Shown here piece after piece: positions 1 to 64,000 of a DNA stretch of 64,000 nucleotides. Numbering within the stretch: the stretch's first letter is position 1; the number at the start of each line of letters is the position of its first letter. The notes beneath the pieces are model-generated. The model worked only from the letters and a program-made list of their open reading frames with translations. It was not told where the DNA came from and searched no databases. The stretch is from positions 310,001-374,000 of the forward strand of contig CAMCFA010000001.1 of assembly GCA_945873955.1 (NCBI GenBank), given 5' to 3'. A program made the position numbers and the translations under genes. The DNA is from an uncultured Clostridia bacterium (GTDB lineage Bacteria; Bacillota; Clostridia; Oscillospirales; Ruminococcaceae).

Positions 1-1103
1 ATCTCGAACGGCTCGTTTCCGCCGGGGTTCTCCGGTTCGCTGTCCATGACCTCAAACACGCGTTCTGCGCCGGCAAGCGCCGACTGTATCTGCGCGTACT
101 GGTTCGCAATCTCGTTGATAGGTCTTGTGAACTGCTTTGAGTAGGTGATAAACGCCTGTATCGTGCCTATTGAGATATAGAACATATCAGTTTCCGGGCG
201 GGAAGCAAGCACCGCGCCGACAACTGCGATAAGCAGGAATCCGAAATTGCCTATGGTGTTCATGCAGGGACCCATGCTGCCGCCTAGTATCTGCGCCTTA
301 ACGCCGACAGTCCGCAGCTCGTCGCTGGTGCGGTTGAAGTCCTCGCAGATCTTGCCCTCGTGGGTGAACGCCTTGACTGTCTTGCAGCCGCTGACTGCTT
401 CCTCTATCTGACCGTTGAGCTGTCCCAGCTTTGCCTGCTGAAGCGGGAAGAATTTCCGCATGAACTTCGACAGGGTCTTGGTAACAAGCAGCGTAAGTAC
501 AATCGTTATCATGCTGACAAGCGTCATCAGCCACGAATTTACCAGCATCATAACAAAGCAGCCTATCAGCATGATTATGCCGGATATCAGCGAACCAAGC
601 GACTGGGAAACTGAGTTCGACACGTTCTCGACGTCGTTTGTCATACGGCTGAGGATATCGCCGTGCTTGTGGGTATCTATGTAGCGTATCGGCAGCTTTG
701 ATATCCTCGCGAACAGATCCTTACGCATGACCTTTACGGTGTACTGCGAAAGCATTGCCGCGAACAGATTCTGGAAATAGGTAAATACTGCTGAGAATAA
801 ATAAACGACTGCCATAATTCCCAGCCACATCAGCAGCGAATCTGCGTCCAGCTTTGCGATAGCGTCAATCGCATTCGCCTGTATAGTCGGTGCAGCGACA
901 TTCAGCAGGGTAGCCAGCAGCATTACCGCAAGCATTGCAACTATCAGCTTCTGGTTCTTGCCGATATAGCTGAGTATGCGGCTGAGCGTAGCTTTGAGGT
1001 TCTTGGGCTTCTCGCCGGGCAGAACTCCGGGGGGCGCGTGTCCCGGACCTCTTCCCGGTCCTCCGCCGGGACGGAGATTAATCATCGGTTTGTTGTCAGC
1101 CAA
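1..1103 (-). CDS. ABC exporter, permease/ATPase subunit (partial, C-terminus beyond window)
   Basis: Only the transmembrane half of a fused permease-ATPase (ABCB-type) is inside the window; the nucleotide-binding half lies left of position 1. The protein starts with a Gly/Pro/Arg-rich tail (GGGPGRGPGH) followed by several hydrophobic helices and the typical cytoplasmic loop (EEAVSGCKTVKAF). I chose the TTG at 1103, in frame and about 9 nt after a GGGGG stretch; the alternative is the ATG at 1085. It overlaps the stop of the upstream exporter subunit by 8 bp, so the two are co-translated and almost certainly form a heterodimer. Substrate unknown; MarR control suggests drug or metabolite efflux. 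Confidence 0.9.
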   Translation of the reverse strand, partial: MADNKPMINLRPGGGPGRGPGHAPPGVLPGEKPKNLKATLSRILSYIGKNQKLIVAMLAVMLLATLLNVAAPTIQANAIDAIAKLDADSLLMWLGIMAVVYLFSAVFTYFQNLFAAMLSQYTVKVMRKDLFARISKLPIRYIDTHKHGDILSRMTNDVENVSNSVSQSLGSLISGIIMLIGCFVMMLVNSWLMTLVSMITIVLTLLVTKTLSKFMRKFFPLQQAKLGQLNGQIEEAVSGCKTVKAFTHEGKICEDFNRTSDELRTVGVKAQILGGSMGPCMNTIGNFGFLLIAVVGAVLASRPETDMFYISIGTIQAFITYSKQFTRPINEIANQYAQIQSALAGAERVFEVMDSEPENPGGNEPFE

Positions 1104-2835
1104 CCTGCTCAGCCCCCTCTCTCATCTGGGAGTTGTAGATATCACGGTAGACCTCGCAGTTTTTCATCAGATTCTCGTGGTTGTCAAATGCGGCGATACA
1201 CCCGTTGTCAATTACCGCGATCTTGTCCGCGCGCATTACGCTCGCCACACGCTGGGCTATCATAATGACGGTAGTCCCCTCCAGCTTCTCGCGGAGCGCT
1301 TTTTGCAGCTTCGCGTCGGTGGAAAGATCCAGCGCAGACATGCTGTCGTCGAAAATAAGTATTTCCGGGTGCTTCACTATGGCTCTGGCAATGGAAAGAC
1401 GCTGCTTCTGACCGCCGGAAAGAGAACTGCCCTTTTCGGTTATCATGTCCTTGTAGCCGTCGGTGAAACCGCTGATGAACTCGTGTGCCTGCGCTATTTC
1501 AGCGGCACGGCGGACTTCCTCATCAGAGGCGCTGGCGTCGCCCCAGCGTATGTTCTCTTCGATCGTTTCAGAGAAAAGCTCACTTTTCTGGAGCACAAAG
1601 CCTATCCTGCTGCGAAGATCCTCCAGCTTGTAGTCGCGGACATTTACGCCGTCCACCAGCACCTCGCCCTCTACCGCGTCATAGAACCGCGGGATAAGGC
1701 TGACGAGCGAGGTCTTGCCGCAGCCGGTCGCTCCGAGGATAGCAACAGTTTCACCCTTGTTCACGCGGAAATTAACGTCATTCAGCACATTGCCGCTCTG
1801 AACGCCGGGGTATCTGAAGGACACACCGCGAAACTCGACAGTGCCGGTTTCGGGGGTCTCGCCCTCAAATGTGCCGTCGGAGATGACCGGGTCAGCTTCA
1901 AGCACCTCTCTGATACGTCCCGCAGAGGCGGAAGCCCTTGTTACCTGCTGGAACATCATGCCGATCATCATCATTGACATGAGTATCTGGGTTATGTAGG
2001 TGATCGCCGCCATAATGCTGCCCACCTTCGCTTCGCCGGCTGCCGCACGCACTGATTCGCCGCCGATCCAGATAACCATGATAACGGAAGCGTTCATTAG
2101 TATCGAAAGTATAGGCGTGAGCAGCGCCATCAGCTTCTGTACCCGCAGGTTCGTGGATACTAACTCGTCGTTAGCTTTACAGAATCGATCGTACTCGTAA
2201 TCCTCACGGGTGTACGCCTTGACTACCCGCGCGCCGCTGACGTTTTCCTGCACTACCGAATTCACCCGGTCGAGCTTCGACTGAACTACGCTGAACAGCG
2301 GAGCGCCCTTGCGCAGTACAAGAACGATAACAATTATCTGTATCGGCAGGGTGATAAGCAGGATATAACCGAATGTCGCATTAATTGACAGCACCATTAC
2401 AATGCCGCCGATGAACTGCATAAGAGTGCGCACCATCATTCTCAGCGCCATGCCGACAAAGTCCTGACAGGCGGTGATATCGTTGGTGAGCCGGGTCACC
2501 AGCGAACCGATAGTAAACTTATCGGTCTGCTGGAAAGACATTTTCATGCCCTTGGAGAAAGCGTCCTTGCGCAGATCATTAGAGAAATTCTGAGCCGCAA
2601 GATTGCCGAATACCCCCGACAGAATACCGCCGCAGCAGCCGACTATCGTGAATATCAGCATTTGAACACCAAGCTCAATGATAAGACTGATGTCACCGGT
2701 GATTATACCCTCGTCCACGATCCTTGACATAAGGCTGGGCTGAACTAAGTCCATGCTTACCTCAAGGATCATGAACAGCGGTGACAGCAGCGCAAAATAC
2801 CAGTATTTCTTCAGGTATTTCAGTACCTTAATCAA
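1096..2835 (-). CDS. ABC exporter, permease/ATPase subunit with degenerate catalytic site
   Basis: A 579-residue half-transporter: an ABC exporter membrane domain (about residues 15-300) followed by a nucleotide-binding domain (335-570) with Walker A GATGCGKTS, signature SLSGGQKQR and Walker B ILIFDDSMSALD. The residue after the Walker B Asp is Asp rather than the catalytic Glu, and the switch His is replaced by Gln (MIAQRV). This is the known signature of the inactive ATP site in heterodimeric exporters (BmrC/D, TM287/288 types). It overlaps the MarR gene upstream and its partner downstream, giving a marR-exporter-exporter operon. Confidence 0.93.
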   Translation of the reverse strand: MIKVLKYLKKYWYFALLSPLFMILEVSMDLVQPSLMSRIVDEGIITGDISLIIELGVQMLIFTIVGCCGGILSGVFGNLAAQNFSNDLRKDAFSKGMKMSFQQTDKFTIGSLVTRLTNDITACQDFVGMALRMMVRTLMQFIGGIVMVLSINATFGYILLITLPIQIIVIVLVLRKGAPLFSVVQSKLDRVNSVVQENVSGARVVKAYTREDYEYDRFCKANDELVSTNLRVQKLMALLTPILSILMNASVIMVIWIGGESVRAAAGEAKVGSIMAAITYITQILMSMMMIGMMFQQVTRASASAGRIREVLEADPVISDGTFEGETPETGTVEFRGVSFRYPGVQSGNVLNDVNFRVNKGETVAILGATGCGKTSLVSLIPRFYDAVEGEVLVDGVNVRDYKLEDLRSRIGFVLQKSELFSETIEENIRWGDASASDEEVRRAAEIAQAHEFISGFTDGYKDMITEKGSSLSGGQKQRLSIARAIVKHPEILIFDDSMSALDLSTDAKLQKALREKLEGTTVIMIAQRVASVMRADKIAVIDNGCIAAFDNHENLMKNCEVYRDIYNSQMREGAEQVG

Positions 2836-3301
2836 CTGATTCTCCTCCGATCTCGCTGCGGATATTCTCCGTCATTTTTGCGAGGATCTTACGTACAGCC
2901 GCCATTTCCTTTTCGGAAATGTCCTTGAGCATTACCTGCTCCGCACGGTCAAAGGCTTCGAGGATCTTCTTGTGCATTTCCCTGCCCTTATCTGTGATGT
3001 AAACGTGGGTCTCGCGGCGGTCAACGTCGTTCTTCTCACGGCGGACGATACCCTCGCGCTCCATATTGCGCAGCGTTATGCTGATAGTCGGCGCTTTCAG
3101 CTTGGTGATATTCACAAGCTCAAGCTGGGTCATGCCGTCCTGCTCCATAAGGGGCTTCATCACATGGCGGTAGGAGGAACGCATGCCGATAGCTTCAAGC
3201 TCCTTCCCTACAAACTTGCTGAACATGAACGAAGCGTCGTTCACGCTCTTGATAGTCTCATTACCCTTAAACATATAGGTGTTGTTATTGCTTGTTTTCA
3301 T
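2828..3301 (-). CDS. MarR family transcriptional regulator
   Basis: 157 residues with a winged-helix core of MarR type: recognition region LVNITKLKAPTISITLRNM and wing with REKNDVDRRETHVYITDKG, the DxR wing signature. The start follows AGAAAGGA at good spacing. It is the first gene of an operon with the heterodimeric ABC exporter and overlaps it by 8 bp, the common arrangement in which MarR represses its own efflux operon. A perfect inverted repeat between its promoter and ribosome binding site is the likely operator. Confidence 0.93.
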   Translation of the reverse strand: MKTSNNNTYMFKGNETIKSVNDASFMFSKFVGKELEAIGMRSSYRHVMKPLMEQDGMTQLELVNITKLKAPTISITLRNMEREGIVRREKNDVDRRETHVYITDKGREMHKKILEAFDRAEQVMLKDISEKEMAAVRKILAKMTENIRSEIGGESVD

Positions 3302-3330
3302 TGTTATGATCCTTTCTCAGCAGCATTTAC

Positions 3331-3343
3331 CGAATATTATTCG
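3331..3343. promoter_or_regulatory. Probable MarR operator
   Basis: Perfect inverted repeat CGAATA-A-TATTCG lying between the -10 box and the ribosome binding site of the marR operon, where a bound repressor would block transcription. Assignment to MarR is inferred from position. Confidence 0.6.
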
Positions 3344-3359
3344 ATTTCAACTATTTATT

Positions 3360-3387
3360 ATTATAACAATTTTTTCGTTAAAGTCAA
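3360..3387 (-). promoter_or_regulatory. Sigma-A promoter of marR-ABC exporter operon
   Basis: On the minus strand TTGACT, 16-nt spacer, TATAAT, about 60 nt upstream of the marR start. Confidence 0.75.
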
Positions 3388-3520
3388 TAAACATTAAGTG
3401 AAAAATTGATGAAAATTCACAATGAAAATAACAACATTCAATCATAATTCTATCTTATGTTAAATTTTAGGTAATAAAAGTCGCGGTTTATTTAGTTCTT
3501 TTTAGCGGTCTGCGCGAAAG

Positions 3521-3553
3521 TTTTGTAACCGTTTTGTAATTATTTTGTAACCG
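3521..3553 (+). repeat. Three 11-bp direct repeats abutting a promoter
   Basis: TTTTGTAACCG, TTTTGTAATTA, TTTTGTAACCG stand head to tail with an exact 11-bp period and end 2 bp before the TTGACA box. Direct repeats with 11-bp period next to the -35 box are how OmpR/PhoB-family response regulators bind as activators; that this is such a site is inference. Confidence 0.7.
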
Positions 3554-3555
3554 TA

Positions 3556-3584
3556 TTGACATAATTACAAAAATAGTGTATAAT
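3556..3584 (+). promoter_or_regulatory. Sigma-A promoter of the CAP-domain gene
   Basis: Consensus TTGACA, 17-nt spacer, TATAAT. Because an in-frame ATG at 3576 overlaps this -10 box, the promoter rules it out as the start and supports the ATG at 3663. Confidence 0.85.
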
Positions 3585-3662
3585 AATGTCGTAATTAGTT
3601 TAAAATCAACAGACAGACCCACTAAAAATCACGGCATTACAACACAGAAACGGAGCAGGAAT

Positions 3663-4604
3663 ATGTTAAAAAAAGCAGCGGCTGCCGGAGCAATCGCGGC
3701 GGCATTGATACTCACCGCCAGCGTTTCAGCAGAGGAAGCAGAGGTTTTTCTGTCGCACGAAAGCGGATTCTATGACAACACGCAGTATGTGGCTGTTGTA
3801 AATTACCAAGGAAACGACGTTTATTACACCACCGACGGCACAAAGCCGGATTCTTCATCAGAGGCTTACACCGGCTTACCTATTTTAGTGAACGAGAACA
3901 CAGTGGTGCGCATTGCGGTATACTCTGACAACGAATTAGTCAGCAGAGATAAAGCAACGGTAAAGATCCGCACTACGACTCCTGCCGCATCTGTTGAAGG
4001 CGGCGAATTCACGGAGGCTCAGAGCGTAAAGCTCACCTGCTCCGACCCGGACGCGGTGATATATTATACCACCGACGGCTCTACCCCGACCACTGAATCA
4101 AAGAAATACAGCAAAGCAATCAAGATAAGCAAGACCACCACGCTGAAATTCGCGGCATATTCCCCGAATAATTCGCGCAGCAAAATCGTGACCGAAAAAT
4201 ACGTCATCACCGAAGATCAGTTTGATAACAAGCTGTGTCAGGTCCTGTTCGAGCTTGTGAACGAGACCCGCGCTGAGTACGGTCTTGCTCCCCTCAAGGC
4301 AAGCACAGACCTCACGAAAGCTGCGGAGATACGGGCGAAGGAGTATTCGGTTTATCAGTCCCACTACCGCCCGGACGGCACCAAATGGGACACGATACTT
4401 TCCGCATACGGGCTGAAAACTAACGTCCGCGCTGAAAACCTCGCATACTATTACACAACCGCTAAATCCGTGATGAATTGCTGGATGAGCGACCCCTATC
4501 ACAGAGGGAATATCCTCAATCCGAATACAGAGTACATAGGTCTTGCATGCTACAACAACGGCTGGTGCAACTACTGGTGCCAGTTATTTATCGGCGGTGA
4601 ATAA
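3663..4604 (+). CDS. Secreted CAP/SCP-domain protein with two chitobiase-type repeats
   Basis: 313 residues. A signal peptide (MLKKAAAAGAIAAALILTA, cut near VSA-EE) is followed by two CHB_HEX-type C-terminal-domain repeats, each with a VYYTTDGT/IYYTTDGS signature, and a C-terminal CAP (cysteine-rich secretory/SCP-PR1) domain (LVNETRAEYGLAPLK, HRGNILNPNTEYIGLAC). Bacterial CAP proteins are extracellular; biochemical roles are poorly known. The start at 3663 has GGAG 6-9 nt upstream and fits the promoter. The next gene begins 2 nt after its stop. The 11-bp repeats upstream suggest environmental regulation. Confidence 0.9.
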   Translation: MLKKAAAAGAIAAALILTASVSAEEAEVFLSHESGFYDNTQYVAVVNYQGNDVYYTTDGTKPDSSSEAYTGLPILVNENTVVRIAVYSDNELVSRDKATVKIRTTTPAASVEGGEFTEAQSVKLTCSDPDAVIYYTTDGSTPTTESKKYSKAIKISKTTTLKFAAYSPNNSRSKIVTEKYVITEDQFDNKLCQVLFELVNETRAEYGLAPLKASTDLTKAAEIRAKEYSVYQSHYRPDGTKWDTILSAYGLKTNVRAENLAYYYTTAKSVMNCWMSDPYHRGNILNPNTEYIGLACYNNGWCNYWCQLFIGGE

Positions 4605-4606
4605 AA

Positions 4607-5083
4607 ATGCTTAGAAAAATTCTTAAACCGGAGCAGTGCGCAAAATGCCGTATCTGCTGCGGATTTCTGGAGAGCGACTGCTGGGAGATCCCGCTGCTTG
4701 CCGGTGAAGAAGAGCGCCGCTGCGCGGAACGCCTTGCACCGACAGAAAAACTCCCCGGTACGAAAAGCTGTGTGTTCCGCATGGAGTTCCACGGCGAAGA
4801 AGTGGTCTACTGCCCTGCCCTTGGTGAAAACGGGTGCAGGCTTGGGGACGAACGTCCGTTCGACTGCCGTATCTGGCCTTTCCGGGTGAACGACCTCAAC
4901 GGAACGAGGGTCATCACTCTGTCGCCGGTATGTCCGGAGGTAAAAAAGCTCTCGCTGGAAACCCTGTTGGAGTTCGTTGATTCAAACGGCTTCGCAGAGA
5001 AGCTGTTTCAGCACGCGGAAAGCTATCCGGAAACAGTGAAGCCTTACGTTTCCGGCTATCCGATACTGGCGGTTAAACTTTGA
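4607..5083 (+). CDS. YkgJ-type Cys-cluster (putative metal-binding) protein
   Basis: 158 residues with the CxxCxxCC pattern near the N-terminus (CAKCRICC) and further Cys pairs (CPALGENGCRLGDERPFDCR), the layout of the YkgJ/UPF0153 zinc- or iron-chelating cluster family. No signal peptide, so cytoplasmic. It is translationally coupled to the CAP gene (2-nt gap) and followed by a strong terminator. Family function is not established. Confidence 0.85.
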   Translation: MLRKILKPEQCAKCRICCGFLESDCWEIPLLAGEEERRCAERLAPTEKLPGTKSCVFRMEFHGEEVVYCPALGENGCRLGDERPFDCRIWPFRVNDLNGTRVITLSPVCPEVKKLSLETLLEFVDSNGFAEKLFQHAESYPETVKPYVSGYPILAVKL

Positions 5084-5095
5084 TAACAAAATTCG

Positions 5096-5121
5096 GGCTG
5101 CGCAATCGCAGCCTTATTTTT
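5096..5121 (+). terminator. Rho-independent terminator
   Basis: Stem GGCTGCG/CGCAGCC with CAAT loop, followed by TTATTTTTT, directly after the YkgJ-like gene. Confidence 0.85.
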
Positions 5122-5244
5122 TGCCTAAAAAGTCTGTTCCGGGAAACAAAATATGAAAATGTTAATATAAATAGCATAAATGTAATCGCCGATTGGTGGA
5201 AATCAGCGCAGAAATGTTATATACTTTTTACATGAGGTGACGAA

Positions 5245-5718
5245 ATGAGCATAGAATACAACAATCTCAAACTATTTCGCAAGCAGAACGGTCTGACGCA
5301 GGAGCAGGTCGCTGAAAAGCTGAACGTGTCCCGGCAGGCGGTGGCTAAATGGGAGAACGGCGACACCGTTCCCGACATTGAGAGCTGCATAGCCCTCGCT
5401 GAAATGTACGGCACAACGGTTGACATGCTGGTGCGCAGCTTCTCTATTGGCGAAAAAAGCACAGATGAGAAAAAGCACATTTTCGGATTCTCGAAGATGA
5501 ATGACAAGGGTCAGATAACGCTTCCTAAGAAATGCCGCGAAGTGTTCGGGATAAATCCCGGCGACGCTATACTTGTTCTCGGTGACGAGGATAAGGGAAT
5601 CGCTCTGGTAAGGCTCGGCAACCCGCTGGAGGCGATCAGACCAAAGGGAGGTCACAGAAATGACAGCAGTACAGGCAAAGGGACTGACAAAAAAGTACAA
5701 GGCAAAAACCGCGGTTGA
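5245..5718 (+). CDS. XRE helix-turn-helix / AbrB fusion regulator
   Basis: 157 residues. Residues about 5-60 form a Cro/C1-type helix-turn-helix (KQNGLTQEQVAEKLNVSRQAVAKWENG). Residues about 85-130 form an AbrB/MazE/SpoVT swapped-hairpin DNA-binding domain (MNDKGQITLPKKCREVFGIN...GD). Two DNA-binding domains in one chain suggest a composite operator. The C-terminal tail overlaps the next gene by 59 bp, an unusually long overlap, so it is probably the dedicated regulator of the following ABC exporter. GAGGTGACGAA precedes the ATG. Confidence 0.88.
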   Translation: MSIEYNNLKLFRKQNGLTQEQVAEKLNVSRQAVAKWENGDTVPDIESCIALAEMYGTTVDMLVRSFSIGEKSTDEKKHIFGFSKMNDKGQITLPKKCREVFGINPGDAILVLGDEDKGIALVRLGNPLEAIRPKGGHRNDSSTGKGTDKKVQGKNRG

Positions 5719-6400
5719 CTCGCTAGACCTTACGGTTGAGGAGGGCGAACTGTTCGCGCTGCTCGGCGTGAACGGCGCAGGCAAGACCACGACGATACGC
5801 ATGCTTACCTGCCTTTCAAAGCCAACCGCGGGAGAAGCGTACATCTGCGGACACAAAACCGCGTCGGAAAGCGCGGAGGTCAAGGCGCTGGTTGGGATAT
5901 CGCCGCAGGATACGGCGGTGGCGGAGAACCTCACCGTCAAGGAAAACCTCACTCTGGCGGCTAGGATATACGGCTTCTCAAGGGAAAAGACAGAGCAGCG
6001 GATCAGAGAAATGACGGAGCTGTTCAACCTCGGCGAGGTGCTTGATTCACGGGCAAAGACCCTCTCCGGAGGCTGGAAGCGCAAGGTTTCTATCGCAATG
6101 GCGCTTATCTCCGAACCGAAGGTGCTGTTCCTCGACGAGCCGACCCTCGGACTGGACGTACTCGCCCGCCGGGAGCTGTGGTGCGCTATTGAGTCCCTCA
6201 AGGGAAAGATAACCGTGATACTCACGACCCACTACATGGAAGAAGCGGAGCAGCTTTCCGACCGCATTGCGATAATGACCGGCGGGAAGATACATGCGAT
6301 CGGCACATTGCAGGAGCTGGAACAGATATCCGGGGAAACCGGACTGGAAAACGCTTTCGTTAAGATCGCGGAGTCATCAATGGGAGGTGCTTCGGTATGA
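5660..6400 (+). CDS. ABC transporter ATP-binding protein
   Basis: 246 residues of the DrrA/CcmA-like exporter ATPase type: Walker A GVNGAGKTT, signature LSGGWKRK, Walker B VLFLDEPTLGLD, H-loop TTHYMEEAE. GGGAGG lies upstream inside the regulator reading frame. It overlaps the permease gene by 4 bp (ATGA). Together they form an ABC-2 exporter, likely drug or peptide efflux; the substrate cannot be read from sequence. Confidence 0.95.
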   Translation: MTAVQAKGLTKKYKAKTAVDSLDLTVEEGELFALLGVNGAGKTTTIRMLTCLSKPTAGEAYICGHKTASESAEVKALVGISPQDTAVAENLTVKENLTLAARIYGFSREKTEQRIREMTELFNLGEVLDSRAKTLSGGWKRKVSIAMALISEPKVLFLDEPTLGLDVLARRELWCAIESLKGKITVILTTHYMEEAEQLSDRIAIMTGGKIHAIGTLQELEQISGETGLENAFVKIAESSMGGASV

Positions 6401-7164
6401 ACAGGATTCTCGCGTTTTCTTCAAGAAACATAAAGGAGCTTCTGCGCGACCCGCTGAGCTACATATTCTGTCTGGGATTTCCGCTGGTAATGCTGGTAAT
6501 CATGAGCATTGTAAACCAGTCTATTCCCGCGGAAGCTAACATGACGATATTCAACATTGAGAACCTTTCGGCAGGAATCGCTATGTTCGGGCTTTCCTTC
6601 GTAATGCTGTTCACCTGCCTTACGGTATCTAAAGACCGCTCCGGCGCGTTTCTGACCCGGCTTTACGCTTCTCCCATGAGAAGCGCGGATTTCATTGCCG
6701 GTTATATGCTGCCGGTTCTGGTTCTGGCGCTGATACAGCTTGTTATCAGCTTTGCGGCTTCCCTGCTTGCGACGGTCATTCTCGGCGAAAACACCATGAA
6801 CATTGGCGGCGTTCTGCTGGCGATAGTCATGCTGCTGCCCGTGGCGATTTTCTTCATTGCGGCGGGGCTGCTTTTCGGCTCGCTGTTCAATGAGAAGTCC
6901 GCACCGGGGCTGTGCTCTATCATAATCTCGCTTGCCACCATTCTGGGCGGAGTGTTCTTCGATGCAGAGAGCGCAGGCGGTATCATGCTTGACGTCTGCA
7001 ACGCACTGCCGTTCTTCCATGCGGTAAAGGCGGCTCGGCTAGCTGTTGCGTTACAGCTTGAGGATATCGGCGTACATCTGCTTATAACACTGGCGTATGC
7101 CGTGGTATTCTCAGTACTCGCGTCGGTAGTTTTCAGAAGCAAGATGAGGGCTGATCTGGCGTGA
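6397..7164 (+). CDS. ABC-2 type permease
   Basis: 255 residues with six predicted membrane helices and the ABC-2 layout: an N-terminal cytoplasmic segment with SRNIKELLRDPLSYIF, and a distal FFHAVKAARLAV region. GGGAGGTGC precedes the start. Partner of the ATPase whose stop it overlaps. A strong terminator follows at 7181. Confidence 0.93.
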   Translation: MNRILAFSSRNIKELLRDPLSYIFCLGFPLVMLVIMSIVNQSIPAEANMTIFNIENLSAGIAMFGLSFVMLFTCLTVSKDRSGAFLTRLYASPMRSADFIAGYMLPVLVLALIQLVISFAASLLATVILGENTMNIGGVLLAIVMLLPVAIFFIAAGLLFGSLFNEKSAPGLCSIIISLATILGGVFFDAESAGGIMLDVCNALPFFHAVKAARLAVALQLEDIGVHLLITLAYAVVFSVLASVVFRSKMRADLA

Positions 7165-7180
7165 ACTACACATAAGCAAG

Positions 7181-7213
7181 GCGCTCCCGGTGGGAATCCG
7201 GGGGCGCTTTTTT
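7181..7213 (+). terminator. Rho-independent terminator
   Basis: Ten-pair stem GCGCTCCCGG/CCGGGGGCGC (one G-T pair) followed by six T, ending the XRE-AbrB/ABC operon. Confidence 0.9.
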
Positions 7214-7214
7214 G

Positions 7215-7243
7215 TTGACTTTTGATTTAGTATATGATATAAT
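7215..7243 (+). promoter_or_regulatory. Sigma-A promoter of GNAT gene
   Basis: TTGACT, 17-nt spacer, TATAAT, starting 2 nt after the T-tract of the preceding terminator. Confidence 0.85.
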
Positions 7244-7272
7244 GGGAAAAATCACAGGAAAGGAGTACCATT

Positions 7273-7794
7273 ATGAGAGAACTGAAAACCGAACGTCTGC
7301 TGCTGAGATACATCACCCGCGAAGATGTCCCCGCGATATATGAGGGCTGGGCGAACGACCCGGAGGTTGCCCGGTACGTCACATGGAACGCACATGAGGA
7401 CATTTCCGTCACCGAAAAGATAAAGGACTTCTGGCTGGAGGAATACAAAAAGCCGGACTGCTACCGGTATGGTATTGAGCGTCTGTCGGACGGCGCGCTT
7501 ATGGGAATGATTGACGTGGTGGGTTATCATCACGGAAACCCGGTGATAGGCTACAGCTCCGGCAGAAAGTACTGGGGCAACGGCTACATGACAGAAGCTC
7601 TGAAAGCCGTTACAGAGGAGCTGTTCTCCGACGGGTACGAAACTATCCGCATTGGAGCGGTAAAGGAGAACATCGGCAGCAACCGCGTGATACAGAAAGC
7701 GGGGTTCGAGTTCGTCGGCAGCCGCGAAGAACAAATCTCGGAGATCAAACCGGAAATCATGACGATAAATTCTTACCATCTGAAAAAGCCATAA
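7273..7794 (+). CDS. GNAT family N-acetyltransferase (RimJ/RimL type)
   Basis: 173 residues beginning RELKTERLLLRYITREDVPAIYEGWAND, the hallmark of the RimJ/RimL acetyltransferase subgroup, with the acetyl-CoA region SSGRKYWGNGYMTEALKAV and the late NIGSNRVIQKAGFEFVG motif. It would acetylate a protein N-terminus or small amine using acetyl-CoA; substrate unknown. Monocistronic: own promoter, AAAGGAG 8 nt before the ATG, and a terminator-like palindrome 9 nt after the stop. Confidence 0.92.
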   Translation: MRELKTERLLLRYITREDVPAIYEGWANDPEVARYVTWNAHEDISVTEKIKDFWLEEYKKPDCYRYGIERLSDGALMGMIDVVGYHHGNPVIGYSSGRKYWGNGYMTEALKAVTEELFSDGYETIRIGAVKENIGSNRVIQKAGFEFVGSREEQISEIKPEIMTINSYHLKKP

Positions 7795-7803
7795 TAGCAG
7801 CAC

Positions 7804-8042
7804 AAATCCCGGAATATATCCGGGATTTCAGTCTGTATAAAAAGTAGATTCTGCCCGCGAAGCGGGCATTTGAAATCCGTTTTTTGCCCCAGCTCTGCCG
7901 GGGCAAAAAACACTTCTATCCGCACAAGTGTGCGAATTGTCGGCAAAGCCGACAATGAGTGCGCGCAGTGCGGATGTTCGGCGAGAAAGTCCCTTTAGGG
8001 ACTTTTTCGACGGTCTCAAATCCCGGAATATATCCGGGATTT
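7804..8042. repeat. Hairpin-ladder intergenic element A with repeated 25-bp palindromic ends
   Basis: A 239-bp non-coding block bounded by two identical 25-bp palindromes (7804-7828 and 8018-8042, core ATCCCGGAATATATCCGGGA). Inside are at least four perfect or near-perfect stems: 7852-7868 (TGCCCGC/GCGGGCA), 7880-7910 (TTTTTTGCCCC/GGGGCAAAAAA), 7936-7956 (ATTGTCGGC/GCCGACAAT) nested in 7918-7975 (ATCCGCAC/GTGCGGAT), and 7986-8005 (AAAGTCCC/GGGACTTT). The end palindromes also sit as terminators after the two converging genes. Origin as a mobile or dispersed repeat is inference. Confidence 0.7.
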
Positions 8043-8045
8043 TGG

Positions 8046-8981
8046 TTATTCCTGCGGTGCTTTCTTTCGTTTGAAGCATAGCGCGGCAAGCATGAATGCC
8101 AACGCGCCCGCTGCTATCTCCAGCGGATAGATGAGAAGCGACTCAGCCGGAATTATCATAGGCAGCATTCCCAGCGCTCCGGCGGGGGGAATGTACTGCT
8201 TCGCCGCACGCATTATGGCAAGCGAGGCTGTCACAGACAATATCGCGGAAAGAGTCAGCGGAAGTCCCGCCAGAACGCACAGCAGATACCGCAGTGCAGC
8301 TCCGCAGGCGGCGCAGCCTACGATATTAAGCACGGTTTTAAGCGGCTTCTTCCGCGCTCCACTGTTTGGGTTTGAGAACTCCGTGAACGCCACCAGCAGC
8401 GGCGGAGCAACGCAAAGTCCCCAGCCGAAGTATATCAGAGGCACGGCAAGCGCCGCCGCGAACATCGTCCTCACCGCCGCCGATATCCAGCAGAAGCCGT
8501 CCGGACGGGGTACGGGGGTGAAGCTGTCCCTCTCATACCTGCCGGAGCGCTCCAGAATGTACTGCGCAAGCACGGTAAGCAGTGTCATTGTCACAGCTGA
8601 TATAGGGTAGATGATAGTATCTGTACCCATTAACACCGGCAGCGCCGCCGCGGATATCATCGGCGCGAAGCTGGTGCCGGACAGCAGATACAGCACCTGA
8701 CATACCGCATAGGCTGACACAAGATTCGCCGCCTTTGGCAAAGGGCTGAACCTCACGATAACAATGCCTATCACTGAGCATATCAGTATCAGCAGCACCA
8801 TGCGCACCCGGCTCACCCGCCACGACTGTTTCGGCGCAGCTATCGCACCCACAGTAAGCGCGGTTATCTCCGGGAATATGATCTCTTTCTCCCCCAGAAG
8901 CTCCGCTGCTCCCACCATTAACGCCGCAAGCAGCATGCACACGGCGCCTCTTACGGCGAATCTACTTTTTTCCTTTGTCAA
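8046..8981 (-). CDS. Polytopic membrane protein with internal duplication (HPP-like), function unknown
   Basis: 311 residues with about eight to ten hydrophobic helices. The two halves look homologous: ILICSVIGIVIVRF near residue 60 matches the region of NIVGCAACGAALRYL, and SGTSFAPMISAAALPVLMGT matches AKQYIPPAGALGMLPMIIPA, each ending in a helix pair after IIYPIS/LLIYPLE. The PPAGALGMLP stretch recalls HPP-family membrane proteins, a weak link. I chose the TTG at 8981, 7 nt after AGGAGA, because an in-frame codon at 9044 is the -35 box of the gene's own promoter. Divergent from a MocR regulator, which probably controls it. Confidence 0.8.
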   Translation of the reverse strand: MTKEKSRFAVRGAVCMLLAALMVGAAELLGEKEIIFPEITALTVGAIAAPKQSWRVSRVRMVLLILICSVIGIVIVRFSPLPKAANLVSAYAVCQVLYLLSGTSFAPMISAAALPVLMGTDTIIYPISAVTMTLLTVLAQYILERSGRYERDSFTPVPRPDGFCWISAAVRTMFAAALAVPLIYFGWGLCVAPPLLVAFTEFSNPNSGARKKPLKTVLNIVGCAACGAALRYLLCVLAGLPLTLSAILSVTASLAIMRAAKQYIPPAGALGMLPMIIPAESLLIYPLEIAAGALAFMLAALCFKRKKAPQE

Positions 8982-9015
8982 TTTATTATCTCCTGTGTGA
9001 ATATTTGCGGATATA

Positions 9016-9044
9016 ATTATATCACAGAAGCCGCGATTCGTCAA
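9016..9044 (-). promoter_or_regulatory. Sigma-A promoter of the membrane-protein gene
   Basis: Minus strand TTGACG, 17-nt spacer, TATAAT. Its -35 box lies 3 bp from the -35 box of the divergent mocR promoter. Confidence 0.85.
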
Positions 9045-9059
9045 CTATTGCAAAATCGC
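9033..9059. promoter_or_regulatory. Candidate MocR operator flanking both -35 boxes
   Basis: Inverted repeat GCGATT...AATCGC with a 15-bp centre that contains exactly the two divergent -35 boxes (9039-9044 and 9048-9053). One bound dimer could control both promoters. Assignment to the adjacent regulator is inference. Confidence 0.5.
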
Positions 9060-9076
9060 CGAAAATGATGTATAAT
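9048..9076 (+). promoter_or_regulatory. Sigma-A promoter of the mocR gene
   Basis: TTGCAA, 17-nt spacer, TATAAT, 22 nt before the ATG. Confidence 0.85.
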
Positions 9077-9098
9077 ATATCAAAAAAGGGGTGAGTTT

Positions 9099-10445
9099 AT
9101 GCGCGGTAAAAAAAAGAGCCTGTACGAACAGCTCTACGACGAAATAAAGCAGGATATACTGTCCGGCAGGATCGCCGATGGCGCTAAACTCCCGTCAAAG
9201 AGAGCGCAGGCGGAACGTCTGGGAATCAGCGTGGTGACGGTGGAGAACGCCTACTCGCAGCTTCTGGCTGAGGGCTACATTGCCGCCCGTGAGCGCAGTG
9301 GATATTATGTCTGCGCCGGCGAGGTGCTTCAACAGGATCACTTACCCGAACAGGAAGAAACTCCTCAGGAACAGCCACACGTTGAAGCCGACCGGCGCGA
9401 TTCGGCAACAAGCAACTCACTGTTTCCGTTTTCGGTGTGGACAAGGCTCATGCGGTCAGTGATTCTGGAGAAAGGCAGCAACATTCTCGCCCCGGTGCCG
9501 CCGGGGGGCGCTCCGGAGCTGCAACGCGCTATCTCCGCGCATTTAAAGTCGTTCCGCGGGATATCAGTTCCGCCGCACAGGATAATAGTCGGCGCGGGAA
9601 CAGAATACCTCAACAATCTGCTGGTGCAGCTTCTTGGGAAAAACCTCACTTACGCGACGGAGAATCCTGGCTACCACAAGCCGTCACAGATATACCGTCT
9701 GAACGGCGCGCTCTGCCTGCCGATATTCCTTGACGAACAAGGTATCTGCGCGGAACAGCTTTATTACAGCAACGTGGACGTGGCTCATATTTCCCCGGCG
9801 CACCACTTCCCCACCGGGATAGTTATGCCGATATCAAGGCGGCTGGAGCTGATGAAATGGGCTTCCCGGCGCAACGGTTACATTATTGAGGACGACTACG
9901 ACAGTGAATTCCGCTGGAGCGGAAAGCCCGTTCCTACCATGTTCGGGCTGGACAATTCCGGCAGGGTCATCTATATGAACACGTTCAGCATGACTATCGC
10001 GCCCTCGGTGCGGATAAGCTACATGTGCCTTCCGGCGGGACTGTACGACCTCTGGCGGAAACGGCTGGGCTTCTGCTCCTGCCCTGTTCCTGCGTTTGAG
10101 CAGTACACCCTCGCGCGGTTCATCTCCGGCGGTCATTTTGAGCGGCACATCAGCCGAATGAGAAAATACTACCGGCGGGTAAGGGAACTTACCCTCGGTC
10201 TGGCGCAGCACTATTCAAGCTGTAGCTCTGCGATAACCGAAGAAAACGCCGGGCTGCACTTCCTGATGAAAATACCCGACGGCTCGCCGCTGCCGGAGCT
10301 GTTTGCAGACTGCGGAGTTAAGCTCTCGCCGCTGTCGGAGTTTTTCGACGAAGGCAGCGATATCCCCGGCGACATCTCGGACAGCTTTGTGGTGAATTAC
10401 GCTTCAGCGGACGCTCAGCGCCTTGCGGAGATCTGCGGTGAATAA
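9099..10445 (+). CDS. MocR-type GntR/aminotransferase regulator lacking the PLP lysine
   Basis: 448 residues: N-terminal GntR winged helix (SLYEQLYDEIKQDILSGRI, residues 5-75), linker, then a type-I aminotransferase fold (about 110-448) with PLP-site elements EDDYDSEFRW and the NTFSxTIAPSVRISY segment. In this family that segment normally has a Lys after TFS that binds PLP; here residue 298 is Met, so covalent PLP binding should be lost. GGGGTGA precedes the ATG. Divergent from a membrane-protein gene with back-to-back promoters, the usual layout for a regulator and its target. Confidence 0.92.
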   Translation: MRGKKKSLYEQLYDEIKQDILSGRIADGAKLPSKRAQAERLGISVVTVENAYSQLLAEGYIAARERSGYYVCAGEVLQQDHLPEQEETPQEQPHVEADRRDSATSNSLFPFSVWTRLMRSVILEKGSNILAPVPPGGAPELQRAISAHLKSFRGISVPPHRIIVGAGTEYLNNLLVQLLGKNLTYATENPGYHKPSQIYRLNGALCLPIFLDEQGICAEQLYYSNVDVAHISPAHHFPTGIVMPISRRLELMKWASRRNGYIIEDDYDSEFRWSGKPVPTMFGLDNSGRVIYMNTFSMTIAPSVRISYMCLPAGLYDLWRKRLGFCSCPVPAFEQYTLARFISGGHFERHISRMRKYYRRVRELTLGLAQHYSSCSSAITEENAGLHFLMKIPDGSPLPELFADCGVKLSPLSEFFDEGSDIPGDISDSFVVNYASADAQRLAEICGE

Positions 10446-10450
10446 AAATT

Positions 10451-10470
10451 GGGAGGGTTCAAACCCTCCC
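10451..10470. terminator. Bidirectional terminator
   Basis: Perfect stem GGGAGGG/CCCTCCC, loop TTCAAA, A-rich on the left and T-rich on the right, serving the converging mocR and CYTH genes. Confidence 0.85.
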
Positions 10471-10475
10471 TTTCG

Positions 10476-11036
10476 TTATTTTTGTTTCAAATATTCAGCA
10501 AGGAATCTGCGTATCTTTCCGTTGACCGGCGCTGCGCTGTTTATATCAGCGTGAGCGGATATCTGCTCTAAAAGTGATTTTGCCGCGGCTTCGTCGGTGT
10601 ACTCAATCTCAAGCTCGTAGTCAGTCCTGCCGAAATATTCGCTTTTGTCAAGGTCAATCTCTGCGCCGGGGAAACAATTCACGCTGCGGAATGTCGTCAG
10701 AGTTCCCAGCAGTTCAACGTCCGGGAGGTTTTCTGCGCCGCTCATTGCGGTGAGTTCACTTCCGGAAAGCTGCTGCGGGATCTCGTCAAGCTCCTGCTCC
10801 AGCTCGATTCTCGAAATTGCCCCGTTGTGAAGCACGCCGGCGGGGAGCTTCATTTGAAGCAGATATTTACCCGTAACGCTGCGGACGCGGCAGGTTATGT
10901 GCCGCTCGCTAAGCGCCAGTTCCGGGCTGTCATAGTAGCTGTTCACCTGTGAAACTTCCCTGTCCCAGACGTACAGCGCGTGGATAGCGTTATACTGCTG
11001 TTCCGTCAGCATTATCTTGAATTCGTTCTCTACCAT
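10476..11036 (-). CDS. CYTH-domain protein (triphosphate tunnel enzyme family)
   Basis: 186 residues opening with VENEFKIML, which contains the family ExExK motif, and showing later alternating charged strands (YLLQMKLPAG, SRIELEQELDEI, ELEIEYTDEAA) expected of the CYTH beta-tunnel. Bacterial members hydrolyse inorganic triphosphate or related compounds with a divalent metal; the substrate here is not known. Last gene of the phosphoesterase-birA-CYTH operon (9-bp gap to birA), ended by the shared terminator. Confidence 0.85.
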   Translation of the reverse strand: MVENEFKIMLTEQQYNAIHALYVWDREVSQVNSYYDSPELALSERHITCRVRSVTGKYLLQMKLPAGVLHNGAISRIELEQELDEIPQQLSGSELTAMSGAENLPDVELLGTLTTFRSVNCFPGAEIDLDKSEYFGRTDYELEIEYTDEAAAKSLLEQISAHADINSAAPVNGKIRRFLAEYLKQK

Positions 11037-11045
11037 GTGTTTTCC

Positions 11046-11771
11046 TCAGATATATCCCAGAAGTCCGCGGACGCTTACCTCGCCGGAATTTACCTCGAAC
11101 CTGCCGGTTTCGTCCCGGCAGACCAGAAATCCGTTGGGTTCGATTCCCTCGGCGAAGGCTTCGCGCTCTCTGCCGTTTTCTATAATGCGTACCGTCTTTC
11201 CAACGGTAAGGCAGTGCTTTATGTACTGCTCCGAAACCGCCGGAAATCCCTCGCGGGAATATTCGTACAGCCGCCGTGATATTTCCCGCGCAAGCGTTTC
11301 CCTGTCGGGAACAAACCCGGTCAGCATTTTAAGCGACCCGCCGTGGGGAATTCCTGCGGTTTGGAAGAACTCCTCCGTCTGGGAAATATTAATACCAATA
11401 CCGCAGATCACGTCCATTGATGAACCAAAGCACACGCTTTCGCATAGAATACCACAGAGCTTATGCCCGCGCAGTATTATGTCATTCGGCCATTTTATGC
11501 CGAAGCTCTCCTTCGGCAGAAGCTCCTCCAGTGCGCCGCAAACAGCTACCGCCGCGCACAGCGTCACGGTATCCGGGTGGGGAGGGTTCTTCAGCAGCAG
11601 CGAAAACGGCAGCATTCCCCGGTCAGCAAGCCAGTCGTGACCGCGCCTGCCCTTTCCCGCGGTCTGGAGCGCCGCAGTAACAAGAGTGCCGTCCGGCAGC
11701 TCAGCGCGGTGCTGTTTTAGATAGTTGTTGGTGGAGTCCACCTCGTCAAGAGCAATGTGGTTTATTGTCAT
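11046..11771 (-). CDS. birA: Biotin--[acetyl-CoA-carboxylase] ligase, no DNA-binding domain
   Basis: 241 residues. It has the biotinyl-AMP-forming motif (GKGRRGHDW), KWPNDI and the catalytic-domain signature DEVDSTNNYLKQ at the N-terminus. It attaches biotin to carrier lysines of biotin-dependent enzymes via biotinyl-5'-AMP. The N-terminal helix-turn-helix of bifunctional BirA is absent, so this is a monofunctional ligase and cannot be the biotin repressor. Start ATG overlaps the stop of the upstream phosphoesterase (ATGA). Confidence 0.93.
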   Translation of the reverse strand: MTINHIALDEVDSTNNYLKQHRAELPDGTLVTAALQTAGKGRRGHDWLADRGMLPFSLLLKNPPHPDTVTLCAAVAVCGALEELLPKESFGIKWPNDIILRGHKLCGILCESVCFGSSMDVICGIGINISQTEEFFQTAGIPHGGSLKMLTGFVPDRETLAREISRRLYEYSREGFPAVSEQYIKHCLTVGKTVRIIENGREREAFAEGIEPNGFLVCRDETGRFEVNSGEVSVRGLLGYI

Positions 11772-12250
11772 TTCTTCACTGATACTATCTTCATCTGTAT
11801 CTCCCCGGCGCTGGAAAGCATTATCACGCCGTAGGTCGGGTCGTTGTGATTCCGCGGGCTGTCAAGGCTGCCGGGATTCATCACGAACACATCGTCTACC
11901 ATTTCCGTGCGGTAAAGGTGTGTATGTCCGTACAGCGCAATTTTGCAGTCCTCCGCCTTTGCCGCGGAGACCAGCCGCGAAAGACCGCTGTGTACGTCCT
12001 CGTTGTGACCGTGGCAGCAGTATATCTTGTACCCGCTGGCGGTGACTATCTGCTTCTGCTTGTGCATACCGTAATCGCAGTTTCCGCAGACATATATCAT
12101 AGGCTTTGCCGGGTGGAGATTATGCACGTCCCGTGCTTCGTTCTCGCCATCGCCGAGGTGGATTATAAGGTCAGCGTCAAGATTGTTGTTCACTACCTCG
12201 TCAAGAACTGCGAAATTTCGGTGTGTGTCAGATACTACTAATATCTTCAA
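11768..12250 (-). CDS. Metallophosphoesterase (YfcE/MJ0936 family)
   Basis: 160 residues with the calcineurin-like metal sites in order: SDTHRN, HLGDGEN, GNCD, CCHGH and YGHTH. Proteins of this family are small Mn-dependent phosphodiesterases. TTG start at 12250 with AAAGGA 10 nt upstream. First gene of an operon with birA and the CYTH protein; physiological substrate unknown. Confidence 0.92.
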   Translation of the reverse strand: MKILVVSDTHRNFAVLDEVVNNNLDADLIIHLGDGENEARDVHNLHPAKPMIYVCGNCDYGMHKQKQIVTASGYKIYCCHGHNEDVHSGLSRLVSAAKAEDCKIALYGHTHLYRTEMVDDVFVMNPGSLDSPRNHNDPTYGVIMLSSAGEIQMKIVSVKK

Positions 12251-12408
12251 GTGTGGGTTATCCTTTCCTGTTCATATAGGTTTTTTACAGGTTCTACCTA
12301 AATATATTATATCATAAAATTCAAATGAATAAAAGGGGGCTTTTCAGTTTTTTAACAAAAAAATCATATTTCATTCCACTTTTTGTAATTTTTAAGGAGG
12401 TTTCAGCT

Positions 12409-12645
12409 ATGACAAACAACGATTTTGACAAACTGATAAAGTCCGCAAGCGAAAAGCTGGGGTCTTCGCCGGACGATCTGCGGCGTTCTATCGAAAAGAA
12501 AGACATCTCCGCGCTGTCGGCGATGATGTCGAAGTCCGACAAGGAAAAGCTGCGGAAGGTACTCGCCGACAAAGAACTCATGGCGAAGCTGAAATCCGCC
12601 AGCTCGCCGGAGGAGGTCCTCAAAATGCTGGGCGGCATGAAATAA
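12409..12645 (+). CDS. Small conserved-looking protein, unknown function
   Basis: 78 residues, highly charged and probably helical (DKLIKSASEKLGSSPDDLRRSIEKKD, described here only by its first part; LRKVLADKELMAKLK). No signal peptide or membrane segment. AAGGAGG lies 8 nt before the ATG, which excludes the longer upstream frame. First of three closely spaced small genes (27-nt and 22-nt gaps) that look like one operon. I do not recognise the family. Confidence 0.8.
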   Translation: MTNNDFDKLIKSASEKLGSSPDDLRRSIEKKDISALSAMMSKSDKEKLRKVLADKELMAKLKSASSPEEVLKMLGGMK

Positions 12646-12672
12646 ACATATTTTCTTACGGAGGTGCAGTGC

Positions 12673-13008
12673 ATGGATAATATAGAGGATATTCTCCGTG
12701 CGCTGGCGGAGGATCCACCGAACGACGCTCCCGCAGGAGGACAGAACGAAAGCTCCCCAGGCGGGGACGACCAGAACAGCTCCGACGGCGAAGGCGGGCT
12801 GTTCTCCGGGCTGGATTTTGACACTATCGCAAAAGCGGCGGCACTAATGGGGGCGATGGGCGCTCCCAGCGACGACGAGCGGCTGCTGCTGGCGCTTAAG
12901 CCTCTTCTCCGGGAGGAAAACCGGTCAAAGGTCGATACAGCGGTCAAGCTGCTGAAGCTGATGTCCCTGCTGCCGCTGCTCAGGGAATCGGGACTTTTCG
13001 GAATGTAG
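12673..13008 (+). CDS. Small acidic protein with helical C-terminus, unknown function
   Basis: 111 residues: an acidic, Gly/Ser/Pro-rich low-complexity middle (APAGGQNESSPGGDDQ) followed by a hydrophobic helical end (LLLALKPLLREENRSKVDTA, then a leucine-rich run ending ESGLFGM). GGAGG lies 8 nt before the ATG. Middle gene of the three-gene cluster. The C-terminal half looks conserved in character, the middle looks disordered. Function unknown. Confidence 0.8.
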   Translation: MDNIEDILRALAEDPPNDAPAGGQNESSPGGDDQNSSDGEGGLFSGLDFDTIAKAAALMGAMGAPSDDERLLLALKPLLREENRSKVDTAVKLLKLMSLLPLLRESGLFGM

Positions 13009-13030
13009 CGGCGCACCGGGAGGGATAATT

Positions 13031-13378
13031 ATGGTATGGACAGCCGGAGAATCCCCGCTGTACAAATGTGTGGAGAAATACAACAACACTCCCCGGGAGG
13101 AAAGCGAAACCGACCGGCAGCCAAACCGTGAGCCGGAACAGGACTGCGCCTGCACAGAAAAGCCAAGCCGCGAACCGGAAGCAGACTGCCGCAGGGAAAA
13201 ACCGAAATTCGCCCCTCCACCGCCGAAGCCGCGGGAAAGCTCCGCGCCGGGGAATCTGCTGCAAAAGCTGACCAGCGACCGGGACTGCCTGCTGATACTT
13301 GCGCTGATAGTACTTCTGCTGCACGAGAAGGCAGATATGAAGCTGATAGCGGCGCTGGCGTTCATTATTCTGACATGA
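13031..13378 (+). CDS. Small membrane-anchored protein, unknown function
   Basis: 115 residues: a polar, Pro/Glu/Arg-rich N-terminal 80 residues and two short hydrophobic C-terminal segments (CLLILALIVLLLHEKADM and IAALAFIILT), suggesting a tail anchor. GGGAGGG precedes the ATG. Third gene of the unknown cluster. Its long leucine-rich tail with an acidic cap resembles small proteins seen in spore-forming Clostridia, but that is an impression, not an assignment. Confidence 0.75.
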   Translation: MVWTAGESPLYKCVEKYNNTPREESETDRQPNREPEQDCACTEKPSREPEADCRREKPKFAPPPPKPRESSAPGNLLQKLTSDRDCLLILALIVLLLHEKADMKLIAALAFIILT

Positions 13379-13413
13379 ATCCCGGATAAACGAAAAAATT
13401 TCTCGTTTACCCC

Positions 13414-13442
13414 TTGAAAAATCTCAGAATATAGGGTATAAT
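13414..13442 (+). promoter_or_regulatory. Sigma-A promoter of the cysteine T-box operon
   Basis: TTGAAA, 17-nt spacer, TATAAT, placing transcription start near 13449. Confidence 0.85.
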
Positions 13443-13448
13443 AGGATA

Positions 13449-13697
13449 TATGTATAAAAGCGATGAACAGTCAGAGTATCCGGAGCTTTGCTCCACAGAG
13501 AGCGGCGCGTTGCTGAGAGCGCCGCGGGCAGAACCGGAGAAGGTGCGTCTGTGAGCTGGTTCGGCGAGCGCGGTTTGCGGGTAGCCGGGCTCGTTTCCCG
13601 CGTTAAGGGGTCAAGGGGCGGCGGTCTATTCCCTGCCCGAAGCGAAGTGGAACAGCGGTGACACGCCTTCGCACCAGTCTGGTGCGGAGGTTTTTCT
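13449..13697 (+). ncRNA. T-box leader, cysteine-specific
   Basis: A 250-nt structured leader before cysE-cysS. The T-box core is at 13645-13658 (AAGTGGAACAGCGG). Its TGGA bulge would pair with UCCA, the acceptor end of a tRNA with discriminator U73, as tRNA-Cys has. A TGC candidate specifier sits at 13544-13546 in a GAAGG-TGC-G context followed by GTGAGC. The leader ends in a terminator (13666-13695: long stem CCTTCGCACCA/TGGTGCGGAGG, then TTTTT). Uncharged tRNA-Cys binding should form the antiterminator and switch on the operon. Confidence 0.92.
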
Positions 13698-13722
13698 ATT
13701 CTCCGCAGTTACGGAGGTATTT

Positions 13723-14400
13723 ATGTTTCAACGGCTTAGAGATGAAATAAACTCCATTCGTGCACGTGATCCGGCGGTGCGTTCGTCGCTGGAGGTTCTG
13801 TTTCTCTACCCGTCCTTCAAGGCGGTGAGAGCATATCGCCGCGCACACTGGTTCTACGAACGGGGGCATTTCTTCATCGCCCGGTTGATCTCCCAGAGAT
13901 CCCGCAACAAGACGGGCATTGAGATACACCCCGGCGCAAAGATAGGCAAGGGATTGTTCATAGATCACGGCGCAGGTGTTGTTATCGGCGAAACCACGGA
14001 GATCGGCGATTACTGCACCCTCTACCAGAACGTCACCCTCGGCGGTACCGGCAAGGACACCGGCAAGCGCCACCCGACCCTCGGCAACAACGTTATGGTA
14101 GGTGCGGGTGCGCGGGTGCTTGGTCCGATGAAGATAGGCGATAACTCAAAGATCGCGGCGAACGCCGTGGTGCTGGAGGAAGTCCCGCCGAACTGCACCG
14201 CAGTCGGTGTTCCCGCCAGAGTTGTCAGACGGGACGGCGTGAGGATCAACAACAGCGACCTTGACCAGATTCACATTCCCGACCCTGTTTCCCAGCTTCT
14301 GTGCGAGCACATGTATAAGCTGGAATGTATGGAAAAAGAAATTGCCGAGCTGAAAAAACAGCTTGCTGAAAAAGAAAATAACTCTCAAGGAGGACAATAA
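13723..14400 (+). CDS. cysE: Serine O-acetyltransferase
   Basis: 225 residues with a helical N-terminus (SFKAVRAYRRAHWFYERGH) and a left-handed beta-helix of hexapeptide repeats (IEIHPGAKIGKGLFIDHGAG, and later GAGARVLGPMKIGDN). It makes O-acetylserine from serine and acetyl-CoA, the first committed step to cysteine. GGAGG lies 8 nt upstream. Transcription is governed by the cysteine T-box. It is immediately followed by cysS, so supply and tRNA charging of cysteine respond together to tRNA-Cys. Confidence 0.97.
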   Translation: MFQRLRDEINSIRARDPAVRSSLEVLFLYPSFKAVRAYRRAHWFYERGHFFIARLISQRSRNKTGIEIHPGAKIGKGLFIDHGAGVVIGETTEIGDYCTLYQNVTLGGTGKDTGKRHPTLGNNVMVGAGARVLGPMKIGDNSKIAANAVVLEEVPPNCTAVGVPARVVRRDGVRINNSDLDQIHIPDPVSQLLCEHMYKLECMEKEIAELKKQLAEKENNSQGGQ

Positions 14401-14401
14401 A

Positions 14402-15796
14402 ATGCAGATCTACAACACCATGACACGTCAGAAGGAGGAGCTGAAACCTATCACCCCCGGCACAGTAAAGATCTATGCCTGCGGCCCTACGGTCTACAAC
14501 CTCATTCATATAGGAAACGCCCGGGCACTGTGCGTTTTTGACACCCTGCGCAGGTATCTTGAGTTCAGAGGTTACAAGGTTTTCTATGTACAGAACTTCA
14601 CCGACGTGGACGACAAGATAATCAAAAAGGCTAACGAGCTTGGCAAGACCGCTTCCGAGGTATCCGAAAACGCGATAAAGGAGTACTTCACCGACGCTGA
14701 CGGGCTTAACGTGCGCCGTGCGGACGTACACCCCAAGGTCACTGAAAACATGGATATCATCATTGATATCGTAAAGACCCTTATCGAAAAGGGCTATGCT
14801 TATCAGGCGGGAGGGGACGTGTATTTCGACACGGAAAAGTTCCCGGAGTACGGCAAACTGTCGCACATGCCGCTGGAGGACTTGCAGGCGGGCGCGCGTA
14901 TTGAAGTCGGCGAGATGAAGCGCAATCCTATGGATTTCGCGGTATGGAAAGCCGCTAAGCCCGGCGAGCCTTACTGGGACTCTCCATTTGGACAGGGACG
15001 TCCCGGCTGGCACATTGAGTGCTCTGCTATGAGCCGCCACTACATCGGCGACACTCTGGATATCCACGGTGGCGGCGCAGACCTCATCTTCCCGCACCAT
15101 GAAAACGAGATCGCACAGAGCGAATGCGCGACCGGACAGCCCCTTGCAAATATCTGGATGCATAATGGTATGCTCAACGTTGACGGCACAAAGATGTCAA
15201 AGTCCAAGGGCAACTTCTTCATGGTAAGAGATCTGTCGAAGGAATACGGCTACGAGCCTATCCGCTTCATGCTTCTGTCGGTGCATTACCGCAGCCAGCT
15301 AAACTACACGCTGGAGGTTATCGAAAGCTGCAAGGCGGCGCTCCAGCGGCTGTACACCTGCCGCGATACCCTCACCCGCGCAGTAAGCGCAGCCCCCGAG
15401 GGCGCTGCATCTGAGCAGGCTCTGGCTGACATCAATCAGGCGCAGGAGCAGTTCATCAAGGTAATGGACGACGACTTCAACACCGCAGACGGTATTTCAA
15501 CGATTTTCGAGCTTGTTCGTAAGATCAACACCGCGACTGCCTCCGGAAAGGAAACAAAAGGCACGTTACAGGCGTATCTTGATGAATTTACGGTATTGAC
15601 AAATGTACTCGGACTGCTGTATAATAATAAGGATAACGACGAGATCCCCGCAGAGATCACCGAACTGATTGAAAAGCGCAAGGCAGCGAGAAAGGCAAAG
15701 GACTTCGCGCTTGCCGACTCTATCAGAGATCAGATATCCGCCCTCGGCTGGACTGTGGAGGAAACTCGTCAGGGTACAATAGTCAAGAAGAAATAA
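14402..15796 (+). CDS. cysS: Cysteinyl-tRNA synthetase
   Basis: 464 residues, normal length. Class I synthetase with HIGH motif HIGNARAL, KMSKS motif KMSKSKGN and the expected zinc-ligand region (CGPTVYN; WHIECSAM; HHENEIAQSE). Charges tRNA-Cys with cysteine. The ATG at 14402 follows AAGGAGG by 6 nt; the upstream in-frame start lies inside cysE. No terminator is visible before the cyclophilin gene 13 bp downstream, so that gene cluster may also be under T-box control. Confidence 0.98.
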   Translation: MQIYNTMTRQKEELKPITPGTVKIYACGPTVYNLIHIGNARALCVFDTLRRYLEFRGYKVFYVQNFTDVDDKIIKKANELGKTASEVSENAIKEYFTDADGLNVRRADVHPKVTENMDIIIDIVKTLIEKGYAYQAGGDVYFDTEKFPEYGKLSHMPLEDLQAGARIEVGEMKRNPMDFAVWKAAKPGEPYWDSPFGQGRPGWHIECSAMSRHYIGDTLDIHGGGADLIFPHHENEIAQSECATGQPLANIWMHNGMLNVDGTKMSKSKGNFFMVRDLSKEYGYEPIRFMLLSVHYRSQLNYTLEVIESCKAALQRLYTCRDTLTRAVSAAPEGAASEQALADINQAQEQFIKVMDDDFNTADGISTIFELVRKINTATASGKETKGTLQAYLDEFTVLTNVLGLLYNNKDNDEIPAEITELIEKRKAARKAKDFALADSIRDQISALGWTVEETRQGTIVKKK

Positions 15797-15809
15797 TTGA
15801 GGATACCGA

Positions 15810-16610
15810 ATGAAACACAGAATTCTAGCCGCTTTCACGGCGGCGGCAGCGCTGGCGGGAACGCTTATCCTGCCGGGCTGCACCTTTACAAGCTCCAACT
15901 ACAATGCAATGCAGGACTACGATTTCTCCAGCATTGAGCTTATCCAGTTGGAAAGCCCGCAGGACGGCGACACTATCGCGATTTTTGATACCGATCTTGG
16001 TGAGTTCCGGGCGGTGCTGTACGACGAATACTGCCCCAACACGGTGGCGAAGTTTATCGAGCGCGCCGAAGCCGGACAGTACAATGATCTGCCGGTTTAT
16101 GCGGTAGTTCAGGACACCTACTTCCTCACCGGAGGTCATGAAAACGACAAGGGCGTTTACACCGGAAGAAACGACGATACCGAAGCGTTGGAGCACGAAT
16201 ACAACGTGAATCTCTGGCCGTTCCGGGGAGCGCTCATCACCTACTCAGAGCTTCCGGGATATTCCGACGCGCGGTATATCGTATGCAACACAGACCACAC
16301 CATGACGCATGAGCAGATCGACGAGCTTAAGGACTCCATGATGAGCAGCGACAAGCGCACCGACGTGGAAAAGGCGAACCTCAACAACCTGTTTGACAAG
16401 TTTATCGAGGTCGGCGGCGTTTTCGGCATGTCCGGGTCGGTGACGGTGTTCGGGCAGACCTACGAGGGGCTGGACGTTGTTGAGAAGATCAGCAGCATTC
16501 AGTCGGACGAAAAGACCTACCGCCCGCTTGACACCGTAATGGTGAAGTCGGTGACGATCTCCACCTACGACAGCAGCGAAGCGGAAACTGCCGGTACAGA
16601 GGAACAGTAA
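15810..16610 (+). CDS. Lipoprotein, degenerate cyclophilin-like (PPIase fold)
   Basis: 266 residues: signal peptide with lipobox ILPG-C, then a cyclophilin-like domain (DTDLGEFRAVLYDEYCPNTVAKF). It lines up with the two following paralogues, but the segment that should read HRVI-xx-FMxQGG is VYAVVQDTYFLTGG, so the catalytic Arg is missing, and the SQFFI segment is DARYIVC, so the Gln is missing too. Prolyl isomerase activity is doubtful; it may bind substrate only. Ends with VFGQTYEGLDVVEKI, a conserved cyclophilin strand. Confidence 0.85.
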   Translation: MKHRILAAFTAAAALAGTLILPGCTFTSSNYNAMQDYDFSSIELIQLESPQDGDTIAIFDTDLGEFRAVLYDEYCPNTVAKFIERAEAGQYNDLPVYAVVQDTYFLTGGHENDKGVYTGRNDDTEALEHEYNVNLWPFRGALITYSELPGYSDARYIVCNTDHTMTHEQIDELKDSMMSSDKRTDVEKANLNNLFDKFIEVGGVFGMSGSVTVFGQTYEGLDVVEKISSIQSDEKTYRPLDTVMVKSVTISTYDSSEAETAGTEEQ

Positions 16611-16625
16611 GAGAAAGGGATAACA

Positions 16626-17573
16626 ATGAGGATCAGAAAGATAATCACAGCATTGGTCGCTGCTGCGCTCTGCGCGTCAAGCCTTACGGCATGCAGCAGT
16701 TCAAATTCCAATTCGTCCGGCGCTTCAACAAGCGAAGAGTCAAAAGACGAAAGCTCAAGCACCTCGGCGGCGGAAATGGTCAAAAACGCCCCCGCTACCG
16801 GCGGAAACGTCGGAGATGTGACGATACAGACCGGAGATATTGTAGCTGAATTTGAGATAGAGGGCTTCGGCATTATCAAGGCGAAGCTGTTCCCGGACAT
16901 TGCTCCGATAGGCGTGCAGAACTTTGTTCAGCTTGCGCAGGACGGCTATTTTGACGGCAAGAATATCCACCGTGTTATTGCGGACTTCATGCTTCAAGGC
17001 GGCTCTGCAAACGGCGACGGTACAGGCGGCAGCGCCGCTTACTCGGGAGAGGGCAGCAGCGCTGAATATTTCGGCACTGAGGTAAACGAAAACGCGCGGC
17101 ACTTCTACGGTGCGCTGTGCTACGCGAACTCCATGGGCAGGAACTCCACGCAGTTCTATATCGTCAACAGCAAGGAGCCGCAGGATATCTCCGAGGTAAA
17201 GCCCGAAAACGTTGAGGATACTGCCGAAATGGCTAAGTCCTACAAGGAAGCATGTGAGCCGGGTTCGGTGGAATACAGCTACTATGAAAATATGGAAAAG
17301 CAGTACAGGAATCTTGCTGAAATGCTGCGTAACTCTACCGACGAGGTAGTGGAAAAATACAAGCAGGGCGGCACTTATTTCCTTGACGGCGGCTACACCG
17401 TATTCGGACAAGTCGTTGAAGGCTTTGACGTGATAGACAGCATTTCCGCTGTGGAAGTCAAGGACAACGGCAACGGGGAGGAAAGCAAGCCTGTAAAGGA
17501 CATCATCATCAAGTCGGTCAAGGTTTACACTGCTGATTCATTGTCAACACTTCTGGATAATTTCTTACAATGA
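16626..17573 (+). CDS. Lipoprotein peptidyl-prolyl cis-trans isomerase (cyclophilin)
   Basis: 315 residues: lipobox SLTA-C, a Ser-rich linker, then a cyclophilin domain with the active-site string HRVIADFMLQGG and STQFYIV, so the catalytic Arg, Phe and Gln are all present. A roughly 60-residue insertion sits between the STQFYIV strand and the YTVFGQVVEGFDVIDSI strand. Anchored on the outer face of the membrane, it should help fold secreted proteins. Best-preserved member of the tandem trio; AGAAAGGGAT precedes the ATG. Confidence 0.93.
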   Translation: MRIRKIITALVAAALCASSLTACSSSNSNSSGASTSEESKDESSSTSAAEMVKNAPATGGNVGDVTIQTGDIVAEFEIEGFGIIKAKLFPDIAPIGVQNFVQLAQDGYFDGKNIHRVIADFMLQGGSANGDGTGGSAAYSGEGSSAEYFGTEVNENARHFYGALCYANSMGRNSTQFYIVNSKEPQDISEVKPENVEDTAEMAKSYKEACEPGSVEYSYYENMEKQYRNLAEMLRNSTDEVVEKYKQGGTYFLDGGYTVFGQVVEGFDVIDSISAVEVKDNGNGEESKPVKDIIIKSVKVYTADSLSTLLDNFLQ

Positions 17574-17591
17574 CGGGAAAGGAATGACACC

Positions 17592-18611
17592 ATGAACTTA
17601 AAGCGTATTCTTATGAGCGCGGCGCTGACTGTCGGCGTGTTTCTGTCGGCGGCGGGCTGCTCCGGCGGAACGGCGTCCTCCTCCGGCAACGTTGAGGACA
17701 TCACCTTTGCGGACGGCGACAAGATCGCCGTGATCGAAATCAAGGATTACGGAACGGTCAAGGCAAAGCTATTCCCGGATATCGCGCCGGTGGGCGTTGA
17801 GAACTTTATTGAGCTTGCGGAGCAGGGCTACTACGACGGCTTGAAGATCCACCGGGTAATTACCGACTCCGTGATACAGGGAGGTTCCCTCAACGGTGAC
17901 GGAACAGGCGGCACAGCCGCTTACGCAGGCGAGGAGGAAGCCAAGAAAGAGAATCCCGCGTCCAGCTTCCCGATAGAGGTCAGCGAAAAAGCGCGGCACT
18001 TCTATGGTGCGCTGTGCTACGCTGCGGATAACTATGGAAACTGCGCCGCGCAGTTCTATATTGTTAACAGCAAGACCCCGCAGGATCTCACCAAGATTGA
18101 CGCCGCAAAGGTGCAGGCTAAGGCGGACGAGCTTGCCGCAGCAGCCGCTGCCGCCACATGGGAGGCGGATTCCAGCGCAGCGAAAAACAACAGCTACCTC
18201 CAGACCTATTACAGCAACCACGCGTCGATACTCGGCTCAAAGGATCAGGCGGCTGTTGATAAGTACGCAAAAGTCGGCGGCGTTCATCAGTTCGACGGAA
18301 TGGACACGGTTTTCGGGCAGGTTTTCGAGGGCTTTGACGTGATAGACAGTATTTCCACAGTTGAGGTAGAAACCAACGCCTATGGTGAGAAGTCCATGCC
18401 GGTAAAGGACATCATAATTTCCTCTGTGACGATAGAAACCTACAAGGCAAGCACCGCCGAAGTCACAGCAGAAGCGACCTCCGGCAAGGACAGCAAGACA
18501 GAAAGCCAGCCGGGAAGCGGCTCTACTGTTCAGGCAACGGCAGATTCAGCCTCCGCTGCAAGCCAGACCGCGGAAGCTCTGTCAACTATCGATACTAAGG
18601 AAACCGCATAA
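17592..18611 (+). CDS. Lipoprotein peptidyl-prolyl isomerase (cyclophilin), partly altered active site
   Basis: 339 residues: lipobox SAAG-C, cyclophilin domain with HRVITDSVIQGG (catalytic Arg kept; the usual FM is SV) and AAQFYIV (Gln kept), the same long insertion as its neighbour, and a Ser/Thr/Ala-rich C-terminal tail of about 60 residues that looks disordered. AAAGGA precedes the ATG. Third in the tandem array, 18 bp after the second; the array ends at the terminator at 18635. Confidence 0.92.
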   Translation: MNLKRILMSAALTVGVFLSAAGCSGGTASSSGNVEDITFADGDKIAVIEIKDYGTVKAKLFPDIAPVGVENFIELAEQGYYDGLKIHRVITDSVIQGGSLNGDGTGGTAAYAGEEEAKKENPASSFPIEVSEKARHFYGALCYAADNYGNCAAQFYIVNSKTPQDLTKIDAAKVQAKADELAAAAAAATWEADSSAAKNNSYLQTYYSNHASILGSKDQAAVDKYAKVGGVHQFDGMDTVFGQVFEGFDVIDSISTVEVETNAYGEKSMPVKDIIISSVTIETYKASTAEVTAEATSGKDSKTESQPGSGSTVQATADSASAASQTAEALSTIDTKETA

Positions 18612-18634
18612 TACAACACAATCAGCATAGAAAA

Positions 18635-18666
18635 CACCCTGCGAATTTCTCGCAGGGTGAATTTTT
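18635..18666 (+). terminator. Rho-independent terminator
   Basis: Ten-pair perfect stem CACCCTGCGA/TCGCAGGGTG followed by AATTTTT; ends the cyclophilin array. Confidence 0.88.
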
Positions 18667-19318
18667 ATGTCAAGTATACTTCCTCCGCAGTGCAGCGGCA
18701 GGTGATGAATTGCGTGCTAACTCCGGCTTGCATTGCCCTTGAATACTCCTCCGCGAATTCCGGGTCTATCGCGGAGTTGGGACGTACCTCCCGTATGCCG
18801 TTCAGCATGATAACGAACGCTATGACCGGGCGGTACCCTTTCGCGGCTGCGGAAGCAAGCTCCCGCAGGTGCTTTGCGCCGCGGGAGGTCGGCGCGTCCG
18901 GGAATAAGCCTACGCCGCCGCTTTCAAGCGTGCAGCCCTTTACTTCAACGAGGTACTTCTCGCCGTTCTTCTCGGAATAGAAATCTATCCTGCTGTCCCC
19001 GAAGCGGTATTCCGGGCGAATATTCACGAACCCCTGCCCTTTCAGCCACTCCCCCGCCATTTTGTTCGGTGCAAGGCTGTCGAGGTTCACCCAGCCGTAC
19101 TGCGGAGTATTCACTGCGATAAGAGTGTACGGCGTCGCGCGGTTCGGGTCTGAGCTTTTTTGCAGACTGACCTCCGCGCCGGAGGATATCACGGCGGTAC
19201 AGCGCCCGGTGTTCCGGACGTGGGCGCGGGTAACTGCGCCGTTTATCACAACCTCGGCGACGAAACGGTTCAGCCGCCGCAGGAATATCCCCTTTTCTGT
19301 GTTATCATAGCGTATCAA
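18665..19318 (-). CDS. sfsA: SfsA family protein (DNA/RNA nuclease homologue)
   Basis: 217 residues with the SfsA pattern: FLRRLNRFVAEV at the start, HVRNTGRC, TPYTLIAVNT and the PD-(D/E)xK-like core DSRIDFYSE...YLVEVKGCTLE, plus GLFPDAPTSRGAKHL. Named for sugar fermentation stimulation in E. coli; the fold is nuclease-like, but the role is uncertain. TTG start overlapping the stop of the GH31 gene, so the two are co-transcribed. Confidence 0.93.
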   Translation of the reverse strand: MIRYDNTEKGIFLRRLNRFVAEVVINGAVTRAHVRNTGRCTAVISSGAEVSLQKSSDPNRATPYTLIAVNTPQYGWVNLDSLAPNKMAGEWLKGQGFVNIRPEYRFGDSRIDFYSEKNGEKYLVEVKGCTLESGGVGLFPDAPTSRGAKHLRELASAAAKGYRPVIAFVIMLNGIREVRPNSAIDPEFAEEYSRAMQAGVSTQFITCRCTAEEVYLT

Positions 19319-21405
19319 AATACTTTAATATCCTCATTTCCGCGGATAAATATCGGAATAACCTCCAGCGGCGCGGGAACTGTCACCGTCTGTCCACCCT
19401 TGTATACAGTACCGTTTACCGCATCCTTCCACACCGTCCCGGCAGGGAGATACACAGTCCGCTCAGAAGCGCCAGCCTCAGTGACAGGCGCGACCAGCAG
19501 AGAGCCACCCAGCGTGTATTCGTCCTCAATGCTCCATGTGTTCTCGTCCTGCGGGAACTCATACCACAGCGGTCGCATTACCGGTGCGCCGACTGCGGAG
19601 CATTCGTCCATTGTCTTGCGCAGGTAGGGGCGCAGATTCTCGCGGACAAAAAGGTACTTTTTCAGTATCTCGTAATTGTCCTCGCCGAAGCTCCAAACCT
19701 CGTTGTCCTGCCCGGAGGTGAGCTGCCGCACGCCGTTGATGAACTCCTCCTCACGCTCGTACCATGGTGAACGCTCGCCGTGCATACGGAACACCGGGCA
19801 GAAGCAGCCCCACTCGAACCACCGCACCAGCAGCTCCCGGAAGCCCTCGTCCTCAATATTGCCGCCGAGGAAACCACCGATATCCGAAGTCCACCACGGA
19901 ATACCCGCAACGCTCATGGAAAGTCCTGCCTGAAGCTGCTCCCTCATGGCGCGGAAGCTGGAATGTATATCCCCCGACCATGTGAGCACGCCGTATTTCT
20001 GGCTGCCCGCCCATGCGCAGCGCACAAGGCTCAGCACGTCCTTTTCGCCGGCGGCTTTCAACCCGTCGTAGAAGCCCTTAGCGTACATCAGCGGATAGAT
20101 GTTGGTGCATTGCAGAGCAGGTCCGGCGTAATAGCGGTAGTTATCGAAATCATAGGGGCCGTACTCCGGCTCTGCCTCGTCCAGCCAGAAGCAGCGTATA
20201 CCCTTGCTGTAATAGTTCTCCCGGCACTTGTCCCACACGAACTGCCGCGCTTGTGGGTTCGTTGCGTCGTAGAAAACTGTGTTGCCCATCCACGTCATGT
20301 GAAGTCCGTTACCGCGGTCTGCGGAAACCAACATTCCCTTGTCCGCCATTTCGCCGAAATTCTCGCTGCGCTCATCAATGGTCGGCCATACGGAAACCAC
20401 AGTTTCAATGCCAAGAGCTTTCAGTTCCTTTACCATTGCTTCCGGGTCGGGCCAGTCCCTCGGCTCGAATTTGAAGTCACCCTGCCTTGTCCAGTGGAAG
20501 AAGTCCACCACGATAGCGTCCATAGGCAGCCCGCGACGCTTGTGCTCCCTCGCGACGGAAAGCAACTCCTCCTGCGTGCGGTAGCGCAGCTTGCACTGCC
20601 AGTAGCCCAGACCGTATTCCGGCATTCTGGGCGCTCTGCCGGCGGCAGCGGTGTAGTGCTCGGTTATCTCCGCCGGGGTATCTCCCGCGGTCACGAAGTA
20701 GTCAAGGTATTTCGTGGACTTCGCGTACCACTCGGTCTTGTTCATTCCAAACGTTGCCGTGCCTACCGCCGGGTTGTTCCACAGGAATCCATACCCGCGG
20801 CTGGATATGTAAAACGGCACGCTCGCCTGTGAGTTGCGGTGGCACAGCTCCAGCACAGAGCCTTTCTTGTCAAGGTATCTGTCCTGATATTGCCCCATGC
20901 CGAATATCTTCTCGTTGTCGAACGCCTCAAAACGGGCGTAAAGCTCGAAATCCGTGCCGCCCTGACGGGGCTTCAGGTCCCTGCCGGTAATACGCAGCGG
21001 CACGCAGTAGCGGTTTATCCTATTGCGGTCACGCCAGTATTCCTCGGTTAGAAGCTCCCCGCGCTGATTCCAGAAGCTGAGCCTGCCCTCGTTATCCAGC
21101 TTTACGGTGAGCTTTCCGCAGGTAAGGTAGTAGTCAGTTCCGGTCTGGTGGTACTGCGAGTATTCCTCGCCCTTGTACCACGGGTCGGTGGTGTCCACCG
21201 TTTCGCTGCGGATAGTGCAGTTGTGGGAAACCGGCTCGGTGAGGGCGCTGTAATACGGCGACGCGCTCAGCCGCTCACATTCCGCGATACCGGCAGGAAC
21301 AGGGTACATTCTCACCCGGACGGAGCTTTCGCCCCACGGTTCTACGACAAGTCTTGCCCCGCCGAATTCAGCGGTAATGCGGTTATTTTCGGTATTTACG
21401 TTCAT
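19315..21405 (-). CDS. Glycoside hydrolase family 31 (alpha-glucosidase/alpha-xylosidase type)
   Basis: 696 residues with the GH31 catalytic core: YGLGYWQCKLRYRTQEE, the DAIVVDFFHW strand and the nucleophile segment GIRCFWLDEAEPEYGP (catalytic Asp in WLD), then the later WWTSDIGGF region containing the acid/base-bearing loop. No signal peptide, so it acts in the cytoplasm on imported alpha-linked oligosaccharides. The WLDEAEPE variant is commoner in alpha-xylosidases than in maltases, but I cannot fix the substrate. Own promoter at 21444; sfsA follows with a 4-bp overlap. Confidence 0.93.
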   Translation of the reverse strand: MNVNTENNRITAEFGGARLVVEPWGESSVRVRMYPVPAGIAECERLSASPYYSALTEPVSHNCTIRSETVDTTDPWYKGEEYSQYHQTGTDYYLTCGKLTVKLDNEGRLSFWNQRGELLTEEYWRDRNRINRYCVPLRITGRDLKPRQGGTDFELYARFEAFDNEKIFGMGQYQDRYLDKKGSVLELCHRNSQASVPFYISSRGYGFLWNNPAVGTATFGMNKTEWYAKSTKYLDYFVTAGDTPAEITEHYTAAAGRAPRMPEYGLGYWQCKLRYRTQEELLSVAREHKRRGLPMDAIVVDFFHWTRQGDFKFEPRDWPDPEAMVKELKALGIETVVSVWPTIDERSENFGEMADKGMLVSADRGNGLHMTWMGNTVFYDATNPQARQFVWDKCRENYYSKGIRCFWLDEAEPEYGPYDFDNYRYYAGPALQCTNIYPLMYAKGFYDGLKAAGEKDVLSLVRCAWAGSQKYGVLTWSGDIHSSFRAMREQLQAGLSMSVAGIPWWTSDIGGFLGGNIEDEGFRELLVRWFEWGCFCPVFRMHGERSPWYEREEEFINGVRQLTSGQDNEVWSFGEDNYEILKKYLFVRENLRPYLRKTMDECSAVGAPVMRPLWYEFPQDENTWSIEDEYTLGGSLLVAPVTEAGASERTVYLPAGTVWKDAVNGTVYKGGQTVTVPAPLEVIPIFIRGNEDIKVF

Positions 21406-21443
21406 AAATTAAGTCCTTTCACGGAGTTTTGTCGTCTATAAAT

Positions 21444-21472
21444 ATTATATCTTTCCGTGGAAAATATGTCAA
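21444..21472 (-). promoter_or_regulatory. Sigma-A promoter of GH31-sfsA
   Basis: Minus strand TTGACA, 17-nt spacer, TATAAT. CACGGA in the spacer and TCCGTG downstream of the -10 form a 6-bp inverted repeat that could be an operator. Confidence 0.82.
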
Positions 21473-21528
21473 GGGGAATTCTGCTCATAATTTTACCCCC
21501 GTGATCCAACGCACAGGGGTAAATGATT

Positions 21529-22383
21529 TCACTGGTTCATAGCAATATTCAGCGAAGCCTCGATCGCCGCTCTGAATTCCTCCGGCTGATCCTCAAACAG
21601 GATATAGCTGTCGTTCTTATAATCGCCGTCTCGGTCAAGGCGCAGCATATTCAGCTCCTCGAATCCGGCATAATTCTTGATCAGATTTGTGTATTCCTCT
21701 GCGGTTATCTGCTCATAGCTCTCCGCGCCTGCATACCGGCTGTAAGAGAGCGCTTCCCCGCCAGATTCGGTACGGCTCAAGTTCAAGTCTAGCTGTAATT
21801 TATCCTCCAAGATACTGTAATACATGTCGGATATCTCGACAACTCCCCCCGCAGCGCCCCCAACAAAAGGCGTGGTGGTGTGCAGGTAAACGCTTTCTCC
21901 GTTTCGCAGCAGTTCAAGCTGGAAACCAGCCTGTATATAATCGTCCAGCTCGGTGATTATGCCCCCGGACAGCCGATACGCCACCGCCATGTTCTTCGCG
22001 TAGGAGGAATAGACTATCACCGTTATGAAGTCGTCGGCTATCTGCCCGCTGAATACATTCGCCTGCGGCAGCGACATTTCGCTGGTGGAGATAGTTTCCC
22101 ACTTATCCTGCCAGATTCCCAACAGCATTTCGGCGTACTGCTCCGGCGTGGTGAGTTCAGCGGCTTCGGAGGTAGGCTCGTCCGGCTCGGCAGTTTTCAC
22201 ACCTGCCCGCGATTCATCTGTATAATATTCCGCGCTGTCAGGCTCTACCGTTGCGGTTTCCACGCTGTATGATTCCACAATGCTGGATTCCTCTGTGCGA
22301 AAGCTGTCCATGCTCCCCCTTGACTGGCAGCCACATAGCAGCGCCGCTCCTGCCAGTATCGCCGCACCAACCGATCTTTTCAT
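21529..22383 (-). CDS. Lipoprotein, unknown function
   Basis: 284 residues: signal peptide with lipobox LLCG-C, an acidic Ser/Thr/Glu-rich linker of about 60 residues, then a globular domain (EQYAEMLLGIWQDKWETIS ... TEYTNLIKNYAGFEE-like regions). I do not recognise the domain. The ATG at 22383 follows AGAAAGGGAG; the longer frame is unsupported. It lies downstream of two secreted beta-solenoid-like proteins on the same strand, separated by a hairpin (22420-22454), and may be their surface partner. Confidence 0.8.
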   Translation of the reverse strand: MKRSVGAAILAGAALLCGCQSRGSMDSFRTEESSIVESYSVETATVEPDSAEYYTDESRAGVKTAEPDEPTSEAAELTTPEQYAEMLLGIWQDKWETISTSEMSLPQANVFSGQIADDFITVIVYSSYAKNMAVAYRLSGGIITELDDYIQAGFQLELLRNGESVYLHTTTPFVGGAAGGVVEISDMYYSILEDKLQLDLNLSRTESGGEALSYSRYAGAESYEQITAEEYTNLIKNYAGFEELNMLRLDRDGDYKNDSYILFEDQPEEFRAAIEASLNIAMNQ

Positions 22384-22419
22384 AAAAAAAACAACTCCCT
22401 TTCTCACCGCGAAAGTCCC

Positions 22420-22454
22420 GCGGACATCTTTCAACAAATAAGACAGACGTCCGC
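22420..22454 (-). repeat. Inverted repeat in the leader of the lipoprotein gene
   Basis: GCGGACATCT and AGACGTCCGC form a 10-pair stem (one mismatch-type pair) with a 15-nt loop in the 102-bp gap before the lipoprotein gene. No T-tract follows, so it is not a standard terminator; an mRNA-processing or expression-tuning hairpin is possible. Confidence 0.5.
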
Positions 22455-22485
22455 AGGAAAAGGTTACATTATTCTGCGAAAAAAA

Positions 22486-23814
22486 TCAGATCGGGTCGAA
22501 CACAGCGCACAGGTACACCTTGCTTAAGTCGGCAAGCTCGGTGTATTGCGAACTGGGTTTGGCGCAACCGTCGTTGAAACGCCATATCATCAGCACCCGC
22601 TCGTCCGGCATTAGATACATATCAGCGCCGGAGTTGCACAGATCATAGTCCTCTTCGCCGGTGAATTTGCCCAGATATTTATAGCTGTCCAGCCTGCTGA
22701 GAAGATCGTTGAACACGCTTGATCCCACCGTCGTGACCTTTCCGTTATCCATTGCGAAATAATCACAACCCATAGACAGGTCCCAGCGATACCGCACACC
22801 GCCTATATTGTTTTCTTTAAGAAGCTCTTCCTCGACCCCGCCGTCAAGCAATGTAAGCAAAAGCGATTTATCCTGACGTCCCAGAACCGCTTGATAGTAG
22901 CACCCGGTCAGCACTCTGTCGAAATCGTTGTCCTCTATCACCGGGATACCTCCCCAGTTGGAGCAGCCGCAAACGATATGCTTTGTGCCGTCGTCCTGTG
23001 TAACCTCTGCAATAGTGTTATAGTGAATGTCGATAATATAATCACATGCGGGAGTATTTTCCGGCAGGGTGATCTCTCCGGCGTATTTGTACAGAACCGC
23101 CTCAAATGCCGTGGCGACTTTCTTTCGCTCCGACTGCCCGGCAGTGTATTCTCTGCCGGTTTCGTTACTGAAAATCGTCATAGTGCGTTCCTCAGCAGGC
23201 TCAAGCTGCTGGGCGTAATAGAGCGGGCGCTCCGGCAGGGGCTGAACACTCCCCTTAACCGACGAACCGCTGTACTTCATCACCTTGTCCGCCGCAAGAA
23301 TGCCGTTTTTGGTGATGTACAGTCTGCCCTTGACGTTCACACTACCCTCTGACTGGGCGTACCCGTATATCCCGGCGTAGCCGCCACGGCTCACTGCAAG
23401 CGTGCCGTAATTCACCAGCACGGAGGTGGATTTCACGATTAAAGAGCCGCTCTTTGAGATATGCAGCTTACCGCCGTCGTGGATAACCGCCGCGCCTTTC
23501 AGCGTGAGCTTCCCTCCGGAGGTGATACGCAGCGTTCCCCCGTTCCGCACGACAAGCATGGAGCTTTCCGGCAGGACCAGCTTCTTGTTTATGGTAACTG
23601 TATCGTCAATGTAATAGCATACGTTGGAACGAAGTACAGCTTTCCCGCCCCAGTGGCAGGGAGTTATCACCTTCGTGTCGGTTTCCGCCGGAATCCCGTT
23701 CACCTGCACTGCTGCCGTGGATAATGTATCCGGAGCCAGTGCGCCCGCCGGTACGCAAACGCATGACGCCATTATTGAAGCGCCGAGGATAACGCTGATT
23801 ATCTTCTTTTTCAT
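22486..23814 (-). CDS. Secreted beta-solenoid-like protein, unknown function
   Basis: 442 residues. Signal peptide (MKKKIISVILGASIMASC... cut near AGALA), then residues about 60-180 consist of short Gly-punctuated strands (LVVRNGGTLRITSGGKLTLK, AAVIHDGGKLHISKSGSLIV), typical of a right-handed beta-solenoid. The C-terminal half is a globular domain of unknown type with several Cys. AGGGG precedes the ATG. It lies 12 bp downstream of a shorter paralogue with the same solenoid style. Confidence 0.82.
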   Translation of the reverse strand: MKKKIISVILGASIMASCVCVPAGALAPDTLSTAAVQVNGIPAETDTKVITPCHWGGKAVLRSNVCYYIDDTVTINKKLVLPESSMLVVRNGGTLRITSGGKLTLKGAAVIHDGGKLHISKSGSLIVKSTSVLVNYGTLAVSRGGYAGIYGYAQSEGSVNVKGRLYITKNGILAADKVMKYSGSSVKGSVQPLPERPLYYAQQLEPAEERTMTIFSNETGREYTAGQSERKKVATAFEAVLYKYAGEITLPENTPACDYIIDIHYNTIAEVTQDDGTKHIVCGCSNWGGIPVIEDNDFDRVLTGCYYQAVLGRQDKSLLLTLLDGGVEEELLKENNIGGVRYRWDLSMGCDYFAMDNGKVTTVGSSVFNDLLSRLDSYKYLGKFTGEEDYDLCNSGADMYLMPDERVLMIWRFNDGCAKPSSQYTELADLSKVYLCAVFDPI

Positions 23815-23825
23815 GATAGCACCCC

Positions 23826-24644
23826 TTATTCCTGCACAAACGAATTAGTATTCGGGTAATCCTCCGCGAAATACTTTAATAACGCGCTGATATTCGCGCT
23901 GCCTATGTTGTACACCTTATCGCCGCGGTGTGTTATTTTTACCGTGCTGCCGTTATCGAACACCAGCGTCAGCACCTCGGAATAGCCGCCTACGGGATTT
24001 TCCTGCGCCAGATAATACCCGCCGGAAACCGCTTCCAGCGCCTGCTCCGGAGTGAGCTGCGCATATTCTATCATGCCGCCGGTATAGGGATTCAGTTTTA
24101 CGTCTGCGGCGAAAACCGGCTTCGCGTTCATGGTGTCCTTGATGTCCTGCAAGCAGCCGGAAACCGCGGTTTTTCCCAGACATGCGACAGAGCTGTTTTC
24201 GTCAAAGCTTATATGTTCGGTTTTTGATTTGAACTCACCGCTGGCAGATACAAACAGCTCTCCCTTTTCAGCAACGCTCAGAGCCGCTTTACAGCCAATC
24301 GACACTGTGCCGTCGCTAACCACGGCGCCGCATATATCCAGCGAACCGCCGCTTACCGCGAGATAGCCGCCCTCCTCTATATACAATGTACCGAATACCG
24401 TGCAGCCCTCTTTAAGCGTCAGCTTGCACCCGGCAGGCACGATAAGCGCCTCATCGCCCTGTAATATCAGGTGATTTTTTACAGTTCTGCTGCTATTCAG
24501 CGCTGCTGTAATGACAAGCTCATCGTTGCGGATATCTGAAATGCTGCCGCTCAGCCGCTCCAGAGGGATATTAGCCGCCGAAGCGCTCACCGCGATCACC
24601 GCCGCTGCCGCGATTGCCCATATCACCGCTGTGATTTTTTTCAT
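23826..24644 (-). CDS. Secreted beta-solenoid-like protein, unknown function
   Basis: 272 residues: signal peptide (TAVIWAIAAAAVIAVSASA), then Gly-rich repeat strands (LIVPAGCKLTLKEGCTVFGT, YIEEGGYLAVSGGSLDICG) like those of its downstream neighbour, and a C-terminal 100-residue region with LTPEQALEAVSGGYYLAQ. GAAAGGGGAATTTCT precedes the ATG. First gene of a three-gene run with the larger paralogue and a lipoprotein; together they look like a cell-surface set. Function unknown. Confidence 0.8.
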   Translation of the reverse strand: MKKITAVIWAIAAAAVIAVSASAANIPLERLSGSISDIRNDELVITAALNSSRTVKNHLILQGDEALIVPAGCKLTLKEGCTVFGTLYIEEGGYLAVSGGSLDICGAVVSDGTVSIGCKAALSVAEKGELFVSASGEFKSKTEHISFDENSSVACLGKTAVSGCLQDIKDTMNAKPVFAADVKLNPYTGGMIEYAQLTPEQALEAVSGGYYLAQENPVGGYSEVLTLVFDNGSTVKITHRGDKVYNIGSANISALLKYFAEDYPNTNSFVQE

Positions 24645-24837
24645 AGAAATTCCCCTTTCACATCAATTTCCGTGCGTAAATGCCCTACTGATAACAAAAC
24701 TGCGCAGCACGAATAAAAGTTGCACCATTTGGTGCAGATCAATAATATTTGGTGAAATATTACAAATATTGTGTCGTTTTTCGTGCAGTTAAACAATATC
24801 CAAACCACACAGAGCCTTGCCGTCTGCGCATTACGCC
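24645..24837. promoter_or_regulatory. Divergent intergenic region with two palindromes
   Basis: Between the solenoid gene and yjfB. It holds a perfect palindrome TGCACCATTTGGTGCA (24721-24736) and an inverted repeat AATATTT-GGTG-AAATATT (24744-24761), 7 bp apart and sharing TTTGGTG. These are likely protein-binding sites for the solenoid operon; I see no confident promoter on the minus strand. Confidence 0.45.
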
Positions 24838-24866
24838 TTGACAAACTGTGCGTTTTATGCTATATT
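24838..24866 (+). promoter_or_regulatory. Sigma-A promoter of the yjfB gene
   Basis: TTGACA, 17-nt spacer, TATATT. The nearby in-frame ATG at 24848 lies inside the promoter and so cannot be the start. Confidence 0.85.
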
Positions 24867-24922
24867 ATAGTTGCGGAGAGGTAATAATTTCCCCGCTGAT
24901 TCTGCGAAAGGAGTGTTGTTCT

Positions 24923-25108
24923 ATGGAATCTGAAATCGCTGCATTATCCATGGGCATGGCAATGTCTAACCTGCAAACCGGTATTTCCATCGGCATGATG
25001 AAGAAAACTATGGAATCAACCGAGCAGAGCATGGAGCTTATCACCGACATGATGGACAATATGCCTTCCCCCGACGGAAAGGGAAATCTTCTTAATGTCA
25101 GAGTATAA
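24923..25108 (+). CDS. YjfB family putative motility protein
   Basis: 61 residues with the YjfB pattern: short N-terminus, methionine-rich helix AALSMGMAMSNLQTGISIGM and a second helix MMKKTMESTEQSMELITDMM. AAAGGAG lies 10 nt before the ATG. The family is called putative motility protein by association only. Monocistronic, with its own promoter and terminator. Confidence 0.88.
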   Translation: MESEIAALSMGMAMSNLQTGISIGMMKKTMESTEQSMELITDMMDNMPSPDGKGNLLNVRV

Positions 25109-25123
25109 GTCGATTGCAGAATG

Positions 25124-25149
25124 AGCCGCCTTTGGCGGCTTATTTTTTT
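25124..25149 (+). terminator. Rho-independent terminator
   Basis: Stem AGCCGCC/GGCGGCT with TTT loop, then TATTTTTTT, after yjfB. Confidence 0.88.
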
Positions 25150-25160
25150 GCTGAAACCTA

Positions 25161-25189
25161 TTGACAAAATATTACTCCGGTGGTATAAT
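25161..25189 (+). promoter_or_regulatory. Sigma-A promoter of the SPFH operon
   Basis: Consensus TTGACA, 17-nt spacer, TATAAT. An inverted repeat GATATCA-TAT-TGATATC at 25198-25214, just past the start point, is a likely operator. Confidence 0.85.
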
Positions 25190-25247
25190 GTCATCAAGAT
25201 ATCATATTGATATCAAACTGAAAGGGACAAATCTGGGAGGTATAGTT

Positions 25248-26213
25248 ATGAAAAACACTGAAAATCTAATGAACTACGAAGAAAAGGAACTGAAAGCCCC
25301 CAGCGGCTGGGCAGTGCTGTTTTTGACGATAGTGCTGTATCTGGCGGCGCTCGCGGCGGTTATATTCTGCGCGGCAAACATTGACGAGAACAATTTCAGC
25401 GGCTACGACATTGGCATGATAATCGGAATAATATGGTTGTGCATAGGCTGGTTTCCGTTCATTGGTCTGCGTATAATCAAGCCTAACGAGGCGCTGGTGC
25501 TTACCCTGTTCGGCAAATACATCGGCACGCTGAAGCACGAGGGCTTCTATTTCGTGAACATTTTCAGCACCCCGGTCACTCCGAGAGTACAGTCCGCTGT
25601 TTCCGCGGCAAAGCCGGGAGTTCCCCACACAAAGATCTCACTTAAGGCAATGACCCACGACAACCGTAAGCAGAAGATAAACGACCAGCTCGGCAACCCT
25701 ATTGAGGTCGGAATAGTTATCATCTGGCGGGTAGTCAACACCGCGAAGGCTCTGTTCAACGTTGATGACTACGAGGGCTTCCTGTCGATTCAGGCAGACT
25801 CCACACTGAGGGACGTCGTTCGCTGCTACCCCTACGACTCCACGGATTCGGACGAGATGTCGCTGAGAGGTTCGTCGCAGGAGGTCTGCAACCAGCTTAA
25901 ATCGACCTTACAGGAGCGCGTCAACAACGCAGGTCTGGAAATAATCGAGGCGCGGATAACTCACCTTGCATACGCACCGGAGATCGCTGCGGCAATGCTC
26001 CAGCGCCAGCAGGCTACCGCAATCATCGAAGCACGCCAGAAGATCGTGGACGGTGCTGTCGGCATGGTGGAAATGGCTCTGAACAAGCTCAGCGAAAGCA
26101 ATGTCTGCGAGCTTGACGAGGAGCGCAAGGCTCAGATGGTAAGCAACCTGCTGGTAGTTCTCTGCGGCAACAAGGACGCTCAGCCTATCGTGAACAGCGG
26201 TTCTATCTATTGA
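25248..26213 (+). CDS. SPFH/Band-7 domain membrane protein
   Basis: 321 residues: two N-terminal membrane helices ([20 protein letters not shown] and a second around residue 60), then an SPFH (stomatin/prohibitin/flotillin) domain starting [18 protein letters not shown] and containing [20 protein letters not shown] and [20 protein letters not shown], followed by a helical tail rich in Gln/Ala. Such proteins form membrane-attached oligomeric rings or scaffolds. GGGAGG precedes the ATG. First gene of an operon with YhfC, an RHH protein and SdpI-like protein. Confidence 0.93.
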
Positions 26214-26240
26214 CGGCCGCAACTGTGAAAGGAGCAGGAT

Positions 26241-27038
26241 ATGGTAGGAACAGAAGCATTGATCTCGCTATTTTTCTGTGCTATTCTCTCATTCGCGATA
26301 CCGATAACAGCGGTTATAGTATTCAAGAAGAAACACCCGGAAGCCTCTCTGCTTTCAGCGGTGATCGGCGCAGCGACATTTGTGGTTTTCGCGCTGGTGA
26401 TGGAGCAGCTTCTTCATCTTGTAATGCTTCCGCTGGTGTTAGGCTCAACCGTCGCTTATGTACTTTACGGCACGCTTGCCGCGGGCGTATTTGAGGAAAC
26501 CGGGCGGTTCGTTGCCTGCAAGCTGCTGATGAAAAAGCGCACTGGCAACGCAAACGCCGTGATGATGGGTATCGGTCACGGCGGTATCGAGGCGATAATT
26601 CTTGTAGGGTTTGGTATGATTTCATATATTGCTACTGCCTTTATTGTGAACTCAATGGGTATCGACGGTATTGCGGAGATGTCCGGAATAACCGACGAGG
26701 CAAACTTGGCGCTGCTGAACCAACAGGTGAACGGTATTGCAGCGTTTGCTATATCGACAGCGCTGGTAAACATTGTTGAGCGCGTTCTTGCAATGACGCT
26801 TCATATCAGCCTGTCAGTGGTAGTAATGAAAGCCGCGACTGTAAAGGGAAAACTGTGGCTCTACCCGGCAGCGATAGTTATGCACGCGGTGTTTGACGTC
26901 CCCGCAGCGCTGTATCAGCGGGGTTTGATCCCTTCAATCTGGCTTGTTGAGCTATTTCTTGCCATACTGGCGGCGGGAAGCGTATTTGCCGCAGTAAGGA
27001 TATCCAAGACAGGACAGGAGAATTCAGCCGCCGCATGA
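26241..27038 (+). CDS. YhfC family intramembrane protease-like protein
   Basis: 265 residues with about eight membrane helices. It carries GVFEETGR (EExxR), GIGHGGIEA, TLHISLSV and MHAVFD, each in a membrane helix: the four conserved motifs of the CAAX-protease-related (CPBP/glutamic intramembrane protease) superfamily, YhfC branch. Such proteins cleave or bind membrane peptides. GGAG lies upstream. Its place between an SPFH scaffold and an SdpI-like protein suggests a membrane-peptide resistance or quality-control role, which is inference. Confidence 0.88.
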   Translation: MVGTEALISLFFCAILSFAIPITAVIVFKKKHPEASLLSAVIGAATFVVFALVMEQLLHLVMLPLVLGSTVAYVLYGTLAAGVFEETGRFVACKLLMKKRTGNANAVMMGIGHGGIEAIILVGFGMISYIATAFIVNSMGIDGIAEMSGITDEANLALLNQQVNGIAAFAISTALVNIVERVLAMTLHISLSVVVMKAATVKGKLWLYPAAIVMHAVFDVPAALYQRGLIPSIWLVELFLAILAAGSVFAAVRISKTGQENSAAA

Positions 27039-27077
27039 TGTTCGAGCAGTATCAAAACCCGGAAAGGAGGGCGCAAA

Positions 27078-27266
27078 GTGTCAGAACCAAAAGAGGAAAA
27101 ACAGAGCAAAAAGCAGATACCTCTGCGCCTGTCCTCGTCGCTCTACAATGAGCTGATGAAATGGGCGGAGGACGACTTCCGCTCGGTGAACGGTCAGATA
27201 GAATACCTGCTTACGGAGTGCGTAAAGTACCGCAAAAAGCATTCCACAGGTGATAAGGAGAGCTGA
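27078..27266 (+). CDS. Ribbon-helix-helix (Arc-type) small protein
   Basis: 62 residues with a charged N-terminus, then QIPLRLSSSLYNELMKWAEDD and SVNGQIEYLLTECV, a ribbon-helix-helix fold of Arc/CopG type. GTG start after GGAGGGCG. It may regulate its own operon by binding the palindrome at 25198-25214. Proteins of this type are often misnamed as PTS subunits in databases; nothing in the sequence supports that. Confidence 0.85.
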   Translation: MSEPKEEKQSKKQIPLRLSSSLYNELMKWAEDDFRSVNGQIEYLLTECVKYRKKHSTGDKES

Positions 27267-27267
27267 A

Positions 27268-27642
27268 ATGAATGACAACGTTGTAATGCTGATATGCTAT
27301 CTTCCGGCGCCGGTCATTTTTATAATTGTGGGACTGATTCTGTGGAGATTCCCGGCGCCCTACGGCGACGCGATAGGCTACAAGACAAAGCTCTCTTATT
27401 CCAGCAAGGAGGCGTGGGATTACGCACAGGTGTTCTTCGGGAAGCTATGCACGCTCGTGAATATTCCTGTAATGGCGCTTTCTGTCGGAGTCGGGGTGTT
27501 TCAGATAGTCAAGAACGTCAGCGAAGATGTCGGGCTGGTACTGTGCTTGATATTGACTACCTTACAGACAGTTCCGTTGTTCGTGTGTATATTTATCACT
27601 GAATCACGGCTGAAGAAATATTTCGGCGGGAAAAACGAATAA
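27268..27642 (+). CDS. SdpI-like membrane protein
   Basis: 124 residues with three to four membrane helices and the SdpI/YhfL signature region AIGYKTKLSYSSKEAWDYAQ after the first helix. In Bacillus SdpI gives immunity to the SdpC toxin and acts as a signalling receptor. No SdpC-like toxin gene is visible nearby. AAGGAG precedes the ATG, which overlaps the end of the RHH gene closely. Last gene of the SPFH operon. Confidence 0.87.
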   Translation: MNDNVVMLICYLPAPVIFIIVGLILWRFPAPYGDAIGYKTKLSYSSKEAWDYAQVFFGKLCTLVNIPVMALSVGVGVFQIVKNVSEDVGLVLCLILTTLQTVPLFVCIFITESRLKKYFGGKNE

Positions 27643-27646
27643 TATT

Positions 27647-27685
27647 TCCGGGCTGACGGAGCATACGTCAGCCCGGAGTTCTTTT
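27647..27685 (+). terminator. Rho-independent terminator
   Basis: Twelve-pair stem TCCGGGCTGACG/CGTCAGCCCGGA, loop GAGCATA, followed by GTTCTTTT; ends the SPFH operon. Confidence 0.9.
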
Positions 27686-27690
27686 AAGTG

Positions 27691-27961
27691 TAAATTGTAA
27701 TTTGTCGGGCAGGCGCCTTTTCCTCTTTGCGCAGCAAAATTGCTTTTCGCTTCCTTTTGGCTTCCAAAAGGAAGCGGGGTGTGGGGCAGAGCCCCACACT
27801 CGGCGCGGAAGCGCCGCTACTCGCGCGACAGCGCGCAAACGCGTTCATGGCGCTAAAGGGGTTCGGGGGAAAACAAGAGTTTTCCCCCGGTCTGCGGCTG
27901 CCATAAGCAGCCGCAGACGACCTCACAGAGTAATTACAACTCCCCTACAAATTACAATTTA
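27691..27961. mobile_element. MITE-like hairpin-ladder element B with 22-bp terminal inverted repeats
   Basis: 271 bp of non-coding DNA. Ends are inverted repeats: 15 bp perfect (TAAATTGTAATTTGT at 27691 and its complement ending at 27961), 20 of 22 matching. Between them are six tight hairpins: 27748-27776 (13 bp), 27779-27799 (9 bp), 27801-27816 (6 bp), 27823-27836, 27864-27889 (11 bp) and 27890-27918 (12 bp). Ends begin with TA, compatible with TA-target insertion, but no clear target duplication is visible. No coding capacity. Called mobile from its structure only. Confidence 0.7.
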
Positions 27962-28155
27962 TATTTTACACACTCATTTCACAAAACTTTCAGTTTTACT
28001 TTTACCAAAACAAGTGCAAAGAAAGCGCATATCATCACTAATTCGACCTGCGCGATCCGCATTGTTATGCGGACAGGTTTAGAGCCACTACCCATTGTAG
28101 TAATAATCACCAAAATCGACGGCAAAACCGGGTGAAAGTATGTGTGTTTTCTGAA
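27962..28155. other. Unassigned intergenic sequence upstream of ABC exporter operon
   Basis: No gene is visible. It contains two short hairpins, CCGCAT-TGTT-ATGCGG near 28059-28074 and ACTAC-CCATT-GTAGT near 28087-28101, and a GACGGCAAAACCGGGTGAAAG stretch just before the exporter promoter. The pattern does not match any riboswitch class I can recall. Confidence 0.4.
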
Positions 28156-28184
28156 TTTACATTAAAAAAGAAATTCACTATAAT
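28156..28184 (+). promoter_or_regulatory. Sigma-A promoter of second ABC exporter operon
   Basis: TTTACA, 17-nt spacer, TATAAT, about 50 nt before the first gene. Confidence 0.75.
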
Positions 28185-28233
28185 AATAAGGCAACTAATC
28201 ATTGCGAAACTAATTCACAAGGAGGAACAAAAT

Positions 28234-30018
28234 ATGATAAAAACACTGGCAGCACAGATAAAGCAATACAAAATATCAACGCTGCTTACTCCCCTTTTCA
28301 CCATACTTGAGGTAGTAATGGAGGTTCTTATCCCTTTTGTCACCGCCGCAATTATCGACAAGGGGATCAACGCCGGAGATATCTCTAAGGTATATCTATA
28401 CGGAGGTATAATGATCATAATGGCATTCTTGAGCCTTACCTTCGGAGTGCTTGCCGGAAAATTCGCCGCGAACGCGTCGTCCGGATTTGCGTGCAATCTT
28501 CGCGACAGCATGTTTGCAAATATCCAGACTTTCTCTTTCTCGAATATCGACAAGTACAGCACCGCAGGTCTTATCACCCGTATGACGACTGACGTTACAA
28601 ATCTCCAGAACTCGTTCCAGATGATCATACGCATTGCTGTAAGAGCGCCTATCATGATGATAAGCAGCGTAATCATGTGCATTATCATCAATCCAAGAAT
28701 AAGTCTGATATTCCTCGGTGCGCTGGTGGCACTCGGCGCGGTTCTCACCCTTATCCTTACAAAGGCTACGAAAATATTCAACAAGGTATTTACGAAGTAC
28801 GACGACCTTAACGCCAGCGTACAGGAAAACATCTCCGCTATACGCGTCGTTAAGGGATTTGTAAGAGAAGAACACGAAAACGAAAAATTCGTTTCCACTT
28901 CCGGGAATCTGTACAAAATGTTCGTTAATGCAGAGAAGATCATCTCGTGGAACCAGCCGGTAATGATGTTCGTTATCTACGCTTGTATCCTGCTTGTATC
29001 GTGGTTCGGTGCGCAGTTTATCGTATCTGATACCCTCACCACCGGCGAACTCACTTCCCTGTTCAGCTACATCATGCAGGCGTTGATGTCGCTGATGATG
29101 CTTTCCATGATCTTCGTAATGATCAGCATGAGCGTTGCAAGCGCAAAGCGTATCTGCGAAGTGCTGAACGAAAAATCCGACATTACTAACCCGGAGGATC
29201 CGATCAAGGTGATCCCGGACGGTTCTATCGACTTCAACAAGGTCTGCTTCACCTACAAGCACAGCGAACAGAACAGCGCTGCAAAGGCTAATTCCGACGC
29301 AGAAGGCGGCGAAGAGATTCTTACCGACATTGATCTGCACATCAACGCCGGTGAAACGATCGGAATAATAGGCGGAACGGGCTGCGGCAAATCCACCTTT
29401 GCAAGCCTCATCAGCCGTCTGTATGATGTGGACCGCGGCTCTGTGTGCGTCGGCGGAACTGATGTGCGGAAATACGATCTCGAAATGCTCCGCGATCAGG
29501 TGGCAGTGGTGCTCCAGAAGAACGTGCTGTTCTCCGGCACTATCCTTGACAACCTGCGCTGGGGCAATGAAAACGCTACCGAGGAGCAGTGCGCAGAAGC
29601 CTGCCGCCTCGCCTGCGCAGACGAGTTCATTGAGAAAATGCCGGACGGCTACAACACAATGATTGAACAGGGCGGAACAAACGTTTCCGGCGGTCAGAAG
29701 CAGCGGCTTTGTATCGCAAGAGCGCTGCTGAAAAGCCCCAAGGTGCTGATCCTTGACGACTCCACCAGCGCGGTGGACACTGCGACTGACGCGAAAATAC
29801 GTCAGGCGTTCGCGGAGAAGATCCCCGGAACGACAAAGCTCATAATCGCCCAGAGAATCTCCAGCGTAAAGGACGCAGACCGGATAATCGTCATGGACGA
29901 CGGCAGGGTATGCGGCTTCGACACCCATGACAACCTGCTTAAAAACAACGATATCTACCGTGAGATCTACACGCTGCAAACCCAGTCCGGCGGAGATTTC
30001 GACAAGCCCAACGATTAA
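28234..30018 (+). CDS. ABC exporter, permease/ATPase subunit with degenerate catalytic site
   Basis: 594 residues; membrane domain about 10-300, nucleotide-binding domain 340-580 with Walker A GGTGCGKST, signature VSGGQKQR and Walker B VLILDDSTSAVD. As in the exporter at 1096-2835, Asp replaces the catalytic Glu and Gln replaces the switch His (IIAQRIS). It begins MIKTLAAQIKQYKISTLLTP, very close in style to that gene, so the two operons are paralogous. AAGGAGG lies 9 nt before the ATG at 28234; the upstream in-frame codons are unsupported. Confidence 0.95.
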   Translation: MIKTLAAQIKQYKISTLLTPLFTILEVVMEVLIPFVTAAIIDKGINAGDISKVYLYGGIMIIMAFLSLTFGVLAGKFAANASSGFACNLRDSMFANIQTFSFSNIDKYSTAGLITRMTTDVTNLQNSFQMIIRIAVRAPIMMISSVIMCIIINPRISLIFLGALVALGAVLTLILTKATKIFNKVFTKYDDLNASVQENISAIRVVKGFVREEHENEKFVSTSGNLYKMFVNAEKIISWNQPVMMFVIYACILLVSWFGAQFIVSDTLTTGELTSLFSYIMQALMSLMMLSMIFVMISMSVASAKRICEVLNEKSDITNPEDPIKVIPDGSIDFNKVCFTYKHSEQNSAAKANSDAEGGEEILTDIDLHINAGETIGIIGGTGCGKSTFASLISRLYDVDRGSVCVGGTDVRKYDLEMLRDQVAVVLQKNVLFSGTILDNLRWGNENATEEQCAEACRLACADEFIEKMPDGYNTMIEQGGTNVSGGQKQRLCIARALLKSPKVLILDDSTSAVDTATDAKIRQAFAEKIPGTTKLIIAQRISSVKDADRIIVMDDGRVCGFDTHDNLLKNNDIYREIYTLQTQSGGDFDKPND

Positions 30019-30030
30019 GGAGGCGGTATT

Positions 30031-31974
30031 ATGAATAAACCAATGGGAAACAAACGTCCGCCTGCGGATATGAAACGTAAGAATCTTGATTTCAAGCTGC
30101 TGGGAAGAGTTCTCGGCTACATGATGAAACGGTACAAATTCCGGTTCATTCTGGTTCTGATATGTATAGTTATCACAGCAATAACTACCCTTGTAGGAAT
30201 GCTGTTCATGCAGAGCCTTATCGACGATTATATTCAGCCTATGCTGGCAGTTGTAGCCGCGGGCGGTACGGCGGACTTCTCGCCGCTTGCCGGTGCGCTG
30301 CTGCGTATCGCGGCGATCTACGTCATAGGCATAATCGCCGCATTCACCTATAACCGTGTGATGATCTACATCTCTCAAGGGACTATGCGGGATATCAGAA
30401 ACGACATTTTCACTCACATGGAGTCGCTGCCGATAAAGTACTTCGACACCAACGCCCACGGCGATATCATGTCGATCTACACCAACGACGTGGACACGCT
30501 TCGTCAGCTTATCAGCCAGAGTATCCCGCAGATAGTAAACTCCCTTGTGACGGTTGTTATAACGCTTGTCAGCATGTTTGTGCTGAGCGTTCCGCTGACT
30601 ATACTGACGCTTCTCATGGTCGTAGTTATGATGATCGCAGCCGGAAAGATAGGCGGCGGTTCTGCAAAGTATTTCGGCGAACAGCAGCGGAATCTCGGCA
30701 GGGCGAACGGCTATATTGAGGAAATGCTGGAGGGTCAGAAGGTCGTAAAGGTATTCAATCACGAAGAAAAGAACCTTGAGGAATTCCGAAAGATCAACGA
30801 GGAGCTTCGTGTTTCAGCCGACAAGGCGAACAAGTACGCCAACATTCTTATGCCGGTAAGCGCAAATATCGGCAACATCAGCTACGTTCTGTGCGTGGCA
30901 GTCGGCGCTGTGCTGTCGCTGGTACTCGGCAGCGAAACCACCGGGCTTACCCTAGGCTCGTTGGTGGCTTTCCTTACGCTGAACAAGAGCTTTTCCCAGC
31001 CGGTGGTACAAGTCAGCCAGCAGCTCAACTCTATCGTCATGGCTACGGCGGGCGCACAGAGAGTGTTCAAGCTGCTTGACGAGAAGCCGGAGACCGACGA
31101 TGGCTACGTTGAGCTTGTAAACGCTAAGGAAGCTCCCGACGGCACTCTCACCGAGTGCAAGGAACGCACCGGAGTATGGGCATGGAAGCACCCTCACGCC
31201 ACAGACGGCAGCGTTTCCTACACGAAGCTGTCCGGCGACGTGGTGTTCGACGGAGTGGACTTCGGCTACGACGAGAAGAAAATGGTGCTTCATGATATCG
31301 TGCTGCACGCTGAGCCGGGTCAGAAGATAGCGTTCGTTGGCTCTACCGGAGCCGGCAAGACCACGATAACCAACCTCATCAACCGGTTCTACGACATTCA
31401 GGACGGCAAGATTCGCTACGACGACATCAACATCAATAAGATAAAGAAATCCGACCTGCGGCGTTCGCTGGGGCTGGTGCTTCAGGACACTCACCTGTTC
31501 ACCGGGACGGTAATGGACAATATCCGCTACGGCAGGCTTGACGCCACCGACGAGGAATGTATCGCCGCAGCAAAGCTGGCTAACGCGCACAGCTTCATCA
31601 AGCGTCTGCCGGAGGGCTACAACACAATGCTCACCGGCGACGGCGCGAACCTCTCGCAGGGACAGCGGCAGCTCCTCGCTATCGCAAGAGCCGCAGTCGC
31701 TGACCCGCCTGTGCTTATCCTCGACGAGGCTACTTCCTCAATTGATACCAGAACAGAACGTCTGGTTCAAGACGGCATGGATAAACTCATGCACGGCAGA
31801 ACGACATTCGTTATCGCCCACAGGCTCTCCACCGTGCGCAACTCCGACTGTATCATGGTACTTGAGCAGGGTCGTATCATTGAGCGCGGCAGCCACGATA
31901 AGCTGATAGAACAGCAGGGTCGTTACTACCAGCTTTACACCGGAAATCCGGCTAAAACCGATCCCGCAAACTGA
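30031..31974 (+). CDS. ABC exporter, permease/ATPase subunit with intact catalytic site
   Basis: 647 residues. It starts with a Pro/Lys/Arg tail (NKPMGNKRPPADMKRKNLDF) like the partial partner at the left edge. The ATPase domain has Walker A GSTGAGKTT, signature LSQGQRQ, Walker B VLILDEATSSID with catalytic Glu, and FVIAHRLST with the switch His. An insertion of about 40 residues precedes the ATPase core (TECKERTGVWAWKHPHATDG). It supplies the canonical half of the heterodimer with the preceding gene, 12 bp upstream. Terminator follows. Confidence 0.95.
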   Translation: MNKPMGNKRPPADMKRKNLDFKLLGRVLGYMMKRYKFRFILVLICIVITAITTLVGMLFMQSLIDDYIQPMLAVVAAGGTADFSPLAGALLRIAAIYVIGIIAAFTYNRVMIYISQGTMRDIRNDIFTHMESLPIKYFDTNAHGDIMSIYTNDVDTLRQLISQSIPQIVNSLVTVVITLVSMFVLSVPLTILTLLMVVVMMIAAGKIGGGSAKYFGEQQRNLGRANGYIEEMLEGQKVVKVFNHEEKNLEEFRKINEELRVSADKANKYANILMPVSANIGNISYVLCVAVGAVLSLVLGSETTGLTLGSLVAFLTLNKSFSQPVVQVSQQLNSIVMATAGAQRVFKLLDEKPETDDGYVELVNAKEAPDGTLTECKERTGVWAWKHPHATDGSVSYTKLSGDVVFDGVDFGYDEKKMVLHDIVLHAEPGQKIAFVGSTGAGKTTITNLINRFYDIQDGKIRYDDININKIKKSDLRRSLGLVLQDTHLFTGTVMDNIRYGRLDATDEECIAAAKLANAHSFIKRLPEGYNTMLTGDGANLSQGQRQLLAIARAAVADPPVLILDEATSSIDTRTERLVQDGMDKLMHGRTTFVIAHRLSTVRNSDCIMVLEQGRIIERGSHDKLIEQQGRYYQLYTGNPAKTDPAN

Positions 31975-31990
31975 ATTTAGAAGGTAAAAA

Positions 31991-32022
31991 ATCCGCAGGT
32001 GTAACAGCCTGCGGATTTTTTT
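31991..32022 (+). terminator. Rho-independent terminator
   Basis: Nine-pair stem ATCCGCAGG/CCTGCGGAT, loop TGTAACAG, then TTTTTTT. Confidence 0.9.
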
Positions 32023-32044
32023 ATTCTTTTGGCAGTAAAATTTC

Positions 32045-32073
32045 TTGACACAAAGCCTCGCTCGTGATATAGT
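32045..32073 (+). promoter_or_regulatory. Sigma-A promoter of azlCD
   Basis: TTGACA, 17-nt spacer, TATAGT. Confidence 0.8.
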
Positions 32074-32137
32074 ATAAAATGGCGAAAAAAGGCGTGCCGC
32101 CTTTGGCAGCACACTAAAGAGAGGGAGTTGCAAAAAA

Positions 32138-32863
32138 TTGAACGATACAAGCGTTAAAACGCGTTTTTTATACGGCGCACAGGCGGGAATTCCGGTGGTT
32201 CTGGGATTTATCCCGGTGGGTATAGCCTTTGGAGTAATGGCGCGGCAGGCGGGTTTTTCCACGCTGGAGACCTGCCTTATGTCGCTGTCGGTGTATGCTG
32301 GGGCAAGCGAAATGATGGCGGTGGGAATGTACGCGCAGGGAGCGGGTATTCTCGCAATAATTATAGCCACGTTCTTTCTGAATCTGCGGCACATCATCAT
32401 GAGCCCCTGCGTTTTCAGCCGCATGAAGGCCTCAAAGCTGGGACTGCGGCTGCTGGCGGCGTTCGGCGTCACGGACGAATCCTTCGCGGTCTTTACCACT
32501 ATTCCGGAAAAGCAATGCACCCCTGCGTTTTTTCTCGGGCTGATCCTAGTGACCTACTCCTCATGGAACATCGGAACTCTCATCGGCGCGGCGGCGTCTG
32601 ATCTCCTGCCGCCGATAGTTACCGCAAGTCTGGGGATAGCGCTGTACGCTATGTTCATAGGGCTGCTTATGCCGGGGCTGCGGGGGAATTTCCGGCTGTT
32701 TCTGCTAGTGCTGTTCACGGCGGTGGTGAATTCCCTGCTGTCGCTGTGCATACCGTCTAGCTGGGCGCTCATCATTTCAACGCTTGCCGGCGCGGCTGCC
32801 GGGGTATTCTTTGTTGACCTCAAGGACGAAAACAGCGCAAAGGAGGACGGCGATGAACATTGA
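32138..32863 (+). CDS. azlC: AzlC family branched-chain amino-acid exporter, large subunit
   Basis: 241 residues with about eight membrane helices and the AzlC signature region VVLGFIPVGIAFGVMARQAG at the N-terminus and YAGASEMMAVGMYAQGAG. AzlC and AzlD together export branched-chain amino acids or analogues. TTG start at 32138, 10 nt after GAGGGAG. It overlaps azlD by 11 bp. Confidence 0.93.
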   Translation: MNDTSVKTRFLYGAQAGIPVVLGFIPVGIAFGVMARQAGFSTLETCLMSLSVYAGASEMMAVGMYAQGAGILAIIIATFFLNLRHIIMSPCVFSRMKASKLGLRLLAAFGVTDESFAVFTTIPEKQCTPAFFLGLILVTYSSWNIGTLIGAAASDLLPPIVTASLGIALYAMFIGLLMPGLRGNFRLFLLVLFTAVVNSLLSLCIPSSWALIISTLAGAAAGVFFVDLKDENSAKEDGDEH

Positions 32864-33164
32864 AATACTCATTCTGATACTTGGCATGACCGCCGTTACA
32901 TACATTCCGCGGGCAATCCCCGCAGTGCTGATAAACAAGCTGAAATTCGGCGAGAAATTTGAGAAATTCCTGCGGCTTATCCCCTACACCGCAATGGCAG
33001 CGCTGATCTTCCCCGGAGTGTTCACCACCGACCCGGACAGGCTGTACATCGGTATCGCCGGGGCGCTCACCGCCGGGGTGCTGGCGTGGTTCAAAAAGCC
33101 GATAATAGTCTGCGTGCTGGCGGCGGTCGGGGTGAATATGGTGCTGTACGCGGTGATTCCGTGA
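32853..33164 (+). CDS. azlD: AzlD family branched-chain amino-acid transport, small subunit
   Basis: 103 residues with four membrane helices and the AzlD pattern MTAVTYIPRAIPAVLI, LRLIPYTAMAALIFPGV. AAAGGAGG lies 6 nt before the ATG, which is inside the end of azlC; longer frames are not supported. Works with AzlC. Confidence 0.93.
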   Translation: MNIEILILILGMTAVTYIPRAIPAVLINKLKFGEKFEKFLRLIPYTAMAALIFPGVFTTDPDRLYIGIAGALTAGVLAWFKKPIIVCVLAAVGVNMVLYAVIP

Positions 33165-33224
33165 GCTTTTCGCTGATAATATCAGACTTTCCGCGAAAAA
33201 TTCCACGACTGCCCGCATAAAATA

Positions 33225-33253
33225 TTGACAATTCCGCATTTTAGTGGTATAAT
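33225..33253 (+). promoter_or_regulatory. Sigma-A promoter of aspS
   Basis: TTGACA, 17-nt spacer, TATAAT, leaving a leader of about 150 nt. Confidence 0.85.
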
Positions 33254-33259
33254 AAATTG

Positions 33260-33399
33260 TTAAATTATGTGGCGCTGAGTTTTCGGCGCGAAAGGCTGTG
33301 ATATCATGCGGCATAACAATGCCGGTCCGAATATTGGTTTCTCAGACCAGTAATTAAGGATCTTCCGCCATTTTCGGCGATATTATACAACTGAAAGGA
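33260..33399 (+). promoter_or_regulatory. Structured aspS leader, class unknown
   Basis: The leader has a perfect stem CGGCAT-AACA-ATGCCG (33309-33324), a GGTC...GACC stem (33324-33348) and CGCC...GGCG (33367-33379). No T-box core or intrinsic terminator is visible, so it is not a T-box. Regulatory role uncertain. Confidence 0.4.
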
Positions 33400-33408
33400 T
33401 TGAAAACA

Positions 33409-35184
33409 TTGTTCATGGAAAATGAATACCGCACACAATACTGCAATGCGGTAAGCGAAAAGGATATAGGCAAAAAGGTAAGGGCTGCCGGCTGGGTGGA
33501 GAATATCCGCGACCACGGCGGTATCATGTTCGTTGACCTGCGCGATCATTACGGCGAGGTTCAGGTCGTGTTCCACAACGAGGCGCTTCTGGAGGGTATC
33601 CACAAGGAGTGCGCTGTTTCTATCACCGGTACTGTCGTTAAGCGCGACGAGAGCACCTATAACGACAAGATCGAGACCGGCACAGTCGAGATCGAGGCGG
33701 AGGAAGTCCGCATACTTGGCAAGGTGACTGAGCAGCTTCCGTTCGAGGTCGCTACCTCCCGCGAGACCCGCGAGGACGTCCGTCTGAAGTACCGCTACCT
33801 TGACCTGCGCAACAAGAAAATGCACGACAATATCGTTCTGCGCTCTAAGATAATCAGCTTCCTGCGCAACAAGATGAACGAAATGGGCTTCCTTGAATTA
33901 CAGACCCCTATACTGTCCACCTCCTCACCGGAGGGCGCGAGAGATTACCTTATCCCCAGCCGTAAGCACCACGGAAAGTTCTACGCTCTGCCGCAGGCGC
34001 CACAGATCTTCAAGCAGATCTATATGGTTTCCGGATTTGACAAGTACTTTCAGATAGCGCCCTGCTTCCGCGACGAGGACGCAAGAGCCGACCGTTCCCC
34101 CGGCGAGTTCTATCAGCTTGACTTTGAAATGAGCTTCGCTACGCAGGAGGACGTTTTCGCAGTCGCTGAGGAGGTACTCTCCGCGGCGTTCAAGGAGTTC
34201 TCAAACGGCAAGGCGGTCTCCCCCGCTCCGTTCAAGAGTATCCCCTATGAGGAGGCAATGCTGACCTACGGCTCTGACAAGCCTGACCTGCGCAACCCGC
34301 TGGTAATCAAGGAGCTTTCCGACCTGTTCGTTGACAGCGACTTCAAGCCGTTCTGCAACAAGGTGGTAAGAGGTATCAGAGTTCCCGGCATGGCAAAGCA
34401 GAGCAAGACCTTCTTCAAGAGCATGGAGGAATTCGCTACCGAGGAAGTAGGCATGAAGGGTCTTGGCTACTTCAAGGTCGAGGAGGGCGAGAACGGAATG
34501 TTCAAGTACAACGGCCCTATCGACAAGTTCCTCAACGACGACCAGCGCAGGGAGCTTGCAAAGCGCTGCGAGCTTGAAGTCGGCGACGTGCTGTACTTCA
34601 TTGCTGACAGCAAGAAGAACGCTCCGAAGTTCGCCGGACAGATCAGAACAGAAGTCGCAAAGCGCATGAACCTTATCGACGAGAGCCGCTTTGAGCTGTG
34701 CTTTATCGTTGACTTCCCGATGTACGAGCTGGACGAGGAGACCGGAAAGATCATCTTCACCCACAACCCGTTCTCTATGCCTCAGGGCGGTCTGGACGCG
34801 CTTCTGAACAAAGATCCGCTGGATATACTTGCATATCAGTACGATATCGTATGCAACGGCGTGGAGCTTTCCTCCGGCGCTGTCCGCAACCACGACCTTG
34901 ACATCATGATTAAAGCGTTCGAGATCGCGGGCTACTCCGAGGAGGACGTGGCTAGCAAGTTCGGCGCGCTGTACAATGCGTTCAAGTTCGGCGCACCTCC
35001 CCACGCGGGAATGGCGCCTGGTATCGACCGCATGATCATGCTGCTGACCGGAGAGGAGAGCATCAGAGAGATCATTGCGTTCCCGCTGAACTCCAACGCG
35101 CAGGATATGCTTCTTGGCGCGCCCACGGAGGTAACAGAGCAGCAGCTCCGCGAGGTTCATATCAAGGTAAGAAAGCAGATGTGA
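33409..35184 (+). CDS. aspS: Aspartyl-tRNA synthetase
   Basis: About 591 residues, normal for bacterial AspRS. OB-fold anticodon domain at the N-terminus (VRAAGWVENIRDHGGIMFVDLRD), class II motif 2 (FRDEDARADRSPGEFYQLD), the bacterial GAD insertion and motif 3 (GMAPGIDRMIML). Charges tRNA-Asp. Start is uncertain: TTG at 33409 has AAAGGA 9 nt upstream; ATG at 33415 and TTG at 33400 are in frame alternatives. Monocistronic, with a structured leader and strong terminator. Confidence 0.98.
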   Translation: MFMENEYRTQYCNAVSEKDIGKKVRAAGWVENIRDHGGIMFVDLRDHYGEVQVVFHNEALLEGIHKECAVSITGTVVKRDESTYNDKIETGTVEIEAEEVRILGKVTEQLPFEVATSRETREDVRLKYRYLDLRNKKMHDNIVLRSKIISFLRNKMNEMGFLELQTPILSTSSPEGARDYLIPSRKHHGKFYALPQAPQIFKQIYMVSGFDKYFQIAPCFRDEDARADRSPGEFYQLDFEMSFATQEDVFAVAEEVLSAAFKEFSNGKAVSPAPFKSIPYEEAMLTYGSDKPDLRNPLVIKELSDLFVDSDFKPFCNKVVRGIRVPGMAKQSKTFFKSMEEFATEEVGMKGLGYFKVEEGENGMFKYNGPIDKFLNDDQRRELAKRCELEVGDVLYFIADSKKNAPKFAGQIRTEVAKRMNLIDESRFELCFIVDFPMYELDEETGKIIFTHNPFSMPQGGLDALLNKDPLDILAYQYDIVCNGVELSSGAVRNHDLDIMIKAFEIAGYSEEDVASKFGALYNAFKFGAPPHAGMAPGIDRMIMLLTGEESIREIIAFPLNSNAQDMLLGAPTEVTEQQLREVHIKVRKQM

Positions 35185-35203
35185 TAGCTGCATAAACAAA
35201 TTG

Positions 35204-35232
35204 AGCCGCCCCTTAATTTGGGGCGGCTTTTT
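35204..35232 (+). terminator. Rho-independent terminator of aspS
   Basis: Nine-pair stem AGCCGCCCC/GGGGCGGCT, loop TTAATTT, then TTTT. The same stem may also stop the converging kinase operon, although its minus-strand tail is less T-rich. Confidence 0.85.
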
Positions 35233-35245
35233 GGCATGTTAAGCA

Positions 35246-35959
35246 TTATACCCGTGCAATAACCACGCTCATATCGTCCTCTGAGCCGGCGGCAAGTGCG
35301 CGGCTTATTATCTCCCGACAGGCGGCGATATCGCTTTCGGCGGCGGAGATGATACCCTCCAGCATATCGATATCAAGGAAGTCATGCACCCCGTCAGAGG
35401 TCATCAGCAGACCGCCGCCGGAAAGATCCGATATCTGCGGTCGGAACAGGCTGGAAGTGCCGCCCCCGAAGCAGGCGGTGATCTCACTGCGGCTGCACTG
35501 CTCTGCCTCCTGCGTCCTGCCAAGCGACATGTAGTAATTATAGCTTGTCATGTCGCTTGTCAACTGTTTTAGATACCCGCCTTGTATTGCATACACCCTT
35601 GTATTACCGATATGAAGCAGCTTTCCGGGCTGATTTTCGCAGAGGAACACCCCGGAATAGGTCGCCGCCATTTTCTCCTTTCCGGGAGTATTCTTCGCAA
35701 GCGCCAGCAAACCGCTGTTTATCTCTGATATCTCATCTTGCAGATTTTCGCAGTTGCAGAGCGAAAGCCGCTCGCAGACATACTGCGCCGCGATATCTCC
35801 CCCGGCGTTGCCGCCTACCCCGTCGGAAATCCCCAGCGCGAAGGGCGGCTCAATGTCGCAGCACAGCTCCTCACAGCAGAGGATATTCCCGCCGACAAGA
35901 ATCCTGTCGTCGCTGGCGGATTTGTCGCAGCCGCAGCGGGTCGCCGCACTTATCTTCAT
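35246..35959 (-). CDS. PP2C-family serine/threonine protein phosphatase
   Basis: 237 residues with metal-coordinating motifs in order: GISDGVGGNAGGDIAA, GNTRVYAI, LTSDMTSYN, MTSDGVHDF and the terminal GSEDDMSVVIAR. An N-terminal Cys/Asp stretch (CGCDKSASDD) precedes the core. It removes phosphate from Ser/Thr in a Mn/Mg-dependent way and should reverse the kinase encoded eight genes upstream. Last gene of the signalling operon, 4 bp after the AAA+ gene; AGAGGAAG precedes the ATG. Confidence 0.93.
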   Translation of the reverse strand: MKISAATRCGCDKSASDDRILVGGNILCCEELCCDIEPPFALGISDGVGGNAGGDIAAQYVCERLSLCNCENLQDEISEINSGLLALAKNTPGKEKMAATYSGVFLCENQPGKLLHIGNTRVYAIQGGYLKQLTSDMTSYNYYMSLGRTQEAEQCSRSEITACFGGGTSSLFRPQISDLSGGGLLMTSDGVHDFLDIDMLEGIISAAESDIAACREIISRALAAGSEDDMSVVIARV

Positions 35960-35963
35960 ATTA

Positions 35964-37844
35964 TCACTTCCTCTGACAGTTCAGCGCTGCCGGCATGGAA
36001 TCCGGGTCTATTGCTATAATTTCAAGATCAGCGTCTGAAAAGATACCATTGTCGAACAAGTACCGCGAAAGCGGGTTTATCAGCAGATTCTCCACGATAT
36101 TGCCGATACCGCGTCCGCCGTTTGAGAGATTCCCCAGCGCCTTTTCCAGCAGCGTGGAATACGCCGCATCCGAAAGAGTGACGTTTATCTGCTTGTCCGC
36201 GGCAAGGCTTGACAGTATGCGGTCTACCTGCGAACGCAGTATCTGCCGCGCCGCTTCCGGTCTGATGAAATCAAAAACCACGATATTCTCGCCGATACGG
36301 TTCAGTATCTCCGGGCGTCCCAGTTCAAGCTTGAAGTAGTCCTCAATCGCGCCGCGGACTCTCTGCTGTACCTCCGGGTAGGGCATTTCGGCGGTGACGT
36401 TCTGCACTCTGCCGCCGTCCGGGGTGCGGGTGTAGATTCCAAGATTGCTGGTGAATATTATCACGCACTCGCTGAAATACACCGTGTTGCCTTGCCCGTC
36501 GGTCATTCTACCGTCCTCCAGAATTTGCAGGAACTTATCCAGCACTGACGGGTGCGCCTTTTCTATCTCGTCGAAAAGCAGTATAGAAAAGGGATTGTTC
36601 CTCACGGCGTTGGTGAGCTGACCTCCCGCCTCATAGCCGACATATCCGGGGGGCGCGCCAAGCAGCTTCTGGTCGCTGTGGCTTTGGCTGTATTCGCTCA
36701 TGTCGAAGCGTATGCAGCAGCGCTCGTCCCCGAAAAGCCGCTCCGCAAGGGTCTTGGCGGTTTCGGTCTTACCCGTTCCGGTGGGACCTGCGAAAAACAG
36801 CACGCCTTTAGGTCTGGTGTGGGACGACCCTTGAAGCCCCGACATTCCCGTGACTGCACGTTTCACCACGTCAAGGGTCTTTGTTATGGCGAATTCCTGC
36901 CCCTTGACCCGCCGCCGGAAATCCTCACCGGCGTTGCGCAGCGAATCTACGTCCAGCTCCCGCCACGGGTTCTCTTTTATACCGTACTTGTAGAGGTCTA
37001 TCACGTCACACATGTTCCGTATGGAAATGCGCTCGTTCTTGCAGAGCTTGCGCAGTCCGTTCATCTCGGTGAAGCTGAAACCCTCGGTCAGCGCCGCGAA
37101 GCGCTCCTGTATCTTTTCCAGCTCCGCCGGGTGCTCGGTGAAATACGGCATTTCACTGCGGAAGATATCTCCGGCGAAAAAGGTCGCGAAGTTATCCCCG
37201 CGGACAAAACCGGCGCGTTCCTCCTTTGTGGGCGTGGAAATTGTAATTGTTTTCTGGTTCGGGTTGTCAAGATAGAACCACGCCGGGATATCGTTGGATT
37301 TGTTCACGATAAGCACCAGCAGATTCCGCAGCTTGCCGCCCGCAGCTTCGGTGCGGACTTCCGCCGCCTCCATTGAAGTCTGAAGCAGCGTGGTGTAGCT
37401 GTCCACCTCAGACTGCTGCAAGTGGTCGGGGGAAACTATATACCGGGACGCGAAATTCATCACGATAACGCAGGACTGTTTGTTCTGGCTGAGAGTGTTC
37501 CTCACAAGCTGCACTGCCCCGCCAGCGTTGTTCCCTTTGAACGCCGCGGGAACTGCCCCGTCGGTCACGCTCACCCCTGCCAGCTTCGCGAATGCTTCAA
37601 GGTAGCCCTCCTCGCAGGGGTTAGAGAATCCCCGAAGGCTGTCGTAGAACGTGATGACCTCGTACCCCATGTCCTTGAAGAAGTAGTGAAGATAGTCCGT
37701 CAGCCGCAGAATGCTCCCCTTGGGGATACTGCCCTCGCTGGGGTACTGATAGCTGTCGTATATGTTTCCCTCCAACATGATGAGGGGCTTAATCCTGCTG
37801 AATATCGAAAGCTCGCGATGCCACTTGGGGATATATTCGCTCAT
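35964..37844 (-). CDS. ClpB-like AAA+ ATPase with degenerate N-terminal ATPase-like domain
   Basis: 626 residues. Residues 310-620 form an HSP100 D2-type AAA+ module: Walker A GPTGTGKTE (353-361), pore loop GYVGY (400-404), Walker B ILLFDEIEKAHP (421-432), sensor IIFTSNLG and a C-terminal small domain. Residues 1-290 look like a decayed AAA domain: LIMLEGNIYDSY, a Walker-B-like CVIVMNFASR and sensor-like LVLIVNKSND, but no Walker A. No ClpP-binding [VIL]GF loop follows the sensor, so it probably remodels proteins without a protease. AAAGGAG precedes the ATG. The operon context points to phosphorylation-controlled disassembly or assembly. Confidence 0.9.
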   Translation of the reverse strand: MSEYIPKWHRELSIFSRIKPLIMLEGNIYDSYQYPSEGSIPKGSILRLTDYLHYFFKDMGYEVITFYDSLRGFSNPCEEGYLEAFAKLAGVSVTDGAVPAAFKGNNAGGAVQLVRNTLSQNKQSCVIVMNFASRYIVSPDHLQQSEVDSYTTLLQTSMEAAEVRTEAAGGKLRNLLVLIVNKSNDIPAWFYLDNPNQKTITISTPTKEERAGFVRGDNFATFFAGDIFRSEMPYFTEHPAELEKIQERFAALTEGFSFTEMNGLRKLCKNERISIRNMCDVIDLYKYGIKENPWRELDVDSLRNAGEDFRRRVKGQEFAITKTLDVVKRAVTGMSGLQGSSHTRPKGVLFFAGPTGTGKTETAKTLAERLFGDERCCIRFDMSEYSQSHSDQKLLGAPPGYVGYEAGGQLTNAVRNNPFSILLFDEIEKAHPSVLDKFLQILEDGRMTDGQGNTVYFSECVIIFTSNLGIYTRTPDGGRVQNVTAEMPYPEVQQRVRGAIEDYFKLELGRPEILNRIGENIVVFDFIRPEAARQILRSQVDRILSSLAADKQINVTLSDAAYSTLLEKALGNLSNGGRGIGNIVENLLINPLSRYLFDNGIFSDADLEIIAIDPDSMPAALNCQRK

Positions 37845-37856
37845 TCTTATCTCCTT

Positions 37857-38951
37857 TTACACACCCGGGAACTCCGACAAATGCCGGCAGGGTATCCCGT
37901 TTTCAAGGCAGTACTTCTGCGCCATGCTGTCCGGCAGGCAGTATACCACCACGCTCTTCGCGCCGGAGGACTTCACCATGATACCGCACAGGTCAACAAG
38001 CTCGGTGTTCATGCCGAGGACTGCCACCGCACGGCTCTTGCTGAGGAAAAAGTCGCTGAACGGGCTGATTATCTGCTGGGTGTACTCCGGCACAACCAGC
38101 CGTTCCAGCCTTGAACACTCCACGAACGCGTTGTTCTCAATGGTCAGCAGCGTGTCCGGCAGAACTACCTTAGTGAGCCGACCACACCAGCCGAAGCACT
38201 TCTCCGGAAGCACTGTGATACGGGTGTTTTCAAGGTGTACCTCTGTGAAGATACAGCTTGCAAACGCGCCTGCGCCGATAGTCATAAGGCTGTCCGGGAA
38301 CGAAATCGTACTCAGCGTGCAGGCGCTGAAAGAGTTCTTCCCTATCATGTAGAGGTGCTCCGGCAGTATCAGACGTTTCAGCTTGGTGCTGCGGAACGCG
38401 CCGTCGCCTATTCTTGTGACGGTGCAGCCGTCGATAACGTCCGGAATCTCCAGCACCTCCGGGATCTCCACCTCGCCGTCAAAGGAATGGTGAGTGTTGA
38501 ACCCGGTGATAGTCACCTCGTCGTTTTCCACCCGGTAGGAAAGGTATTTCAGCGCAGTTTCGTACCGATTGTCCGGCTGCTTTGACTGCCACTTGTCCAG
38601 CGCCTCTGCAATGCGGGTGTTTGTGGCTAGCATGCTCTTTTCCCTGGACTCCTTGACAGCTTCGTCTATGCGGGAATCCAGCGCCTGCTGCTCCGCGCGG
38701 ACATTATCGGCGGACTTTCGCTGCTCGTCTAAATCGAATTTCTCGCTGTCCGAAACGGAATTCAGAAATGCCGCTGCTTTCAGCAGCCGCTCTTGACTGG
38801 CAAGATACGCGCTCATCTGCTGTGAGGACTGAATGTCCTTCAGGGTGCAGAGCGTTTCGGTAAGTATCTCTATCTTCTTCTCCGCCGCGTCCAGACGCTG
38901 GTGCAGCGACTCTATCTCTATCCGCTGTTTGAGTTCTTCAAGCTCGGTCAT
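37857..38951 (-). CDS. Coiled-coil / leucine-rich-repeat (BspA type) protein
   Basis: 364 residues. Residues 1-130 form a long coiled coil (LEELKQRIEIESLHQRLDAA, LDEQRKSADNVRAEQQALDS). Residues about 150-340 are five or six LRR_5 repeats (VTRIGDGAFRSTKLKRLILP, MTIGAGAFASCIFTEVHLEN, LTIENNAFVECSRLERLVVP). No signal peptide, unlike most BspA-type proteins, so it is cytoplasmic and probably a binding scaffold or recognition module. ATGA overlap with the preceding small gene. Confidence 0.88.
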   Translation of the reverse strand: MTELEELKQRIEIESLHQRLDAAEKKIEILTETLCTLKDIQSSQQMSAYLASQERLLKAAAFLNSVSDSEKFDLDEQRKSADNVRAEQQALDSRIDEAVKESREKSMLATNTRIAEALDKWQSKQPDNRYETALKYLSYRVENDEVTITGFNTHHSFDGEVEIPEVLEIPDVIDGCTVTRIGDGAFRSTKLKRLILPEHLYMIGKNSFSACTLSTISFPDSLMTIGAGAFASCIFTEVHLENTRITVLPEKCFGWCGRLTKVVLPDTLLTIENNAFVECSRLERLVVPEYTQQIISPFSDFFLSKSRAVAVLGMNTELVDLCGIMVKSSGAKSVVVYCLPDSMAQKYCLENGIPCRHLSEFPGV

Positions 38952-39391
38952 CTATCCTTGTCCTCTCTCATCATAAGGCTTATCGTCTGTGCAATGCCGC
39001 TCACCGCCGCGCGTTTCGCCGTGTCGGAGTTTACCCTGCCGCTCCGCGCAGCCTGTTCCGCCGCCGAACGCAGAACGTTCCCGCTAAGTTGTTTCATGAA
39101 ATCGGTCAGTTCTTTTGCTTCGGCGGACGGCTCCTGCTTCTCCGGCTGGGGTCGCGATCCGGTTTCGGGCTTTTTCGGCTCCGGCTTGTTCTCCGGTGTG
39201 AAGCTCGGCAGCTCCTCGCAGCCGCAGACGCTGTAAAGCAGCTCCGACAGCCGCAGCAGACTGCTCCTGCGTTTCACGCAGGACTGTATCTCACCGGGAT
39301 AGGGCAGCTTTTCCACGCGGCGCAGCGTTTCGCTCAGCAGCGCAAGCCTGATGTACGCAATATCGCGCTGCGCTGTATCACTGCTGTTCAT
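38948..39391 (-). CDS. Small operon protein, unknown function
   Basis: 147 residues: a helical N-terminus (DIAYIRLALLSETLRRVEKL), a Cys-containing middle (ELLYSVCGCEELP), a Pro/Glu/Lys-rich linker (PENKPEPKKPETGSRPQPEK) and a helical C-terminus. No recognisable domain. ATG at 39391, 8 nt after AAAGGCGG; it overlaps the radical-SAM gene by 14 bp and the LRR gene by 4 bp, so translation is coupled on both sides. A connector role inside the system is inference. Confidence 0.78.
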   Translation of the reverse strand: MNSSDTAQRDIAYIRLALLSETLRRVEKLPYPGEIQSCVKRRSSLLRLSELLYSVCGCEELPSFTPENKPEPKKPETGSRPQPEKQEPSAEAKELTDFMKQLSGNVLRSAAEQAARSGRVNSDTAKRAAVSGIAQTISLMMREDKDR

Positions 39392-40013
39392 CGCTGTCAC
39401 CGCCTTTCAGCAGACTTTTCTCCGCCAGCCGCCGTTCAAGCTGCTGCGGGTAGTCTGCGCTGTGTATTCCCACCGAAATAACGCTGTTTCCGGCGGTGAA
39501 ATTCTGTATCGCGTTCCCGCGGCGCATATATTCCTCATAAGCGCCGCGAAAGCTCTCGTCAAGGAATATCACCTGCTGGTTATCTGAACCCCGCAGCGGG
39601 CAGCCGTTGTTGCGCTCCTCGACATAAAGCCCGTCGATAAGCACCGCCGCGCTTTGCAGTATCTCCTCCACGCAGTTGGAGTTCATCTCCCGAAGCTGCG
39701 CCAGCGTGTATCCGGTGTAAATAAGTATATCGTGTGAGATAGTTCTCAGCTCCGGCAGGAGCTTCGCAAGCTCCTCCGGCTGCTCCATAGGGTCGCCGCC
39801 GGTTATCGTGAAGCCGTCCACCCGCCTGCTGTCTGAAATGGAACGCACCAGCTTCAGCAGGTTTTCCACGGAAATATCGTACTCCTTCCGGGGCTGCCAC
39901 AATTCGGGGTTGCTGCACCCTTTGCACCCGTGTGAGCAGCCGCACAGCCACAGTCCTATCCTCTCGCCGGGGCCAAGCGTCCTTACCGGGTACAATATCC
40001 GGGCTAAGTTCAT
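39378..40013 (-). CDS. NrdG-like radical-SAM single-cluster protein
   Basis: 211 residues. It has the radical-SAM cluster motif CSHGCKGC within LWLCGCSHGCKGCSNPELW, the SAM-binding GGDPMEQPEEL and ILIYTGYTLAQL, as in anaerobic ribonucleotide reductase activases. No NrdD or other glycyl-radical enzyme is nearby, so classic activase duty is unlikely here. C-terminal 60 residues are atypical (SADYPQQLERRLAEKSLL). ATG at 40013 overlaps the FHA gene stop (ATGA). Presence in a kinase/FHA operon is unexpected. Confidence 0.88.
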   Translation of the reverse strand: MNLARILYPVRTLGPGERIGLWLCGCSHGCKGCSNPELWQPRKEYDISVENLLKLVRSISDSRRVDGFTITGGDPMEQPEELAKLLPELRTISHDILIYTGYTLAQLREMNSNCVEEILQSAAVLIDGLYVEERNNGCPLRGSDNQQVIFLDESFRGAYEEYMRRGNAIQNFTAGNSVISVGIHSADYPQQLERRLAEKSLLKGGDSDEQQ

Positions 40014-40597
40014 GGGCATATCCTCACGGTGAAATAGGCTGCGCCCTCCTGCCGTGTACCCTCCGCGGAGTTGCCGCCAAGCCCTATCTCGTCGCCGTCG
40101 TGCAGCTCCTGCCGGCATGAAATGCGGAGGTTATTCACATAGGTGAAGTTTGTAGTACTAAGGTTCGTGATGTAAAGCCGCCCGTTTTCCGCAGTGAGCC
40201 TTGCGTGGGTGCGGCTCACATACGGCTTTGCGGAAAGGTACTCGCGCATTTCCTGCTCCCTGCCGACGTCGGTTTCCGGCTGGGTCAGCTCGTATGCGTA
40301 CTCGCCGTCAAGGGAAGCCAGCGTGAAATGCGGAGCGCTCTCCGGGACGTCCTCACTGGGGATAATATCTGAAATGTCCTCGCCGCAGACCGCGCATTTC
40401 CGCATTGCGGCGGGATTCCTCGCGCCGCAGCCGCACACCCGCACAAACGCTCTTGGCGCGGAGGTATCAGCGGGCTTTGTCGAGGTATTTTCGTCCACCA
40501 CCGGGGTGGAAGTGAGGTCAGCCTCGCACTGTGAACACTCTATCCGGCTGGGCGGATTGTGAAAGCCGCAGTCCGGGCATATTCTGTATTTACTCAT
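40010..40597 (-). CDS. Double zinc-ribbon plus FHA domain protein
   Basis: 195 residues. Two zinc ribbons: CPDCGFHNPPSRIECSQC (residues 7-24) and CGCGARNPAAMRKCAVC (about 55-71). Then a forkhead-associated domain (about 95-193) with VSRTHARLTAENGRLYITNL and the TNFTYVNN...DGDEIGLGG strands, including the SRTHA phosphothreonine-binding core. It should read phospho-Thr made by the operon kinase, whose N-terminal TxxNPALS repeats are candidate ligands. It overlaps neighbours on both sides. Confidence 0.93.
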   Translation of the reverse strand: MSKYRICPDCGFHNPPSRIECSQCEADLTSTPVVDENTSTKPADTSAPRAFVRVCGCGARNPAAMRKCAVCGEDISDIIPSEDVPESAPHFTLASLDGEYAYELTQPETDVGREQEMREYLSAKPYVSRTHARLTAENGRLYITNLSTTNFTYVNNLRISCRQELHDGDEIGLGGNSAEGTRQEGAAYFTVRICP

Positions 40598-41882
40598 CTG
40601 CGCTCAATTCCTTTGGTGCGGAGTTCTGCCGCTGATCCTCTGTGAAGTCAGCAAGGGTGACGTCCTCCGTTAAGTCGTAGTCGGAAACGTTGATTATCTG
40701 CGCGTATGCGGTGTCCGGGGGCAGCAGCGAAATATGCTCCGACTCAATTCCCTTTTCAAGCAGCCGCCGCTCGAACTCTCTGAATCTGCCGCAGAAGCTG
40801 CGCATATCCTCGGCAAGGCGGTCAGCTTCCGTCGGTTCGGGAACCCTGTCCCTATCGCCAAGACCGCCAAGCTCCATTGTGATATTTCCACTCGCGGAAT
40901 AGGTCACGTTTACCGCCGTCCCCTCGCTGAAGGAATACAGCTCGTTGCGGAACGCAGCGCCGCTTTTCTTCACCACGGAACGGTTTCCTATGAGCCGGTA
41001 GCCCATGTCCTCCATTACCTCGTCTATGCAGCGGGAAATGTAATCCTGCTCGTCGCTGCGGGCGGTTTGCGCTTCAAGCTCCGCGATAAGCTGACTAAGC
41101 CGCGCCGGGGCGCTCCTGCTGAACGGAACTCCCTGCGGCGCTTCTCCGCGTTCCTCGCAGAGCGCGTGATACCTCGCAAGCAGCCTGTCGTACTCCGCGC
41201 CGCATTCACGGCGAAGCTCCGAATAGCTGCGGCACTCCTTTTCCAGCCTTGCCACCGTCATGGAGCTGAAATTGTGCAGGAAATCCTCGCTGTCTATCTC
41301 GGACAGCTTCTTTTGAGCCTTTGCGATATCCTGCCGCAGCTCGTTGCTAAGCTCTGCCGCCGGTATCTCAGCAAGCCTGCCGGAAAGCTCCAGCTTCATG
41401 TCACGCAGGCGCTTCTGCACCGGGGTCATGATCTGGCTGAAATCAGCGCCGGAGAGCCTGTCAAGGCTGTCGCTAATGTCCTGCCGCAGCGCCTTGATGT
41501 TTCGCACGGATATACCCTCCAACTCGCCGCAGAGCTTCACTGCCTCGTCAAGGGACTTCTGCGCTTCAGATACCGCGCGCTCCAACTTATCCGGCGTTTC
41601 GTTCCTGCCGAGAGCCGACAGGTTTTTCAGAGCCGCGGCGGTCTTTTCCTCCAGCTTTTTGAGCTTTGCCGAATAGCCGCCGTCTTCGCCGGTGCGCTCC
41701 ATGAGCGCCTTAGCCTGATCCGCCGCAGAGTCCGGCAGCTTTGTCACGGAATTCAGCTTAGCGGTAAGGTGTACGATATGCGCCCTCGCCTCGCCTATCC
41801 TGCGCTCCCGCTCACGCTGGGCGATCAGCGCACGGCGCTGCGCCGGGGTCAGTCTGTATTCTGATGTCTTTGGTCCGCTCAT
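40590..41882 (-). CDS. Long coiled-coil protein, unknown function
   Basis: 430 residues, strongly helical with heptad-like stretches (LKKLEEKTAAALKNLSAL, RLRDMKLELSGRLAEIPA, ARLEKECRSYSELRRECG). A more globular C-terminal part (from about 290: DEVMEDMGYRLIGNRSVVKK, TYSASGNITMELGG) looks like a small alpha/beta domain. No signal peptide or membrane segment. ATG at 41882 follows GGAGG by 6 nt. It overlaps the FHA gene by 8 bp. Possibly the structural or substrate component of the system. Confidence 0.82.
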   Translation of the reverse strand: MSGPKTSEYRLTPAQRRALIAQRERERRIGEARAHIVHLTAKLNSVTKLPDSAADQAKALMERTGEDGGYSAKLKKLEEKTAAALKNLSALGRNETPDKLERAVSEAQKSLDEAVKLCGELEGISVRNIKALRQDISDSLDRLSGADFSQIMTPVQKRLRDMKLELSGRLAEIPAAELSNELRQDIAKAQKKLSEIDSEDFLHNFSSMTVARLEKECRSYSELRRECGAEYDRLLARYHALCEERGEAPQGVPFSRSAPARLSQLIAELEAQTARSDEQDYISRCIDEVMEDMGYRLIGNRSVVKKSGAAFRNELYSFSEGTAVNVTYSASGNITMELGGLGDRDRVPEPTEADRLAEDMRSFCGRFREFERRLLEKGIESEHISLLPPDTAYAQIINVSDYDLTEDVTLADFTEDQRQNSAPKELSADE

Positions 41883-41928
41883 TGCTATCCTCCGTTCCAT
41901 TTTATTGCCATGTCACGCTATCACGCTT

Positions 41929-43596
41929 TCACGCGTTCTGCGATCTCCAGTTTTCCACCTCGCTGCGCTTTCCAAGCGAATTCAGCCACGCTTCAAACTG
42001 CACGTCAAGCTCGCCGTCCGGGCTTATTATCTTCCCGCAGAACCGCTCGAACTCCCGGAAATCCTCCGCCAGCAGCGACTTCATGTACCGCACCAGCTCG
42101 TCCGGCGAAGCGAAGCTCCTGTCCTCCACCCGAAGCAGCTTATCCCCGGACAGCGCGAAGCCGACGGTGTACCGCGCAAGCTGCACGGTGCGTTCGTCCT
42201 GCTCGCCGTATTTTACCATGTCCTCAAGGCTGCGCGCAGCCTCCGAAAGAGCCTTGTCGCCGGGGCAGGCGCTCTGCACATAAGCGGAAATGAGCTTTTT
42301 TGACAGCACCTCGCTTACGAACTCATCGGCGGTGTTGCCGCTGTTCATGCTGTCCAGAACGTAATTTCCAAGCTCCGATATGCTCTCGAATCGTCTGCCC
42401 TTCCAGCAGAACGCCTTTGTTTCCGGGTCAAGGCGGTATATCAGCTTGAAGAACGCAAGATCCGCGTCAGCGCCGCCGGACACCTCGTCCTCCGCGTCAA
42501 GGGCGTACCCGGCAAGCTCCGGGTCGTATGGCTTCAAAAAGCCCGACAGAATGCCTCTGAACACCTGCTTCTTGCCCTGCTCCCAGTTCAGCGTGAACTC
42601 CGTCACGACCTCGTGCAGGCTGGAAAGCCGCCGGTTCATGAACGTGTAAACCGGGAACGAACGCTGCGCCGGCTCTGCGCCCTCGCCGGGTATCGGCTGA
42701 ATGATCCCGCTGCACCAGTTTTCCACCTCCGCGTAGGTCCAGCGCCGGTTTGGGTTGGATTTCTTGCGGCGGTTGGTTATGTCAAAATATGTAAGCGCTG
42801 AAATGAGGTCTTTCAGCGGCTTCGGCATGTTGTCCGGCAGCGGTATGCGCTGGATCGCCGTGTACCGCGCGATCTCCTCCGCGGACATGTCGGTGTAGGG
42901 AGTTTTCCCGCAGAACAGCTCGTACAGCGTTATTCCGAAGGAGTAGTAGTCCGACTCCTCCAGAAACAGCTTTCTGAAGGTTTCCGGCGCGGAGTACTCC
43001 GGGGTCATGCCGGTGCTGGTGACTACCACGGTGCTGCCGCTGCTCTGCACAGAGCTTATGCCGAAGTCGATTATCGCGATATCGCCGCTGTCCGTCAGCA
43101 TGATGTTGGAGGGCTTTAAGTCCTTGTGGATTATACCCACGTCGTGAAGCGCCGCCAGTGCTTCGTTTATCTCCGGGATTATGCGGTCTTTCAGCTCCTC
43201 AAAGCTGAACCGTCTACCCTGCAAGGAGCCGTTGCGGTAGTACGGCAGTATCTCATACGGCAGCCCGCGGAACACGTCCGACTGATACAGCGGCGCGACG
43301 TAGGGGCAGCGCACTTCCTGCAAGGCGGCGATTACCTCGCTTTTCACGGCGATAGGACGTCGGTACAGCTTCGCCGCGAACTCCTCGCCGTCACGTTCGC
43401 AGATGTATATATCCGCCTCGCCGGCGGGCGCGGACAGCCGCTGCTTTATCACATATCCGCCGGGAAGCTCCGTACCCGGTGATATCACGGCAGCCGCCGA
43501 CAGCGCGGGATTCACCGTGGTCTGACTGCCGGAAAGGGCGGGATTTATTTCCGTTGCATTGCTCACGGCAGGGTTTATCCGTGTTTCTTCGCTCAT
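41929..43596 (-). CDS. Serine/threonine protein kinase with N-terminal TxxNPALS repeats
   Basis: 555 residues. The first 35 residues hold three repeats: TRINPAVS, TEINPALS, TTVNPALS. A Hanks-type kinase domain follows (about 43-300): AAKLYRR lysine, HKDLKPSNIML catalytic loop, IDFGISS, GMTPEYSAPE and YSFGITLYELFCG. The glycine loop is weak. No transmembrane helix, so unlike PknB/PrkC it is soluble. The C-terminal 255 residues are unrecognised. ATG at 43596 is 5 nt after GGAGG. First gene of the operon and the expected input of the circuit. Confidence 0.94.
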   Translation of the reverse strand: MSEETRINPAVSNATEINPALSGSQTTVNPALSAAAVISPGTELPGGYVIKQRLSAPAGEADIYICERDGEEFAAKLYRRPIAVKSEVIAALQEVRCPYVAPLYQSDVFRGLPYEILPYYRNGSLQGRRFSFEELKDRIIPEINEALAALHDVGIIHKDLKPSNIMLTDSGDIAIIDFGISSVQSSGSTVVVTSTGMTPEYSAPETFRKLFLEESDYYSFGITLYELFCGKTPYTDMSAEEIARYTAIQRIPLPDNMPKPLKDLISALTYFDITNRRKKSNPNRRWTYAEVENWCSGIIQPIPGEGAEPAQRSFPVYTFMNRRLSSLHEVVTEFTLNWEQGKKQVFRGILSGFLKPYDPELAGYALDAEDEVSGGADADLAFFKLIYRLDPETKAFCWKGRRFESISELGNYVLDSMNSGNTADEFVSEVLSKKLISAYVQSACPGDKALSEAARSLEDMVKYGEQDERTVQLARYTVGFALSGDKLLRVEDRSFASPDELVRYMKSLLAEDFREFERFCGKIISPDGELDVQFEAWLNSLGKRSEVENWRSQNA

Positions 43597-43630
43597 GACC
43601 GCCTCCTGCATTGTATTTTACTTCATAATA

Positions 43631-43659
43631 ATTATACCATAACCCGGTAAATTTTTCAA
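43631..43659 (-). promoter_or_regulatory. Sigma-A promoter of the kinase-phosphatase operon
   Basis: Minus strand TTGAAA, 17-nt spacer, TATAAT, 35 nt before the kinase start. No other promoter or terminator is apparent until after 35246. Confidence 0.82.
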
Positions 43660-43681
43660 GATATATTATGTAAAATCACAC

Positions 43682-43715
43682 AAAAAAGCACTGCCGTTTG
43701 AGCAAACAGCAGTGC
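43682..43715 (-). terminator. Rho-independent terminator of the SUF-GNAT operon
   Basis: Thirteen-pair stem (43688-43700 with 43703-43715, one mismatch) followed on the minus strand by TTTTTT. Confidence 0.9.
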
Positions 43716-43721
43716 AAAATG

Positions 43722-44510
43722 TCAACGCAGATTTTTTCCTCCCAGACGCACCCACAGCCGGGTCTGATAGCCCAGCTTCGCGTACCAGTCGTACACCCCG
43801 GTGTAGTGAATGAATATCCTGTCGCAGCCGCGATCCAGCAGAATCCGGGAAGCCTCCGCGACCATGGCAAGCCCTATCCCCCGCCGCCGGAATGCCGGGA
43901 CAGTCCCCACGCAGCCAATACTTCCCACCCGGGATTTTTCGTCGGAGAACAGGCAGGTCACGTCGTCCTCCACAAGGCAGAAGGACGCTATCTCCCCGCC
44001 GAAATAGGCGCAGAAGCACTCCCCCTCTCGGAAGTACTGCACCCAGTCCTCGTCTACCACGGAAACCGCAGTTTTCAGCCGCTCTGAGCCGCACGACTCC
44101 CAGCCGAAGCTCACCCCGGCGGGAGGTTGTAAGTCCAGCCGCAGTTCCTCGGCAGAGCCGCACATTTCCGCGATATTCTCGCCGAGAACGTACCCGCGCT
44201 TCTCGAAGAACGGCGCACTGGAAAGCTCTGTGCCGATAAATAGCCCGGAGTCCGCGCCGCCTATCTCCGCACAGTTAAAGCCGCTCCTGCGGATAAAGTC
44301 CTCACACTGCGCCAGAAGTCCACCGCCGATACCACGCCCACGGAATTCCGGCAGAACGCACAGCAGACGTATTTTGTTTCCCTGCACCAGCGCGAAGCCG
44401 CCCTCTGCTTCAAAAAGAGTCCCCTGCTCTATCACGGACAGCATATTGAACTGCTGCTCGGTCAGTCGGAGATTTGGAAAGCAGCGGGTGAAGATCTCGT
44501 AATATGTCAT
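43722..44510 (-). CDS. Tandem GNAT acetyltransferase
   Basis: 262 residues with two GNAT-like halves. The N-terminal half has LLCVLPEFRGRGIGGGLLAQ and the C-terminal half has GCVGTVPAFRRRGIGLAMVA, both matching the acetyl-CoA pyrophosphate loop (Q/RxxGxG/A). Between them are VVDEDWVQYFREGECF and a short linker. Substrate unknown. It lies 9 bp after the HEYGH gene and ends the SUF operon, so it may be co-expressed with Fe-S assembly. Confidence 0.9.
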   Translation of the reverse strand: MTYYEIFTRCFPNLRLTEQQFNMLSVIEQGTLFEAEGGFALVQGNKIRLLCVLPEFRGRGIGGGLLAQCEDFIRRSGFNCAEIGGADSGLFIGTELSSAPFFEKRGYVLGENIAEMCGSAEELRLDLQPPAGVSFGWESCGSERLKTAVSVVDEDWVQYFREGECFCAYFGGEIASFCLVEDDVTCLFSDEKSRVGSIGCVGTVPAFRRRGIGLAMVAEASRILLDRGCDRIFIHYTGVYDWYAKLGYQTRLWVRLGGKNLR

Positions 44511-44519
44511 AAACTGCCC

Positions 44520-44960
44520 TCACATGTCGATAAGCGCCTGCCCCATTGACGGGCATTTCGTCACCCGCTCGCCGAGGTGATTCGCCCAGCGTTCGGGGTA
44601 AAAGGAATAGTAGGACACCCTGTTCTCCCGCCGATACCTCTTGAACACCGGCAGAACCGACCACAGCATGGACGGAAGTCCGACAACAAGCAGGAAAAGC
44701 GGTCCAAGTATCATGGACTGCACCGTATGTCCGTATTCATGCACACGGATTCGCCGGTGATCGTCCGCCGGAAGCTCGTCGCTCATGAAGATGAACATTC
44801 CCAGCCCGGTGCTGTAACCGGGGTTCGCCCACTTCGTCACCACCGCGCCGTTATAGAAACTGTGCTGCCGCCGGATATTCAGCAGAAACAGCGCCAGCCC
44901 GCAAAGGTTCTGCAAAATGCCCCAAGTCCATTGTAAGATCAGATAGACCGCGGTATACAT
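44520..44960 (-). CDS. Small membrane protein with HExxH-like motif
   Basis: 146 residues: two N-terminal hydrophobic segments, then RVHEYGHTVQSMILGP, an HExxH zinc-metalloprotease-type motif next to a further hydrophobic stretch (LFLLVVGLPSMLWSVLP), and a Tyr/Trp-rich tail (YYSFYPERWANHLGE). The arrangement resembles a minimal membrane-bound metallopeptidase, but no third zinc ligand is certain. It begins 1 bp after the stop of the SmsB-like gene. Confidence 0.75.
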   Translation of the reverse strand: MYTAVYLILQWTWGILQNLCGLALFLLNIRRQHSFYNGAVVTKWANPGYSTGLGMFIFMSDELPADDHRRIRVHEYGHTVQSMILGPLFLLVVGLPSMLWSVLPVFKRYRRENRVSYYSFYPERWANHLGERVTKCPSMGQALIDM

Positions 44961-44961
44961 A

Positions 44962-45909
44962 TCACTTGAGGAATCCCTCGATTATCTTTTCCTCTGCCTG
45001 CTCGCGGGTTAGGCCCAGCGAACACAGCTTCAGAAGCTGCTCTCCGGCGATCTTGCCGATAGCCGCTTCGTGTATCAGCGCAGCGTCCACATTTGCCGCG
45101 TTGAGCGCCGGCTGAGCGTCCACCCTGCCGTTGTCCGCAAGTATCGCGTCGCAGGCAGAATGTCCGGTGCAGCGGTTGTTGCCCTCCACCACGGAATAAA
45201 ACGCCTGATGTGAGTTCCCACGCGCCACCGAGCGTGAAACAAGGTCAGCGCCGCTGTCCTCGCCGTTCAGCTTAACGTCGAACTTCGTGATTGCTTCCTC
45301 CTCGTGGTCGGTCATGATACGCTCCCGCACGATTATCTTCGCGCCCTTGTCAAGCACCGCAGAGGTGCTTCTGGTGGAGCGGTCAACGCCGCCAAGCTGT
45401 ATCGTGTCCATTTCAAGGCAGGAGTCCTCTTTAAGATAGCAGTCTGTCACCGGATCGATCTTCTTCAAGCCCTTTCCAGTGCCTGTTCCGATGTGTTTTT
45501 CCTTATAGACTACATGCGCGCCTTTTTCAAGGAAGAAACGGTGTATGCCGTTGTGCCGCGCTGTGTCCTCGCCGTCGCTGTGAACTCCGCAGCCCGCGAC
45601 AACAATTACGTCCGCGCCCTCGCCGATGTAGAAATCGTTGTAAACAAGGTCGTCCACGTCAGAATGCGTCACGCACGCCGGGATAAACACGGTTTCCCCG
45701 ACGGTATGCGGTTTCACGGTGATGTTGATCCCCGGCTTATCGGTTTTGGACTCTATTGTGATGTTCTCTGAGGACTTACGCCCGGCGCACATGCTGTCCT
45801 CGCGGATATTATACGCGCCCTTGAAGCCAGTCACAGGGTCATAATCGGAGATAACCTTCAGCATTTCCCCGGTGATATCATTGAAATTAATGTCCTTTAT
45901 GTCGCTCAT
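44962..45909 (-). CDS. SufB/SufD family Fe-S assembly scaffold (SmsB-like)
   Basis: 315 residues, far shorter than SufB (about 460), with the SufB/D beta-helix core: GVHSDGEDTARHNGIHRFFL, GADLVSRSVARGNSHQAFYS, GHSACDAIL, PALNAANVDAALIHEAAIGK. Cys residues in GHSACDA and elsewhere are candidates for cluster or sulfur handling. With the ATPase encoded just upstream it forms the minimal two-gene SUF (SmsCB) described in archaea and anaerobic bacteria. Start overlaps the ATPase stop. Confidence 0.92.
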   Translation of the reverse strand: MSDIKDINFNDITGEMLKVISDYDPVTGFKGAYNIREDSMCAGRKSSENITIESKTDKPGINITVKPHTVGETVFIPACVTHSDVDDLVYNDFYIGEGADVIVVAGCGVHSDGEDTARHNGIHRFFLEKGAHVVYKEKHIGTGTGKGLKKIDPVTDCYLKEDSCLEMDTIQLGGVDRSTRSTSAVLDKGAKIIVRERIMTDHEEEAITKFDVKLNGEDSGADLVSRSVARGNSHQAFYSVVEGNNRCTGHSACDAILADNGRVDAQPALNAANVDAALIHEAAIGKIAGEQLLKLCSLGLTREQAEEKIIEGFLK

Positions 45910-46631
45910 TGACAGCCACCTCCGTTTCTCTGCGGGCAGCGGCAGGAGAACTCTCCCTTAAGCAGCGCAGGAAGTATCTCCTCGCGGCTGCCGCTGGTGC
46001 GCACTCTGCCGTCCGCGACAACGATTATCTCGTCGGCAATGGACAGAATCCGCTCCTGATGAGAGATTATGACAAGCGAACCGCTGGTGTGGCTGCGTAT
46101 CTCCTCAAAGGTCTCCACCAGCCGCGCGAAGCTCCACAGGTCTATACCCGCCTCCGGCTCGTCGAACACCATGAGCTTTGCGTTACGCGCAAGCACAGTG
46201 GCGATCTCAATGCGCTTCGCCTCGCCGCCGGAAAGGGCTGCGCTCATCTCGCGGTCAATGTATTCCTCGGCGCACAAGCCTACCTTTCCGAGCAGTTCGC
46301 ACAGACGGTCGTGCTGGAGTTTCTCACCCGCGGCAAGTTCCAGCAGATCACGCACGGTGAGTCCCTTGAACCGCACCGGCTGCTGGAAAGCATACGCAAT
46401 GCCCAGCTTTGCACGCCCGGTGATGTCCATTCCGGTGATGTCTTCACCGTCCAGCAGTATCTTTCCGCCGGTGGGAATTTCCACCCCGGCGATCAGCTTC
46501 GCAAGAGAGGTCTTTCCGCCGCCGTTAGGTCCGGTGATGACCACAAGGCGGCTGTCCATTTTACAGCTTATTCCGTTTATTATAGGCTCCCCGTCCGGCA
46601 GCTTCCAGACGAGATCTTGTAATTCCAGCAA
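45906..46631 (-). CDS. sufC: SufC family Fe-S assembly ATPase (SmsC-like)
   Basis: 241 residues: Walker A GPNGGGKTS, signature ALSGGEAKR, Walker B LMVFDEPEAGIDLW with the SufC-typical GID, and IISHQER. It powers Fe-S cluster assembly on the SmsB-like scaffold. TTG start 9 nt after AAAGGGG. The C-terminus carries a Cys-containing tail (EFSCRCPQRNGGGCQ) that is not usual in SufC. First gene of the four-gene operon. Confidence 0.92.
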   Translation of the reverse strand: MLELQDLVWKLPDGEPIINGISCKMDSRLVVITGPNGGGKTSLAKLIAGVEIPTGGKILLDGEDITGMDITGRAKLGIAYAFQQPVRFKGLTVRDLLELAAGEKLQHDRLCELLGKVGLCAEEYIDREMSAALSGGEAKRIEIATVLARNAKLMVFDEPEAGIDLWSFARLVETFEEIRSHTSGSLVIISHQERILSIADEIIVVADGRVRTSGSREEILPALLKGEFSCRCPQRNGGGCQ

Positions 46632-46673
46632 TTGTTTCTGCCCCTTTCAAACTACATAGTATTACATTTTATT

Positions 46674-46702
46674 ATTTTATCATATATGTGGAAATATGTC
46701 AA
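46674..46702 (-). promoter_or_regulatory. Sigma-A promoter of the SUF operon
   Basis: Minus strand TTGACA, 17-nt spacer, TAAAAT, about 45 nt before the ATPase start. Confidence 0.8.
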
Positions 46703-46722
46703 GTTCTGAGGTATTATTTCAC

Positions 46723-46745
46723 AAAAAAGCCGCCACACGGGCGGC
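46723..46745 (-). terminator. Rho-independent terminator of lgt
   Basis: Stem GCCGCC/GGCGGC with short loop followed on the minus strand by TTTTTT. Confidence 0.88.
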
Positions 46746-46752
46746 TTAATTA

Positions 46753-47538
46753 TTATTCTGTTTCTTTACTTGCGCGGGGGCGCTTCATCACAAGGAACAC
46801 CACCGCAGCCGCGAACACCCCGATACTGATAAGCTGCGAGGTGGAAAGCCCAAACAGGAAGCCCCTGTAATCGTCGCCGCGCAGGAATTCCAGCGCGAAC
46901 CTCCCGACGGGATAAATCAGCAGGTACACAGCCAGCAGGCGGTTTTTCAGCCAGCCCTTTGCCAGCATGAGTGACAGCAGCCCGAACAGAGCGAATTCCA
47001 GCCCTGCCTCAAAGAGCTGCACCGGAACTCTGGGAACGCCGTTTGCGCTCTCTACAAGCGCATTGTGGAACGTGATCCCGTGCTCCCACTCCACGCCGTA
47101 GCAGCACCCGCCGAGGAAGCAGCCTATCCTGCCGAACGCATGGAACAGCGCGATCGACGGCGCTGTGCAGTCCGAGGTAAGACCATAGTCCAGCTTCTGG
47201 TGCTTCATGCAGAGATAACCGGCAAACAGCCCTCCGATAAGCCCGCCGTAGAAAACCGAGCCGCCAAAAATAAAGATCGCAGCGTCCCAGAACTCCTGAA
47301 AGCTGCCGGCGCTAAACAGTCTGCTCCAGTGCTGGATATTTGTGATACCGTAAAGCAGGTGCATACCGACAGCACAGCCTATCGCGCCGAACAGAAACAC
47401 GAAGATCATGCTGATGTCGTTGCCGCCGCGCTTCTTGTAGCGGGATATCGCAAGCGGGCAGGCGGTGAATATACCCGCAAGCGAAGTCAGCATATAGCTG
47501 CTGATGTATTTACCGAATAGTGTGAAACCGGGAAACAT
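46753..47538 (-). CDS. lgt: Prolipoprotein diacylglyceryl transferase
   Basis: 261 residues, seven membrane helices, with the Lgt signature HAFGRIGCFLGGCCYG and the late RFALEFLRGD. It attaches diacylglycerol to the lipobox Cys of preprolipoproteins at the membrane; this window alone has four such substrates (three cyclophilins and the protein at 21529). GGAGGAGTC precedes the ATG. Its own promoter is not obvious. Confidence 0.95.
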   Translation of the reverse strand: MFPGFTLFGKYISSYMLTSLAGIFTACPLAISRYKKRGGNDISMIFVFLFGAIGCAVGMHLLYGITNIQHWSRLFSAGSFQEFWDAAIFIFGGSVFYGGLIGGLFAGYLCMKHQKLDYGLTSDCTAPSIALFHAFGRIGCFLGGCCYGVEWEHGITFHNALVESANGVPRVPVQLFEAGLEFALFGLLSLMLAKGWLKNRLLAVYLLIYPVGRFALEFLRGDDYRGFLFGLSTSQLISIGVFAAAVVFLVMKRPRASKETE

Positions 47539-47555
47539 GACTCCTCCAAATATAG

Positions 47556-47581
47556 AAAAACCCCGCCCAGTACGGGCAGGG
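47556..47581 (-). terminator. Rho-independent terminator
   Basis: Stem CCCTGCCC/GGGCGGGG (one G-T pair), loop GTACT, then TTTTT on the minus strand, after the DUF4190-like gene and just before lgt. Confidence 0.85.
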
Positions 47582-47610
47582 CTTAACTTTTGATCATCAA
47601 AGGCAATAAA

Positions 47611-47913
47611 TCAATAGCTGCCTGCTGCTGCGATCATACCGCCCAGTGCGCACAGAGCACAAACTGCGCAAGCGAACATAATTACAGAGAATGCAGTGGA
47701 TACGATACCGAGAACCAGACCTGCGGTAGCAAGACCCTTCTCGTTGCCCTCAGTAGCTCCGCCTTCCTTTACCTTCTTCAGTGCGAGCGCGCCGAATACG
47801 ATACCTGCGATAGCAGCAAGCGGTGCAATGTAGTAAATGTAAGGAATGAAAGCGCCTACGATACCAACGATACCGCAAACAAGGGATATGATGGACATAT
47901 TCTTAACTGTCAT
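47611..47913 (-). CDS. DUF4190-like small membrane protein
   Basis: 100 residues with two hydrophobic hairpins (SIISLVCGIVGIVGAFIPYI and LATAGLVLGIVSTAFSVIMF) joined by a charged loop (LALKKVKEGGATEGNEKG), the DUF4190 pattern of repeated AxxSLVLGI/GLVLGI segments. ATG at 47913, 7 nt after GGAGG. Monocistronic with strong promoter and terminator. Function unknown. Confidence 0.87.
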   Translation of the reverse strand: MTVKNMSIISLVCGIVGIVGAFIPYIYYIAPLAAIAGIVFGALALKKVKEGGATEGNEKGLATAGLVLGIVSTAFSVIMFACAVCALCALGGMIAAAGSY

Positions 47914-47959
47914 AACCAAACCTCCGAAAAATTATTTTGATGTGTTTATCATCATTTGA

Positions 47960-47988
47960 ATTATAACACATTTCCTCAAATAAGTCAA
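47960..47988 (-). promoter_or_regulatory. Sigma-A promoter of the DUF4190-like gene
   Basis: Minus strand TTGACT, 17-nt spacer, TATAAT. Confidence 0.85.
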
Positions 47989-48130
47989 TAATTCTTCTAA
48001 AACCAACCTGCACAAATTTCACCCGACTGTCACGTTGGTTTTGTGAATTTTTCACAAAGCCACATTTATTAAATACCTGTGCAATAATTGCGCACCCCCG
48101 GAGTTTCCGGAACGGTCTATATTTTTTTAT

Positions 48131-49222
48131 TCAGTCTGCCGAAACGATAGTGCCACCGCCGACGACGGTATCGCCAGAATAAAGCACCACCGCCTGCCCC
48201 GCAGTTACAGCCCGCTGCGGCTGCATGAACTCCACATGCACAAGCCCGGAGCTTTCCGCCCAGACCACCGCCGGCGCTTCCCTGCCGTTGTAGCGGGTCT
48301 TTGCCGTGACCTCCACCGGGGAGGAGGGCGGCTCTGCAAAGGTTATCCAGTTGAAATCCCGCGCCATGAGCCGATTTGAATACAGCCCCTCCTCACGGGA
48401 AAGGGTGATGGTGTTGCGCTCCACGTCCTTTCCGCAGACGTACATTCTCTCGCCGAAGCCCACGCCAAGCCCCTTGCGCTGACCTATCGTGTAGCGTATC
48501 AGCCCGGAGTGCTCCCCGATAACATTGCCCTTGACGTCAAGGAAGTCCCCGTGGGGGTAGGACTTCCCCGTCCTGCGGGTGATGAACCCGGCGTAATCGC
48601 CGTCCGGGACGAAGCATATATCCTGACTGTCGTGCTTGTGCGCGTTCAGAAGCCCCAGCTTCTCCGCCAGCGCCCGTACCTCCTCCTTGCTGGAGAAATC
48701 GCCAAGCGGGAAAATGGTATGGGCAAGCTGCTCCTGCGACATGGAGTAGAGAACGTAGCTTTGGTCTTTCGGGAGGTTTTTCGCCTTTTTCAGCACCCAC
48801 CTGCCAAAGTTTTCGTCGTACTCCGTCCGCGCGTAATGCCCAGTCACGATAAGGTCACAGCCAAGCGACCTGCCCCGCCGATACAGCAGCTCGAACTTCA
48901 TGTATCGGTTGCAGTCAATGCACGGGTTGGGGGTGAGCCCCTGCTCATACGCGGAAACGAAGCGGTCAATGACCTCATGCTCGAACTCCTGCGTGAAATT
49001 GAACACATAGAACTTCATGCCCATTGAATAGGCGACGTTCCGGGCGTCCTCTGCGTCGTCGGCGGTGCAGCAAGACTTCTCGGTGCAGGGGCTGTCCTCA
49101 TTGCTGCGCAGCTTCATGGTCACGCCGATACAGTCGTAGCCCCGCTGCTTCATCAGCGCCGCTGCAACAGAACTGTCCACGCCGCCGCTCATGGCGATAA
49201 GGGCGGTCTTGTTCTCAGTCAT
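48131..49222 (-). CDS. mnmA: tRNA-specific 2-thiouridylase
   Basis: 363 residues. PP-loop AMSGGVDSSVAAALM, first catalytic Cys in NPCIDCNRYMKF, second in SQDICFVPDG, and the C-terminal beta-barrel. It thiolates U34 of tRNA-Lys, -Glu and -Gln. ATG at 49222, 7 nt after GAGG and overlapping the end of nadA by 8 bp. Grouped with nadA and an Rrf2 regulator, genes tied to iron-sulfur or sulfur supply. Confidence 0.96.
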   Translation of the reverse strand: MTENKTALIAMSGGVDSSVAAALMKQRGYDCIGVTMKLRSNEDSPCTEKSCCTADDAEDARNVAYSMGMKFYVFNFTQEFEHEVIDRFVSAYEQGLTPNPCIDCNRYMKFELLYRRGRSLGCDLIVTGHYARTEYDENFGRWVLKKAKNLPKDQSYVLYSMSQEQLAHTIFPLGDFSSKEEVRALAEKLGLLNAHKHDSQDICFVPDGDYAGFITRRTGKSYPHGDFLDVKGNVIGEHSGLIRYTIGQRKGLGVGFGERMYVCGKDVERNTITLSREEGLYSNRLMARDFNWITFAEPPSSPVEVTAKTRYNGREAPAVVWAESSGLVHVEFMQPQRAVTAGQAVVLYSGDTVVGGGTIVSAD

Positions 49223-50132
49223 TACCAAGCCTCAGCATTTCGTCAATGCAGCGCTTTGCGGCGAGCCGCTCCTGCTCCTCGATCTGTATTTCGAAGCCGT
49301 CCCTGCCCTCCAGCGTGTGGAGAACGTCCGCGATCGTCGTGACCTTCATGTTGTGGCATACGCAGTCCTTTGACAGCGGGAAAAACAGCTTTTCCGGGTG
49401 GTCAATGCCGAGGTGCTGCACAATGCTGTTCTCTGTGCCGATTATGAACTCCTTTGCGCTGCTCTTTGCCGCGTAGTCCATAATCTCAGTAGTGCTTCCT
49501 GCGAAATCCGCAAGCTCCACTATCTCCGGGCGGCACTCCGGGTGGACGAGCACCAGCGCGTTCGGGTGGAGCTTCTTTGCGGCACGTACCTCTGCTGCGG
49601 TGAGCTTCGCGTGGGTCGGGCAGCCGCCGTGAATAAGCTGTATCTCCTTTTCGGGGATCTGCTTCTTAACGTAATCGCCGAGGTTGCAGTCCGGAATGAA
49701 CAGTATCTTGTCCGCGTCCATGCGGCGGATTATCTTCACCGCAGAGGAAGATGTCACGCACACGTCGGACAGCGTTTTGAGGGCGGCGGTGGTGTTTATG
49801 TAAGCCACCACCTTGTGATCGGGGTACTGCGCCTTAAGCTGGGTAAGCATGTCCACGTCGAGCTGCTCCGCCATAGGGCAGCCGGCTTCCTCCCGCGGGA
49901 TAAGCACGCGCTTCTCCGGGGAGAGTATCTTCACGGTCTCCGCCATAAAGCGGACGCCGCACATCATCACTGTGGCATTTGGAGCTTTGGCAGCTTTCTG
50001 CGCCAGCCCGAAGGAATCGCCGACGAAATCCGCGACTTCCAGAATGTCGTGGGTCTGGTAGCAGTGCGCCAGAATACAGACGTCCTTTTCCTTTTTAAGC
50101 TCCAGTATTCTCTGCTGAATGTCCTTTGTCAT
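49215..50132 (-). CDS. nadA: Quinolinate synthase
   Basis: 305 residues. Three conserved Cys for the [4Fe-4S] cluster appear in MMCGVRFMAE, VHPECRPEI and DCVCHNMK, together with LAHCYQTHDI and VVAYINTTAALK. It condenses iminoaspartate with dihydroxyacetone phosphate to quinolinate in NAD synthesis. nadB and nadC are not in this window. It follows the Rrf2 gene by 16 bp and overlaps mnmA. Confidence 0.96.
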   Translation of the reverse strand: MTKDIQQRILELKKEKDVCILAHCYQTHDILEVADFVGDSFGLAQKAAKAPNATVMMCGVRFMAETVKILSPEKRVLIPREEAGCPMAEQLDVDMLTQLKAQYPDHKVVAYINTTAALKTLSDVCVTSSSAVKIIRRMDADKILFIPDCNLGDYVKKQIPEKEIQLIHGGCPTHAKLTAAEVRAAKKLHPNALVLVHPECRPEIVELADFAGSTTEIMDYAAKSSAKEFIIGTENSIVQHLGIDHPEKLFFPLSKDCVCHNMKVTTIADVLHTLEGRDGFEIQIEEQERLAAKRCIDEMLRLGND

Positions 50133-50148
50133 GTTCTATCCTCCGAAT

Positions 50149-50580
50149 TTATATTGAGTAATCCCCGCCGGCGCTGGCGTTGTCGATAATATCTTGCAGG
50201 GTCACGCCGTCGAGGTAGTCGGTTATCGTTTTATAAAGCCCCTCCCACACCGGGAGAGTGATACACTCGCCTGCTCTGGGACACTCGTTGACCGGGTATT
50301 GCAGGCAGCTCACCGGGCAGAGGCTGCCCTCTGTCACGCGCAGTATCTCACCGACGGTGTACTTATCCGGATTTTTCGCCAGAGCGTACCCGCCCTGATA
50401 GCCGCGGTTGGTTTTGAGCAGGTCCGCTTTGTTCAGCAGCGGGACTATCTGTTCAAGGTATTTTTTAGAAATATTCTGCCGCTCGGCAATGTCTTTCAGC
50501 GCAATGAATCCGTCTGCGCGGTGAATTGCTAGGTCAATCAGCATTCTAAGCGCATAGCGCCCTTTTGTAGAGATCTTCAT
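50149..50580 (-). CDS. Rrf2 family regulator with Cys cluster (IscR-like)
   Basis: 143 residues: winged helix (MKISTKGRYALRMLIDLAIH, IAERQNISKKYLEQIVPLL) and the Fe-S ligand loop CPVSCLQYPVNECPRAGEC with four Cys in IscR-like spacing. It probably senses Fe-S status, and by position controls itself, nadA (an Fe-S enzyme) and mnmA. AGAAAGGGG precedes the ATG. A direct repeat within its promoter spacer is the probable operator. Confidence 0.93.
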   Translation of the reverse strand: MKISTKGRYALRMLIDLAIHRADGFIALKDIAERQNISKKYLEQIVPLLNKADLLKTNRGYQGGYALAKNPDKYTVGEILRVTEGSLCPVSCLQYPVNECPRAGECITLPVWEGLYKTITDYLDGVTLQDIIDNASAGGDYSI

Positions 50581-50616
50581 ATCGGCTACCCCTTTCTGTT
50601 AAGTCGTCATATAATA

Positions 50617-50645
50617 ATTATACCATAGGTTTAGTAGGTTTTCAA
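50617..50645 (-). promoter_or_regulatory. Promoter and candidate operator of rrf2-nadA-mnmA
   Basis: Minus strand TTGAAA, 17-nt spacer, TATAAT. The spacer contains AACCTA-CTA-AACCTA (the first copy overlapping the -35), a 9-bp-period repeat that would place a bound Rrf2 protein between the two boxes. Confidence 0.7.
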
Positions 50646-50759
50646 GGGGTATTTTAAAAATTTTTTTGAAATACTAATTCCACAATGAAGCGGACATTCC
50701 ACAAACGACCAAAGAATTATTCACTCAGCGGCGGGCAGACTAATCGCGAGGTGATGAAA

Positions 50760-51035
50760 ATGTCCAAACAAGGCATGAAACGACCCGACCAGCACGAGCA
50801 CCACGATAATTCCATGGCAGTGCCGGAGATATCCGGCAAGGCAAAGCACGGACACAACCGTGCGAACCCGATAATCGCCGGGACTCGCGGCGCTGACATG
50901 AAAGTATGGCACACCAAGCCGTACAGCGCGGATATCGACAAGCCTATCTCCGACGTCTATCCGGAGATCGACACCGACCTTGCGCGGGATAATATCGAAA
51001 ACGACATGACCTCCGCGGATCTTCAAGACCTATAA
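50760..51035 (+). CDS. Small hydrophilic protein, unknown function
   Basis: 91 residues, His/Lys/Asp-rich, no membrane segment: PDQHEHHDNSMAVPEISGKA, KHGHNRANPIIAGTRGADMK and the acidic tail DNIENDMTSADLQDL. ATG at 50760, 8 nt after GAGG; the earlier in-frame ATG at 50685 has no ribosome binding site. I do not recognise a domain; the ordered, motif-like composition suggests a conserved family. Followed by a bidirectional terminator. Confidence 0.75.
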   Translation: MSKQGMKRPDQHEHHDNSMAVPEISGKAKHGHNRANPIIAGTRGADMKVWHTKPYSADIDKPISDVYPEIDTDLARDNIENDMTSADLQDL

Positions 51036-51044
51036 ACACGCAAA

Positions 51045-51066
51045 GCGCCCGTAGTTCTACGGGCGC
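51045..51066. terminator. Bidirectional terminator hairpin
   Basis: Perfect nine-pair stem GCGCCCGTA/TACGGGCGC between converging genes; flanks are only moderately T-rich. Confidence 0.65.
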
Positions 51067-51079
51067 ATATCTGTTATAT

Positions 51080-51981
51080 TCACGAAACAGGCTTCGGAAA
51101 CTCGGTTTCAGTCAGAGCGACTGCGGAAATCCTGCCCCACGGGTACTGCCGCATGTACTCTCCGTGAAAGGAATTTATCCCCTCGGCGCTGCCGTTGAGC
51201 CAGTCATAATAATCGCACTTCACCTTATCAGGCACAATTCCGATAAGTCCCCGCGGCTGCCTTACTGCGTCCTCGCAGCCGCAGTCCCGCAGCACCTCCA
51301 GCAGATTTCGGCGTATGCTCTTGAAATAGGTCATTCTTTTTTCTCGTCGCCGGGTTCTTCCCAAAGGATACCTATGATCTCTTTGTTGGAGCAAAGCGCG
51401 CCGCGGCGGTCTACCAGATACGCCAGAAGCTCCTTCGCCTTAGCATACTTGAATTGCAGAGGTCTGCCGTCCGCGAACACCTCAAAATTACCGAAGGTCT
51501 GTATGCGCATACCCTGTGAGGTAGGACATTCAACCGGATAGCGCAGGTTCTCTATCTCCTCCCGGATCTTTTCGGCGGTGGCTGGTTTTAGTACATAGCC
51601 GCTGGCTCTTATTCCGAAAGCGTCCCCGGCGTAATCGGAATAGCCGGTTGTGAAAATAATGTTCATCTTCGGATTGATGACCTTCAGCCGCTTTACGAGA
51701 GATATTCCGGTCATACCTTTCATCTGTATATCAAGGGAAACGCTGATTAAATCAAATTCGCCACGTTCAAACGCGCATACTCACGCGGCTGAATTTGATA
51801 CGCTTCGCTTTAATCAGTGTGTCCCAAGAAACGCAATGCTGCAATCGGTTTTTCCCGCGTATTCCAACGCTTCCTCGCAGCTTCTGAACGGTGTGATATT
51901 CGCCTCCGGAGCCGCTGTGCTGATCGAACGCGTCAGCAGCTCCAGAGCCATTCTTTCATCGTCCACCGAAATTATATTCAC
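51080..51981 (-). pseudogene. Response regulator with SARP-like effector domain, disrupted
   Basis: Starting from GTG at 51981 (GAGG 7 nt upstream) the frame reads NIISVDDERMALELLTRS..., a receiver domain, to IAFLGTH and an in-frame TGA. It resumes after a 90-bp insertion as DIQMKGMTGISLVKRLK (Asp = phosphoacceptor), continues through KPATAEKIREEIENL and a winged-helix (MRIQTFGNFEVFADGRPLQF), then shifts frame after GDEKK at about 51335; the remaining 84 residues (TYFKSIRRNLLEVLRDCGC... YDWLNG) continue the same domain in the -1 frame. Two independent lesions make it a pseudogene. Confidence 0.9.
51736..51825. mobile_element. 90-bp MITE-like insertion inside the response-regulator gene
   Basis: Flanked by AAG on both sides (51733-51735 and 51826-51828), a likely 3-bp target duplication. 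Ends are imperfect inverted repeats: GGAAACGCTGATTAAATCAAATTC on the left (quoted in parts: GGAAACGCTGATTAAA, TCAAATTC) and GGGACACACTGATTAAA plus, after 10 nt, TCAAATTC on the right complement. Removing it restores AFL-DIQMKG of a receiver domain. No coding capacity. Confidence 0.8.
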
Positions 51982-52158
51982 ACTGTCACCTCATTCTGTT
52001 CAAAAATAAATGCTTTTATAATTCTATCACACCTTATCCAAAAATACAATAGTTTTCGCGAATTATTCCGGTGCAAAGGCAAAAGATGTTTCAATATGCG
52101 CGAATAGCCTTTGTACACACTTGTTGTAATTCATCACAAATAATTTGTACAAAACCAC

Positions 52159-52187
52159 TTGAACTTTTTCATTATCTGTGATATAAT
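52159..52187 (+). promoter_or_regulatory. Sigma-A promoter of the SDR gene
   Basis: TTGAAC, 17-nt spacer, TATAAT. It leaves a 190-nt leader up to 52383 in which I see no clear terminator or known riboswitch. Confidence 0.82.
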
Positions 52188-52383
52188 ATAGTCATAAAGC
52201 CCAATTTTTAAGTCTTGGCGCAGGTTTTTCGGCTGTTTTTTCTCACATATAGCAAAGCATGAGTAAAACTCGTCAAGGTTTAAAAAAGGCTATTCGGCTT
52301 TGGCGGAGTATTTGTTCATCTGAAAGACAGACAGAACCGCTGAAAGTCTATAAAATTTTTTCCATTTTAAGGAGGACATTTCA

Positions 52384-53184
52384 ATGGATAGATTAAAGGG
52401 TAAGGTCGCGATCGTAACCGGCTCTACAAGCGGTATCGGCGTAGGCATTGCAAAGCTCTTTGCGGCTGAGGGCGCAAAGGTAGTAGTATGCGGACGCCGT
52501 GAAGCAAAGGGACAGGGCGTTGTTGACGAGATCGTGAATGCAGGCGGAGAGGCTTTCTTCCACTTCATGGACATCACAGCTACCGACAGTATCGACGCCC
52601 TGCTCAAGGACACTGCTGACAAGTACGGCAAGATCGACATCTTAGTAAACAACGCTGCTAACGTTGCCCTTAAGGACGGCCGTGTGGACGAGCTTACGCT
52701 TGAAATGTGGGACGCTATCTTCCAGAGCGATATCCGCGGTACATTCTACGCTATCAAGAGCGTTCTTCCCTACATGAAGGAAAACAAGGGCGGTTCTATC
52801 ATCAATATCGGTTCTATGGCTTCCTGCAGCGGCGACCTTGGTTCCACCGCTTACGCATGCGCTAAGGCTGGTATCGACAAGCTCACCGAATACACCGCGC
52901 TTCAGTACGGCAAGGAGAATATCCGCTGCAACTGCGTTCGTCCGGGTCTTATCGTAACCCCCGACAACGAGGCTCATGTTCCGCAGGTTCTTAAGGACAT
53001 CTTCCTCAACAACATCATGGTGAACCGTTACGGCAGCCCTGCTGATATCGCTAATATGTGCGTTTACTTAGCTTCTGACGAGAGTGAGTACTTCACCGGT
53101 CAGGTAGTAACAGTAGACGGCGGTCTGAATGCCCACACCACCACCGTTGGTCAGTTCAAGGAAATGAAGTCCCGTACATGGTAA
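52384..53184 (+). CDS. Short-chain dehydrogenase/reductase (possible hydroxysteroid dehydrogenase)
   Basis: 266 residues: cofactor motif TGSTSGIG, NNAA, catalytic Ser in SMASCSG and YACAK (YxxxK), and the terminal VTVDGG. CGRREAK after the second strand suggests NADP(H) preference. The overall pattern resembles gut-bacterial hydroxysteroid dehydrogenases and 3-oxoacyl reductases; substrate cannot be decided. AAGGAGG lies 9 nt before the ATG. Monocistronic, long leader, strong terminator, and codon choice suggests good expression. Confidence 0.92.
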   Translation: MDRLKGKVAIVTGSTSGIGVGIAKLFAAEGAKVVVCGRREAKGQGVVDEIVNAGGEAFFHFMDITATDSIDALLKDTADKYGKIDILVNNAANVALKDGRVDELTLEMWDAIFQSDIRGTFYAIKSVLPYMKENKGGSIINIGSMASCSGDLGSTAYACAKAGIDKLTEYTALQYGKENIRCNCVRPGLIVTPDNEAHVPQVLKDIFLNNIMVNRYGSPADIANMCVYLASDESEYFTGQVVTVDGGLNAHTTTVGQFKEMKSRTW

Positions 53185-53207
53185 TTTATATTACATATTA
53201 AAGTTGA

Positions 53208-53245
53208 GATCCGCCCAGCCGCCGTGCAGGGCGGGTCTTTTTTTT
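53208..53245 (+). terminator. Rho-independent terminator
   Basis: Nine-pair stem GATCCGCCC/GGGCGGGTC followed by eight T, after the SDR gene. Confidence 0.9.
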
Positions 53246-53253
53246 ACAAGCAC

Positions 53254-53293
53254 AAAAAAATGCCTCAACACGCGAAATGCGTATTAAGGCACT
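53254..53293 (-). terminator. Distal terminator hairpin, duplicated copy
   Basis: On the minus strand AGTGCCTTAATACGCATT / CGCGTGTTGAGGCA stem then TTTTTTT. It is a diverged copy of the hairpin at 53344-53386. Confidence 0.75.
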
Positions 53294-53343
53294 TGGTCGC
53301 TTATTATTTTCGATAAAGAAATTAACGCGAGAGAAAACCGGCA

Positions 53344-53386
53344 AAAACAAAAGCGCCTCAACGCGCGAAAATGCGTGTCGAGGCAC
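53344..53386 (-). terminator. Terminator of tRNA-fMet
   Basis: Minus strand GTGCCTCGACACGCAT / GCGCGTTGAGGCGC stem followed by TTTTGTTTTT, 7 nt after the tRNA end. Confidence 0.85.
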
Positions 53387-53392
53387 TCGACC

Positions 53393-53469
<77 letters not shown>

Positions 53470-53578
53470 ATATTAAGCACTCAAGAACTGTTCTCTCTTG
53501 AGTACTTAGATATTATATCACAGAGAAATTGATTTGTCAAGGGGTTTCTTAAAAAAAATCAAAAATTTTAACTGGAAT

Positions 53579-55939
53579 TTACTGGGTAGATAAAATTTTG
53601 ACCGAAAGGCCGCCCAGTTCCTCGCAGACTTCGGCGCGGCTGCCGCTTTTCAACTCCCCGGAGATCATCATGCGGGACAGCATGTCCTCTATCTCCGCGG
53701 TGATAGTCCTGCGGAGCGGACGCGCGCCCATGCTACGCTCCCGGCTGTCACGGCAGAGGCGCTTCACTGCGCCGTCGGTGAAGGTCAGCGATATCCCGCA
53801 CTGCTCTGCCCTGCCGGACAACTTTCCAAGAAGAATGCGGCATATCGCTTCAAGCTGCGGTTCGCCGAGCTTGCGGAATACGATCACGTTGTCGATTCGG
53901 TTGATAAGCTCCGGGCTGAACTGCTTTTTAAGGGAGCTCATCACGTCAGCTTCGCCGCTGTCCTGCTGACATCCACCGAAGCCGAGGGCGTTCTTTGAAA
54001 GCTGCTCCGCGCCGATATTGCCGGTCATGATCACGATAGCGCTGCGAAAATCCGCGCGCTTGCCGTCCGCAGCGGTGAGCGTCCCCTCTTCAAGGATCTG
54101 GAGCAGCAGGTTCAGCACGTCCGGGTGAGCCTTCTCCACCTCGTCGAACAGCACCACGGAATACGGCGCACTGCGAACCCGCTTTATGAGCTGCCCCTCC
54201 TCCTCAAAGCCGACATATCCGGGGGGCGAACCTATCAGCTTAGAAACCGAATGTTTCTCCATGAACTCGGACATATCGAACCGTATCATACGCCTCTCGT
54301 CCCCGAAAACCGCCTCCGCGAGCGCTTTGGCAAGCTCCGTCTTGCCCACGCCGGTCTGTCCGAGGAACAGGAACGAACAGGTGGGGCGGTTCGGCTCTTT
54401 CAGTCCTGTCCTGCCGCGGCGGACGGCGTTTGCCACAAGCTCTACCGCGTTATCCTGCCCTACCACCCGCTTTTTTAGCTGCTCCTCCAGCCCGGAGAGC
54501 CGCGCGGCTTCGTCCTCTGAAAGCCGCTGTACCGGTATCCCGGTGATCGTGGACGCCGCCTGCGCGATATCCGACTTATCCACCACCCTGCCGCCGGAAT
54601 TGAACGTATTCAGCAGGGAGAATTCCTCCGCGCGCAGCCGCTCTGCTTCCGCGGAGCTTTTCGCCGTCTTTATCTCCCGGCGCACCTCCGCAAGACGTTT
54701 CACGCAGCCGCCATTGTCCGTCCCGGATCGCACCCGCGCCGCCGCCTCGTCCACCAGATCGAGTGCCTTGTCCGGCAGGCGGCGGTCTGTGATATACCGC
54801 ACGGACAGTCGCACTGCCTCCTCCAGCGCACCGTCGGTGATAGTCACCCGGTGGTGCTGCTCGTAGCTGCCCCTCATTCCTTTGAGGATAGCTAGCGTCT
54901 GGCTTTCGGTGGGCTGCTCAACCGTTATCGGCTGAAACCTGCGTTCCAGCGCACTGTCCTTTTCGATGAATTTGCGGTATTCCTCGGTGGTGGTTGCGCC
55001 GATAAGACATATCTCGCCCCGGGCAAGCTGGGGTTTCAGAATATTCGCCGCGTCGATAGCGCCCTCTGCGGCGCCTGTGCCTACGATACTGTGCAGCTCG
55101 TCAATGAAAAGGATAACGTTCTTGCAGGAGGCGGCTTCCTCAATCACGCTTTTCAGACGTTCCTCGAAATCACCGCGGTATTTCGCCCCGGCAAGCATGG
55201 AGGTCAGATCAAGAGCGAAAATCCTCTTGCCCAGCAGCCCCTGCGGAACGGCGCCCGCCGCAACCCGCTGTGCGAAGCCCTCCACCACAGCGGTCTTGCC
55301 GACTCCTGCGTCCCCGACTAGGCAGGGGTTATTCTTACAGCGACGGAGAAGCACCCGGATTAGCCGGTCGGTCTCCTGCTCCCTGCCGATCACCGGGTCC
55401 AGCTTTCCGGCAAGGGCAAGCTCTGTCAGATCCCTGCCGTACTTCGTCAATGCCGGGAACTTCGCGCGGCGATCTTTTTCGCTCTGCTGGAATTCCGGCT
55501 CAACGTAGCGCTGCACGCAGATCTCCCCGGACAGCTTCACCGGGTCTACGCCGTACTCCGCAAGTATCTGCCAGCCGTAGCTGTCCTTATCCGTGACTAT
55601 CGCCCGAAGAAGCTGCTCCGTACCTGCCTTGCGGAGGTTCTCCCCCGCCGCAAAGGAGAGCGCGTTCTCCATAAGGCGGCGGCTGCGCGGGGTTAGGTCG
55701 TTGAAGGTCAGCCGGGTGGGCTTCCCCTTGCCTACAAGAGTTTCCAGCCGCCGCAGCACTTCGTTCCTGCCAACGCCGTATTTTTTCAGAAACACCGCCG
55801 ACGGAAAGCTGTCGTCGGAGGTCAGACCGTACAGGATATGCTCGCTGCCGACGTATGTGTGACCTAAACCCATAGCCGCCCCCAGGGCAGCATTAAGCGC
55901 CTTGACAGCGCTGTCGGAAAAACCGCTGATCGAATTCAT
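53579..55939 (-). CDS. clpC: ClpC-like AAA+ unfoldase
   Basis: 786 residues. Clp N-domain repeats (about 1-145), D1 with GDAGVGKTA and LFIDELHSIVGTG, a shortened middle domain, and D2 with GQTGVGKTE, pore loop GYVGF and VVLFDEVEKAHP. An LGF tripeptide in NALGFGG sits where the ClpP-docking loop is expected, so it likely feeds ClpP. ATG at 55939, 8 nt after GGAGG; the ATG at 55945 is too close. It is distinct from the AAA+ at 35964, which has only one active ring and no docking tripeptide. Confidence 0.94.
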   Translation of the reverse strand: MNSISGFSDSAVKALNAALGAAMGLGHTYVGSEHILYGLTSDDSFPSAVFLKKYGVGRNEVLRRLETLVGKGKPTRLTFNDLTPRSRRLMENALSFAAGENLRKAGTEQLLRAIVTDKDSYGWQILAEYGVDPVKLSGEICVQRYVEPEFQQSEKDRRAKFPALTKYGRDLTELALAGKLDPVIGREQETDRLIRVLLRRCKNNPCLVGDAGVGKTAVVEGFAQRVAAGAVPQGLLGKRIFALDLTSMLAGAKYRGDFEERLKSVIEEAASCKNVILFIDELHSIVGTGAAEGAIDAANILKPQLARGEICLIGATTTEEYRKFIEKDSALERRFQPITVEQPTESQTLAILKGMRGSYEQHHRVTITDGALEEAVRLSVRYITDRRLPDKALDLVDEAAARVRSGTDNGGCVKRLAEVRREIKTAKSSAEAERLRAEEFSLLNTFNSGGRVVDKSDIAQAASTITGIPVQRLSEDEAARLSGLEEQLKKRVVGQDNAVELVANAVRRGRTGLKEPNRPTCSFLFLGQTGVGKTELAKALAEAVFGDERRMIRFDMSEFMEKHSVSKLIGSPPGYVGFEEEGQLIKRVRSAPYSVVLFDEVEKAHPDVLNLLLQILEEGTLTAADGKRADFRSAIVIMTGNIGAEQLSKNALGFGGCQQDSGEADVMSSLKKQFSPELINRIDNVIVFRKLGEPQLEAICRILLGKLSGRAEQCGISLTFTDGAVKRLCRDSRERSMGARPLRRTITAEIEDMLSRMMISGELKSGSRAEVCEELGGLSVKILSTQ

Positions 55940-56021
55940 GTTCATGCCCTCCTTGATCGTTCTGTCCCTAGTATGAACAGAATTTTGGAAAATATTTCAG
56001 CGGAAGGCAAAATAATCAATC

Positions 56022-56047
56022 ACAATTTTAAACAGCCGGCATAATAT
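56022..56047 (+). promoter_or_regulatory. Possible mother-cell sigma (K-type) promoter
   Basis: AC, 16-nt spacer, CATAATAT, resembling the Bacillus sigma-K pattern (AC-N16-CATAnnnT) upstream of a Cys-rich micropeptide. Weak: short motifs can occur by chance. Confidence 0.35.
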
Positions 56048-56117
56048 GTACTATGAAACGGAAGCTTCAAAGGGAAGCGGAACGTTTCTCAGACTTAATT
56101 CTAAGGAGGACACGAGT

Positions 56118-56252
56118 ATGTCATGCTTCAACTTTGGCGGTAACAACTGCTGCTGGATCATTATCCTTATCATTATCCTGTTCTGCGTATGCGGTAACAA
56201 CGGTTCTGACTGCGATCACGGCTGTGGCTGCAACCCTAATCCCTGCTGCTGA
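56118..56252 (+). CDS. Cys-rich membrane micropeptide (YjcZ-like)
   Basis: 44 residues: MSCFNFGGNNCC, one hydrophobic helix (WIIILIIILFCVC) and a Cys/Asp/His tail (CDHGCGCNPNPCC), ten Cys in all. GGAGG lies 8 nt before the ATG. Size and layout recall YjcZ/spore-coat-associated micropeptides, but the Cys-rich tail is distinctive. Monocistronic with strong terminator. Function unknown; metal binding is possible. Confidence 0.8.
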   Translation: MSCFNFGGNNCCWIIILIIILFCVCGNNGSDCDHGCGCNPNPCC

Positions 56253-56262
56253 TCATTGACCT

Positions 56263-56290
56263 GCCCTCCCGCCCGGGAGGGCAACTTTTT
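56263..56290 (+). terminator. Rho-independent terminator
   Basis: Nine-pair stem GCCCTCCCG/CGGGAGGGC, then AACTTTTT, after the Cys-rich micropeptide. Confidence 0.9.
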
Positions 56291-56301
56291 ATTGAAAAAG
56301 A

Positions 56302-56383
56302 GCTGGCGGCATGTGCCAGCCACGCGTTATTATAGTACGACATACCTCTTACCTTTGTTACAAACTCGTTGTATGTCATAATA
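56302..56383. repeat. Intergenic hairpin and interrupted inverted repeat
   Basis: A stem GCTGGC/GCCAGC (56302-56320) is followed by TATTAT-agtac-GACATAC (56328-56345) matching GTATGTC-ATAATA (56371-56383) as a 13-bp inverted repeat with a 5-nt bulge. No coding sequence. It could be a small RNA element or decayed repeat. Confidence 0.45.
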
Positions 56384-56402
56384 AATACTATAACAATAGC
56401 AC

Positions 56403-56431
56403 TTGACTATTCCGGTGAAAAGTTGTATAAT
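56403..56431 (+). promoter_or_regulatory. Sigma-A promoter of the RlmI-like operon
   Basis: TTGACT, 17-nt spacer, TATAAT. Confidence 0.85.
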
Positions 56432-56466
56432 AAAGAGTAATTATTCTGAACACAAGAGGTTTATAT

Positions 56467-57693
56467 ATGAAAGACAGAACCTATCCCAAAGCAACAGTCA
56501 CCGAAAAGGGCGAAAAGGCGCTGCGCGGCGGTCACCCGTGGGTCTACGCGGAGGAGATCACCGACATCTCCGGCGAATACGAAAACGGCGGGCTTACCGA
56601 CGTTTTCAACCGCAAGGGGCGCTACCTCGGCACCGGGTACATCAACGACAACTCGAAGATACGGGTGAGGGTCATCTCCCGGAACGCTAACGACAGGTTC
56701 GACCGGGATTTCTACGCCCGCAGGATACGCTACGCGCTGGAATACCGCCGCACCGTCATGGCGGAGGACTTCGGCTGCTGCCGGCTCATTTTCGGCGAGG
56801 CTGATATGTTTCCGGGATTCACAGTTGACCGCTTCGGTGATATCCTAGTGACGCAGGTGCTTTCCCTCGGCACGGAGCGTATCAAGGACATGCTGTATTC
56901 CCTGCTGGCGCAGACTCTCGAAGACATGGGCGAACAGATATCCGCAATCTACGAGCGCAACGACGTGAAGATACGCGAGCTGGAAGGCATGGAGGAATAC
57001 AAGGGCTTCTACCCCGGAAAGGGACTGCGCACCGATCTTTCCGGCATGACGGAGATCACCGAAAACGGCATAAAATACAGCGTTGACTACATCAACGGGC
57101 AGAAAACCGGGTTCTTCCTCGACCAGAAATACAACCGGCAGGCTATCCGCCGAATAGCAAAGGGCAGGACCGTGCTGGACTGCTTCACCCACACCGGGGC
57201 ATTCGCGCTGAATGCAGCCGCCGCTGGGGCAAAGCACGTCAACGCTGTGGACATCTCCGCGGACGCTGTGGAAATGACCCGCTGCAACGCAGAGCTTAAC
57301 GGGCTGACCGGGAACATGGAGTTCACAAAGGCGGACGTGTTCGACCTGCTGACGGAACTTTACCGCAAGGGCGGCTCGCCGTATGATTTCATTATCCTCG
57401 ACCCGCCGGCGTTCACCAAGAGCAGCAGCACCGTGAAGTCCGCAGAGCGCGGCTACAAGGAGATAAACCTCAAGGCAATGCGGCTGCTGCCGAGGGGCGG
57501 CTACCTAGCCACCTGCTCCTGCTCACACTTCATGACGGAAACGCTGTTCCGGCATATGCTTCACGACGCCGCGCAGGACGCGGGAGTGTCCCTGCGGCAG
57601 ATAGAGGCGCGCAGGCAGTCCCCGGATCACCCGATACTGTGGAACGTCCCGGAAACTGATTATCTGAAATTCTACATCTTCCAAGTGGTTTAA
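56467..57693 (+). CDS. Class I rRNA methyltransferase, RlmI/YwbD type
   Basis: 408 residues. N-terminal PUA domain (KGEKALRGGHPWVYAEEI), an intermediate EEHD-like region and a Rossmann methyltransferase domain with VLDCFTHTGAFAL (SAM), NAVDISADAVEM, and the catalytic DPPAFTKS plus CSCSHFM. This family makes 5-methylcytosine in 23S rRNA (C1962 in E. coli). Head of a run with DUF1653 and MATE genes (12-bp and 18-bp gaps). Confidence 0.94.
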   Translation: MKDRTYPKATVTEKGEKALRGGHPWVYAEEITDISGEYENGGLTDVFNRKGRYLGTGYINDNSKIRVRVISRNANDRFDRDFYARRIRYALEYRRTVMAEDFGCCRLIFGEADMFPGFTVDRFGDILVTQVLSLGTERIKDMLYSLLAQTLEDMGEQISAIYERNDVKIRELEGMEEYKGFYPGKGLRTDLSGMTEITENGIKYSVDYINGQKTGFFLDQKYNRQAIRRIAKGRTVLDCFTHTGAFALNAAAAGAKHVNAVDISADAVEMTRCNAELNGLTGNMEFTKADVFDLLTELYRKGGSPYDFIILDPPAFTKSSSTVKSAERGYKEINLKAMRLLPRGGYLATCSCSHFMTETLFRHMLHDAAQDAGVSLRQIEARRQSPDHPILWNVPETDYLKFYIFQVV

Positions 57694-57705
57694 AGGAGCG
57701 TCATC

Positions 57706-57978
57706 ATGACAGAAAAAGACCTTGTCCCCGGACGCATCGTCCGGCATTTCAAGCGCGGCTTGCTTCCGGAGCAGGAGCGCGCAAATTCCACCAAGTACCT
57801 GTATGAGATAATCGGTGTGGCGGAGCATACCGAGACCCGCGAAAGGCTCGTGATATACCGGGCGCTGTACGGCGATCACGGTATTTACGCCCGCCCGCTG
57901 GAGATGTTCCTTTCTGAAACAGACCGGGAGAAATACCCGCAGGCGGAGCAGAAATTCCGGTTTGAACCGGCTGAATGA
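57706..57978 (+). CDS. DUF1653 family protein
   Basis: 90 residues with the DUF1653 pattern: [33 protein letters not shown] and [20 protein letters not shown]. Small single-domain protein resembling an SH3-like or beta-barrel fold; function unknown. AAAGGAG precedes the ATG. Between an rRNA methyltransferase and a MATE transporter. Confidence 0.92.
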
Positions 57979-57996
57979 TCCTAAGGAAGCGCAATA

Positions 57997-59376
57997 ATGA
58001 GATCAGCGAAATATATTGACATGTGCAGCGGTCCTGTGCTGCGCAAAATGATAGTGTTCACCCTGCCGATAATGTTCTCCGGGCTGTTTCAGCTCCTGTT
58101 CAACGCAACGGACATAATCGTGGTGGGAAAGTTCGCCGGGGACAACGCTCTTGCGGCGGTAGGCTCGAACACGGCGCTCATCAATCTTATGACGAACCTG
58201 TTTATCGGGCTTTCGATAGGTGTTAATGTCGTCGCGGCAAGGTACTGCGGGGCGAAGAACGTCAAAGAGCTGAAAAAAACAGTCCACACGTCTATGCTGA
58301 TAAGCGTGATAAGCGGCGTTATACTTATGGCGGTAGGGCTTTGCTTCGCGGAGCAAATGCTGCGGCTCATGCAGACCCCGGACAGCATTATCGGCATGGC
58401 TGCTGATTACCTGCGGATATACTTCTGCGGTATGCCGTTCATGATGATATACAACTTCGGCAACGCGATACTACGGGCGGCGGGCGATACCAGCCGTCCT
58501 ATGTTCTTCCTTATCGTCGCCGGGGTGGTGAATGTCCTGCTGGATATGTTCTTCGTGATCGTGCTGAATATGAGCGCGGCGGGCGTGGGACTTGCCACCT
58601 CTCTTTCGCAGGGAGTTTCCGCAGTGCTGATAATACGCTGCCTGCTCAAGGAGTCGGACAGCTCCGGCTTGAAGCTGAACCCGCGGGAGCTGAAAATCCA
58701 CAAAGACAAGCTGCTTATGATCATGAAGATCGGACTTCCGGCGGGATTTCAAGGGACTGTGTTCTCCCTGTCGAACGTGGTGATACAGTCCTCGATAAAC
58801 CTTTTCGGTGAGGCTGTTATTGCCGGGAACTCCGCCGCGGCAAGCATTGAGGGCTTCGTCTACATGGCGATGAACTCCTGCTATCAGTCCACGCTGTCCT
58901 TCACCAGCCAGAATATCGGCGCCGGAAAATTTGAGCGGATAAACAAGATACTTCTGTGCGGGCTGCTCTGCGTTATGACGGTTTGGGCAGTGCTGGGGCT
59001 TGGCGTGTGCATGTCGCTGGGACGTCCCCTGCTCAGCATTTACACCAGCGGCGAAGCCTCTATCGAAGCCGGGCTGCGGCGTATGGTCTACGTCTGCGGC
59101 ACCTACTTCCTGTGCGGAGTTATGGAGGTGCTTGTCGGCTCGCTGCGCGGAATGGGCTACTCGATCACGCCCATGATCGTTTCCCTGCTTGGGGCGTGCG
59201 GTCTGCGGCTGGTATGGCTGGCGACTGTGTTCCAGATAGAACAGTACCACACCCCTGACACGGTGTACCTCTCCTACCCTGTGTCGTGGGTGATAACTGT
59301 TGCGGCGCATGTGGTGTGCTTCTTCATCTGCCGGCACAGGCTCAAAAAGAAAATGCTGCGGTATCAGCAGGCATAA
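57997..59376 (+). CDS. MATE family efflux transporter
   Basis: 459 residues, twelve predicted helices in two similar halves (MIVFTLPIMFSGLFQLLFNA and IMKIGLPAGFQGTVFSLSNV open the two bundles), with DIIVVGKFAGDNALAAVG typical of MATE proteins. It exports cationic drugs or metabolites against Na+ or H+. AAGGAAG precedes the ATG. Last gene before the terminator. Confidence 0.94.
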   Translation: MRSAKYIDMCSGPVLRKMIVFTLPIMFSGLFQLLFNATDIIVVGKFAGDNALAAVGSNTALINLMTNLFIGLSIGVNVVAARYCGAKNVKELKKTVHTSMLISVISGVILMAVGLCFAEQMLRLMQTPDSIIGMAADYLRIYFCGMPFMMIYNFGNAILRAAGDTSRPMFFLIVAGVVNVLLDMFFVIVLNMSAAGVGLATSLSQGVSAVLIIRCLLKESDSSGLKLNPRELKIHKDKLLMIMKIGLPAGFQGTVFSLSNVVIQSSINLFGEAVIAGNSAAASIEGFVYMAMNSCYQSTLSFTSQNIGAGKFERINKILLCGLLCVMTVWAVLGLGVCMSLGRPLLSIYTSGEASIEAGLRRMVYVCGTYFLCGVMEVLVGSLRGMGYSITPMIVSLLGACGLRLVWLATVFQIEQYHTPDTVYLSYPVSWVITVAAHVVCFFICRHRLKKKMLRYQQA

Positions 59377-59382
59377 TATCAG

Positions 59383-59422
59383 CACCGGGCGGCTAACTTG
59401 CTGCCCGGTGTTTAGTTATTTT
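59383..59422 (+). terminator. Rho-independent terminator
   Basis: Eight-pair stem CACCGGGC/GCCCGGTG with a 12-nt loop, then TTTAGTTATTTT. Confidence 0.8.
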
Positions 59423-59460
59423 CACCAAAATAACGCGCGATTATTGTATTTTCTACATTA

Positions 59461-59489
59461 TTGTAATTAATGTGAATTTGTGCTATACT
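59461..59489 (+). promoter_or_regulatory. Sigma-A promoter of the histidine-kinase operon
   Basis: TTGTAA, 17-nt spacer, TATACT. An in-frame GTG at 59472 lies within this promoter, supporting the TTG at 59535 as the true start. Confidence 0.7.
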
Positions 59490-59534
59490 GATTTATATAT
59501 AGATGTTAAAAAATTTCGAAAGGCGGTGCTGCGT

Positions 59535-61751
59535 TTGAAAAAAATACCGCTTGTACAGTATCTGCACGGCCTTCTGGTGTGTGACGATTTTGACATCAGG
59601 CACAAGCTCCAGAACATGATGCTTGCCGTCGCGCTTGCGGGAAGCTCTTTTTCAACGATCAAATCCTTCGCGCTTGATTATAACATTTCCCGGAGCATAC
59701 TGTCGCTGTTTGCCACGCTGACGGTATTCGCCGCGTTCTACATATCGGTCATTCTCCGCAAGAGAAAAGCCGCCTCATACCTTGCCTGCATACTGATCGA
59801 CCTCATAATTTTCCCGCTGCTTTTCATATTCAGCGGCGGTATTTACAGCTCTATTCCGCTGTGGCTGGTGTTCGGACTGGTGTTCCCGTGGTTCATTCTG
59901 GAGGGAGCGGGCTGCTATGTCATGTTTGGGCTGGATCTGCTCGCGGCAGTTGGGTGCTTCGTGGTGCAGATATTCTTCCCCCAGATAATTGCAGAGCCGC
60001 CGGCAGGCGACATTGTTGTCACAACGGCGGTGGACATGGCAGTGGGCGTCGCCGTGATACCGATCATTCTTGGGATCACGGTAAAATATCAGGTCTACGC
60101 CTTTGAGAACCAGCAGCGGAAAATGGAGCGTCAAGAAAAACAGCTCATTGAAGCAATGAAATCCGCCGACCAGTCAAACGAAGCAAAGACCGCGTACCTC
60201 ATCAGCATGTCGCATGAGATACGCACGCCGATAAACGCCGTTCTCGGCATGGACGAGATGATCCTGCGGGAGAGCGACGACGAAACGATACTTAGCTACG
60301 CCGAAAACATACAATCCGCCGGGCAGTCGCTGCTTTCGGTTATCAACGACGTGCTTGACTTCTCAAAGATAGAGTCCGGCAGGCTGGAGATACTCCCGGT
60401 GGAATACGATGTCCGGCAGCTTCTGCACGACTGTTACAGCATGATAATCATGCGGGCGGAGAAGAAAAACCTGCTGCTTGAGGTACACAACGACCCCGCG
60501 CTTCCCCGTCGGCTCCTTGGCGACGAGATCCGCATAAAGCAGATAATCATCAACCTGCTGACGAACGCTGTGAAATACACCTCCGCCGGAAAGGTCACGC
60601 TGTCGCTTGATTTCACCCCCGCCGGAGATAATGATATCCTGCTTCAGATCACCGTCCGGGACACCGGAATGGGCATTTCGCGGGAGAATCAAGACATTCT
60701 GTTCACCGCGTTTAGCCGTCTGGACGAAATGCACAACCGCAACATTGAAGGCACCGGTCTGGGACTCAGCATAACAAAGCGGCTGACGGATCTTATGGGC
60801 GGCGAGATCGGCGTAAACAGCACCCTCGGCACGGGATCGGAATTCTGGGTGGAGCTGCCGCAGACGGTGCGCTCACTGGAGAAGGTCGGTGAGTTTACCG
60901 TGAACCGCCGTTCCGCCGGGGATCATAAGAAGGAATACAAGGAGCGGTTTCAGGCTCCCGCAGCAAGGATACTTGTGGTGGACGACGTTAAGCTCAATAT
61001 CGACGTTATGAAGGGGCTGCTGAAAAACACAAAGATCCGCATAGACAGCGCTTACAGCGGCAGGGAGTGTCTTGGGCTGGTGCGCAAGAACAGCTACGAC
61101 CTCATCTTCATGGATCATCTCATGCCGGATATGGACGGCGTTGAAACGCTGAAAAATATCCGCTCTATACCGGATATGCCGAACAAGGACACTCCTGTCA
61201 TTGCGCTCACTGCGAACGCCATGATTGGCGCAAAGGAAAAGTACGGCGCTCTCGGCTTTGCGGACTATCTTGCAAAACCGGTGCAGAGTGACAAGCTGGA
61301 GCTTATGCTGCTGGAATACCTCCCGCCGGAGCTTATCTGTCCGGTCAGCGAGAAAACCTCCGCAGAGAAAAAGCCCTCCCCGGTGCATGAGGAAGCTCCA
61401 GTGCTAGACGCGGCGCAGGGTATACGCTGGTGCTGCGGCGACGAGGCCTTCTACCGGCAGATACTTGGAATGCTGGAGCTTGGCAGGAAAACGGACGAGC
61501 TGGACAGCGCGTTCCGCTCCGGCGACTGGCGAATGTACGAAAGGCTCTGCTGCGGGCTGAAAAGCACTGCTCTGACGGTCGGCGCAGTGAGGGTTTCTCA
61601 GCTTGCCGCCCGGCTGGAGGCTGAGGCGAAGTCCGGCGGGATAGGCTATATCCGCGAAAACCACAGCCGCCTTATTGACTTCTGTCAAAACCTTGACAGA
61701 AGCATAGGCGACTATCTGTACAGAAATAAATCAGAGGGAGAAAAGTATTGA
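59535..61751 (+). CDS. Hybrid sensor histidine kinase with receiver and altered Hpt domain
   Basis: 738 residues: five to six N-terminal membrane helices (about 25-190), HisKA with SHEIRTPINAVLG (phospho-His 227), HATPase (LLTNAVKYT, DTGMGIS, GTGLGLSITKRL), a receiver (VDDVKLNID, LIFMDHLMPDMDG) and a C-terminal Hpt-like helix bundle. The Hpt phospho-His is replaced by Cys673 (CCGLKSTALTVGA), so phosphorelay through this domain should fail. TTG start at 59535, 8 nt after GGCGG. ATG of the next gene overlaps its stop. Confidence 0.93.
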   Translation: MKKIPLVQYLHGLLVCDDFDIRHKLQNMMLAVALAGSSFSTIKSFALDYNISRSILSLFATLTVFAAFYISVILRKRKAASYLACILIDLIIFPLLFIFSGGIYSSIPLWLVFGLVFPWFILEGAGCYVMFGLDLLAAVGCFVVQIFFPQIIAEPPAGDIVVTTAVDMAVGVAVIPIILGITVKYQVYAFENQQRKMERQEKQLIEAMKSADQSNEAKTAYLISMSHEIRTPINAVLGMDEMILRESDDETILSYAENIQSAGQSLLSVINDVLDFSKIESGRLEILPVEYDVRQLLHDCYSMIIMRAEKKNLLLEVHNDPALPRRLLGDEIRIKQIIINLLTNAVKYTSAGKVTLSLDFTPAGDNDILLQITVRDTGMGISRENQDILFTAFSRLDEMHNRNIEGTGLGLSITKRLTDLMGGEIGVNSTLGTGSEFWVELPQTVRSLEKVGEFTVNRRSAGDHKKEYKERFQAPAARILVVDDVKLNIDVMKGLLKNTKIRIDSAYSGRECLGLVRKNSYDLIFMDHLMPDMDGVETLKNIRSIPDMPNKDTPVIALTANAMIGAKEKYGALGFADYLAKPVQSDKLELMLLEYLPPELICPVSEKTSAEKKPSPVHEEAPVLDAAQGIRWCCGDEAFYRQILGMLELGRKTDELDSAFRSGDWRMYERLCCGLKSTALTVGAVRVSQLAARLEAEAKSGGIGYIRENHSRLIDFCQNLDRSIGDYLYRNKSEGEKY

Positions 61752-62137
61752 TGAGTAAACGGATCATGGTGGTAGATGACGACAAAATTACTATCCAGAT
61801 GTGCGAATATATCTTGAAACAGCAGGGTTACGAGGTGATTTCTGCGCTTTCCGGCAAGCGCTGTCTTGAATACCTGCGGGACGAAAAAAATCCACCGGTG
61901 GACTGCATAGTGCTGGATATCGAAATGCCGATGCTGAACGGCTTCAACACACTGTCCAGCATACGGCAGTCTGAAAAACTGATGAAGCTCCCGGTGATGT
62001 TCCTCACCGCCGCCGCAAATCAGGACACGGTGAAGGAAGCTATCCGGCTGGGCGTGACCTCCTACCTCAGAAAGCCGTTCCTGCCGAAGGAGCTGGTCGA
62101 AAAGGTCGCTGCCCTGCTGGAAAACTCCGGGAAATAA
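61751..62137 (+). CDS. Single-domain response regulator (CheY-like)
   Basis: 128 residues forming a lone receiver: VVDDDKITIQMCEY, phosphoacceptor in VLDIEMPMLNGF, VMFLTAAA and LRKPF (conserved Lys). No output domain, so it likely acts by protein contact or as a phosphate shuttle between the two flanking hybrid kinases. GGGAG upstream; its ATG overlaps the kinase stop (TGATG). Confidence 0.94.
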   Translation: MSKRIMVVDDDKITIQMCEYILKQQGYEVISALSGKRCLEYLRDEKNPPVDCIVLDIEMPMLNGFNTLSSIRQSEKLMKLPVMFLTAAANQDTVKEAIRLGVTSYLRKPFLPKELVEKVAALLENSGK

Positions 62138-62150
62138 TCGGGAGTATCGT

Positions 62151-64000
62151 ATGCTTTTATACAATATTGATTTTGAGATCTCCGCGGCGGCGTTCCTTAT
62201 CGTGCTGAATCTGTACATAAGGCTGCAATACACCTCGGATTCCCCCAGCAACAAGCACTTCAAGAAGCTGGCGCTGATCCTGCTGGTTGCGGTGATCCTT
62301 GACGTCCTCACGGCGGTGACGATCAGCTACGCTGACAGCGTGCCGATTTGGTTCAACGTTGCACTGAACACGCTGTATTTCTGCTCTGATGTACTGCTTG
62401 AACTGGAGTTCGTGTTCTATTGCACCTGCGCTACCTACGGAGAGGTCAAAAAACACATCGTCCCTAAGGTTTCAGTGGTGGTTTCCATAATCTTTTTCGT
62501 TATACTGTTTCTGAACATCTTCACAGGACTGGTGTTCAGTTTTGACGAAACCGGGTACGTTCATGGTCCGCTGTACATGATGGTGCATTTCGTGCCGCTG
62601 GCGGTGATATTTGTCACCTGCGGTATGATGCTGATGAACTTCCCGAAATTCAGAACCTCACAAAGGATATCTATCATTCTGTATATCCTTGATCTGCTGT
62701 CCGGACCGCTGATACAGCTAATTTACCCGAACGTGCTGTTTATCCTGTTCACAGTGTCTATCGGGCTGCTTCTGCTGATGTTCGCGCTGGAAACTCCGGA
62801 TTATCAGACGCTGAAAAGCACCATGAACGAGCTTCGCTCAACCCGCGACGAGGCGGAGGAGGCTATGGCGGTCGCGCAAAGCGCAAGCCAAGCTAAGACT
62901 GACTTCCTCAGCACCATGTCGCATGAGATACGCACACCGATAAACGCGATCCTTGGATACAACGAAATGGTGCAGCGTGACACACAGGATCCCGCGATAA
63001 CGCAGTATTCCGCGAATATCCGCAGCGCCGGCAAAGCGCTGCTATCCATGATAAGCGACATGATGGACTACACCGAAATGGAGACCGGCAGCTTCCACAT
63101 TGAAGAAACCAACTACTCCGCCGCGTCAATGCTGTCGGATATCACCACCTGCGGCAGATACTACGCCGAGAAAAAGGACATTGAGCTTCGGGTGAGCTTC
63201 GACCCGGATATACCTAAGACCCTCGCTGGGGACAGCATGAGAATAACTAGGATATTCAGCAACCTGCTGTCAAACGCGGTGAAATACACCGACTCCGGCT
63301 GGGTGGAGATATCCGTAAAGTGGGAGGGGCAGGACGAGCAGAGCGGCTGTCTGTGCGCACATGTACGGGACACCGGTATCGGCATGAAGGAGGAGGATAT
63401 CGCGCGGATCTCCTCCAGCTTTCTGCGGTTGGACAAGAAGCGCAATCAGAACATTCAAGGGATAGGTCTGGGGCTTACGATAGTCACCCGGCTGCTTTCG
63501 CTTATGGGCAGCTCCCTTGAAGTCAGCAGCGAATACGGCAGGGGTACTACCATGAGCTTCCGGATAAAGCAGGGTGTGATCGACCCTGCACCGCTTGGAA
63601 ATGTTGTGCCCCTGACGGAGGGCGTGGACAGGGAGCGCACTGTGGCGGGCTTCACTGCCCCGGACGCGCGGATCCTCGCGGTGGACGACAACACAATGAA
63701 CCTCGAACTGTACAAGGGCAGCTTAAAGGACACCCGTGCGCACATCGACACCGCCGTAAACGGCGTGGAAGCGCTGGAGCTCATCAGCCGGAACAGCTAC
63801 GACCTCATCATACTCGACCACATGATGCCGATAATGGACGGCATGGAAACACTGAAAACTATCAAGAAGCAGGATCTTTGCCCCGGCGTACCGATAATCG
63901 TGATAACTGCGAACGCAGTATCCGGCGAAAAAAGCGCCTATCTCAACGCCGGCTTCGACGATTATCTTTCAAAGCCGGTTTCCAGCCGTCAGCTTTGGGA
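62151..64000 (+). CDS. Hybrid sensor histidine kinase (partial, C-terminus beyond window)
   Basis: At least 616 residues. Seven N-terminal hydrophobic helices (about 5-215, 7TM-type sensor with FEISAAAFLIVLNLYIR), a coiled linker (TMNELRSTRDEAEEAMAVAQ), HisKA SHEIRTPINAILG, HATPase (LLSNAVKYT, DTGIGMK, GIGLGLTIVTRL) and a receiver (VDDNTMNLE, LIILDHMMPIMDG, ITANAV, LSKPV). The window ends just after the receiver lysine region, so any further domain is unseen. GGGAG lies 6 nt before the ATG. Confidence 0.93.
   Translation, partial: MLLYNIDFEISAAAFLIVLNLYIRLQYTSDSPSNKHFKKLALILLVAVILDVLTAVTISYADSVPIWFNVALNTLYFCSDVLLELEFVFYCTCATYGEVKKHIVPKVSVVVSIIFFVILFLNIFTGLVFSFDETGYVHGPLYMMVHFVPLAVIFVTCGMMLMNFPKFRTSQRISIILYILDLLSGPLIQLIYPNVLFILFTVSIGLLLLMFALETPDYQTLKSTMNELRSTRDEAEEAMAVAQSASQAKTDFLSTMSHEIRTPINAILGYNEMVQRDTQDPAITQYSANIRSAGKALLSMISDMMDYTEMETGSFHIEETNYSAASMLSDITTCGRYYAEKKDIELRVSFDPDIPKTLAGDSMRITRIFSNLLSNAVKYTDSGWVEISVKWEGQDEQSGCLCAHVRDTGIGMKEEDIARISSSFLRLDKKRNQNIQGIGLGLTIVTRLLSLMGSSLEVSSEYGRGTTMSFRIKQGVIDPAPLGNVVPLTEGVDRERTVAGFTAPDARILAVDDNTMNLELYKGSLKDTRAHIDTAVNGVEALELISRNSYDLIILDHMMPIMDGMETLKTIKKQDLCPGVPIIVITANAVSGEKSAYLNAGFDDYLSKPVSSRQLW

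Follow-up and report, generated by a model that had tools for sequence, protein, structure and literature searches.

A 2020 screen reportedly validated Hhe, which like ProA belongs to the DUF4011-helicase-Vsr kind, and TerY-P, a triad of vWA protein, kinase and PP2C phosphatase. In the kinase-kinase-phosphatase system KKP, Ser/Thr kinases and a PP2C phosphatase control a phage-related response, according to passages of PMC11341870. FtsH ternary vWA-MoxR conflict systems are described in passages of PMC7159879 as built on vWA, MoxR and FtsH-type parts, and including a radical-SAM enzyme whose predicted role is the modification of a peptide effector. Mokosh, finally, is reported in Asgard archaea in a passage of PMC11291487.

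We compared these systems with an eight-gene operon in the window, the whole stretch of 64,000 nucleotides of clostridial DNA that was analysed. The operon shares a Ser/Thr kinase and a PP2C phosphatase with KKP, but contains one kinase where KKP has two, and the passages of PMC11341870 at hand name no AAA+ or radical-SAM gene. Similar too is the FtsH ternary system, an AAA+ conflict system that includes an enzyme of the radical-SAM kind (PMC7159879, in the passages at hand), but no vWA, MoxR or FtsH match is among the Pfam matches listed for the eight proteins. Kinase and PP2C likewise recall TerY-P; an earlier sequence-only reading had noted that a TerY vWA protein is missing, and indeed none of the eight proteins matched VWA in Pfam, while the operon adds AAA+, radical-SAM, FHA and coiled-coil proteins to the triad's repertoire. 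The likeness to Hhe/ProA lies in relatives, namely an Aristaeella gene beside an operon of the window's type (type A, below) and the one type B fusion scanned, which combines DUF4011, helicase and REase domains, but DUF4011 is not found in the window genome. Mokosh type I is approached by type C relatives, which have an MkoA-like helicase and in some cases weak MkoB matches. The window kinase matches MkoA with its kinase domain only (73.9 bits), but the MkoA helicase (AAA_11/AAA_12) is not in the operon, none of the eight proteins matches MkoB at E 0.1, and to our knowledge the trio of AAA+, radical-SAM and coiled-coil proteins is not part of Mokosh. PLuB_AAA had no match in the window genome, and a type C helicase reached 161.5 bits against 999, in the helicase core only. 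Membership in type VI secretion, TerY-P, KKP, Mokosh, Hhe/ProA, NrdG and PLuB was rejected, a defining feature failing in each case. The sequence-only reading knew of no system of this composition, and none was matched: no model in PADLOC, NCBIfam or Pfam names the trio or the operon, and no description of the set was found in the literature searched. Genes that adjoin the set in relatives do match models of established or candidate defence systems.

The operon and its products

ORF list and sequence confirmed eight tightly packed ORFs at 35246-43611 on the minus strand in the order proposed earlier: Ser/Thr kinase, coiled-coil protein, zinc-ribbon/FHA protein, radical-SAM enzyme, small protein, coiled-coil/LRR protein, AAA+ ATPase and PP2C phosphatase. 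The proposal of a single operon also held, given one strong promoter match, the tight packing and a terminator-like hairpin at the operon end (35204..35228, minus strand). The promoter TTGAAA-N17-TATAAT (43631..43659, minus strand) agrees with the consensus at 11 of 12 positions, carries TG before the -10 element and was the top of 5 scan matches, where shuffles expect 3.7 at the scan's looser threshold. With refined starts, read from the sequence for the coiled-coil (41882), radical-SAM (40013) and small (39391) genes, junctions are overlaps of 4-14 bases or gaps of 4-12 bases, the one exception being the 46-base gap between kinase and coiled-coil genes. The start at 40013 forms an ATGA overlap with the stop of the FHA gene.

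The kinase (560 aa; 41929..43611, minus strand; Pfam Pkinase 5.3e-30) has intact catalytic motifs (beta3 Lys, HKD, DFG) and carries three T-x-[IV]-N-P repeats in its N-terminal tail; among the window's 63 ORFs of at least 100 aa (19,584 residues), the pattern T-x-[ILV]-N-[PQ] has one further occurrence. Such repeats are also present in the kinase tails of loci L084, L085 and L086 and absent from those of L102, L103 and L105. Its PADLOC matches (mad6, PD-T4-6, MkoA) do not extend beyond the kinase domain and are of a generic nature. The protein of 195 aa at 40010..40597 (minus strand) combines double zinc ribbons with an FHA domain (Pfam 1.1e-13) bearing the GR and SRTH motifs. The PP2C phosphatase (237 aa; 35246..35959, minus strand) scored below cut-off (Pfam 0.0045; Stp1-type NCBIfam 2.9e-22), with DGVGG, TSDG and EDD motifs intact. 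Together with the AAA_2 match described next, these assignments bear out the proposal of a phospho-Thr writer, reader and eraser beside a ClpB-like ATPase. The further comparison with the threonine-phosphorylation module and ClpV of type VI secretion is not supported. Kinase, FHA, PP2C and Clp-type ATPase do share one operon, as would be expected of such a module serving a machine for secretion or injection, but TssH reached 217.6 of 884.95 bits and TagH 25.1 of 120.25 bits, both matches reflecting generic domains, and neither the operon nor the scanned flanks (aspS, GNAT, SufBD core, SufC-like ABC, LGT and one gene without family) contain a structural gene; we consider this reading very improbable.

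The Hsp100-like AAA+ ATPase (626 aa; 35964..37844, minus strand) matches the ClpB-type Pfam family AAA_2 at 7.6e-48. An AlphaFold2 model (pLDDT 79.5) can be aligned through residues 3-626 with ClpB, ClpC and ClpA, covering the two ATPase domains of each, so that the two-domain architecture is that of a predicted model. In contrast to these Hsp100 proteins, the window protein has no Clp_N match in Pfam and does not carry Walker A in both domains: all 32 loci collected below have a single Walker A, in the second domain, the first being without one. The second domain has intact Walker A/B motifs and a GYVG pore motif, and the ClpP-docking tripeptide [ILV]G[FL] is absent from the AAA+ region read. 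Taken together, these features suggest an ATPase that threads or remodels proteins instead of delivering them to ClpP. The sequence-only reading had missed both the two modelled AAA+ domains and the lack of Walker A in the first.

The minimal, NrdG-like radical-SAM enzyme (39378..40013, minus strand; Pfam Fer4_12/radical SAM 3.8e-29) carries CX3CX2C and GGDP, and CX3CX2C and GG[DE]P are kept in 19 of 19 aligned members. We regard it as improbable that it activates a glycyl-radical enzyme in the manner of NrdG, with the other genes regulating it. NrdG is the closest NCBIfam model for the window protein (107.9 bits) and was matched by a type C member at 100.3 bits, but both scores lie under the cut-off of 126.1, no glycyl-radical enzyme gene was noticed in an unsystematic look among annotated or scanned neighbours, and the gene is present in loci of Rhizobium, Burkholderia and Streptomyces, which are aerobes.

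The coiled-coil protein (436 aa as listed; 40590..41882, minus strand) had no family in Pfam, NCBIfam or PADLOC. The listed ORF begins at 41900, and the start at 41882 is the ATG of the sequence MSGPK with GGAGG just upstream. The small protein (150 aa; 38948..39391, minus strand) has no Pfam family; it is 60% identical in L084 and absent from L085. Orthologues of the coiled-coil and BspA-type LRR protein (364 aa; 37857..38951, minus strand; Pfam LRR_5 9.3e-26) were seen in L084 and L085 only.

A core trio with three sets of partners

In a genome scan with the AAA+ protein, the best 80 of at least 589 matches were kept, so locus counts are lower bounds; at least nine loci with the AAA+ first domain were among these 80. 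Together with plasmid records and genomes of the window's class and genus they gave a set of 32 loci. The set contains some redundancy, with three loci of a single genus subclade and several plasmids of Rhizobium, and includes 13 of 20 matching plasmid records, the two Rhizobium and five Moellerella records omitted appearing near-identical, by listing, to those included. In the window's class, 6 of 391 genomes, its own included, have the AAA+ locus. Profiles built here found AAA+, radical-SAM and coiled-coil genes together in 25 of the 32 loci. A radical-SAM gene is present in 28, the four loci without one being a truncated copy in genome G005 and three Clostridia AAA+ genes. The latter, about 60% identical to the window's, have neither radical-SAM nor coiled-coil partners, and two of them precede similar proteins of about 250 aa that belong to no family. 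L101 stops at its contig end. In L011 and L090 some 5.5 and 8.7 kb separate the radical-SAM match from the AAA+ gene, and the profile search found no coiled-coil gene. As a control, 71 other Clp-type loci of the same scan had a radical-SAM gene in one case and a coiled-coil gene in none; radical-SAM, coiled-coil and AAA+ first domain were all absent from 80 viral-contig loci. Several of the control contigs are short. The full trio occurs in Bacillota (Aristaeella), Pseudomonadota and Actinomycetota (L010). A neighbourhood test set beforehand, which asked whether the genes fail to be conserved together or have homologues in a named system, did not refute the sequence-only reading. That eight unrelated genes became adjacent by chance is hardly credible: neither the coiled-coil nor the small protein belongs to a known family, as would suit such an accident, but gene order is conserved and the co-occurrence is recurrent, shuffled and controlled. 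The trio is the conserved core, to which individual lineages add kinase, FHA, PP2C, LRR and small proteins as partners. Neither this core nor the resemblance of its partners in relatives to anti-phage helicase/nuclease proteins had been noticed in the sequence-only reading.

Type A loci (the window, L084, L085, L086, L102, L103 and L105, with L101 partial) join the trio to an active Ser/Thr kinase, a zinc-ribbon/FHA protein and a PP2C phosphatase, in an order that is shuffled between loci. PP2C is found in 6 of 7, none being seen in L102. By regular expression, all eight kinases have HRD-type and DFG motifs and six the beta-3 Lys pattern; the FHA expression missed L103 and L010, which have a BLAST match only and a Pfam FHA match, respectively. 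Accessory domains are LRR_5 (window, L084, L085), SH3_3 (L103) and DUF6273 (L086), with DUF5050 and DUF4236 near L102. Upstream of L105 lie genes for ClpP and a TraG/VirD4-type coupling protein. One type A operon is located on a 44-kb rumen Aristaeella plasmid, where the kinase gene shares 8 bp with a DUF4011-helicase-MTES_1575 gene of 2151 aa; the latter scored 1187 bits with ProA and 806 bits with Hhe, both below the NCBIfam cut-offs, and 1308 bits with PADLOC PDC-S37. L010 runs coiled-coil, AAA+, radical SAM, FHA and PP2C to its contig end, and L007 consists of coiled-coil, AAA+ and radical SAM. Type B loci of alpha- and betaproteobacteria (L008, L009, L012, L087, L088, L094, L107-L109) contain AAA+, radical SAM, a gene of about 2100 aa and the coiled-coil protein. 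In L008, whose fusion was scanned, the domains are kinase, DUF4011, SF1 helicase and MTES_1575 REase. A regular-expression reading of kinase motifs covered eight of nine fusions, L088 being left out and L012 giving no match; S or G replaces the DFG Asp in seven of the eight, which are therefore read as pseudokinases. Type C loci (L089, L091, L092, L093, L104, L106, L194), on proteobacterial plasmids and in two genomes from the same class as the window, one of them congeneric, comprise a large helicase, a second protein, the coiled-coil protein, AAA+ and radical SAM. The helicases match the MkoA model at 320-367 bits in all four scanned (L091, L104, L106, L194), and the one scanned with Pfam has no kinase domain. 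Annotation, Pfam or similarity makes the second protein a PIN protein in 6 of 7. MkoB was matched weakly (E 1.4e-4 to 0.0065) in L092, L104 and L194, but neither in L089, L093 and L106 at E 0.01 nor in L091, scanned at 1e-5 only. Types B and C are largely plasmid-borne, several near integrases or transposases.

The window's coiled-coil protein has relatives in L084, L085, L086, L102, L103 and L105. An [M/V]SGPK N-terminus is present in 16 of 18 members outside type C (the exceptions are MSGFT in L105 and MSGPS in L007) and in none of seven type C members. Homology of the coiled-coil proteins of type B, L007 and L010 is supported by the type B profile, which matches L007 at 3.8e-13 and L010 at 8e-17. 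Profile comparison paired A and B over the C-terminal domain (E 0.008) and A and C over the preceding helix and the first residues of that domain (E 0.0042), and gave nothing useful for B and C (E 0.16); the probabilities of these pairs, only 0.4-8%, are weak. Type A is likely homologous to the others, judging from the shared N-terminus, the position and the weak match; type C homology rests mainly on position.

In the window's genus, 5 of 43 genomes, its own included, carry the AAA+ first domain, and type A occurs in 3 of 43, again with its own. Genome G004 has the eight genes in the window's order and G012 seven of them, the small one missing; G010 carries a type C cassette, and the truncated AAA+ copy of G005 lies beside what appears by eye to be an insertion-element ORF. 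All eight genes are under purifying selection, with dN/dS against G004 from 0.075 (AAA+) to 0.236 (small protein), compared with 0.052 for the neighbouring SufBD-like and 0.227 for the GNAT gene; the ratios are rough since dS is about 1.0-1.4. The operon has the same flanks on both sides in L084 and the same suf genes on one side only in L085, which is not what a newly mobilised defence island would show. In L085, about 1 kb past PP2C, there is a VWA gene.

Proposed function and competing readings

We tentatively propose, at somewhat less than even likelihood, that the operon encodes a phosphorylation-gated remodelling machine in which the coiled-coil protein is both client and radical-SAM substrate. 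The Hsp100-like ATPase would thread or remodel protein, its main client presumably being the partner coiled-coil protein, whose near-fixed MSGPK terminus could be a grip or tag. The radical-SAM enzyme would make a radical-based modification on this protein or another partner. Kinase, PP2C and FHA reader would switch the assembly on and off, perhaps via autophosphorylation of the kinase's T-x-I-N-P tail, on which docking of the FHA domain is a guess, and the coiled-coil/LRR protein may provide recognition. Several observations count against this proposal: three AAA+ relatives of about 60% identity stand without trio partners, the A/B/C coiled-coil homology consists of weak profile matches and position, three type A kinases lack the tail repeats, and the PADLOC kinase matches are generic.

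Most likely the module is derived from a conflict (anti-mobile-element) system or is one to this day, as elsewhere its core stands beside helicase/nuclease proteins akin to Mokosh and to the DUF4011 anti-phage proteins of Hhe/ProA type. By guilt by association, a conflict (anti-phage) role of the family is likely, because helicase/nuclease proteins of the anti-phage kind accompany the trio in types B and C. Counting against the conflict part, no helicase/nuclease gene was found adjoining the window operon, and flanks are shared with L084 and, on the suf side, L085. The window genome had no match to DUF4011 (controls matched in 2 of 14) or AAA_12 (PF13087; 9 of 14), and none of six other type A genomes (G004, G012, G277, G433, G303, G290) had either above cut-off, with two sub-threshold AAA_12 matches and two genomes only 65% and 85% complete. 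The case for defence is thus weaker for the window, and we therefore commit to the phosphorylation-gated remodelling machine, with stress or signalling as its chief rival. According to this rival, which we consider possible although doubtful, a kinase/PP2C/FHA circuit controls an Hsp100-like chaperone in resident stress or cell-envelope signalling, and LRR_5, SH3_3, DUF5050 and DUF6273 accessories sense the state of the cell. The shared flanks, the purifying selection, the sensor-like domains near type A loci and the lack of DUF4011/AAA_12 helicases above cut-off in the window genome and the six other type A genomes scanned agree with it, but the patchy distribution in the genus, the rumen plasmid with its DUF4011 anti-phage-like neighbour, the adjoining conjugative coupling-protein gene and the helicase/nuclease partners elsewhere do not. 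It is also conceivable, if unlikely, that the trio is an activation engine of bacterial immunity, in which a half-dead Hsp100 would pull the MSGPK-tagged coiled-coil protein and the radical-SAM enzyme would modify it. Its outputs would be interchangeable: a fusion of pseudokinase, DUF4011, helicase and nuclease, a PIN-type protein paired with a Mokosh-like helicase or, in the window, an active kinase/FHA/PP2C circuit.

Should type A be a stress system, it would amount to an Hsp100-like machine under phospho-regulation that has a radical-SAM partner of its own, a combination not known to have been described. If the remodelling machine and its conserved core are as proposed, one unfoldase/radical-SAM/coiled-coil core has repeatedly been joined to different effector and signalling parts in distant bacteria. 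Protein remodelling and radical chemistry would then join the toolkit of bacterial conflict systems, and the core profiles together with the MSGPK start would offer a handle for finding many more.

AAA+ relatives apart from the core partners

AAA+ proteins with about 60% identity to that of the window were encoded in three relative loci (L004, 5891-7777; L005, 9989-11893; L006, 10001-11899), all of which lacked a radical-SAM gene and a coiled-coil gene. A family-less protein of about 250 aa came next after the AAA+ protein in each; those of L005 and L006 were mutually similar by BLAST, and the L004 counterpart was noted by eye. The AAA+ copy of L195 (8494-10017) was truncated, with an adjoining ORF that resembled one of an insertion element by eye and a 554-aa LRR_4 protein about 3 kb further along. 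The window also encodes an ordinary two-ring Hsp100 with a Clp_N domain (53579-55945), distinct from the operon's AAA+.

Surroundings of the type A operons

Downstream of PP2C, the kinase/FHA/PP2C-type (type A) locus of one congener encoded a VWA protein and a calcineurin-like phosphoesterase (L085, 16249-17732). Another type A operon (L105, 3580-6817) was directly preceded by a ClpP gene, a gene for a protein of 252 aa that belongs to no family, and a gene for a coupling protein of the TraG/VirD4 type. DUF4236 proteins were found near two more (L102, 5727-7007; L086, 1-276).

Interrupted, spaced and complete cassettes

Among the helicase-nuclease fusion (type B) loci, two ORFs shared a split radical-SAM gene in L088 (11806-12475) and internal stops occurred within the fusion gene of L109 (12473-18728). 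On a cyanobacterial plasmid (L090, 550-11947), about 8.7 kb, including a DO-GTPase1 gene, separated the radical-SAM gene from the AAA+ gene. A complete type C cassette, comprising MkoA-like helicase, PIN-type protein, coiled-coil protein, AAA+ and radical SAM, was present inside the window's own genus (congener G010; L194, 7410-17637).
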